NCBI GenBank assembly: GCA_947385425.1
Contig: CANDKY010000038.1
Span: forward strand, 1-32,540
Source: an uncultured Lachnospiraceae bacterium
Lineage (GTDB): Bacteria > Bacillota > Clostridia > Lachnospirales > Lachnospiraceae
Direction of reading: 5' to 3'
DNA: 32,540 nucleotides
Below the pieces are notes generated by a model. That model worked only from the letters and a program-made list of their open reading frames with translations. It ran no database searches and was not told where the DNA came from. Each line of letters starts with the position of its first letter. The stretch's first letter is position 1. Made by a program: the position numbers and the translations under genes. Of the stretch, positions 1 through 32,540 are shown one piece after another.

Positions 1-53
1 ATTAAATTAGCGGTTAAAAGCAGCAAAGTTTAAAAAATCATGCGTTTACCGTG
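1..53. repeat. Left copy of a 53-bp terminal inverted repeat
   Basis: Bases 1-53 are the exact reverse complement of 32486-32538, so both ends of the window carry the same sequence in opposite orientation. No other copy is seen inside the window. Bases 40-53 already belong to the truncated coding region that follows. The repeat could be a real element end or an assembly effect at a repeated sequence; the sequence alone does not decide. Confidence 0.85.
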
Positions 54-408
54 GGCAGTGAAGATATTCCTGAATTCGGAAAGCGGGATGGATGATGTAA
101 GCGGGGAACTGAAAGCTTTTCTGGATTATTTGGCCGGGAGGAAATCGGAGGATTCTTTTGTCATGAGGCTGGAAAAAGCGGTAAAGGAAGCAAAAAAGAA
201 CAGGGAATGGAGGCATGAATATATGACATTATTAATGCGTGACCAGGAGAATATTGAAAAAGGTATTGAGCAGGGCAAAATTTGGGGCTCCATTTCTACG
301 TACCGGGATTTCGGGTTATCAGACGGTGAAATTTCAGAAAAGCTGCAGAAAAAATATTACCTGTCAGAGGAAGAAATAATGAAATATCTGCAGGCTGAAA
401 CGGTCTGA
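40..408 (+). pseudogene. C-terminal fragment of Rpn/PD-(D/E)XK family putative transposase
   Basis: This 122-residue reading frame matches the C-terminal half of the Rpn-like protein at 15180-15836: the segment beginning near AVKIFLNSE, the DDVSGELKAFL stretch, SEDSF, and the EAKKNREWRHEYMTLLMRDQ stretch. The family (recombination-promoting nuclease/putative transposase) has its PD-(D/E)XK core in the N-terminal half, which is absent, so this fragment should be catalytically dead. No ribosome binding site precedes the ATG at 40, and the upstream in-frame sequence contains a stop. It retains the Trp codon TGG where the 15-kb copy has TGA. The C-terminal tail resembles the short helical repeat (LGLSDGEISEKL-type) usual in these proteins. 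Truncation at the window edge cannot be told apart from genuine loss. Confidence 0.75.
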
Positions 409-413
409 ATTTA

Positions 414-606
414 CACAATGTCATTAACTTAAGCTTCCCGTGGCGCTGCAGACCATATATCTCATCCGGACGCGCTTTCGCTCAGCGGCAGACGCAACGG
501 TACTAAGGCGCCAAAACACGGCGCCTAAGTGCCGGCGTCTTTCGATGGTCCGGATTGAGATATATGGTCTGCAACACCCCGAAAAGCTTAAGTTAATGAC
601 ATTGTG
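414..606. repeat. 193-bp fold-back (MITE-like) element
   Basis: The outer arms, 414-436 and 584-606, are a perfect 23-bp inverted repeat (CACAATGTCATTAACTTAAG and the following CTT). A second pair of arms, 448-470 and 549-572, matches except for one extra base. A third nested stem surrounds GGCGCC-AAAACAC-GGCGCC at about 490-540. The whole element could fold into one long hairpin. It contains no coding sequence. The right-arm motif CTTAAGTTAATGACATT recurs at 23251-23267. It sits between the Rpn fragment and the ffh operon. Confidence 0.8.
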
Positions 607-619
607 AATTTACAAGCAT

Positions 620-655
620 TTCTGTGACAAATTCTGTGACAATTTTTGTGACAAT
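620..655. repeat. Three tandem 12-bp repeats upstream of the ffh operon
   Basis: TTCTGTGACAAA, TTCTGTGACAAT and TTTTGTGACAAT lie head to tail at 620-631, 632-643 and 644-655, about 120 bp upstream of the ylxM-ffh promoter. The repeated core is TGTGACAA. Spacing near one helical turn would suit a regulator, but no known binding site is recognised. The remaining 656-777 contains nothing else I can identify. Confidence 0.7.
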
Positions 656-777
656 CAGGGAAAAAGAGGGCGTATGGCAAAAATACCAGCCAAGGTGAAA
701 AAATGTAAAACGCGCATAATAAGCGAAGACGGAACATGTCGTCCAAACAAAAAAACGGCTTTGTAAAGAAAATATAC

Positions 778-806
778 TTGACATGCCAATAAACATATAG
801 TATGAT
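778..806 (+). promoter_or_regulatory. Sigma-A-type promoter of the ylxM-ffh operon
   Basis: TTGACA at 778-783 and TATGAT at 801-806 are separated by 17 bp, close to the consensus for the housekeeping sigma factor. A start near 813 would give a leader of about 50 nt to the ylxM start codon. Confidence 0.85.
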
Positions 807-863
807 ATGCAAAGTGCCGGAACAAGTAAATCATTTTTATCAACCGCAGTCAGGAGGCACAGG

Positions 864-1205
864 ATGGAAAAGATTGTAGAACAGGGGCTGCTGTATGATT
901 TTTATGGGGAATTACTGACAGAGCATCAGCAGAAAGTATATGAAGATGTTGTATACCATGACCTGTCCATCAGCGAGATTGCACAGGAGCAGGGGATCAG
1001 CAGGCAGGGCGTCCACGATTTGATGAAAAGGTGTAACGGTATCTTAGAGGAATATGAAAGCAAGCTTCATCTCGTAGCGCGGTTCCGTGAGATGAAAAGC
1101 AGGGTTCAGCGTATGAACCGTCTGGCAGAGGATGAGACCGTAGGATCTGACCAACTGCGCAGGGAAATCAAAAAGCTGTCAGATGAGATTTTGGATGCGT
1201 TATAA
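864..1205 (+). CDS. ylxM: YlxM-family helix-turn-helix protein, SRP-associated
   Basis: This is a 113-residue protein, the usual size for YlxM (UPF0122), which in many Firmicutes is encoded just upstream of ffh and is thought to modulate the signal recognition particle. The N-terminal part has the sigma-region-4-like HTH, visible as LSISEIAQEQGISRQGVHDL at about residues 32-51, followed by a helical C-terminus. The ATG at 864 is chosen because AGGAGG lies at 852-857; the longer frame upstream starts inside the promoter region. The gene lies 29 bp before ffh on the same strand, so the two are probably co-transcribed from the promoter at 778. Confidence 0.92.
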   Translation: MEKIVEQGLLYDFYGELLTEHQQKVYEDVVYHDLSISEIAQEQGISRQGVHDLMKRCNGILEEYESKLHLVARFREMKSRVQRMNRLAEDETVGSDQLRREIKKLSDEILDAL

Positions 1206-1234
1206 AAGCAGGGATAACAGATAGAGGTTGGTTT

Positions 1235-2608
1235 ATGGCATTTGAAAGTTTGACAGATAAACTACAGAATGTATTTAAAAATTTAAGGAGCAAGGGGCGT
1301 CTGACGCAGGAAGATGTAAAAACGGCTCTTAAAGAAGTGAAAATGGCTCTGCTGGAAGCAGATGTCAACTTCAGGGTAGTAAAACAGTTTGTGAAATCCG
1401 TGGAGGAACGGGCGATAGGTGCAGATGTGATGAACGGCCTGAACCCGGGGCAGATGGTTATCAAAATCGTAAACGAAGAGATGATCGCCCTGATGGGCTC
1501 CGAAACGACGGAACTGCAGATGCAGCCGGGAAAATCCACTACCGTTATTATGATGTGCGGCCTGCAGGGCGCCGGCAAGACGACGACTACAGCGAAAATT
1601 GCAGGCAAATTGAAACTGAAAGGAAAGAAACCCCTGCTTGTGGCATGCGATGTATACCGCCCGGCCGCAATCCGGCAGCTGCAGGTAAACGGTGAGAAGC
1701 AGGAAGTAGATGTTTTTTCCATGGGGGAAAACCATAAGCCGGTGGATATCGCCAGGGCGGCTATGGAACATGCCGGGAAAAACGGCCATAATGTGGTAAT
1801 TCTCGATACGGCAGGCCGTCTCCATATTGACGAAGCCATGATGGAAGAACTGCAGGAAATCAAGGCGAATGTGACGGTACACCAATCCCTTCTTGTGGTA
1901 GATGCCATGACCGGGCAGGATGCCGTCAATGTAGCAAAAGAATTTGATGAGAAAGTCGGTATCGACGGCGTGATATTGTCCAAGATGGACGGTGATACCA
2001 GGGGCGGTGCGGCGCTTTCCGTAAAGGCAGTGACGGGAAAGCCTGTTTTGTATGTAGGTATGGGCGAAAAGCTCAGCGATTTGGAACAGTTTTATCCGGA
2101 CCGTATGGCCAGCCGTATCCTGGGAATGGGCGATGTACTGAGCCTGATTGATAAAGTGCAGGCAAACCTTGATATAGATGAAGATAAGGAAAAGGAAATG
2201 GCCGCCCGGATGAAGAAGGGCAGGTTTGATTTTAACGATTATCTGGAAAGCATGAAGCAGATGCGGAAGATGGGCGGGATTTCCAGTATTCTCGGGATGA
2301 TCCCGGGATTGGGCGGCAAACAGATGGGCGATATCGAATCCATGGTGGATGAGAAGCAGATGGCAAGGATGGAAGCGATTGTTTTAAGCATGACGCCTGA
2401 GGAGAGGGAAAACCCCAAGCTGCTTAATTTAAGCCGCAAAAGCCGTATCGCAAGAGGCGCCGGCGTGGATATTTCCGTCGTAAACCGCTTTGTAAAACAA
2501 TTTGAACAATCACAGAAAATGATGAAACAGATTCCGGGGATGATGGGAGGCAAACGGGGCCGCGGAATGTTCGGCGGCGGCCTTGGCGGAATGAAATTCC
2601 CTTTTTAG
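1235..2608 (+). CDS. ffh: Signal recognition particle protein Ffh (SRP54 GTPase)
   Basis: This 457-residue protein has the standard SRP54 order. An N-terminal helical bundle is followed by the G domain with the P-loop GLQGAGKTTTTAK (residues about 109-121), DTAGR, and the SKMDG motif. The C-terminal M domain is methionine-rich, with a SRKSRIARGAG segment that matches the 4.5S/6S-type SRP RNA contact, and ends in a Gly/Met-rich tail. Ffh binds signal peptides as they leave the ribosome and, with FtsY, delivers nascent chains to the Sec translocon. It follows ylxM and precedes ribosome genes, a typical Firmicute arrangement. The ATG at 1235 has a modest AGAGGTTGG upstream. Confidence 0.98.
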   Translation: MAFESLTDKLQNVFKNLRSKGRLTQEDVKTALKEVKMALLEADVNFRVVKQFVKSVEERAIGADVMNGLNPGQMVIKIVNEEMIALMGSETTELQMQPGKSTTVIMMCGLQGAGKTTTTAKIAGKLKLKGKKPLLVACDVYRPAAIRQLQVNGEKQEVDVFSMGENHKPVDIARAAMEHAGKNGHNVVILDTAGRLHIDEAMMEELQEIKANVTVHQSLLVVDAMTGQDAVNVAKEFDEKVGIDGVILSKMDGDTRGGAALSVKAVTGKPVLYVGMGEKLSDLEQFYPDRMASRILGMGDVLSLIDKVQANLDIDEDKEKEMAARMKKGRFDFNDYLESMKQMRKMGGISSILGMIPGLGGKQMGDIESMVDEKQMARMEAIVLSMTPEERENPKLLNLSRKSRIARGAGVDISVVNRFVKQFEQSQKMMKQIPGMMGGKRGRGMFGGGLGGMKFPF

Positions 2609-2857
2609 GCGTTTGCACAAATGCAGACAATTTCTTATGCAAAAGGGGAGGTGGTTGTTTCCGGATTGCTTTTCCAGGCATTTGCGGGCAGATTTCCGGC
2701 AGAAGCAGAATCCCGGTACTGTTCCGGCAGGCCGGACAATTTAAGGCGGCGGATACAGGTTGGCCCATGTACGGATTCCGGTACGGCGGCTCCTGTTTCT
2801 TATATATAATATAAATAAATTTTTAAAATATTTATGCATTATGCGGAGGTGAAAAAA
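2609..2857 (+). other. Gap between ffh and rpsP with no recognised gene
   Basis: This stretch has no convincing coding region. A 62-codon open frame (2621-2809) lacks a ribosome binding site and resembles nothing I know. An AT-rich block with TATAAT near 2800 may hold a promoter for rpsP, but no good -35 box accompanies it. Short inverted repeats such as CCGGTACNG are present but form no clear terminator. Confidence 0.4.
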
Positions 2858-3103
2858 ATGGCAGTAAAAATCAGATTGAGAAGGATGGGACAGAAGAAAG
2901 CTCCTTTTTATAGAATTATTGTAGCAGATTCCAGATCCCCCAGAGACGGCAAGTTCATTGAAGAGATCGGAACTTATGATCCCAACACGGAACCCAGTAC
3001 CTTTAAGGTAAATGAAGAATTAGCCAAGAAATGGCTGTCAAACGGCGCGCAGCCTACAGAAGTTGTAAGCAAGATTTTCAAGCTTGCCGGGATTTCAAAA
3101 TAA
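2858..3103 (+). CDS. rpsP: 30S ribosomal protein bS16
   Basis: The 81-residue protein starts [20 protein letters not shown] and contains [20 protein letters not shown], which are hallmark bS16 sequences. bS16 is a primary binder of 16S rRNA needed for 30S assembly. The ATG at 2858 is preceded by GGAGGTG with good spacing; an upstream in-frame ATG at 2834 would add eight residues not found in bS16. It begins the rpsP-khpA-rimM-trmD string. Confidence 0.98.
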
Positions 3104-3128
3104 AGCCTGACGCTTTTGGAGGTGGATG

Positions 3129-3356
3129 ATGAAGGAATTAGTTGAGGTAATCGCAAAAGCGCTTGTTGATAATCCGGGTGAAGTGGTAGTGACAGAGAAG
3201 GAAGAGGGCAGGAACCTTATTGTGGAACTTCATGTCGCACAGGAAGATATGGGAAAAGTTATTGGCAAACAGGGCAGGATTGCCAAAGCGATCCGGTCTG
3301 TCGTAAAAGCGGCATCATCAAAAGACAACAGAAGAGTAGATGTAGAAATCGTTTAA
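3129..3356 (+). CDS. khpA: KhpA-type KH-domain RNA-binding protein
   Basis: This 75-residue single KH domain protein carries the GKQG loop (GxxG motif) in MGKVIGKQGRIAKAIRSVVK. It corresponds to KhpA/YlqC, which partners with KhpB (Jag/EloR) in Gram-positives as an RNA chaperone linked to cell elongation. The ATG at 3129 gives 6-bp spacing from GGAGG at 3118-3122; the ATG at 3126 is a close alternative. It sits between rpsP and rimM, the conserved place for this gene in Firmicutes. Confidence 0.95.
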   Translation: MKELVEVIAKALVDNPGEVVVTEKEEGRNLIVELHVAQEDMGKVIGKQGRIAKAIRSVVKAASSKDNRRVDVEIV

Positions 3357-3373
3357 AAGTTGTCTGTAAAAGG

Positions 3374-3517
3374 TACGGATGGGTATTATCTGCCCATCCG
3401 TATTTATGCACAGGGGTGCGTAAGGAAATTAGCAGCTTTGCTGCACGCACCCCGCGCGGCGAGTAGGGGGAAAAGCCTCCCCTACTCGATTGCACAGGGG
3501 TGCGTAAGGAAATTAGC
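3374..3517. repeat. Hairpin cluster with a 27-bp direct repeat between khpA and rimM
   Basis: Three inverted repeats follow one another: TACGGATGGG/CCCATCCGTA (3374-3402), GGGGTGCG/CGCACCCC (3413-3453, with an inner GCAG-CTTTG-CTGC stem), and CGAGTAGGGG/CCCCTACTCG (3460-3488). A perfect 27-bp direct repeat starting TGCACAGGGGTGCGTAAGG occurs at 3407-3433 and 3491-3517. The frame is open through to rimM, but no start signal supports translation. It may be an inserted REP-like element or a processing/attenuation site inside the operon. Confidence 0.75.
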
Positions 3518-3584
3518 TGCGTTACTGTATGTTCTGGCAGTCTGCAGTATAAAATGGTACAGTCATTATAAAAAGGGAAACAGG

Positions 3585-4091
3585 ATGGAACAGAAATTAA
3601 GAGTGGGCGTTATAGCCACCACCCACGGTGTCAGGGGTGAAGTAAAAGTATTTCCGACAACGGATGATGCCAGGCGTTTCAGTAAACTAAAGGAAATTAT
3701 CCTGGATACAGGGAAAGATGAACTGATATTGGAAATCGAAAATGTCAAATTTTTTAAACAGTTTGCAATATTGAAATTCAAAGGGATAGATACTATCAAC
3801 GATGTGGAAAAATATAAGGGAAAAGAACTTTATGTTCTCCGTGAAAATGCGCAGAAATTAGGGCACAACGAGTATTTTATCGCAGATTTGATCGGACTTA
3901 AGGTCAAGGAAGAAGGCGGGCGGGAGCTTGGCATCTTAAAAGATGTCCTGGAAACCGGGGCCAATGACGTTTATATCGTTGAGATGGAGGATAAAAAGGA
4001 ACTGCTTATCCCTGCTATCAAGCAATGTATTTTAAAGGTGGACCTGGAGGCCGGGGAAATGGAAGTGCATCTGTTGGAGGGGCTTTTATAA
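3585..4091 (+). CDS. rimM: Ribosome maturation factor RimM
   Basis: This 168-residue protein has the N-terminal RimM beta-barrel ([20 protein letters not shown]) and the C-terminal PRC-barrel ([14 protein letters not shown]). RimM helps assemble the 30S head by binding uS19. The ATG at 3585 is preceded by AAAGGG and CAGG, a weak site. A longer open frame reaches back to 3360, but it is made of the repeat element and lacks similarity to RimM. It ends one base before trmD, consistent with translational coupling. Confidence 0.95.
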
Positions 4092-4092
4092 A

Positions 4093-5682
4093 ATGAATTT
4101 CTATGTGATGACCCTGTTTCCGGAAATGGTGGAACAGGGAATGCGGACAGGCATTTTCAGGCGGGCCCTGGAAAAGGGGCTGCTGTCCCTGGAAGCGGTC
4201 AATATACGGGATTACACGGAAGATAAGCATAAAAAAGCGGATGACTATCCTTACGGAGGCGGCGCAGGTATGCTGATGCAGGCACAGCCTGTTTTCCGTT
4301 GCTATCAGGAGATAACAGAAAGGGCAGAAAAGAACGGCATTGCCAAAAAGGGCGGGGAAAACAGGGAAGCAGGGCTTAAATCACTCAAACCAAGGGTGGT
4401 TTATCTGACGCCCCAAGGGGAAACATTTTGCCAGAGTAAGGCAAAAGAACTTGCAAAGGAAGAAAATTTGATTTTTCTGTGCGGCCATTATGAAGGGATT
4501 GACGAAAGGGTCCTGGAGGAAATTGTAACAGACTATATTTCCATAGGGGATTATGTCCTGACCGGGGGGGAACTGGCGGCAATGGTACTGATGGATGCCG
4601 TCGCCCGGCTGGTGCCCGGTGTCCTGCACAATGATGTATCGGCGGATTTCGAGACTTTTTACAATGATTTGCTGGAATACCCCCAATATTCCCGCCCGGA
4701 AGTATGGCATGGGAAGCGGGTCCCGGAGGTTCTGCTTTGCGGTGATCACCGCAAAATCGCTGCATGGCGTCTGGAACAGTCGGAGCGGAAAACGAAAGAC
4801 AGACGGCCGGACATGTATGAAAGATACAGCCGCAGGCAGCATTATATCCAGGTTATGCAGAAAAAAGGAAAATTACGGCATATGGATATGATTGAGAGCC
4901 TCCGAAGAGGACGGGGCGAAATCGTACAGGCTGCGGAATACGGGATACTCGTGCAGGACAGGGAAGCAAAAGTTTATATGCTGGCTGTATTTGACGAGGA
5001 TGGGGAGAAGGCCCGCGAAGTAATCCGGTGGCTCCCTGAAGGGGGAAGGGGGTGGCAGTATGTACTGCATCAGGAATGCCTGCTGCCGCCTCTGGAGCAG
5101 TTTATCCTGTCTGCGGGACAGGATTTTTCCGCGGAAGGCTCCGTGATGCCGGTCTATATGGCAGTCTATACCCAAAGGAATGCCTTACCTGTCCGAAATA
5201 GTAATAACAGGCGTATCCATATCCGTTTCCGTTCTCTTGGAATGGGATTTCTGAACGAGGTTATGGGACATTATGATTTGACAGGCAGGGAATATCTGGA
5301 AGAGCGGCTGAAAAGCGGGAATATTTACGGGGCATTTATTGATGAAAATACGGACGGAAATCCGAATGGGAATATAAAAGAAAATATAAATGAAACTGTG
5401 AATAAAAATGTTGGTAATGACGGTATTGCCACTGGTAAGCTGGCCGGTTTCGCCGGTGTCCATCAGGAGGGCAGCCTGGGGATGCTGGAAGTTTATGAGG
5501 AATACCGCGGGCAGGGGATCGGCAGGGCTTTGGAAGCTTTTATGGTCAATCTGCACCTTTCTATGGGCTACACTCCTTACGGGATGGTAGCGGCGGATAA
5601 CCATGTTTCCCTGAGACTGCAAAAGAAGGCAGGGCTTTGTATTTCAAAGGAGAAAATATATTGGGTTGCAGCGGACGGTTAA
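4093..5682 (+). CDS. trmD: tRNA (guanine-N1)-methyltransferase TrmD fused to a GNAT acetyltransferase
   Basis: The protein has 529 residues, against about 240-250 for TrmD alone. Residues 1 to about 260 are TrmD: YPYGGGAGMLMQ, LCGHYEGIDERV and the trefoil-knot segment ISIGDYVLTGGELA that binds S-adenosylmethionine. TrmD makes m1G37 in tRNAs to prevent frameshifting. Residues about 260-529 form a GNAT-like region with the acetyl-CoA loop RGQGIGRAL near residue 477 and an AADNHVSLRLQKKAG end. Two insertions stand out: about 22 residues near 80-105, and an Asn/Gly-rich linker near 417-445. The conserved catalytic Asp position (SDGLLE or DNLLEYP in relatives) reads YNDLLEYP, so Asn191 occupies the usual Asp place with Asp192 next. 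The gene usually next in this cluster, rplS, is absent. Confidence 0.93.
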   Translation: MNFYVMTLFPEMVEQGMRTGIFRRALEKGLLSLEAVNIRDYTEDKHKKADDYPYGGGAGMLMQAQPVFRCYQEITERAEKNGIAKKGGENREAGLKSLKPRVVYLTPQGETFCQSKAKELAKEENLIFLCGHYEGIDERVLEEIVTDYISIGDYVLTGGELAAMVLMDAVARLVPGVLHNDVSADFETFYNDLLEYPQYSRPEVWHGKRVPEVLLCGDHRKIAAWRLEQSERKTKDRRPDMYERYSRRQHYIQVMQKKGKLRHMDMIESLRRGRGEIVQAAEYGILVQDREAKVYMLAVFDEDGEKAREVIRWLPEGGRGWQYVLHQECLLPPLEQFILSAGQDFSAEGSVMPVYMAVYTQRNALPVRNSNNRRIHIRFRSLGMGFLNEVMGHYDLTGREYLEERLKSGNIYGAFIDENTDGNPNGNIKENINETVNKNVGNDGIATGKLAGFAGVHQEGSLGMLEVYEEYRGQGIGRALEAFMVNLHLSMGYTPYGMVAADNHVSLRLQKKAGLCISKEKIYWVAADG

Positions 5683-5685
5683 GAA

Positions 5686-5713
5686 TTGACTTTTCATAGG
5701 GGGATGCTATAAT
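5686..5713 (+). promoter_or_regulatory. Strong promoter for the structured RNA upstream of degV
   Basis: TTGACT at 5686-5691 and TATAAT at 5708-5713 are separated by 16 bp. The expected start, about 5719-5721, coincides with the first base of the closing stem of the RNA structure at 5720. The promoter begins a few bases after the trmD stop codon. Confidence 0.85.
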
Positions 5714-5719
5714 ATTAGC

Positions 5720-5850
5720 GTGAAAAGAAGCTCTAAGGCGTCAAAAGACGCCGCCTAAGAGCTTCTAGGGTTTGCCATGCAGGATGCATGGGCAAACCTG
5801 TTTCACGCGGAAGAATGCCCGAAAAGAGGGCATTCTTCCAGGTTTTTTTG
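5720..5850 (+). ncRNA. Candidate small RNA or leader: three-way junction plus terminator
   Basis: The predicted transcript begins with GUGAAA (5720-5725), which pairs with UUUCAC (5801-5806). Inside this stem are two adjacent hairpins. The first, 5726-5766, has arms AGAAGCUCU and AGAGCUUCU around GUC-AAAA-GAC. The second, 5769-5798, pairs GGUUUGCC..AUGCA with UGCAUGGGCAAACC. A perfect 12-bp terminator stem, GGAAGAAUGCCC/GGGCAUUCUUCC (5809-5839), is followed by seven U. Promoter, junction and terminator form a complete unit of about 130 nt. It does not match 6S, SRP, tmRNA, RNase P or T-box features known to me. It may act alone or as an attenuator for degV, whose start is about 100 nt downstream. 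The first hairpin belongs to a small repeat family in this window. Confidence 0.65.
5809..5850 (+). terminator. Intrinsic terminator between the structured RNA and degV
   Basis: A perfect 12-bp stem (5809-5820 with 5828-5839), a GAAAAGA loop and a T-run at about 5843-5849 form a textbook Rho-independent terminator. It lies upstream of degV, so it either ends a free small RNA or attenuates degV expression. Confidence 0.85.
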
Positions 5851-5953
5851 GCGGGTTTGTGCTGCTGCGGGGCGGCAGCATGCATGTTGGTTAGATATGA
5901 AATGATGGAAGAAAGGGAGAGGTATCCGGCGGTTGCGGATACGGGAGAGTAAA

Positions 5954-6814
5954 GTGGCTAAAATTGCAATAGTAACGGACAGCAACAGCGGAATTACGCA
6001 GCAACAGGCAAAGGAGGCAGGTATCCATGTGCTTCCAATGCCTTTTATGATTAACGAGGAAACTTACTTTGAGGATATCAACCTGACACAGAAGGAATTT
6101 TATGAACGGCTGGCGAACGGGGATGATGTAGTGACAAGCCAGCCTTCGCCGGAATCGGTAATGGATCTGTGGGACAGTTTACTGCAGGAATATGACGAAA
6201 TCGTCCATATTCCCATGAGCAGCGGCCTGTCCGGTTCCTGCCAGAGCGCCCTGATGCTGGCGCAGGACTATGAGGGCAGGGTACAGGTGGTAAATAATCA
6301 GCGGATATCCGTAACGCAGAGGCAGTCTGCAATGGATGCATTGAAATTGGCCGGGCAGGGAATGGATGCACGGCAGATCAGGGAATTTCTGGAAGGGGAT
6401 AAATTTAATTCCAGTATTTACATTATGCTGGACACCCTGTATTATCTGAAAAAGGGCGGAAGGATCACCCCGGCTGCGGCAGCCCTGGGTACATTGTTAA
6501 GGCTTAAACCGGTACTTCAAATCCAGGGGGATAAACTGGACGCCTTCGCGAAGGCAAGGACAACCAGTCAGGGAAAATCCATTATGATAAATGCCATACG
6601 GAATGATATGAATAACCGCTTCGGCGGCGCCAATAAGGATAATATCTGGCTGATGGTTGCCCATTCCCATAATGAGGCGGCTGCACAGGCTTTCAGGGAG
6701 GAACTTTTAGAAGAATTCCCCGGCTTTGATGTCTATATGGATCCTTTATCACTCAGTATCGCCTGCCATATCGGCCCCGGCTCCCTGGCAGTGGCATGTT
6801 CTAAAAAAATATAG
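5954..6814 (+). CDS. DegV family fatty-acid-binding protein
   Basis: This 286-residue protein shows the DegV signature: an N-terminal IAIVTDSNSGI, TSQPSPESV around residues 66-74, SSGLSGSCQSA, and a C-terminal GPGSLAVA. DegV/FakB-type proteins bind fatty acids; true FakB proteins hand them to the kinase FakA, but no fakA is in the window, so which DegV subclass this is remains open. GTG at 5954 is chosen because GGGAGAG lies six bases upstream; an in-frame TTG at 5933 lacks a site. It follows the structured RNA and terminator, which suggests control by attenuation. Confidence 0.9.
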   Translation: MAKIAIVTDSNSGITQQQAKEAGIHVLPMPFMINEETYFEDINLTQKEFYERLANGDDVVTSQPSPESVMDLWDSLLQEYDEIVHIPMSSGLSGSCQSALMLAQDYEGRVQVVNNQRISVTQRQSAMDALKLAGQGMDARQIREFLEGDKFNSSIYIMLDTLYYLKKGGRITPAAAALGTLLRLKPVLQIQGDKLDAFAKARTTSQGKSIMINAIRNDMNNRFGGANKDNIWLMVAHSHNEAAAQAFREELLEEFPGFDVYMDPLSLSIACHIGPGSLAVACSKKI

Positions 6815-6875
6815 CCGGAATAAATTTTCTGTAATTTAAAAAAAAGTATTGCATTACAGTCAGTTTTGTGATACG

Positions 6876-6918
6876 ATAATGTGGAGAATCATAGCTGATT
6901 CTTCACATTATTTTTTTT
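6876..6918 (+). terminator. Terminator after degV
   Basis: ATAATGTGGAGAATC (6876-6890) pairs with GATTCTTCACATTAT (6897-6911) around an ATAGCT loop, with one G-T wobble, followed by a run of T. It closes the degV transcription unit. Confidence 0.85.
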
Positions 6919-7158
6919 CAATTTCATAATGTGTTTCACATTTCCGGTGCATGAAGCATGCGGTACAGGTATATTATATATTCTGGGAATCAGCGGTATA
7001 GTAATTTATCTGACAAATTGTCTTATGCATATTAGGACGGGAATGTCCGGATTCTGGCTTTTCGCCAACAATTCACGTAATTTTTAAAATTGAGGTAAGT
7101 GCAGGCGGCGGAAGGCACATTTTCCTTCTGCCATACTATTTTGGGACAGGAGGGAAGA
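6919..7158. other. AT-rich gap with no recognised gene
   Basis: I see no coding region here. A short palindrome GACAAATTGTC lies near 7011-7021. TATATTATATATT near 6972 and TATAGT near 6995 could be part of a promoter for the gene at 7159, but no matching -35 is convincing. Confidence 0.4.
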
Positions 7159-7908
7159 ATGAAGAAAAGGCAAAGAGACAAACGGAAAAATACGGCGGCA
7201 GGGGCAGCAGATGTATGTCCCCCAGGGCAGGTAAGAGATGTAAACAGCCGGGCAATATTCAAAGATCCCGTGCTTTGCGCACAGTTCCTCAGGGATTACA
7301 CGGATATCCCTCTGTTACAGGATGTACAGCCGGAAGATATTGAAGATGTAACCGAAAAATACCATGCGTATCTGGGAATAACTTTTGAGTCGGATACCGT
7401 AAAAAAAATCTGCCTGCAGGCAGCCGGGGATATCCATACTTTACGCCAGGATACCGAGCCGGATAAGATAGATGAAATCCTCAAAGACACACCGGAATAT
7501 ATTTTGGATATTATAGCGTCCGTAATGTGGGGGCTGCTTATGAAACTTAATGTGCCGGCGGAGGAAGCAGGGCAGTATGTAGAAATGATAAAGGAGCGTC
7601 AGATGGGATATTTGTTTGAGAATATGGAGAAATTGGATATTCAGAAAGAACGCAGAAAGACGGAAGAAGAACGCAAAAAAGCAGAAGAAGAACGCAGAAA
7701 GGCAGAAGAACAGCGCGAAAGGGCTAAAGAAGCAGAGAAAAAATTAGAAGACAGCAAAGAACATGAAATAGCAGTAATTATTTCCCTCTGCCAAAAGTTC
7801 CGGACTACAAGGGATGCTGCAATTGTGCAGTTAGTGGAAAACATCAGCATGTCGCGTGCAGAAGCGGAAGAAAAGCTGAATTTGTATTGGAAAGAGGAAA
7901 CTATGTGA
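7159..7908 (+). CDS. Rpn-like protein lacking most of the nuclease core
   Basis: The 249-residue protein begins with a basic segment and then VNSRAIFKDPVLCAQFLRDY, DVQPEDIEDVTEKY and FESDTVKKI, an N-terminus typical of one Lachnospiraceae Rpn/PD-(D/E)XK group. In full-length relatives a catalytic segment of roughly 130-150 residues follows (EHQSxVxY-type). Here the sequence passes almost directly to the C-terminal part, KDTPEYILDIIASVMWGLLMKLN and MIKERQMGYLFENME. Then comes a charged coiled coil of RKAEEE repeats (about 172-205) and a helical tail. This looks like an in-frame internal deletion, leaving the interaction domains without the nuclease. AGGAGGGAAG precedes the ATG at 7159. An alternative is a naturally short variant. 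Confidence 0.7.
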   Translation: MKKRQRDKRKNTAAGAADVCPPGQVRDVNSRAIFKDPVLCAQFLRDYTDIPLLQDVQPEDIEDVTEKYHAYLGITFESDTVKKICLQAAGDIHTLRQDTEPDKIDEILKDTPEYILDIIASVMWGLLMKLNVPAEEAGQYVEMIKERQMGYLFENMEKLDIQKERRKTEEERKKAEEERRKAEEQRERAKEAEKKLEDSKEHEIAVIISLCQKFRTTRDAAIVQLVENISMSRAEAEEKLNLYWKEETM

Positions 7909-7996
7909 AACAGGGCAATGCGCCGCAGGGGAAAATGATACTGCAAATGGATAGTAACACAATTATTAAAAAAATTTAAAAATAGATTACACAATC

Positions 7997-8025
7997 TTGA
8001 CTTTTAGGGGCAATTCTGACATAAT
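7997..8025 (+). promoter_or_regulatory. pckA promoter
   Basis: TTGACT at 7997-8002 and CATAAT at 8020-8025 with a 17-bp spacer. The start of pckA follows after a leader of about 98 nt. No riboswitch-like structure is apparent in that leader. Confidence 0.8.
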
Positions 8026-8128
8026 TACATGAGATAGACTGTAAAAAGCCGCCTTTTACATAATTGCACAGCTAATTACATAAATTAAAAGCGCGGTGAA
8101 AATATAATTAATTTAAGGAGGACATAAT

Positions 8129-9835
8129 ATGTCAACAAAAGCGTATTATCCGATTAATGAAATCGGAGCCGGAAAAGTTGGTTTTTCCAAGACAAGATCT
8201 ATTATTGAAGCAGCTTTTTACGGAAATAACGTAGTTAAGGTTAATACCTTAAAAGAGGCTTATGAGCTTGCTAAAAATTCACCTGGTACGGTTGTAACGG
8301 ATATGAAGATTAAAGACGGCGAAACTTTTGGCCTTGAGAAAGATTCCAGAGTTTTGTTATTTAACGATGGTGCAGTTACCGGACGTTATGCAGCGGCACG
8401 CCGTATCAAGGGAGAACCGGGTGTAGATGCGGCAAAACTTGACAAAGTAGTTATGGATGCCGTTTATGAAACCCGCTGGAAGACTCTGTATCATGCGGAA
8501 TGCTTTATCGGCCTGGATCCGGAATTTATGGCAAAAGCACATCTTCTGATTCCGGAAGGTGAAGAGAATATCCTTTATAACTGGATGCTGAACTTCCAGT
8601 ATATGTCTGACGAATATGTTAAGATGTATAAAAATTCCAAACCGATCGCTGACGGAAATGAGCCGGATATCTATATCTTCTCCGATCCTCAGTGGGTACC
8701 TGGAAACAGGCCGGATGTGGATTATAGCTGCCTGAGCGATCCGCTGACACTGTGCTATTTTGATACCAACGAAAACTGTGCGGCTATCCTCGGCATGAGG
8801 TACTTCGGCGAGCATAAGAAGGGCACACTGACCATGGCATGGGCTCTGGCTAACAGAAACGGTTATGCTTCCTGCCACGGCGGGCAGAAAGAATACCTGC
8901 TTCCTGACGGGAAGAAATATGTTGCATCCGTATACGGTTTGTCAGGTTCCGGCAAGTCCACATTGACACACGCGAAACATGGCGGAAAATATGAAATCAA
9001 GGTCCTTCATGATGATGCATTCATCATTAACACAGATACCTGTGCATCCATCGCTCTGGAGCCTACCTATTTTGACAAGACCGCAGATTACCCGACAGGA
9101 TGCCCGGATAATGAATATCTTCTGTCTGCACAGAACTGCTCCTGCACATTGGACAGCGAAGGCAAGATCCAGTTGGTAACGGAAGATATCAGGAACGGTA
9201 ATGGCCGTGCAATCAAATCAAAACTGTGGTCCCCGAACCGTGTGGACAAGATTGATGCCCCTGTAAACGCTATCTTCTGGATTATGAAAGATCCTGCAAT
9301 CCCGCCGGTAGTGAAATTAAAGGGTGCAGCTTTAGCTTCCGTTATGGGCGCTACGCTTGCAACCAAGACATCCACTGCAGAACGTGTTGCAGCAGGTACG
9401 GATTTGAATGCACTCCGCATCGTCCCTTATGCTAACCCGTTCAGGACATATCCTCTTGTTAACGACTATGAGAAGTTCAAGAAACTGGTGGAAGAAAAGA
9501 ACGTAGACTGCTATATCGTTAATACCGGTGACTTCATGGGCACAAAGGTAAAACCTGCTGATACACTGGGTATCCTTGAGACGATCGTGGAAGGCAAGGC
9601 AAACTTTGAGAAATGGGGCAACTTTGATGATATCGAAATCATGTATGACTGGGACGGCAAGACAGCAGATTTCAGGCCAGACCTGGAGGACGCTTCTTAC
9701 AAGGAAGCTTTGAAGAACGCTATGCAGAGCCGTGTAAAGGCAGTGAATGATTTTGCAGAGAAGAAGGAAGGCTATGATAAACTTCCGGATGAAGCACTTG
9801 CGGCTGTTCAGAAATTGGTAGACGCACTGAACTAA
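8129..9835 (+). CDS. pckA: Phosphoenolpyruvate carboxykinase (ATP type)
   Basis: The protein has 568 residues. The nucleotide-binding P-loop GLSGSGKST is at residues 270-278, followed by a metal-binding HDDAF segment near 292-296 and the conserved DIRNGNGRA stretch. These place it in the ATP-dependent PEPCK family, as a divergent variant (standard GLSGTGKTT has become GLSGSGKST). The enzyme interconverts oxaloacetate plus ATP and PEP plus ADP plus CO2. In fermentative gut Firmicutes it can run toward oxaloacetate. AAGGAGG at 8115-8121 supports the start. It stands as a single-gene unit with its own promoter and terminator. Confidence 0.95.
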   Translation: MSTKAYYPINEIGAGKVGFSKTRSIIEAAFYGNNVVKVNTLKEAYELAKNSPGTVVTDMKIKDGETFGLEKDSRVLLFNDGAVTGRYAAARRIKGEPGVDAAKLDKVVMDAVYETRWKTLYHAECFIGLDPEFMAKAHLLIPEGEENILYNWMLNFQYMSDEYVKMYKNSKPIADGNEPDIYIFSDPQWVPGNRPDVDYSCLSDPLTLCYFDTNENCAAILGMRYFGEHKKGTLTMAWALANRNGYASCHGGQKEYLLPDGKKYVASVYGLSGSGKSTLTHAKHGGKYEIKVLHDDAFIINTDTCASIALEPTYFDKTADYPTGCPDNEYLLSAQNCSCTLDSEGKIQLVTEDIRNGNGRAIKSKLWSPNRVDKIDAPVNAIFWIMKDPAIPPVVKLKGAALASVMGATLATKTSTAERVAAGTDLNALRIVPYANPFRTYPLVNDYEKFKKLVEEKNVDCYIVNTGDFMGTKVKPADTLGILETIVEGKANFEKWGNFDDIEIMYDWDGKTADFRPDLEDASYKEALKNAMQSRVKAVNDFAEKKEGYDKLPDEALAAVQKLVDALN

Positions 9836-9878
9836 TCGGCTCCTGTGCTGCAAAGCTGAGAGATAATTTGAAAAAAGG

Positions 9879-9933
9879 AAATACCATTTGCAGCCGGAAG
9901 GCAGGACCGGAAAGCTGCAAATGGTATTTTTTA
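9879..9933. terminator. Terminator after pckA
   Basis: A perfect 16-bp stem, AAATACCATTTGCAGC (9879-9894) with GCTGCAAATGGTATTT (9914-9929), is followed by T-rich sequence. An A-run on the left also allows function from the other strand. Confidence 0.9.
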
Positions 9934-10038
9934 GTTTTTGCGGTTCTTCTCACGGATTGTTTGTGCCGCTATAGGCGGCATGACGGGAAGTTTGAAAGTT
10001 CGTTTCAAACTTTTGGTTGGTGATACAGGGGTATAAAT

Positions 10039-10782
10039 ATGAAAGAAACGAAAAAAACAGGGAATAATAAAGAACGATTGAATAAATATCTTGCTGCCTG
10101 TGGGATTTGTTCCAGGCGGGATGCGGATCGGCTGATAGAAGAAGGGCGCGTAACGGTGGACGGAACAAAGGCTGCAGTCGGAATGCAGGTAACGGGCAGG
10201 GAAAAAATTGCCGTAAACGGGAAAATGATAGCAGGAAGAGAAGAGAAAGTAGTGCTTGCTTATTATAAGCCGGCCGGTGTGGTCTGTACGGAACGGGACA
10301 AATATGCAGAGCGGAAAATCAGTGATGAACTGAAATATCCGGTGCGTTTAACCTATGCGGGACGGTTGGATAAGGATTCCGAGGGGCTTTTGATGATGAC
10401 GAATGACGGCGCACTGATTGATGCTATGATGCGGGGAGCCAACCGGCACGAAAAGGAATATGTAGTAAGGGTGGATAAGGAAATAACGGATGCTTTTCTG
10501 TATGGCATGGCGAACGGAGTTTATCTGAAAGACCTGGATATCACTACAAGGGCCTGCGAAGTAAGGAAAAGCGGTAAATATACTTTTGTTATTGTGCTGA
10601 CACAAGGCGTGAACAGACAGATACGCAGAATGACGGAGCATTTCGGATACCGTATCCGGGCACTAAAAAGGGTGCGGGTTATGAATGTGAATCTTGCAAA
10701 CCTGAAACCTGGGGAATATCGTGTTGTAAAGGATGCGGAATTGATGCAGCTCTATCGGCAGGCGGGGATGGAAAAGAGGTAA
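10039..10782 (+). CDS. rluF: RluF-like 23S rRNA pseudouridine synthase
   Basis: This 247-residue protein has an N-terminal S4 RNA-binding domain (RLNKYLAACGICSRRDADRL, residues 13-32) and a RsuA/RluB/E/F-type catalytic domain. The catalytic motif GRLDKDSEGLLMMTND places the active Asp at residue 111. HEKEYVVRVDKEITDAF and the NRQIRRMTEHFGY stretch are closer to RluF than to RluB or RsuA as I know them. RluF isomerises U2604 in 23S rRNA. GGGGTATAAAT precedes the ATG. The exact rRNA target is inferred from motif resemblance only. Confidence 0.85.
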   Translation: MKETKKTGNNKERLNKYLAACGICSRRDADRLIEEGRVTVDGTKAAVGMQVTGREKIAVNGKMIAGREEKVVLAYYKPAGVVCTERDKYAERKISDELKYPVRLTYAGRLDKDSEGLLMMTNDGALIDAMMRGANRHEKEYVVRVDKEITDAFLYGMANGVYLKDLDITTRACEVRKSGKYTFVIVLTQGVNRQIRRMTEHFGYRIRALKRVRVMNVNLANLKPGEYRVVKDAELMQLYRQAGMEKR

Positions 10783-10928
10783 TAAAAAATTGGGCTGTCA
10801 AATGTGTACAGCTTATTGAGCAAAGCAAGAAACGGATCGCCAAAGCAGACGGGCAATAAATAGAAATTCTATTTCAGAGAGTCCGTGCAGTGCCGAAAGC
10901 TCTGCCTGAGGGATGCGGGGGTGTAAAA

Positions 10929-12896
10929 ATGAAATCAAATGAAAATAAAACAGAACGGATCAGGGAACTGACAAAACTGCTGAACTGTGCTTCCGAGGCG
11001 TATTATGCCAAGGACAGGGAAATCATGGATAACATTACCTATGATAAATTGTATGACGAACTGGAAGCACTGGAAAGGGAAACCGGGATGGTACTGTCTG
11101 ACAGCCCGACCGTAAAGGTGGGATATGAGGCGGTGGAAGAACTGCCCAAGGCGCGGCATGAAAAGGCCATGTTATCTTTAGGAAAGACCAAAAGCAGAGA
11201 GGAACTGGCAGAATGGCTGCAGGATCAGACAGCGATCTTAAGCTGGAAGCTGGACGGGCTGACGGTAGTGCTGACCTATCTTGGCGGAGAACTTGCAAAA
11301 GCCGTAACAAGAGGAAACGGAGAAGTAGGGGAAGTGGTGACAAACAATGCCAGGACATTCCGCAATATCCCCCTCTCCATTCCTTATAACGGCGAGCTGG
11401 TAGTTCGTGGGGAAGCAGTAATTTCTTATTCCGATTTCGAAAAAATAAATGCAGATATCGGGGAAGAAGAGGAACGCTATAAAAATCCCAGAAATTTATG
11501 CAGCGGTTCGGTCAGGCAGCTTAATAATGAGATTACGGCAAAGCGGAACGTAAAGTTTTATGCCTATTCACTGGTTAAGGCGGAAGATGCGGATTTTCAC
11601 AATTCAAGAGAAGAACAGTTCCTGTTTTTGCAAAGACAGGGATTTGAGACGGTGGAGTACCGGAAGGTGGATAAAGATACGGTTGTGGAGGCTGTAGGTG
11701 ATTTTGAACACAGGGTGGAAGAGTATGACATACCCTCCGACGGGCTTGTGCTCCTTTTGGATGATATTGCCTACGGGCAGTCTCTGGGGACGACGGCGAA
11801 ATTTCCGCGGGATTCCATTGCCTTTAAGTGGGAGGATGAAGTGAGGGAAACCATCCTGAAAGAGATCGAATGGAGCCCCAGCCGTACCGGGCTGATCAAT
11901 CCCGTGGCAATCTTTGAGCCGGTGGAACTGGAAGGGACGACCGTCAGCCGTGCTTCCGTGCATAATATCAGCATTTTGCGGGGGCTGAAGTTGGGGATCG
12001 GGGATCGGATTACCGTTTATAAGGCAAATATGATAATTCCGCAGATTGCAGAGAATCTGACAGGAAGCGATAATGTGGAAATTCCCGGAAACTGTCCGGT
12101 ATGCGGTGGGGAAACCGAGATAAAACAGGTAAATGAAGTACAATCGCTTTACTGTACGAATCCTTCCTGTGAGGCAAAAAAAATCAAATCCTTTACCCTT
12201 TTTGTCAGCAGGGATGCCATGAATATCGATGGTCTGTCCGAGGCTACTTTGGAAAAATTCATTGCCAGGGGATATATCCACGAATACGCAGATCTGTTCC
12301 ATCTGGAACAATATAAAGATGAGATTACAGAAATGGAAGGATTCGGCGAAAAATCTTTCCGGAATCTGATGGAGAGCGTTGAGGCGGCAAGGGATACGAC
12401 ACTCCCGCGTCTTATCTACAGCCTTGGGATTGCCAATATAGGGCTTGCCAATGCAAAAATGATCTGCCGGTATTACAGGGACGATTTAGAGGCGATGCTA
12501 ATGGCCGATGTGGAAGACTTAAGTTCGATAGACGGTGTGGGAGAGGTGATAGCTACCGGATTTTGCGAATATTTCCAAAAGGAAGAAAACAAAGCGCGGC
12601 TGCAGAAATTGCTGGCGGAAGTCAGGATTGCGAAAGAAGAAGCGGAAGAGGGGAGCCAGCCGCTGTCAGGCATGTCCTTTGTGGTAACGGGAACCCTTAA
12701 CCATTATGCCGGAAGGAATGAGTTAAAGGAAGTAATTGAAAAGAAGGGTGGAAAAGTGACAGGCAGTGTGACATCAAAAACAGTGTGCCTGATTAACAAC
12801 GATATTGCATCCTCTTCTTCAAAAAACAAAAAAGCAAAGGAACTGCAGATCCCCATTTTGACAGAAGAACAGTTTATGGAACAATATTTATCATAA
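10929..12896 (+). CDS. ligA: NAD+-dependent DNA ligase LigA, divergent
   Basis: The 655-residue protein has the usual LigA order: Ia domain (YYAKDREIMDNITYDKLYDELEAL), adenylation domain with the nucleophile Lys107 in SWKLDGL, OB fold, a four-Cys zinc finger (Cys389, 392, 409, 414), helix-hairpin-helix repeats (SIDGVGEVIA) and a C-terminal BRCT domain (about 578-655). It seals nicks using NAD+. Two family motifs deviate: the usual E-x-KLDG reads SWKLDG, and the usual GEDVT reads GEVVT. This could be a second, specialised LigA paralogue. ATG 10929 follows GGGGGTG. Confidence 0.93.
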   Translation: MKSNENKTERIRELTKLLNCASEAYYAKDREIMDNITYDKLYDELEALERETGMVLSDSPTVKVGYEAVEELPKARHEKAMLSLGKTKSREELAEWLQDQTAILSWKLDGLTVVLTYLGGELAKAVTRGNGEVGEVVTNNARTFRNIPLSIPYNGELVVRGEAVISYSDFEKINADIGEEEERYKNPRNLCSGSVRQLNNEITAKRNVKFYAYSLVKAEDADFHNSREEQFLFLQRQGFETVEYRKVDKDTVVEAVGDFEHRVEEYDIPSDGLVLLLDDIAYGQSLGTTAKFPRDSIAFKWEDEVRETILKEIEWSPSRTGLINPVAIFEPVELEGTTVSRASVHNISILRGLKLGIGDRITVYKANMIIPQIAENLTGSDNVEIPGNCPVCGGETEIKQVNEVQSLYCTNPSCEAKKIKSFTLFVSRDAMNIDGLSEATLEKFIARGYIHEYADLFHLEQYKDEITEMEGFGEKSFRNLMESVEAARDTTLPRLIYSLGIANIGLANAKMICRYYRDDLEAMLMADVEDLSSIDGVGEVIATGFCEYFQKEENKARLQKLLAEVRIAKEEAEEGSQPLSGMSFVVTGTLNHYAGRNELKEVIEKKGGKVTGSVTSKTVCLINNDIASSSSKNKKAKELQIPILTEEQFMEQYLS

Positions 12897-12916
12897 TTTG
12901 CCGGCTGCCATGCACT

Positions 12917-12985
12917 GAGGCGTGTTTGGAATTCATTCCCCGATCTGCACGCGGTGCAGCCGCTTCACTACTTTGCGTGATAGTA
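12917..12985 (+). repeat. Dispersed repeat related to 16108-16165
   Basis: GAGGCGTGTTTGGAATTCATTCCCC.. GATCTGCACGC and a following CACTACTTTGCGTGATA resemble GCGTGTTTGAAAAATCATTCCCCCGATCTGTACGC..CACTTTGCGCGATA at 16112-16165. A GCACGCGGTGC inner hairpin is present in this copy. It lies in the ligA-metA gap; no SAM-type riboswitch is visible there. Confidence 0.6.
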
Positions 12986-13012
12986 AGGAACTGGAATAGG
13001 AGGAAAAGGACG

Positions 13013-13921
13013 ATGCCGATTAAAACACAAAATGATTTGCCGGCAAAAGGTATTTTGGAGAATGAAAATATATTTGTGATGGATGAAAACCGTGCTATAC
13101 ATCAGGACATCCGTGCGCTGCAGATTTGCATCCTGAATCTGATGCCTGTCAAGCAGGATACGGAGCTGCAGTTATTGCGTGCGCTGTCCAACACGCCGCT
13201 GCAGGTGGACGTGACATTTATGAAAATGAACAGTCACCGTTCCCTGAATACATCCATGAACCACCTGAATAAATTTTACAATACTTTTGACGAACTGTCC
13301 GGCAAAAAATATGACGGTTTGATGATTACCGGTGCGCCGGTGGAGCAGATTGATTTTGAAGAAGTGGATTATTGGGAAGAATTATGTGAGATTATGGCAT
13401 GGTCAAAAAGGAACGTCACTTCCACCCTCCATATCTGCTGGGGGGCGCAGGCCGGGCTGTATTATCATTTCGGATTGAACAAGGAATTGCTCCCCACAAA
13501 ACTGTTTGGTGTATATGAACATAAAGTGATGAACCGCAAAATACCTTTGGTAAGAGGGTTTGACGATTATTTCCTGATTCCCCACAGCAGGCACACGGAA
13601 GTTCCGGCGGAGGAAATCCATGACTGTAAGGAGCTGACGATCTTGGCGGAATCGGAGGAAGCGGGGGTTTTGCTGTGCATGGCCGGAGAAGGAAGCCAGA
13701 TTTTCATTATGGGCCATCCGGAATACGACCGGATGACTTTACATAATGAATATGTGAGGGATAAGAAGAAGGGCCTGCCGATAGATGTACCGAAGAACTA
13801 TTATCCCGATGACAATCCTACGCTGCGGCCAAGGCTTCAATGGCGTTCCCACAGCAATAATCTCTATACAAACTGGTTGAATTATTACGTGTACCAGACT
13901 ACGGATTATGAGCTTGGATGA
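13013..13921 (+). CDS. metA: Homoserine O-acetyltransferase (MetA family)
   Basis: The 302-residue protein is a complete MetA. Cys142 (ICWGAQ), His235 and Glu237 (MGHPEYDR) form the catalytic set, and Arg/His-rich loops such as PHSRHTEV are present. Residue 111 is Glu (TGAPVEQ). Published work on the MetA family links Glu111 to acetyl-CoA and Gly111 to succinyl-CoA, so acetylation of homoserine is inferred, the first committed step of methionine synthesis by sulfhydrylation. The ATG at 13013 follows AGGAGG at a good distance. Its terminator follows directly. Confidence 0.93.
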   Translation: MPIKTQNDLPAKGILENENIFVMDENRAIHQDIRALQICILNLMPVKQDTELQLLRALSNTPLQVDVTFMKMNSHRSLNTSMNHLNKFYNTFDELSGKKYDGLMITGAPVEQIDFEEVDYWEELCEIMAWSKRNVTSTLHICWGAQAGLYYHFGLNKELLPTKLFGVYEHKVMNRKIPLVRGFDDYFLIPHSRHTEVPAEEIHDCKELTILAESEEAGVLLCMAGEGSQIFIMGHPEYDRMTLHNEYVRDKKKGLPIDVPKNYYPDDNPTLRPRLQWRSHSNNLYTNWLNYYVYQTTDYELG

Positions 13922-13935
13922 GCAGTGGGGAAATG

Positions 13936-13975
13936 GCCGTAAACCCGCGGGAACAGCGGGTTTGCGGCTATTTTT
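13936..13975 (+). terminator. Terminator after metA
   Basis: GCCGTAAACCCGC (13936-13948) pairs perfectly with GCGGGTTTGCGGC (13956-13968), followed by TATTTTT. Confidence 0.93.
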
Positions 13976-13976
13976 C

Positions 13977-14178
13977 AGTTGATGCGGTTTTGATGGGAAA
14001 TTATGTTTTTTTCCATAAATTTATAGGAAAATGGGGTACAATGAGGTATGTCAAAAAAATTTGTGGGGTACAGCAGGCAGCCGGAATTAGCTCTGCACAA
14101 TCGATATAAGGAGGCTGTAACGGCCTTCTTTTGTCGACACCTGTATGCGGCCGTCATGGGTAACAGGCCGGAAGATAG
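13977..14178. other. Gap with TGGGGTAC motifs, no gene recognised
   Basis: No supported gene. TGGGGTAC occurs twice (near 14033 and 14062), and similar TGGGGTA words occur three times at 15150-15190 on the other side of the nuclease-like gene. The short open frames here lack start signals. Confidence 0.4.
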
Positions 14179-14206
14179 TTGTAAAAGTGCCGGAATCTGT
14201 TATAAT
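14179..14206 (+). promoter_or_regulatory. Promoter of the PD-(D/E)XK-like gene
   Basis: TTGTAA at 14179-14184 and TATAAT at 14201-14206, 16-bp spacer. The same promoter sequence, with few changes, is preserved in front of the relic at 19957. Confidence 0.75.
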
Positions 14207-14226
14207 ATAAAGAAAGGAGAGGGCGA

Positions 14227-15087
14227 ATGGGCGATATGGACATACAGTGGCACCCCGGATTCGTGGCAGCCATGAATCTGGAACTGGCCGGTGAGAGGGA
14301 GAACCTGGTTTATGAGAAGGAATATAACCTGAACGTGAAGCCGTTGGAGATAGACCTTCTGGTAATAAAGAAGGACAGGAATATTCAAATAGCAAATGAG
14401 ACAGGGCGGCTGTTCCGTGGGCATAATATCATGGAATATAAGTCGCCGGATGACCATCTGGATATTGATACATTCTACAAATCCGAAGCATATGCGTGCC
14501 TGTATAAGGCTTACGGGGAAAGGGTGGATGAAAGGGCAGCGGATGACATTACGGTTTCCATAGTGAGGGACAGGAAGCCGGAGGGGCTGTTTGAATATTT
14601 CAGGAAACATAAAATCCGGATGGAGAACCCGTACTGCGGGATTTATTATGTGATGGACGGGGTATTGTTCCCGACACAGATTATTGTGACGAAAGAACTG
14701 GATAAGGGCAGCCATATCTGGCTGAAAGCATTATCCAATAAAATGGAAAAGCAGGATATGAGGGAACTGCTGGGGCGTATTGACAGCCTGACGGAAAAGT
14801 CTGACAGGGAATTTGCGGATGCCGTCCTGGAGATAAGTGTCAGGGCAAACCAGGGAATTGTGGATGAGCTGAAAGGAGAAAGCAGTATGTGCCAGGCATT
14901 GTTGGAGATTATGGAACCGGAGATAAATAAGATTGTAGAGGAAGCGGTTCAGGAAACAACCCGAAAGTCCGTATTGGGGATTGTAGAGAGTTTGCGTGGT
15001 TTTGGAATAGGTGATAATCAAATTAAAGAGACGATTATGAAAAATTATAATTTATCTTCCAAAGAGGCAGAAGGATATTTGGTATAA
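14227..15087 (+). CDS. PD-(D/E)XK nuclease-like protein of a Lachnospiraceae accessory family
   Basis: This 286-residue protein belongs to a family common in Lachnospiraceae, often left as hypothetical. Residues 41-49 (EIDLLVIKK) followed by HNIMEYKSPDD (66-76) match the D-x(n)-ExK core of PD-(D/E)XK nucleases, with Asp43, Glu70 and Lys72 as likely catalytic residues. The middle is alpha/beta. The C-terminus is helical and ends in a short repeat (GIGDNQIKETIMKNYNLSSKEA) like that in Rpn proteins. AAGGAG precedes the ATG. It is the intact member of a set of related relics at 15824-16104, 17363-17442 and 19957-20117. Function is inferred only; a role in DNA cleavage or recombination is plausible. 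Confidence 0.75.
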   Translation: MGDMDIQWHPGFVAAMNLELAGERENLVYEKEYNLNVKPLEIDLLVIKKDRNIQIANETGRLFRGHNIMEYKSPDDHLDIDTFYKSEAYACLYKAYGERVDERAADDITVSIVRDRKPEGLFEYFRKHKIRMENPYCGIYYVMDGVLFPTQIIVTKELDKGSHIWLKALSNKMEKQDMRELLGRIDSLTEKSDREFADAVLEISVRANQGIVDELKGESSMCQALLEIMEPEINKIVEEAVQETTRKSVLGIVESLRGFGIGDNQIKETIMKNYNLSSKEAEGYLV

Positions 15088-15179
15088 AAGCAGGAACTCG
15101 AAAGAATATCCGGTGAAAATCATATGCAGGTTATATCATTCGCATTATGGGGTAAAAATGGGGTACGTCCGTTTTACGT

Positions 15180-15836
15180 ATGGGGTACCATATAGAATAT
15201 CCTGAACTGCAAAAGAGAATCAGAACTGATGCTGATGCAAAAAGCGTCAGGCTTGACGTATATATAAGGGATGGAAAAGGTACAGTTTATGACATAGAGT
15301 TGCAAGTGGTAAATACAAAGGAACTGCCTAAGCGAAGCAGATATTACCAAAGCATGATAGATTTACAGTTGATAGATAAGGGGCAGACATATAAACAGTT
15401 AAACAGGAGTTATGTTATTTTTATATGCCCGTTTGACGTATTTGCAAAAGGGAGGCATATATATACATTTGAAAATCTTTGTACTGAAGATAAAAATATA
15501 CGGTTAAAAGATGGGGCTGTAAAGGTATTCCTGAATTCGGACAGTGAGATGGATGATGTAAGCGGGGAGTTGAAAGCATTCCTGAATTATGTGGCCGGGA
15601 AGAAATCAGAAGATTCTTTTGTCAAGAGATTGGAAGTAGCCGTAAAGGAAGCAAAAAAGAACCGGGAATGAAGGCATGAGTACATGACATTGTTGATGCG
15701 TGACCAGGAAAATATAGAAAAAGGTATAGAAAAGGGGAAAATCTATGGTGTTATTTCCATGTGCCGGGATTTGGGATTATCAGATGATGAAATTTCAAGG
15801 AGGTTGCAGAAAAAGTATCATTTCGGAAAAGTCTGA
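15180..15836 (+). pseudogene. Rpn/putative transposase gene, N-truncated and with an in-frame TGA
   Basis: The frame begins inside the protein (HIEYPELQKRI), so the usual first ~70 residues are missing. The PD-(D/E)XK core is still visible: RLDVYIRDGKG with Asp26, then YDIELQ with Glu40 and Gln42. The reading frame stops at TGA 15669-15671, at a position where the copy at 40-408 has TGG (Trp). Homology continues in frame beyond the stop (RHEYMTLLMRDQENIEKG) to about 15823. There it runs into the 3' part of the other nuclease family. Reassignment of TGA is unlikely, because several genes here end in TGA, including metA. Decay by truncation, nonsense mutation and recombination is the simplest reading. 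Confidence 0.8.
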
Positions 15837-16104
15837 CAGGGAATTTGCGGACGCCGTCCTGGAGATAAATGTCAGGGCAAACCAGAGAATTGTGGATGAG
15901 TTGAAGGGAGAGAACAGTATGTGCCAGGCATTGTTGGAGATTATGGAACCGGAGATAAATAAGATTGTAGAATCGGAGAGGAAGAAATTCGTTCTTATTG
16001 CGGTAAAGAGTTTCCGGGATTTGGGGGCGAATGATAATAAGATTATAGAAATACTTAAGAGGGATTATGGATTATCAATGAATGAGGCAGGGGAATATTT
16101 ATGA
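15824..16104 (+). pseudogene. Duplicated 3' end of the 14227-type nuclease-like gene
   Basis: From CGGAAAAGTCTGACAGGG at 15824 the sequence copies 14792-15087: protein EKSDREFADAVLEI, RANQ, IVDELKGE and CQALLEIMEPEINKIVE. The extreme C-terminus then diverges (SERKKFVLIAVKSFRDLGAND). It joins directly to the broken Rpn gene in another frame, so the locus is a chimera of two families. Confidence 0.85.
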
Positions 16105-16107
16105 TGC

Positions 16108-16310
16108 GTGCTAAAGCGTGTTTGAAAAATCATTCCCCCGATCTGTACGCCCCACTTTGCGCGATATTAAGACTAAATTAGTCTTGACCACTTGGTCTAC
16201 CAAATTCAGGTTACATAGCCCTAAGGAATCCACCATCCTGATACCCCCTTAGGGCAATGTCCACTATGCGCCCTTCATTTGGCGTAAATCTCCCACAAAT
16301 TGTGATTGCC
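16108..16310. repeat. Composite intergenic repeat region
   Basis: It contains the GCGTGTTTGAAAAAT.. unit (16112-16146), a palindrome AAGACTAAATTAGTCTT (about 16168-16184), a 9-bp stem GCCCTAAGG/CCTTAGGGC (16218-16255), and AAATCTCCCACAAATTG (about 16285-16301) shared with 17494-17510 and 21342-21358. The AGGTTACATAGCCC start also recurs as AGGTTATATAGCCC at 17442. No gene is seen. Confidence 0.65.
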
Positions 16311-16411
16311 TGTTTTAAGATATGGAATGCATGGAATTTGAAACATGGTTTTTTCTTTTCCGGCATGATGTCTGATAAAATATATCTATGTTTTCCAAAC
16401 ATTCAATCATT

Positions 16412-16654
16412 CTATTCATCTTCAAAGACAGTTTCGTTTATTTCAGGAAAATCCAGCAGTTCCGAAATGGTCATGCCTAATCCAATGGATAATTTATGTA
16501 AGGTTTTTAATTTAGGGTTTTTAGTTTTTCCTTTCATTAGATTATCAACCGTTGATTGGGTAATGCCCGACAAAGTGGCAAGCTTATTAATGGTAATATT
16601 TTTTTCGGAACATAAATCAGTCAGCCGTTTGATAATTGCATCGGAATATGTCAT
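16412..16654 (-). CDS. XRE-family helix-turn-helix regulator, copy A
   Basis: This 80-residue protein is essentially one Cro/C1-type HTH: NKLATLSGITQSTVDNLMKG (about 24-43) is the DNA-binding helix pair, followed by PKLKTLHKLSIGLGMTISEL. AAGGAG lies just upstream of the ATG at 16654, which favours this start over a longer frame. It is a near-copy of the gene at 16749-16991 and lies downstream of it in the same direction. The acidic tail EINETVFEDE is shared by both. It probably regulates itself and its neighbours through the boxes described below. Confidence 0.88.
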   Translation of the reverse strand: MTYSDAIIKRLTDLCSEKNITINKLATLSGITQSTVDNLMKGKTKNPKLKTLHKLSIGLGMTISELLDFPEINETVFEDE

Positions 16655-16714
16655 ATGAAATCTCCTTTTGACTAATACAAGATTAGAAAAGTATAGAAGA
16701 TTTTCATAATTCAT

Positions 16715-16731
16715 ATTAATGGTATACGGTT
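16715..16731. promoter_or_regulatory. Operator-like box upstream of XRE copy A
   Basis: ATTAATGGTATACGGTT lies 61 bp from the copy A start codon. The core GGT(A/G)(T/C)ACGGTT recurs at 17058-17068 and 17099-17109. The equal distance in both XRE copies reflects the duplication. Confidence 0.5.
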
Positions 16732-16748
16732 ATGATGGTAACAAATAA

Positions 16749-16991
16749 TTATTCATCATCAAAAGCAGTTTCATTCATTTCTGGAAAATCTAACAGTTTA
16801 GAAACAGTCATGTTTAACCCAACAGCCAATTTATGCAGAGTTTTTAATTTAGGGTTTTTAGTTTTTCCTTTCATTAGATTATCAACTGTTGATTGGGTAA
16901 TACCAGATAAAGTAGCAAGTTTATTAATAGTAATATTTTTTTCTGAACATAAGTCGTTTAAACGTTTAATGATTGCGTCAGAATACGTCAT
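16749..16991 (-). CDS. XRE-family helix-turn-helix regulator, copy B
   Basis: This 80-residue single-domain XRE protein is nearly identical to copy A; changes include Thr12 to Asn and a few in the last third (AVGLNMTVSKLLDFPEM). AAAGGAG precedes the ATG at 16991. Gene plus upstream region form a 337-bp tandem duplication. DNA identity is lower at third codon positions than in the protein, which suggests that both copies have been kept under selection. Confidence 0.88.
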   Translation of the reverse strand: MTYSDAIIKRLNDLCSEKNITINKLATLSGITQSTVDNLMKGKTKNPKLKTLHKLAVGLNMTVSKLLDFPEMNETAFDDE

Positions 16992-17051
16992 GTTAAATCT
17001 CCTTTTAGTACTGTATAAATAATAAAAGTATATGAAATTTCAGAAAGACAT

Positions 17052-17109
17052 ATTAATGGTGCACGGTTGACGTTGAAGGAAAAATATGGTAATATAACGG
17101 TGTACGGTT
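17052..17109. promoter_or_regulatory. Paired operator-like boxes between divergent genes
   Basis: ATTAATGGTGCACGGTT (17052-17068) and TAACGGTGTACGGTT (17095-17109) lie between XRE copy B and the small gene at 17157. The second includes ACGGT-GT-ACGGT as a direct repeat. The position suits autoregulation by an XRE protein. Confidence 0.5.
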
Positions 17110-17156
17110 AATCAAGGCTGAAATTGATTTATGTAAGGGGAGAGAATTGTACAGTA

Positions 17157-17318
17157 GTGAAGAAAAGAAGAAAAGAAAATTATTGGGAAAAAATGTTCAG
17201 GAGATGTCCTTGTCTAATTTATGAAGACTATGAAGTTTCGGAGGAAGAATTACAAAGGTTGGAACGTTTAATATCAGAAACTAGACGTAAACTTGATGAA
17301 GAAAATAATAGAGAATAA
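17157..17318 (+). CDS. Small basic/coiled-coil protein, unknown
   Basis: The frame gives about 53 residues from GTG 17157 (or 64 from TTG 17124). It has a Lys/Arg-rich start (KKRRKENYWEKMFRR), a CPC, then an acidic helical tail (EEELQRLERLISETRRKLDEE) likely to form a coiled coil. AAGGGGAG lies about 14 bases upstream of the GTG, which is rather far. It is divergent from the XRE pair across shared operator-like boxes, an arrangement seen in small regulator or toxin-antitoxin modules, but no toxin family is recognised. Confidence 0.4.
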   Translation: MKKRRKENYWEKMFRRCPCLIYEDYEVSEEELQRLERLISETRRKLDEENNRE

Positions 17319-17362
17319 TTTTTGCTTTTTTGATGAAGTGACTGCAGATATCTTAAGTAATT

Positions 17363-17442
17363 GAGAGGAAACAGGTAATCCGTATTGCAGTAAAAGGTTT
17401 CCAGGATTTAGGGGCATAATGATAAAATTATAGAGATGCTTA
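17363..17442 (+). pseudogene. 3' relic of the nuclease-like family
   Basis: GAGAGGAAACAGGTAATCC.. encodes ERKQVIRIAVKGFQDLGA, matching ERKKFVLIAVKSFRDLGAN at 15975-16030, then shifts frame (GGGGCATAATGATAAAATTAT vs GGGGGCGAATGATAATAAG). It has no start and runs into the dispersed repeat that begins at 17442. Confidence 0.7.
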
Positions 17443-17472
17443 GGTTATATAGCCCGCTATGCATCCTTCCTT

Positions 17473-17550
17473 TGGCAAAGCATAAATGCTTTTAATCTCC
17501 CACAAATTGAGACGCACATCTGGCGGAAAGCATTTTTCAAACACGCACTA
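17473..17550. repeat. Dispersed intergenic repeat, copy 1
   Basis: GGCAAAGCATAAATGCTTTTAATCTCCCACAAATTG followed by CGCACATCTGGCGGAAAGCATTTTTCAAACACGC. A close copy is at 21321-21398. The inner AGCAT/ATGCT can pair. The end, in reverse complement, resembles the GCGTGTTTGAAAAAT unit at 16112. Confidence 0.8.
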
Positions 17551-17577
17551 GTGGTGAACAGATTGCGGGAAAGGATT

Positions 17578-17604
17578 TTAAGCCACGCTTCAGCGTGGCT
17601 TTTA
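17578..17604 (+). terminator. Short terminator-like hairpin
   Basis: AAGCCACGCT-TCA-GCGTGGCTTTT has a perfect 9-bp stem and T-run. It lies in the gap after the relic and may close the upstream + strand transcription. The region 17605-17677 holds nothing else. Confidence 0.75.
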
Positions 17605-17677
17605 GCAGAATATCATGGGAAATGATGAAAAAAGTATCCATAGGTAAAAACAGCGTATGGGAAAGGGGTGAATTCTT

Positions 17678-17776
17678 GTGAAAAAAGGAGGCTTTACCGT
17701 TGAGGTTTCCTTTGTTATCGCATATTCACGATTTACATTACTGTTTCGCCATTATCCGGTTCCACCTGATACATAG
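17678..17776 (+). pseudogene. Possible N-terminal relic of a TadE/pilin-like gene
   Basis: AAAGGGGTG precedes GTG 17678, which opens with KKGGFTVEVSFVI. This resembles the start of Lachnospiraceae TadE-like proteins (GSFTVEAxLVLP-type prepilin segments). Homology appears to end after about 14 codons, and the frame runs into the antisense 3' end of the MATE gene, stopping at 17774-17776. It may be a gene cut off when the MATE-TetR pair arrived. Confidence 0.3.
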
Positions 17777-19075
17777 CCCGGCCCCTGCCAGCAGGGATAG
17801 CATATCTGTAACCGGCGCTGCGTATATTATGCCGTCTAAGCCCCATAGCTTATTCATTCCTAATAAAAATGGAATATAAATGAATCCCTTATTTAGAATG
17901 GCTACAAGCGTAGCATACGATGCTTTTCCCGTTGACTGCAGAAAGGTGGTGCATAGCTGATACAATCCGTAAAACGGTCCCATAACCATGGCCGCTGCTA
18001 CCATTTTTTCCCCCAGCCTTATTACCTGTGCATGGCCAATAAACGCCGCGACCAGATATGTTCTGCCAATCAGGCAGCCTGCCGTCAGTGCGCTGCCGAT
18101 CGCAACAGTCATAATGCCAAGATTCCGTATAATCCAATATAACCGCTTATAATCCCCGGCCCCGTAATTATAAGAAATCGCAGGCTGCATACCCATACAG
18201 ATTCCCATTGCTATCATGGATACTACCATAGATACTTTTCCTGCCACCCCGTTTGCCGCTACTGCCACTGAGCCATATCCTGCCAGCATCTGGTTCATAA
18301 CCACATGGGAAATACTCATAAAAATCGTACTGCATGCAAGGGGAAGCCCCAGCGTTACGATTGGAAAAACAATTTCCCGTTTCAGGGAAAAATCTTTTAT
18401 ACGAAGTGAAAAAATATTATTTTTCCGGGCAATATACCAAAACAGGTACAAGCATGTGACAACATTTCCCAGTACTGTCGCAATCGCCGCACCTGCGACA
18501 TCTAAATGAAATCCTAAAATCAAAACCGGATCCAGAATGATATTTACAATTGTACCCAGCCCATTTGCCGCCATGGATTGTTTCGCCGAACCATCCGCAC
18601 GTATCAGATTATTGAAAACATTACCAAACAATATAACAGGCCCCCCTGTTGCAAGGATGCGCAGATAGGTACACGTATCTTTAAGGGTATCTGCATTTGC
18701 ACCGAGAGACCTGCTTACAGCTTCCGCATTAAACAGGATCGCCCCCATAAAAATGAAACCTATCGCCAGTGATCCGTAGCAGCATACACTGGTATATGCT
18801 TTTATTTTGTCATATTCTTTTTTTCCAAATGCCAGCGATGCAGCCGTGCAGCCGCCGCTTCCCAAAAGCGTGCCGAGCCCGGATAAAATGCTGAAAACCG
18901 GCCCGCATAAGGATATTGCCGCAATTTTATACGGATCTCCTGTTCTTCCAATAAAATAGGTATCTGCCATATTGTATACCACCATTACCAGCATGATTAC
19001 GATAGTTGGAAGACACAAATTCATAACCATTTTCCTAAAAGAACCCTGTTTTAATATTTGCTCATTTTTGTCCAT
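17738..19075 (-). CDS. MATE-family multidrug/Na+ antiporter
   Basis: This 445-residue membrane protein has about twelve hydrophobic segments. MATE hallmarks are visible: PTIVIMLVMVVYNMADTYFIGR near the N-terminus, GLGTLLGSGGCTAASLAFGKKEYDKIK, and the second-half repeat (CMGMQPAISYNYGAGDYKR). It would export drugs or metabolites using a cation gradient. The ATG at 19075 is preceded by GGAGAAAGG; a longer frame to 19150 lacks a site and would overlap the promoter region. It is divergent from the TetR-type gene, which probably controls it. Confidence 0.93.
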   Translation of the reverse strand: MDKNEQILKQGSFRKMVMNLCLPTIVIMLVMVVYNMADTYFIGRTGDPYKIAAISLCGPVFSILSGLGTLLGSGGCTAASLAFGKKEYDKIKAYTSVCCYGSLAIGFIFMGAILFNAEAVSRSLGANADTLKDTCTYLRILATGGPVILFGNVFNNLIRADGSAKQSMAANGLGTIVNIILDPVLILGFHLDVAGAAIATVLGNVVTCLYLFWYIARKNNIFSLRIKDFSLKREIVFPIVTLGLPLACSTIFMSISHVVMNQMLAGYGSVAVAANGVAGKVSMVVSMIAMGICMGMQPAISYNYGAGDYKRLYWIIRNLGIMTVAIGSALTAGCLIGRTYLVAAFIGHAQVIRLGEKMVAAAMVMGPFYGLYQLCTTFLQSTGKASYATLVAILNKGFIYIPFLLGMNKLWGLDGIIYAAPVTDMLSLLAGAGLCIRWNRIMAKQ

Positions 19076-19191
19076 CTGTCCTTTCTCCTTCCCAAACGCT
19101 TTCTTTAATGTCCATAACCCTATTGTAAAATAGAATGTTTTCCTGTACAATCATCAATATAGCATCAAGTGTATAGTTAATGGGAGGCGGC
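19076..19191. promoter_or_regulatory. Divergent promoter/operator region of MATE and TetR genes
   Basis: The 116-bp gap has ATTGTA and TACAAT as an inverted pair (about 19128 to 19151), a plausible TetR-type operator, and TATAGT near 19172. Neither promoter is close to consensus. Confidence 0.4.
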
Positions 19192-19755
19192 ATGAATTCA
19201 AAGAACAATCTGCGTTTTCAACAGACAGAGCAGGCTATCCGTACAGTTTTTATAAAACTTCTTAAAGAAAAAAAAGAATTGTCCAAAATAACAGTCACGG
19301 AAATCTGCCGTTTGGCCGACATTAACCGGACTGCTTTTTATCTGCATCACAAAGATGTCTATGAACTGCTGCAATGCATGGAAACAGACATGTACCACTA
19401 TTTTGTTTCCCTGTTTACTGCCCCCTGCAGCCAATATTCACTCCGGGAACGCTATCTGCGGCTCTTCAATTTTCTGAAAGAAAATCAGGATTTTTACCGT
19501 GTATATCTTAACAATCAAAGCCATCCGCAGCTTTTGGATTACACCCTCTTTCCCGAAATACAACAGCGTGTCCTAAGTTCCGGTTTCGGTGGCTCTTTGG
19601 AATATGAATACTTCCAGACGTTTTTTATCACCGGCCTTACCTCAATGATTCAAAAATGGCTGAATAATAACTGCAAGGAATCCGAAGCAGAGCTTCTGCA
19701 TATTCTGGAACTGCAGTTATCATTCAGCCAGAAAACACTTTCTTTGTTTTTATGA
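19192..19755 (+). CDS. TetR/AcrR-family transcriptional regulator
   Basis: This 187-residue protein has a TetR-type N-terminal HTH: TEQAIRTVFIKLLKEKKELSKITVTEIC and then ADINRTAFYLHHKDVYELL, where the last part matches the recognition helix and the Y-x-H-F/K-D consensus. The C-terminal ligand domain resembles the TetR_C group found in many Firmicutes. GGGAGGCGG precedes the ATG at 19192. Its divergent position suggests that it represses the MATE exporter until a substrate binds. Confidence 0.88.
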   Translation: MNSKNNLRFQQTEQAIRTVFIKLLKEKKELSKITVTEICRLADINRTAFYLHHKDVYELLQCMETDMYHYFVSLFTAPCSQYSLRERYLRLFNFLKENQDFYRVYLNNQSHPQLLDYTLFPEIQQRVLSSGFGGSLEYEYFQTFFITGLTSMIQKWLNNNCKESEAELLHILELQLSFSQKTLSLFL

Positions 19756-19956
19756 CATTTCATCTTGATACCCGTCCACAGCCGGATAACTGGCTGAACA
19801 GCGCCGTTGCCGGCATGCTGCAGGATGCAGTACATCCATAGTTGGCTGCTTTTGTATACTTTTCAGGAGCTTTGATCAGGCCCTTTGCTTCCGCGCGACG
19901 ACGGTGCGAAACAACGGAATAGATATATGCGACAGCAATGGATAACAAACATGAAC
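19756..19956. other. Gap after TetR, no gene recognised
   Basis: A minus-strand frame (19760-19948) with Cys-containing C-terminus is open but lacks a ribosome binding site. The rest holds no clear signal. Confidence 0.35.
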
Positions 19957-20117
19957 AGACAGTTGTAAAAGTACCGGAACCTGGTATAATGTAAAGAAAG
20001 CGGAAAAATTCGCGATATGGATATACATTGGCACCCCGGATCCGTGGCAGCCTAAGTCCGGAGCTGTCCGGTGAGAGGGGTGATCTGGTTTATGGGAAAG
20101 AAAATAACCTGGATTCC
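19957..20117 (+). pseudogene. 5' relic of the nuclease-like gene, promoter preserved
   Basis: CAGTTGTAAAAGTACCGGAACCTGGTATAATG matches the promoter of the 14227 gene (TTGTAA 19963-19968, TATAAT 19985-19990, 16 bp). The following GATATGGATATACATTGGCACCCCGG.. matches its first codons (MDIQWHPG), then shows frameshifts (GTGGCAGCC-TAAGTCC) and ends near AATAACCTG. The coding part is dead, but the promoter could now drive the gene at 20170. Confidence 0.8.
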
Positions 20118-20131
20118 GGACAAATATGTGG

Positions 20132-20137
20132 TATAAT
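20132..20137 (+). promoter_or_regulatory. -10 box upstream of the TPR gene
   Basis: TATAAT in GTGGTATAATATAAGGG, 32 bp before the start codon. No strong -35 box accompanies it; the relic promoter at 19963 is an alternative source. Confidence 0.45.
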
Positions 20138-20169
20138 ATAAGGGAAAATATAACAAAAGGTGGTTAACA

Positions 20170-21321
20170 ATGGATAGTGGATATCATGGGGAAAACAGGC
20201 AAGGGGAAACATCCGGGCAGGGTGCGGGGGAGGAAAATTATTTTAATAACGGCGGTTATACCGGGAACCCTTTTGATGAGGCGTATGGGCTGTGCAGGAA
20301 GTGCAGGCACAGGACGATAGACCGCAGTGAGAACCCGGAGTCTGTTTTATGCAGGGATTGCAGGGAAGAACTGATCCGGCTTAAAATCCCTCCGGTATTT
20401 TATTTGATTGGCGCGGCAGTGGTTTTGATGGCGGTATTTGTGTTTACATCTTCTATGGGAGGGCTGCGGAATTTCGGGATTTACAACCAGTCCAAAAGCA
20501 TGGCCGCGGACGGTTATGTGGTTACGGCATTGGACGGCCTGCTGGATATTTTGGAAGAAAATCCCGATAACAAAAATGTCGCCGTCAGGCTGGCGGATTT
20601 AGGGATGAAGTATGCGTATTACAATTATGCGGCATATGCCATAGACAATTATCTGGTGGGGAAGGAAGTTTCGGACAGCCAGTACGACAAGCTGAATGGG
20701 TACATAAGGAAACTGGACGCTTATTATGCCACTTATAATTTATATGATGAGATATGCGGGGAAGCGTTTGCCGATGCGGCGGATGAGGAAGATATAGATG
20801 AAGCTTTGGAAAAGGTTTGCCGTGAGTTATCCGCCTATATCGGCGAGGGCGGATACGATCAGGCGCTGCTGTACTACTATATGGCGTATATGTCCGCGGA
20901 TGAGGAAAAAAGGATGGCCTGCCTGCAGGAGTGTGTCAGCCTGAATCCCCATTATTATGACGCCCAGGCGCAAATCGCAACTTATTACCGCTGGCAGGGG
21001 GAATTTGAAAAAGCAAGGGTTCTGCTTGAAGAGGTTTATGAAGAGAATAAAGAAGATTATGCCGTCCTGAGATCCTATGCCACACTGGAGCTTGTGGAAG
21101 GGAACCTGGAGCAGGGGCTTGCGTATGCGTCTGAGGCATTTCAGATTTATCCGGAAGGGGAATATGTACTGGATACTTACATAGTTGCCCTGGCGGCAAA
21201 CGGCATGATGGAAAAGGCGAAGGGGCTTGTGGAATTATATGAAGCGGATTATGTGTTCGATGATGATTTTTATGATTTCCTTGACGGGAAGCTGACGCTG
21301 GAAGAATATTATACAGGGTAG
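20170..21321 (+). CDS. Zinc-ribbon, single-pass membrane, TPR-like protein
   Basis: The 383-residue protein has a Gly/Asn-rich start, a zinc-ribbon-like pair CRKC (42-45) and CRDC (61-64), one transmembrane segment (about 74-94, IPPVFYLIGAAVVLMAVFVF), and a long helical region to the C-terminus with TPR-like units (for example CLQECVSLNPHYYDAQAQIA and YRWQGEFEKARVLLEEVYEE). The topology suggests a small cytosolic zinc module and an outside TPR domain for protein binding. AAAGGTGG precedes the ATG. No specific function is recognised. It is followed by a membrane protease gene and a ferritin-like gene on the same strand. Confidence 0.8.
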   Translation: MDSGYHGENRQGETSGQGAGEENYFNNGGYTGNPFDEAYGLCRKCRHRTIDRSENPESVLCRDCREELIRLKIPPVFYLIGAAVVLMAVFVFTSSMGGLRNFGIYNQSKSMAADGYVVTALDGLLDILEENPDNKNVAVRLADLGMKYAYYNYAAYAIDNYLVGKEVSDSQYDKLNGYIRKLDAYYATYNLYDEICGEAFADAADEEDIDEALEKVCRELSAYIGEGGYDQALLYYYMAYMSADEEKRMACLQECVSLNPHYYDAQAQIATYYRWQGEFEKARVLLEEVYEENKEDYAVLRSYATLELVEGNLEQGLAYASEAFQIYPEGEYVLDTYIVALAANGMMEKAKGLVELYEADYVFDDDFYDFLDGKLTLEEYYTG

Positions 21322-21398
21322 GGCAAAGCATATATGCTTTTAATCTCCCACAAATTGTCATGTACATCTGTCGGAAAGCATTTTTCAAAGACACTCTA
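21321..21398. repeat. Dispersed intergenic repeat, copy 2
   Basis: GGGCAAAGCATATATGCTTTTAATCTCCCACAAATTG.. and TCGGAAAGCATTTTTCAAAGACACTCTA match copy 1 (17473-17550). AAAGCATATATGCTTT is a perfect palindrome here and may act as a weak terminator after the TPR gene. The remaining 21399-21574 has a TATAAT (21544-21549) before the next gene. Confidence 0.8.
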
Positions 21399-21574
21399 AG
21401 GAAATTCCCATGCCCCGAATGTGTGGCATCACCAGTAATGAAAATGGGGGCAGGGAGACTTTTTCATAGTAACTGTGCAGAAAAGACTGACGCTAAATGT
21501 AACAATATGCACACAGCCGCAAAAAAGAAATTGCTGCCATGCAGTATAATAAAGGATGAAGGAGTTTTGACATT

Positions 21575-22132
21575 ATGATTATACCGGGGATACTGATATC
21601 TATAGTGACTTTTCCAGGAGTTGCCGTCCATGAACTGGCACATCAGGTCTTCTGCAGGATATGCCGGATACCTGTATATGAAGTGAAATATTTTCAGGTA
21701 CAGAACCCGTGCGGTTATGTCCTGCACGAATCCTGCTCCAATCCATGGAAAAACCTGCTCACAGCGCTGGGGCCGTTTTTTATAAACACTTTCCTGGGGA
21801 TAATGGTTACGCTGCCTGCTTATGCCAATGTTTTTAACTACAGCTCTGTGGACAGCAGGCTGGCGGTGCCTGTGAAGCTGTGCAGCTATGTCCTTTATTG
21901 GTTTGGGGTATCCGTGTTAATGCATGCTTTCCCAAGCACAGGGGATGCAAAAGCGCTTGTGGAGAGTGTCCTTAGAAATAAAGAGGTTCATTTTTTCGCG
22001 AAAGTTGTGGCGGCGCCTTTTATCGGGCTTATTTACCTCGGCGCGCTTGGTTCCGTATTCTGGCTCGATTTGGCTTACGGTATCGGGATGTCGATGCTGC
22101 TGCCGAGGCTGGTCAGCAGCTTTCTGGTTTGA
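21575..22132 (+). CDS. Membrane zinc metalloprotease-like protein (HExxH, M50-like)
   Basis: This 185-residue hydrophobic protein has VAVHELAHQVFCR with the HELAH zinc motif at residues 19-23, inside or next to the first transmembrane helix, as in site-2-protease-like families. Further membrane segments lie at about 55-85, 100-120 and 145-175. A second metal ligand of the LDG/NPDG type seen in classic S2P proteins is not obvious, though HAFPSTGDA (about 122-130) may serve. AAGGAG lies 11 bases before the ATG. Substrate unknown. Confidence 0.7.
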   Translation: MIIPGILISIVTFPGVAVHELAHQVFCRICRIPVYEVKYFQVQNPCGYVLHESCSNPWKNLLTALGPFFINTFLGIMVTLPAYANVFNYSSVDSRLAVPVKLCSYVLYWFGVSVLMHAFPSTGDAKALVESVLRNKEVHFFAKVVAAPFIGLIYLGALGSVFWLDLAYGIGMSMLLPRLVSSFLV

Positions 22133-22192
22133 CATATATAACGGCAAAGAACTCATTTGCACCAATATAAAATTTGCAGGAGGGAAGGTAAA

Positions 22193-22933
22193 GTGGTCAG
22201 GATAACGGAGTCGGCAATGAATGGTTTTGGCTATAAGGAGTGGGTCGGTTACTTTAAGGCCAACAACCGCAGAAAGCTGGAGGTTGATTTTTCACAGGAA
22301 CAGGCGCTTTCGGCAGAAGAAATAAAACTGATATTCCCTTCCATAAGGGCTTTCCGGAAAGGGGAGGGATCGGATGGCGCGCATCTGATGGAAGCCGCCA
22401 AAACCTGGGCGGGGAAAACAGGGGAACAGGATTATGTGGAGGCTATGCTATGGTTTGTCCGGGAAGAAAACCTGCATTCCGCATACTTGAAGGGATATAT
22501 GGACTTTTACCAGGCAAAGGAGCTGGAGCATTCTTTTTTGGACGGAGTTTTCCGCAGGCTGCGGAAGCTTGCAGGCTTAAAATGCGAGGTTATGGTCCTG
22601 GTAACGGCGGAGATGATAGCGCTGACTTATTATGATGCTTTGTCGGAATGTACGGATTCACCGGCACTGAAAAGTATTTGCCAAAGGATGCTCCATGATG
22701 AACTCCCGCACATCATGTTCCAGTCACATACCTTAAGCCTGATGGAAAACCGTCCATCGGACAGGCTTTGCCGCATCCTGCTCATGGAAGTTACTTTGCT
22801 GGCCGTATGGTGCGCGTTCCATAAAGTATACCGGGCAGGCGGGTATACTTTCCTGTGCTTCCTGAAGGAGAACCTGGGGTATCTGCGCCAGTCAGTCTCC
22901 CTGTCGTTACGGCTCCCGTCCAAAACGGCGTAG
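22193..22933 (+). CDS. Ferritin-like (putative diiron) protein
   Basis: The 246-residue protein is mainly helical. It carries EExxH at 91-95 (EENLH), Glu140 (VTAEMIAL) and ExxH at 170-173 (DELPHI), a spacing typical of four-helix diiron proteins (ferritin-like, ribonucleotide-reductase-like). This could mean an oxidase, oxygen or peroxide scavenger or iron-binding role. GTG at 22193 is chosen because GGAGGGAAGG lies just upstream. It comes 60 bp after the protease gene. I do not recognise a named family. Confidence 0.65.
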   Translation: MVRITESAMNGFGYKEWVGYFKANNRRKLEVDFSQEQALSAEEIKLIFPSIRAFRKGEGSDGAHLMEAAKTWAGKTGEQDYVEAMLWFVREENLHSAYLKGYMDFYQAKELEHSFLDGVFRRLRKLAGLKCEVMVLVTAEMIALTYYDALSECTDSPALKSICQRMLHDELPHIMFQSHTLSLMENRPSDRLCRILLMEVTLLAVWCAFHKVYRAGGYTFLCFLKENLGYLRQSVSLSLRLPSKTA

Positions 22934-22959
22934 GCAGACAGAAAGCAAACTTTTGTCCT

Positions 22960-23206
22960 GCCTGTTTTGCTTTCGGAGGAGCACGTCCTGTCTTTTTGCA
23001 GCTTATTTGAATGGGGTTTTACTAAACAGAAGATGATATGTTTTGGTACAGGCCGGGTCGGCTGTGAAGGGCATCCATGCCCGACACAGCCTAAAATGGC
23101 CATCCATGGCCATTTTCCCCTAGGTTTTCCGATCTTCTGTTAAGTAAAACCTCCATCCAAAACGATGCAAAAAGACAGGACGTGCCCCTCCGAAAGCAAA
23201 GCAGGC
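22960..23206. repeat. 247-bp branched fold-back element
   Basis: Arms of 75 bp each (22960-23034 and 23132-23206) pair with few mismatches: GCCTGTTTTGCTTTCGGAGG with CCTCCGAAAGCAAAGCAGGC, ACGTCCTGTCTTTTTGCA with TGCAAAAAGACAGGACGT, and CAGAAGAT with ATCTTCTG. The central part holds two further perfect hairpins: GGCTGTG..GGGCATCCATGCCC..CACAGCC (about 23060-23091) and AAAATGGCCATCCATGGCC.. (about 23093-23116). No protein is encoded. It may also stop transcription. Confidence 0.85.
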
Positions 23207-23218
23207 TCCTGGTTTTTG

Positions 23219-23268
23219 GTTAACATAAGCTTTTGAGTTTTGCCGAAAACCTTAAGTTAATGACATTT
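23219..23268. repeat. Short fold-back sharing the 414-606 element end
   Basis: GTTAACATAAGCTTTT and AAAACCTTAAGTTAATGACATT form imperfect arms around GAGTTTTGCCG. The right arm repeats CTTAAGTTAATGACATT of the 414-606 element. It may be an internally deleted copy. Confidence 0.65.
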
Positions 23269-23343
23269 GGGAGCGAACTGTAACAACGAAGCAGGGCCGC
23301 GCCCGAAAAAAATCTAAAATACCTTGATTTCATGCAGCATTTG

Positions 23344-23369
23344 TGTAAAAATAGAATAAGATTTTTACA
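23344..23369. promoter_or_regulatory. Palindromic operator-like site upstream of the hydrogenase gene
   Basis: TGTAAAAAT (23344-23352) and ATTTTTACA (23361-23369) are perfect 9-bp arms with an 8-bp spacer, ending 31 bp before the start codon. The site overlaps where a promoter would lie (TTGATT at 23324). It is not the Rex consensus as I know it, so the regulator is unknown. Confidence 0.6.
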
Positions 23370-23400
23370 TTCCATTCTTTCAGGAAAGAGGAGAATAAGT

Positions 23401-24906
23401 ATGGGTATGAGAGGGATAGACACACAGGTCCGCAAAATACGCCGGCGGATTTTTAAGGAAGTGGCAGAGCTTGCATATCATTCGGAGGATTTGATCAATG
23501 ATGTGGAAGCGCTGCCATATAAGATTGTGAATTATGACGAATCAGAATATGGAAATGTATACAGGGAACGCGCGATTATCAGGGAACGCATCCGGCTGGC
23601 CATGGGGATGTCGCTCCGGCCGGAGAATATGCCGGTGCATGTGACACAGGGGCTGGCGGAAAGTGATATTGATGAAAAATATTATGAACCCCCGTTAATG
23701 CAGGTCATTCCGTCGGCATGCAATTCCTGCCCGGAAAACCGGTATTGGGTGACGGATAAATGTATGGGCTGTGTGGCGCATCCCTGTCGTGAAGTCTGCC
23801 CCAGGGGCGCCATATCCATGAAAGACGGGAAATCCGTGATAGATCAGGAGAAATGCATCCGCTGCGGGAAATGCAAGACCGTATGCCCTTATGATGCCAT
23901 TTCCCATCAGGTAAGGCCGTGCCTTTCCGCCTGCGGCGTCAACGCGATTAAAAATGACGATAAGGGCCGGGCGGTTATCGATACGGATCTTTGCGTATCC
24001 TGTGGCCAGTGTATGGTAAACTGCCCGTTCGGCGCGATTGCGGATAAATCACAGATTTTTCAGCTTATCCGGGCGATGCAGTCCGGGCGTAAGATTATCG
24101 CGCAGGTAGCCCCGGCATTTGTGGGGCAATTCGGGGCGAAGGTTTCGCCTGATATGATAAAGAGCGCATTAAAGGAACTGGGGTTTTTTGATGTATATGA
24201 GACAGCCATCGGCGCCGATATGGGGGCTATGGCGGAAGCGGAACATTATGTGCATGCAGTGGCGACGAAAGAACTGCCTTTCCTTCTGACATCCTGCTGC
24301 CCGTCATGGTCTGTACTGGCGAAGAAATTCTTCCCGGAAACCATCGATAAAATATCCAATGCCCTGACGCCTATGGTGGCGACGGCAAGGAAAATAAAGG
24401 AAGACCATCCCGATGCCAGCGTGGTATTTATCGGGCCATGCGCCTCGAAAAAGCTGGAAGCTTCCCGCAGGACAGTACGTTCGGATGTGGATTTTGTTAT
24501 CACTTTTGAAGAACTGGCCGGTATGTTTGAAGCGAAAGGGATCGACTTAAATGCGGCCGCAGCCGCCGAGCCGCTGGCAGATGCCACCGGGGCGGGACGT
24601 GGTTACGGTGTGGCCGGGGGCGTGGCAAACGCCATTGAGGAATGTATCCGGGAATACTATCCGGACGTAGATGTCCATATCGAACATGCGGAGAGCCTTG
24701 CGGAATGTAAGAAAATGCTGATGCTTGCCAAGGCAGGGAAGAAAAACGGCTGCCTGATTGAAGGGATGGCATGCCCGGGCGGATGTATCGCCGGGGCAGG
24801 GACGAATATCCCGATCCCTCAGGCCGTAAAAGAAGTTGCGGGCTTTAAAGCGGCGGCAGCAAAGAGGATACCGGACAAGGACACAGGGAAAGGACTGGAA
24901 AAATAA
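23401..24906 (+). CDS. Monomeric [FeFe] hydrogenase, group B-like
   Basis: This 501-residue protein combines [4Fe-4S] ferredoxin domains ([38 protein letters not shown]; about residues 122-215) with an H-cluster domain. The H-cluster motifs are TSCCPSW (297-303), FIGPCASKK (343-351) and EGMACPGGC (454-462), so all the expected cysteines are present. The N-terminal [14 protein letters not shown] segment is typical of the group B type in clostridia. The enzyme evolves or takes up H2 with ferredoxin. AGAGGAG precedes the ATG at 23401. Its stop is one base before gltX. Confidence 0.92.
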
Positions 24907-24907
24907 C

Positions 24908-26359
24908 ATGAAAATCAGGACGAGATATGCGCCGAGCCCGACGGGGCGTATGCATGTGGGCAATTTAAGGACGGCATTATATGCCTACCTGATAGCGAAG
25001 CATGAAGGCGGGGATTTTATCCTCCGCATAGAGGATACGGATCAGGAACGGTATGTGGAGGGCGCGGTGGAGATTATCAACCGTACCCTGGAGAAAACCG
25101 GCCTGCTCCACGACGAAGGGCCGGACAAAGACAAAGGCGCCGGCCCGTATGTGCAGAGCGAGCGCCAGGCACAGGGCATATATTTGGAATATGCGAAAAA
25201 ACTAATCGAAAAAGGGGAAGCCTATTACTGTTTCTGCGATAAGGAACGTCTGGCGGCACTGAACCGGACGGTGGCCGGGAAGGAAATCAACGTTTATGAC
25301 AAGCACTGCCTTGGCTTATCCAAAGAAGAGGTAGCGGAAAAACTGGCTTCCGGCATTCCCTATGTCATCCGGCAGAATAACCCTGCGGAGGGGACGACCA
25401 CTTTCCAGGATGAAATTTACGGGGATATTACAGTGGATAATACGGAGCTGGATGATATGATACTGATTAAGTCCGACGGTTATCCGACTTACAATTTTGC
25501 CAATGTGGTGGACGACCATCTGATGGGGATTACCCATGTGGTAAGGGGGAATGAATACCTTTCTTCCTCACCGAAATATAACAGGCTGTATGAGGCGTTC
25601 GGCTGGGAGGTGCCGGTTTATGTACACTGTCCGCTGATTACGGATGAAGAGCACCATAAACTGTCGAAACGCTGCGGCCATTCTTCCTATGAGGATTTGA
25701 TTGAACAGGGCTTTTTGTCGGAAGCGATCGTAAATTTTGTCGCGTTGCTTGGATGGAGCCCGGAAGGGAATGAAGAAATCTTTTCCCTGGAAGAACTGGT
25801 AAAAATTTTTGATTACCGCCATATTTCCAAATCTCCTGCCGTATTTGACTATACGAAACTGAAATGGATGAACGGGGAATATCTGAAAGCAATGGATTTT
25901 GACTGTTTTTACAATATGGCGGAGCCATATCTGAAAAAAGCCATTACGAAAGATCTGGATCTTAAGAAGATTGCCGCCATGGTGAAGACACGTATTGAAG
26001 TTTTCCCGGATATTGCAGAAATGGTTGATTTCTTCGAAGAACTCCCCGCATATGATGCGTCGATGTATGCACATAAGAAAATGAAGACTACGGCGGAATC
26101 TTCGCTGGAAGTATTGGAAGAGCTGCTGCCTGCCATTGAAGCGCAGGAAGCTTTTGACAACGATTCCCTCTTTGGGATGCTTTCCTCCTATGTGGAGAAA
26201 AAGGGCTGTAAGAACGGCTACGTTATGTGGCCGGTACGGACAGCAGTCTCCGGCAAACAGATGACACCTGCCGGGGCGACGGAGATTATGGAGGTTCTTG
26301 GAAAAGAAGAATCCATAGCCCGGATAAAAAAAGGGATCGGGTTATTAAAGAATGGGTAA
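24908..26359 (+). CDS. gltX: Glutamyl-tRNA synthetase
   Basis: The 483-residue protein has the class I signatures: [19 protein letters not shown] with HVGN (16-19) replacing HIGH, and KLSKR (251-255) as the KMSKS loop. It is the usual length for bacterial GluRS, which charges tRNA-Glu and, in organisms without glutaminyl-tRNA synthetase, also tRNA-Gln. The ATG at 24908 lies right after the hydrogenase stop, so it is probably translated by coupling; no strong ribosome site of its own is seen apart from GGAAAGGAC further up. It overlaps the next gene by 8 bp. Confidence 0.96.
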
Positions 26360-28481
26360 GGGACAGGTTTCTTTTCCGGAAAAAGTTTCGGAACAAACGC
26401 AGGAATGCCGGGAAGCCGGCGGCGTGGCCGGACAGCCCGCCCCTGCCCAGGCGCTTGCCATAGAACACGCTTCCGGGCCGATCCAGGTATTGGCCGGGCC
26501 CGGAAGCGGGAAAACTTACCTTACCATCCGGCGGATCCGTCATCTGATTTGCCATCATGGGATTTCTCCCGATAAAATCCTCGTTATTACATTTACAAAA
26601 GCAGCGGCGCTGGAAATGGAAGAGCGTTTTTTCAAACTTACGGACAGACAGTATACGGGAGTTACTTTCGGCACATTCCATGCCGTTTATTTCCGCATCC
26701 TGAGACAATCCGGCTATGGAGGCGGCAGGCTTGCCCTGGCTTCGGCGGCGGAAAAAAGGAACTGCCTGGGCCATGTGCTGAAGATGCACGGCATCATGGA
26801 TACCGATAACGAACTGCTGGGAACGGTGTTTAAAGAAATCAGCAGGCAGAAAAACAACGGAATGGTGTTTAAGGAAACCGGCGGGCAGAAAAACAGCGGA
26901 ATGGTGTTTAAGGAAACCAGCGGGCAGAAAAACAACGGCGGGAATGGGAATCATGCCACAGGGACAGAAGATAACGGGCAGGACTATGGAAAGCATGCCC
27001 AAAAAGCAGAGGATAACGGGCAAAGCCATGGAAATACGCAAAGCGGGGGCAGCAGAAAAGGCGTCCCTGCTATGGACGGCAATGAAGCGGAGGAAAAACT
27101 ATGGCGGTTATTCCCGGTTATTTTCAGGGAATACTGCAGCCTTATGGAAGAAATGGGCAAGCTGGATTTCGACGATATGATTTATCTCTGCGGCCGGATG
27201 CTGGCGGAGCATAAAGGTATCCGTGAATACTGGCAGAACACGTTTTCACATATTTTAGTGGACGAGTTCCAGGATATCAGCCCATTGCAGTACCAGGTAA
27301 TAAAGCAGTTGGCCACACCGGAGGATAATCTGTTTGTGGTGGGGGACGACGATCAGTCTATTTATGGATTCCGCGGCGCCGGGCCGGGGATCATGCGCCG
27401 GTTTATGGAAGATTACCCGGAAGCCCTGCAGCTTACATTGGATAAAAATTACCGCAGCGCGCAGCATATTGTCCGGGCTTCGCTGCTGCTGATCGCAAAG
27501 AATAAAAACCGTTTTGCCAAAGAAATCCGGGCGGAACGGAAGGAAAACGGCTGCGTGGTTTTGCGTCCCTTTAAAGAAAAAGAGGATGAGGAACGGCATC
27601 TGGCCGGAATTTTAAAAAACATGTCCCGGGAAGAACAGGGGAATACGGCTGTCATATGCCGCACAAACGCACAGTTATCGGCGTTTTCACGCCTCCTGGC
27701 ACAGGAGAATATCCCTTTTTGCTGCAGGGAACGGATCGATAATCTATTTTCCGATGAAACGGCAAAGGATTTTCTTGCCTATCTGCAATATGCGGCGGAT
27801 ACCTGCGGCGATATTCACAATTCCGACGGCATCCATACCGCAAGGGCAGGGGCAAGGCGGGATTTCCTGCGGATTATGAACCGGCCCTGCCGATATATCC
27901 AGCGGTGCGCGCTGGACGGAGGGGACTGTTCGGAACGGGCCCTGCGGGAATTTTACAGGCAAAAGCCCTACATGCAGGATATTCTTGGCCGTTTCTTTGC
28001 CGACTTAAAGAAGATTGCAAAACTGCGCCCGTACCTGGCCATTGACTACCTCCGCAAAAGAACAGGATATGACAGTTATCTGTGCGAAGGGAAAAGGGCA
28101 GAGGAACGGCAGAAGCTGCTGGAAAAAGCATCTGAAATACAGCAGACTGCGGCAAAATGCAGGACCTTGAAAGAATGGCTGGAGGGCATAGCCATTTATA
28201 CGGAGAAACTGGAGGAAAATGCCGCCGTGGAAAAGGGCACGGGGAAAGGGGTGCAGCTTGTGACAATGCACGGCTCGAAGGGTTTGGAGTATGATACCGT
28301 ATTCCTGCCCCAGATCTGCGCCAGGCTGATCCCAGGCCGCAAAGCCCATACAGAAGAAGAACTGGAGGAAGAGCGGCGGATTTTTTATGTGGCAATGACC
28401 CGGGCGAAATATCGGCTGGAAATCTCCTACCATAAAGAACCGTCCCCGTTTCTGGATAAATGGGACTTAGAGCCTGTTTAA
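26352..28481 (+). CDS. UvrD/PcrA-like superfamily 1 helicase
   Basis: This 709-residue ATP-dependent 3'-5' DNA helicase of the UvrD/Rep type has the motifs in order: Q-motif (QALAIEH), Walker A GPGSGKT (49-55), [17 protein letters not shown], Walker B DEFQD (304-308), [34 protein letters not shown] and the motif [13 protein letters not shown] low-complexity insert at about 159-255 in domain 1B includes three 13-residue tandem repeats ([13 protein letters not shown]-type). Full PcrA is near 740 residues. The ATG lies inside the gltX end (8-bp overlap). Likely a role in repair or recombination. Confidence 0.92.
26826..26942 (+). repeat. Three tandem 39-bp repeats inside the helicase gene
   Basis: 26826-26864, 26865-26903 and 26904-26942 each begin GTGTTTAA(A/G)GAAA and encode VFKE(I/T)xxQKNxG. 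The repeats are in frame and differ at a few bases. They extend a loop in domain 1B of the helicase. Confidence 0.9.
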
Positions 28482-28541
28482 AATCTCATTTTCACAAACT
28501 GCGGCGCACATCTGGCGAAAAGCAGATTTTAGACAGGCTCT
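28469..28541. terminator. Long inverted repeat between convergent genes
   Basis: AGAGCCTGTTTAAAATCT (28469-28486) pairs with AGATTTTAGACAGGCTCT (28524-28541), 17 of 18 bases. The helicase stop codon TAA lies in the left arm. The loop contains CGCACATCTGGCGAAAAGCA, like the repeats at 17510 and 21360. Without a long T-run, terminator action is likely but not certain. Confidence 0.65.
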
Positions 28542-28576
28542 TATATTGTGAAAGGGGCATGGCAGGGCGTTTCTGA

Positions 28577-28993
28577 TCATTCTTCTACAAATTCATCAAA
28601 CTCCGCGTTATCCAGATATTCGTCGAAGGCATCGGCAACCATTTCGTATTCCTCGTCATCGTCGATATATTCCAGCACCGGTTCTGCGTTTACGTTGTTT
28701 TCATCCTCAAAATAACGGTAAAACCAGACTTCCCCTTCCTGGTTTTCGCCGTTTTCGTCCAGCGGGAGCAGGGCAATATAATCCTTTTCCCGGCATTCCA
28801 GTATCGTAACGATAGCGCATACTACATGGCTGCCGTCATCCAGATCCAATTCCACTGTCATTTCCTCGCCTTCGGTTTCGCTGTCCGTGTAAGAAGGGGC
28901 TTCCTTCCCGTAATTTTTCTTATCGGCATTGCCTGATGTTTCCCGACCGCTTTTTTTATCCTTTGCAGGATTTTGATTCTGTTTTTTTCCCAT
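28577..28993 (-). CDS. DUF1292 family protein
   Basis: The 138-residue protein has a Lys/Asn-rich start, then the DUF1292 core (TVELDLDDGSHVVCAIVTILECREKDYIALLPLDE..GEVWFYRYFE) and a very acidic tail. This YrzB-like family is widespread in Firmicutes with no clear function. AAGGAG lies ahead of the ATG at 28993. The N-terminal extension before residue 40 is longer than in the shortest relatives. It is convergent with the helicase gene. Confidence 0.9.
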   Translation of the reverse strand: MGKKQNQNPAKDKKSGRETSGNADKKNYGKEAPSYTDSETEGEEMTVELDLDDGSHVVCAIVTILECREKDYIALLPLDENGENQEGEVWFYRYFEDENNVNAEPVLEYIDDDEEYEMVADAFDEYLDNAEFDEFVEE

Positions 28994-29274
28994 AGATACA
29001 CTCCTTAACTTCCGTTCTGTCTGTTCTGCACCATTGCCGTGTTAAATTTTTTCGTCCATGCGCCACACCGCCGTCGGGATTTTGCCCTGCACCGGAACGG
29101 GCCATGCAGGCCACAAACCGGATATCCGGCCGGCCGGGCGCCGGGCATTACCTGCGGGCTGCGGCAACAGCTTCATTATAGCGGTGGAAAATACATTTAT
29201 CAATATTTTTTTCGGTATTTTTACACAGAAGCGGAATTTTATGTTATACTTAAGACCTACGGTTGGAGGAGCGC
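28994..29274. other. Divergent gap upstream of the GH13-like gene
   Basis: It includes TATACT near 29246-29251, with TTACAC about 18 bp upstream, as a possible promoter for the GH13-like gene, and a GC-rich palindromic stretch CCGGATATCCGGCCGGCCGG near 29117-29136. No gene is seen. Confidence 0.45.
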
Positions 29275-31467
29275 ATGTACAAAATAGATTGCAGACAAAG
29301 AAACAGGCCCTATCCATTGGGTGTGACAACGACAGAATTTGGCTATACTTATTTTTCCGTAGTAATAAAAAGCGGGAATGACTGCGGTATCGTTTTATAT
29401 GATAGAAGAACAGGGAAGGAAACGCGGATTCCTTTCAGCGGACAGAATAAATACGGTTCCATTTACAGCTTTGCGGTAAAGGATCTTGACATCCGGCGGT
29501 ATTCCTATAATTTTTACGAAGGGGGGCGTGTGTTCACGGATCCCTATGTAAAGGTGCTTTGCGGGCATGAAAAATGGGGGGAATGCGAAGGGCTGCTCAA
29601 AGGCGGCTTCCTGCAGCCGGATTACGACTGGCAGGGGGACAGGCCGTTAAAGACTCCCTATGAAGACAGCATACTCTATTGCCTGAATGTAAGGGGATTT
29701 ACGAAACACAAGTCTTCGAAGGTTGCCCATAAAGGGACTTTCCGCGGCCTGACGGAGAAAATACCTTATCTGAAAGAACTCGGGATCACTGCAGTGGAGC
29801 TGATGCCTGCTTATGAATTTGACGAGTTGGAAAGGGAGAAGGGAAGGCTTGTTCCCGGCGCAGCACATCCCCCGCTTACGATGGAAGAGGCGAAAAGCCG
29901 TTTTATGGAGAAACCGATGGAAACGGGAAACATGGATAGGCCGGGAATAACGGATAACCCAGGGAAAATAGAAAATACGGATAACCCAGAGAAAACGGAA
30001 AATATGGGTAAACCGGGAAAAAACGAAAATGCGGATAAACCGTGTCAAACGGAAAACCCAATAAAAACAGAAAGCACGGATAAACCGGGGAACCCAGAAG
30101 AAACGCAGGCTCCGGGCAGCCTGAAAAATCCGGAAGAGGGCGCTAAGGGCGTTAAGCCCGAAAAGAAAAGGTATAATTGCTGGGGATATACGGAAAGTTA
30201 TTACTTTGCCCCGAAAGCGGCTTTTGCGGCGGATAAGGATGCAGTGAAGGAATTTAAGGATATGGTAAAGGAGCTGCATAGAAACGGGATAGAGATCATT
30301 ATGCAGTTTTATTTCCCTAATTCGGTAAATACGGGGCTGATTTTAGATGTCCTGAAATACTGGATGCTGGAATATCATATTGATGGTTTTCATTTAAAAG
30401 GGGAGCGGATCCCTCTTCAGGTAATCGCAACGGAACCTCTTCTGACAGATACGAAACTGTTCCATTATGATTTCCCCTATGGGTTGGTTTACGGGAAAGA
30501 TGAAGTGCCTGCTTACCGTAATCTTGGAAATTATAATGATGAATACATGTATTCGGTACGGAGTTTCCTGAAAGGCGACGACGGCATGCTCGGGAAATTC
30601 CTTGATTTGCAGCGCAGGAACCCCGCGTATTGCGGAGTGGTGAATTATATAACGAATTATTACGGCTTTTCCCTGTCGGACATGGTTTCTTACGAAAAGA
30701 AGCATAATGAAGAAAACGGGGAGGGAAACCGGGACGGAAATGACAATAACATGACCTGGAACTGCGGCATTGAGGGCAATACCCGCAGGAAAAATGTGCT
30801 GGAGCTTCGCAAACAGCAGATGAAAAACGGTATTTCCATGCTATTTCTGGCGCAGGGAACCCCGTTGATTTACAGCGGGGATGAGTTTGGCAATACCCGT
30901 TACGGGAATAACAATCCTTATTGCCAGGATAATGAAACCGGATGGGTAAAGTGGAACACAGGGGCTTTCGGCAGGGAGATTTTCTCCTTTGTCAAAGAGG
31001 TGATCGCCCTGCGGAAGCGCCATCCTGTCCTCCATAACGGCAGTGAACTGAAAATATTGGATTATATCGGCTGCGGTTATCCGGATGTCTCTTATCACGG
31101 CGAGGAGGCATGGCGGGCGGATTTTGGTTATTCCAGCCGTTTTGCAGGCGTAATGTACTGCGGATGTTATGCGAAGAAGGTACAGGACGGAATGGAAGAG
31201 GATGATTTCTTCTATATCGCATATAATATGCATTGGCTGCGCCATTCTTTTGCCCTTCCGCAGCTGCCCAGGGGGATGAAATGGTGCCTGCTTACGGATA
31301 CCGGGAAGATGGAAGGGTTCGCGGAAGAAACAGACTTTGCGGATGAACAGGAAATGCCCCAGCAGGCGCGGGTGGAACCAAGGACGATACAGATCTATAT
31401 TTCCAAAAAAATAAAAACGCCAAAAGAGGCTTTAAAGCGGCAAAAGACGCCGTCTAAGAGTTTCTAG
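29275..31467 (+). CDS. GH13 debranching-enzyme homologue with degenerate catalytic motifs
   Basis: The 730-residue protein is laid out like a glycogen debranching enzyme or isoamylase: an N-terminal CBM48-like part, a GH13 barrel (YNCWGYTESYYFAPKAAFAADKD; LRKQQMKNGISMLFLAQGTPLIYSGDE) and a C-terminal beta domain. All four catalytic regions are changed. Region I DxxxNH reads QFYFPN. Region II, with the nucleophile Asp (DGFRFD), reads DGFHLK (370-375). Region III keeps only a TEP. Region IV HD reads YY in NYITNYYGF (457-465). A Lys/Asn/Pro/Thr-rich low-complexity insert spans about 200-297. GGAGGAG precedes ATG 29275. The last 19 or so residues come from a REP-like hairpin. It is most likely a non-catalytic glycan-binding or regulatory paralogue. 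Confidence 0.85.
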   Translation: MYKIDCRQRNRPYPLGVTTTEFGYTYFSVVIKSGNDCGIVLYDRRTGKETRIPFSGQNKYGSIYSFAVKDLDIRRYSYNFYEGGRVFTDPYVKVLCGHEKWGECEGLLKGGFLQPDYDWQGDRPLKTPYEDSILYCLNVRGFTKHKSSKVAHKGTFRGLTEKIPYLKELGITAVELMPAYEFDELEREKGRLVPGAAHPPLTMEEAKSRFMEKPMETGNMDRPGITDNPGKIENTDNPEKTENMGKPGKNENADKPCQTENPIKTESTDKPGNPEETQAPGSLKNPEEGAKGVKPEKKRYNCWGYTESYYFAPKAAFAADKDAVKEFKDMVKELHRNGIEIIMQFYFPNSVNTGLILDVLKYWMLEYHIDGFHLKGERIPLQVIATEPLLTDTKLFHYDFPYGLVYGKDEVPAYRNLGNYNDEYMYSVRSFLKGDDGMLGKFLDLQRRNPAYCGVVNYITNYYGFSLSDMVSYEKKHNEENGEGNRDGNDNNMTWNCGIEGNTRRKNVLELRKQQMKNGISMLFLAQGTPLIYSGDEFGNTRYGNNNPYCQDNETGWVKWNTGAFGREIFSFVKEVIALRKRHPVLHNGSELKILDYIGCGYPDVSYHGEEAWRADFGYSSRFAGVMYCGCYAKKVQDGMEEDDFFYIAYNMHWLRHSFALPQLPRGMKWCLLTDTGKMEGFAEETDFADEQEMPQQARVEPRTIQIYISKKIKTPKEALKRQKTPSKSF
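31433..31467. repeat. REP-like hairpin at the 3' end of the GH13-like gene
   Basis: CTTTAAAGCGGCAAAAGACGCCGTCTAAGAG and TTTCTAG resemble CTCTAAGGCGTCAAAAGACGCCGCCTAAGAGCTTCTAG at 5731-5768. The gene stop codon TAG is the end of the repeat. A third related hairpin is at 503-529. Confidence 0.7.
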
Positions 31468-31502
31468 TTCGGATACCCGCGAAAGCGGGCGATGGGGGTA
31501 AT

Positions 31503-32030
31503 ATGAAAATATGGGAACATTTTAAAACAGTTACGTACCACCGTTATCTCGTGATGAAGGGATGTTTTAAGGTGGGGCTTTATTATCAGGGATTGACCCA
31601 TGATCTGTCAAAGTACAGCCCTTCGGAATTCCTGGTGGGAGCGAAATATTATCAGGGAAACAGGAGCCCGAATAATGCAGAGCGGGAAGCCATCGGTTAT
31701 TCCAGTGCCTGGCTGCACCACAAGGGACGCAATAAGCATCATTATGAATACTGGATTGATTACAGCACAAAGAATATACCGGGCGGCATGGCCCCGGCGC
31801 CGATGCCGAAGCGCTATGTGGTGGAAATGCTTATGGACCGCATAGCTGCCTGCAAAGTATATAAGAAAGAGGATTATACCGACCGATCGCCGCTGGAATA
31901 TTATCTGTCGGGTAAAGATCCCGCCCCATTGCATAAGAAAACGAAGGCACTGCTGGAAAAACTGCTCTATATGCTGGCTGATCAGGGGGAAGAGAAGACT
32001 TTTGCCTATATCCGGCGTAAAATTTTATAG
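31503..32030 (+). CDS. DUF5662 family protein
   Basis: The 175-residue protein matches the DUF5662 type: an early THDLSKYSPSEF stretch (32-43, with His33 and Asp34), AWLHHKGRNKHHYEYW (69-84), and VEMLMDRIAACKVY. Clustered His and Asp suggest metal binding, and HD-like chemistry is possible but not shown. GGGGGTAAT precedes the ATG. It follows the GH13-like gene by 35 bp. Confidence 0.85.
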   Translation: MKIWEHFKTVTYHRYLVMKGCFKVGLYYQGLTHDLSKYSPSEFLVGAKYYQGNRSPNNAEREAIGYSSAWLHHKGRNKHHYEYWIDYSTKNIPGGMAPAPMPKRYVVEMLMDRIAACKVYKKEDYTDRSPLEYYLSGKDPAPLHKKTKALLEKLLYMLADQGEEKTFAYIRRKIL

Positions 32031-32087
32031 TCACCCTTTATGCGGAATAACATAAGATAAAGCATAGCATAAAGGAGTTGAAAAAAT

Positions 32088-32405
32088 ATGAATAATTGCC
32101 TTATCTTATTACTGTTACTGTTCTGCTGCGGCAATCAGGGATGTTCGGATGATTTCCGGTCCGGAGGAAGGCCGTGCGGCGAAAGAAACAACGATGGTCC
32201 CTGCGGCCGGGAATCCGGAAACGACTGCGGATGCGGCCGTGACTCTGACCGCGGATGCGGCAATGGCCGAGATTCCAGAAATGACTGCGGCAACAGCCGT
32301 GACTCCAGGAACGACTGCGGATGCGGCAGCGGCAGAGATTTGGAAAGGGGATTCACTACATTCCCGTCTCCGGGCGGCACTTGCGGATGTGAAGAAAAAG
32401 AGTGA
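32088..32405 (+). CDS. Cys/Gly-rich small protein, chorion-class HCB 13-like
   Basis: The 105-residue protein starts with a hydrophobic stretch (LILLLLLFCC) like a signal or membrane anchor. Then comes a Cys/Gly/Arg/Asp-rich body with repeated units such as RDSRNDCG (three close variants at about 61-80). Lachnospiraceae have similar proteins named chorion class high-cysteine HCB 13 in databases, by compositional likeness only. AAAGGAG precedes the ATG. Repeats could make a disulfide-rich or metal-binding chain. Confidence 0.75.
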   Translation: MNNCLILLLLLFCCGNQGCSDDFRSGGRPCGERNNDGPCGRESGNDCGCGRDSDRGCGNGRDSRNDCGNSRDSRNDCGCGSGRDLERGFTTFPSPGGTCGCEEKE

Positions 32406-32411
32406 TTATGG

Positions 32412-32446
32412 AAAGGGCGTTCTGTATCAGGCAGGGCGCCCTTTTA
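32412..32446 (+). terminator. Terminator after the Cys-rich gene
   Basis: AAAGGGCG (32412-32419) pairs with CGCCCTTT (32437-32444), followed by TT. An extra GGTCG/CGACC stem lies at about 32451-32466. Confidence 0.7.
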
Positions 32447-32485
32447 AATGGGTCGAGTAGACGACCTTTAAATGCACAGCCCAGG

Positions 32486-32538
32486 CACGGTAAACGCATG
32501 ATTTTTTAAACTTTGCTGCTTTTAACCGCTAATTTAAT
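32486..32538. repeat. Right copy of the 53-bp terminal inverted repeat
   Basis: Exact reverse complement of bases 1-53; two bases remain beyond it at the window end. Confidence 0.85.
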
Positions 32539-32540
32539 AA

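What the first reader, a model, noticed from the sequence alone, without database searches (positions are those of the whole stretch)
5686..5850. Self-contained structured RNA between trmD and degV
A near-consensus promoter (TTGACT-16-TATAAT) predicts a start at the exact base where a GUGAAA/UUUCAC closing stem begins. That stem holds two coaxial-looking hairpins with almost no unpaired bases, and a perfect 12-bp terminator follows at once. Promoter, three-way junction and terminator make a tidy transcription unit of about 130 nt that no RNA class known to me matches. It could be a free small RNA or an attenuator/riboswitch for the fatty-acid-binding protein DegV.
Basis: partly seen in the sequence, partly recalled or inferred. 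Interest (0 to 1): 0.75.

Follow-up and report, generated by a model that had tools for sequence, protein, structure and literature searches.

The report
Repeated stop-codon stem element of Lachnospiraceae
The structured stretch between trmD and degV is one of more than a hundred copies of an uncatalogued, tightly folded repeat that mostly sits exactly at the stop codons of genes in bacteria of the family Lachnospiraceae; here a copy landed at the start point of degV's own promoter, which made it look like a small RNA gene.

Summary
In detail: a near-consensus promoter (5686-5713), a closed two-arm fold (5718-5808) and a terminator-like hairpin (5809-5849) are present, and the fold is far beyond chance. 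The reading as a self-contained sRNA or degV riboswitch is not supported. The fold is one copy of a dispersed repeat (109 pattern hits against 2 in the control; 126 model hits) that is not in Rfam 15. Four relatives have degV's promoter box without the repeat, so the repeat inserted at its predicted start point. Elsewhere in this genome the repeat abuts the end of a sense gene: 70 of 81 leading copies lie within -5 to +39 nt of a stop codon, and 35 of those genes read into it. Related elements occur in 8 other genera of 119 sampled genomes, with about 30 closing-stem sequences that stay 99% paired. At one orthologous gene the closing stem contains the gene's own stop codon, and the opposite strand changes with it in place. 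I read it as a REP-like mobile element of a new variant, possibly kept as an RNA structure tied to translation termination. What moves it is unknown: no REP-associated transposase was found.

The parts
5686..5713 (+). Ancestral degV promoter (TTGACT-16-TATAAT), not part of the repeat
   Evidence: the same promoter upstream of degV in G009, and TTGACT with weaker -10 boxes in G002, G012 and G015
5715..5717 (+). Left junction TTA; the A at -3 is invariant in 81 of 81 leading copies
5718..5725 (+). Closing stem, left strand GCGTGAAA
5726..5766 (+). Arm 1 hairpin (CTAAGGC...GCCTAAG type motif shared across genera)
5768..5798 (+). Arm 2 hairpin (reduced to a short linker in most copies from other genera)
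5801..5808 (+). Closing stem, right strand TTTCACGC
5809..5849 (+). GGAAGAAYG hairpin followed by AGG and T7; terminator-like in this copy
5860..5880 (+). Right-end hairpin of the repeat unit
5889..5893 (+). Right end of the unit (GGTTA); tandem units often join as GGTTA|GCGTGAAA
5954..6814 (+). degV (DegV family), now downstream of the inserted repeat; GTG start chosen by comparison with relatives
   Evidence: Pfam PF02645, E 2.5e-65
4093..5682 (+). trmD with an extra C-terminal region (GNAT-like by my reading; Pfam matched only the TrmD part); its stop is 37 nt before the element
   Evidence: Pfam PF01746

Best explanation
The feature is one copy of a dispersed, mobile-like repeat (unit about 5718-5893) that inserted after a TTA at the start point of degV's ancestral promoter. 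Shown: many copies, empty sites in relatives, sense orientation at gene ends, stop codons in the element's first bases, and covariation of both arms and the closing stem. Inferred: it spreads as a folded single strand through a recombinase not yet identified, in the manner of REP/RAYT or IS200/IS605-derived elements; copies survive mainly at gene ends, where the built-in stop codons make insertion nearly harmless. In this copy T7 follows the last hairpin, so transcription from the degV promoter should start near 5720 and end near 5849, reducing degV expression.
For: Multi-copy: 65 BLAST matches in the own genome, partial ones included, 109 pattern hits against 2 in the control, 126 model hits. 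Empty sites: at 4 sites on C2 the model finds no element at the same gene end in 13 of 13, 14 of 15, 13 of 13 and 12 of 13 syntenic relatives; the two exceptions are a partial arm-1 match in G003 and a tandem pair of its own kind in G012. Gene ends: 70 of 81 leading copies have a sense ORF of at least 90 codons whose stop lies at -5 to +39 of GTGAAA. At 8 of 9 sites with homologues, these end from 4 codons before to about 15 codons after the same point, and within two codons at four sites. Junction: A at -3 in 81 of 81; tandem units join through the same TTA in many cases. degV promoter box present without the repeat in G009, G002, G012 and G015. Covariation on 59 copies: 17 of 48 pairs with double changes, 169 cells against 48.8 +/- 8.1 shuffled, 0 of 500. 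G-U is rare (15 of 2724 paired cells), which fits a DNA hairpin at least as well as an RNA.
Against: No REP-associated transposase was found. Of the own genome's two Y1 matches, one was typed and is IS200; G012 has 71 model hits and no Y1_Tnp match; 29 of 43 Y1_Tnp places were searched and gave one weak match (E 0.08). Intact right ends are few (21). The ninth homologue site (C2:95260) lost about 18 or more native codons. Rarity of insertions past the stop is not explained by target supply: 133 TTA[AG] sites lie 1-67 nt after 405 long ORFs against 73 at the stop, yet only 9 of 79 insertions are more than 5 nt past a stop. In the same covariation test the number of pair types is not above shuffles (34 against 37.0, 499 of 500 at least as high). 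In situ compensatory change at one gene points to selection in place, beyond mere mobility.
Confidence: 0.6

Rival explanations
1. A cis-acting RNA structure with a host function: its closing helix contains or abuts the stop codon, so it folds only when no ribosome is terminating and could set mRNA stability or coupling to the next gene.
For: At the Beta-CASP/RMMBL gene the closing stem holds the last codons and the stop. In 7 orthologues 3 closing pairs and 6 arm pairs changed on both sides, 19 cells against 5.8 +/- 2.1 shuffled, 0 of 500; UAA or UGA in the stop is matched by U or C opposite. The alignment across genera has about 30 closing-stem sequences, 99.1% paired. It sits between rpoA and what I read as rplQ in G061 without a T-tract, so it is not simply a terminator there.
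Against: Presence is patchy: 8 of 80 orthologues of that gene carry it. Hits per genome run from 0 to 126 in the genus. It occurs on unrelated genes. In the 7-row test the number of further pair types is not clearly above shuffles (14 against 11.8, 60 of 500). In situ compensation could also arise by templated repair of a hairpin.
Confidence: 0.27
2. A portable intrinsic terminator spread and kept for ending transcription behind genes.
For: The last hairpin is followed by a run of at least 4 T within 11 nt in 48 of 74 copies of this genome; this copy has T7.
Against: 26 of 74 copies lack that run; copies read in other genera mostly lack a T-tract; a copy lies between rpoA and an rplQ-like frame in G061; the three-way fold is not needed for termination.
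Confidence: 0.08
3. A free small RNA or degV riboswitch.
For: Promoter spacing puts the predicted start at the first base of the fold. Two other copies away from gene ends (C4:70930, C92:9404) also follow a TATAAT by 6 and 4 nt.
Against: The promoter belongs to degV in relatives that lack the repeat. Only 4 of 81 leading copies have TATAAT within 20 nt, one of them being part of a coding end; 19 of 2927 TTA[AG] sites in the own loci do, the copies themselves included.
Confidence: 0.05

Closest known systems
GTAG-tagged REP elements and REPINs (RAYT-associated)
   Same: Many short folded repeats, mostly near gene 3' ends; GTAG REPs often supply the TAG stop codon of flanking ORFs (PMC3733652, section 15 read). 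Here the junction is TTAG in 29 and GTAG in 12 of 81 leading copies.
   Different: Those REPs are 20-40 bp palindromes (passage read); this unit is about 170 bp with a closed two-arm fold and two more hairpins, and points with the upstream gene. No RAYT was found.
Palindrome-associated transposable elements (PATEs) and other IS200/IS605-derived non-autonomous elements
   Same: Short sequence at the left junction repeated at the right end; hairpins near both ends; head-to-tail tandems.
   Different: No IS200/IS605 element with these ends was found. What defines a PATE is recalled; only a search listing was seen.
Mycobacterial interspersed repetitive units (MIRUs)
   Same: Mobile repeats that insert at gene boundaries so that reading frames are little disturbed (one passage of PMC12548453 read).
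   Different: MIRUs insert at start codons and carry a coupled ORF (same passage); this element sits mostly at stops. I did not test it for a conserved ORF.
Integron attC sites
   Same: Structure-conserved sites at gene ends, stop codon at or inside the folded site (recalled).
   Different: Sites here are scattered over many contigs; the closing stem does not keep a fixed core sequence.

Membership tests
REP/REPIN (RAYT-mobilised) | High-copy folded repeat, mainly at gene 3' ends | tested here: met
REP/REPIN (RAYT-mobilised) | 5' GTAG tetranucleotide next to the palindrome | tested here: inconclusive
   TTAG 29, GTAG 12, TGAG 8, TTAA 6 and others among 81 leading copies
REP/REPIN (RAYT-mobilised) | A RAYT gene in the genome flanked by the repeat | tested here: not met
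   Two Y1 matches in the own genome, one typed as IS200; none in G012; one weak match at 29 of 43 Y1 places. Draft assemblies may lack such a gene.
REP/REPIN (RAYT-mobilised) | Small size, 20-40 bp | tested here: not met
   Unit is about 170 bp
IS200/IS605-derived non-autonomous element | An autonomous element with the same ends | tested here: inconclusive
   Right-end search gave 21 hits, which I did not trace one by one to a unit; no convincing element at the Y1 loci searched
Rfam families | Score above a gathering threshold | tested here: not met
   for the window, for 15 loci of relatives (only a Clostridiales-1 match elsewhere in L312)
Intrinsic terminator | GC-rich hairpin followed at once by a T-tract in most members | tested here: inconclusive
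   48 of 74 own copies have a run of at least 4 T within 11 nt, mostly set off from the stem by AGG; mostly absent in the copies read from other genera
Riboswitch or sRNA | Conserved position relative to a promoter and one gene | tested here: not met
   Genes and flanks differ from copy to copy
Riboswitch or sRNA | Transcribed as a discrete RNA, or ligand-responsive | not testable with these tools
   no expression data on hand

The most novel reading that the evidence does not exclude
Lachnospiraceae carry an undescribed family of RNA structures whose closing helix is, in old copies, built from the last codons and the stop codon of the upstream gene, with the opposite strand following that gene's changes. 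The structure can form only when no ribosome is terminating, which would couple translation termination to the fate of the mRNA 3' region. The family can also become mobile and multiply to over a hundred copies in a genome, taking its own stop codons along.
Probability: 0.3. Interest if true: 0.85.

Novelty: new variant of a known kind. Interest (0 to 1): 0.62.

Why it matters
A common, strongly structured gene-end element of a large bacterial family is missing from Rfam. In one genome it abuts the ends of 70 located sense ORFs, 35 of which read into it, so it changes C-termini, gene annotation and probably 3' mRNA behaviour. The in situ covariation with the stop codon makes a direct test possible of whether bacteria use structures that include the stop codon. 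For the window it shows how a promoter meeting an inserted repeat can mimic an sRNA gene.

Tried and rejected
Rfam at gathering and relaxed thresholds: no family at its threshold. Phage and plasmid collections and an exact-pattern scan of genome contigs: nothing (the tools warn that the window's own genome may be left out there). Integron attC: considered because of gene-end position and structure; rejected because sites are dispersed and the closing-stem sequence varies. RAYT or IS200 as a resident mobiliser: not found. Promoter as part of the repeat: rejected by flank comparison. A tRNA control for the G-U fraction failed because no tRNA was found in the loci used, so the usual G-U share of RNA helices is recalled, not measured. 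Enrichment of copies behind TATAAT is modest. Not done: a search for TnpB, IscB or other recombinases; a tree-aware covariation test. Papers: listings seen; passages of PMC3733652, PMC12548453 and PMC8266576 read, and section 15 of PMC3733652 whole; one search found no paper. I saw no report of this element in these searches, which cover open-access papers only.

Full report
What is there. The window holds TTGACT-16-TATAAT at 5686-5713, a fold closed by GCGTGAAA/TTTCACGC (5718-5725 with 5801-5808) that carries two hairpin arms, and a 12-bp hairpin followed by AGG and T7 (5809-5849). The fold is 8.5 standard deviations below shuffled sequence. No Rfam family reaches its threshold.

It is a repeat. 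BLAST of the 130-base stretch against the own genome gave 65 matches, partial ones included. A 21-base pattern gave 109 hits against 2 for the reversed control, and a covariance model gave 126, with 150 candidates scored. I located 96 copies in the fetched stretches: 81 leading ones and 15 that follow another copy in tandem. Upstream flanks of the other copies are mostly unrelated, so the promoter is not part of the unit.

The promoter belongs to degV. In G009 degV lies elsewhere, downstream of what I read as recG, and has TTGACT-16-TATAAT in the same place; G002, G012 and G015 have TTGACT there with weaker -10 boxes. The model finds no element in these four degV loci. In G009 and G011 a ribosomal L19-like gene, by my reading, follows trmD and its extra region; the other three stretches read did not reach that far. 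So in this genome degV came to lie behind trmD, and the repeat landed at the predicted start point of the degV promoter. The T7 after the last hairpin and the lack of a further promoter-like site on this strand before 6417 predict reduced degV expression; this is inference.

Gene ends. In 70 of 81 leading copies a sense ORF of at least 90 codons ends between -5 and +39 of GTGAAA: 23 at -1 (TA|G or TA|A), 25 at +4 (the TGA of GTGA), 7 at -2, 7 at +17, and 8 at other offsets. 35 of the 70 read into the element. One more ORF (C157) runs to +49. The other ten are the window copy and two more behind a TATAAT (C4:70930, C92:9404), two behind a copy of a second small repeat (C6, C97), and five whose ORF stops 8 to 164 nt upstream. 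One gene-end copy (C3:74470) also has TATAAT letters, as part of its coding end.

Homologues were compared at 9 sites. At four (C2:109247, C3:74470, C9:9845, C9:24818) they end within two codons of the own stop. At four more they end from 4 codons before to about 15 after. At C2:95260 they run on about 18 or more codons past the junction. At the four C2 sites the model finds no element at the same gene end in 13 of 13, 14 of 15, 13 of 13 and 12 of 13 relatives. The exceptions are a partial arm-1 match in G003 and a tandem pair in G012; by eye G014 also shows a right-end-like hairpin at the third site. Target supply alone does not explain the placement: around 405 long ORFs of relatives, TTA[AG] sites number 73 at the stop and 133 in the next 67 nt, but only 9 of 79 insertions with a located ORF are more than 5 nt past the stop.

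Other genomes. Model hits at E 0.01 in 16 genomes of the genus, at most 150 candidates scored in each: own 126, G012 71, G004 39, G015 27, G013 23, G003 13, G014 9, G009 8, G001 4, G002 4, G008 2, G011 1, and none in G005, G006, G007 and G010. Of 41 copies read in G012, G013, G004 and G015, 21 have a stop within -5 to +4: G013 6 of 6, G015 1 of 1, G004 10 of 14, G012 4 of 20. By eye, 9 of the 16 misses in G012 have a flank like the right end of another unit. In a draw of 120 genomes of the family, 8 others besides the own genome have hits at E 1e-5, each a different genus. The best locus of each has a stop within -7 to +39, 8 of 8. Of 21 further elements from five of these genera, 11 are within -7 to +17; 8 of the 10 misses are in G081, whose copies are much alike and partly lie on short contigs.

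Covariation. On 59 own copies 96.7% of 2818 cells pair, and 17 of 48 pairs show double changes (169 cells, shuffled 48.8 +/- 8.1, 0 of 500). Sliding the partner drops pairing to 29-46%. The number of further pair types is not raised (34 against 37.0). The two bases before GTGAAA vary together with the two after TTTCAC. On a set of 61 rows across genera, fitted to the model and so leaning towards it, 41 of 48 pairs show double changes (469 cells against 121.3 +/- 8.8, 0 of 500), and the closing stem is 99.1% paired over about 30 sequences. These controls do not remove relatedness of the copies.

In situ change at one gene. A Beta-CASP/RMMBL protein ends in the element in G061 and G099. Of 80 orthologues fetched, 8 carry it at the gene end. 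In seven rows (six of these eight plus G099), aligned without reference to structure, the left strand of the closing stem is the last codons and the stop, for example GGACATAA, and the right strand follows it: GGACATGA/TCATGTCC, GATCATGA/TCATGATC, GACCATGA/TCATGGTC, GAACATAA/TTATGTTC. Nine of 24 pairs show double changes (19 cells against 5.8 +/- 2.1, 0 of 500); pair types are not clearly raised (14 against 11.8, 60 of 500), and L320 has one mismatch in the closing stem. The 3' flank GGTTTAC is shared by all seven rows and GGTTTACATAA by six (L323 differs), so these look like one inherited insertion. L344 keeps the closing stem and second hairpin but lacks arm 1, and L325 and L315 look like deletions. 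In G061 the stem at the end of rpoA likewise uses GAG TAA AA, and a frame that I read as rplQ follows.

Mechanism. Shown: repeat, empty sites, gene-end sense placement, built-in stops, structure backed by covariation. Inferred: mobility as a folded single strand, selection or targeting that favours gene ends, and a cis role at the stop codon in old copies. G-U pairs are rare (15 of 2724 paired cells in own copies), which fits a DNA hairpin or templated hairpin repair as well as RNA selection, so I keep both readings open. The mobiliser is unknown: of the two own Y1 matches one was typed, as IS200; G012 has none; 29 of 43 Y1 places gave one weak match.

Known relatives. GTAG REPs are the nearest described kind that I found; they too lie close to ORF 3' ends and often give the TAG stop (PMC3733652, section 15). 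Size and architecture differ and no RAYT was found, so I file this as a new variant that works like a REP and do not call it a member.

Noticed in passing
window 3403-3521: A second dispersed repeat just upstream of the rimM-like ORF, with more than 20 matches of about 78-98% identity in G009 and G015 together.
   Followed up: no
window 448-572: A longer inverted repeat (arms 448-471 and 548-572) that holds the same CTAAGGC..GCCTAAG type arm (model hit 498-534, E 9.6e-5; arms): perhaps a further version of the element.
   Followed up: no
window 31422-31522: Weak partial model hit (25 bits), with a CCCGC..GCGGG hairpin like that of the second small repeat.
   Followed up: no
window 5922-5942: A hairpin in the degV leader just before the likely ribosome-binding site, present with different sequences in G009, G002, G012 and G015; looks covarying.
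   Followed up: partly
own genome, directly upstream of C6:13754 and downstream of the C113:2953 copy: A second small repeat, GTGAAATC-hairpin-CATCCTGATTTGAGTGCCCGC-hairpin-GTTAGC, with the same ends as the main element, next to several copies.
   Followed up: partly
L084:4836-5035: Another repeat with dozens of matches in G009 and G005.
   Followed up: no
C4:70930 and C92:9404 (L038, L098): Two more copies directly behind a TATAAT, with the nearest upstream ORF on the opposite strand, like the window copy in lying behind a -10 box.
   Followed up: partly
window 23000-23167, minus strand: Rfam TwoAYGGAY RNA (88.5 bits).
   Followed up: no
copies at C122:3271, C6:22234, C62:17013, C80:9889; C10:27138, C139:7948, C92:9404: Extra hairpin modules in arm 1 (AACGGTG..ACCGTT) or in the last hairpin (GCAAAGCGAAGTATCGCTT) of single copies, as if the element grows by modules.
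   Followed up: no
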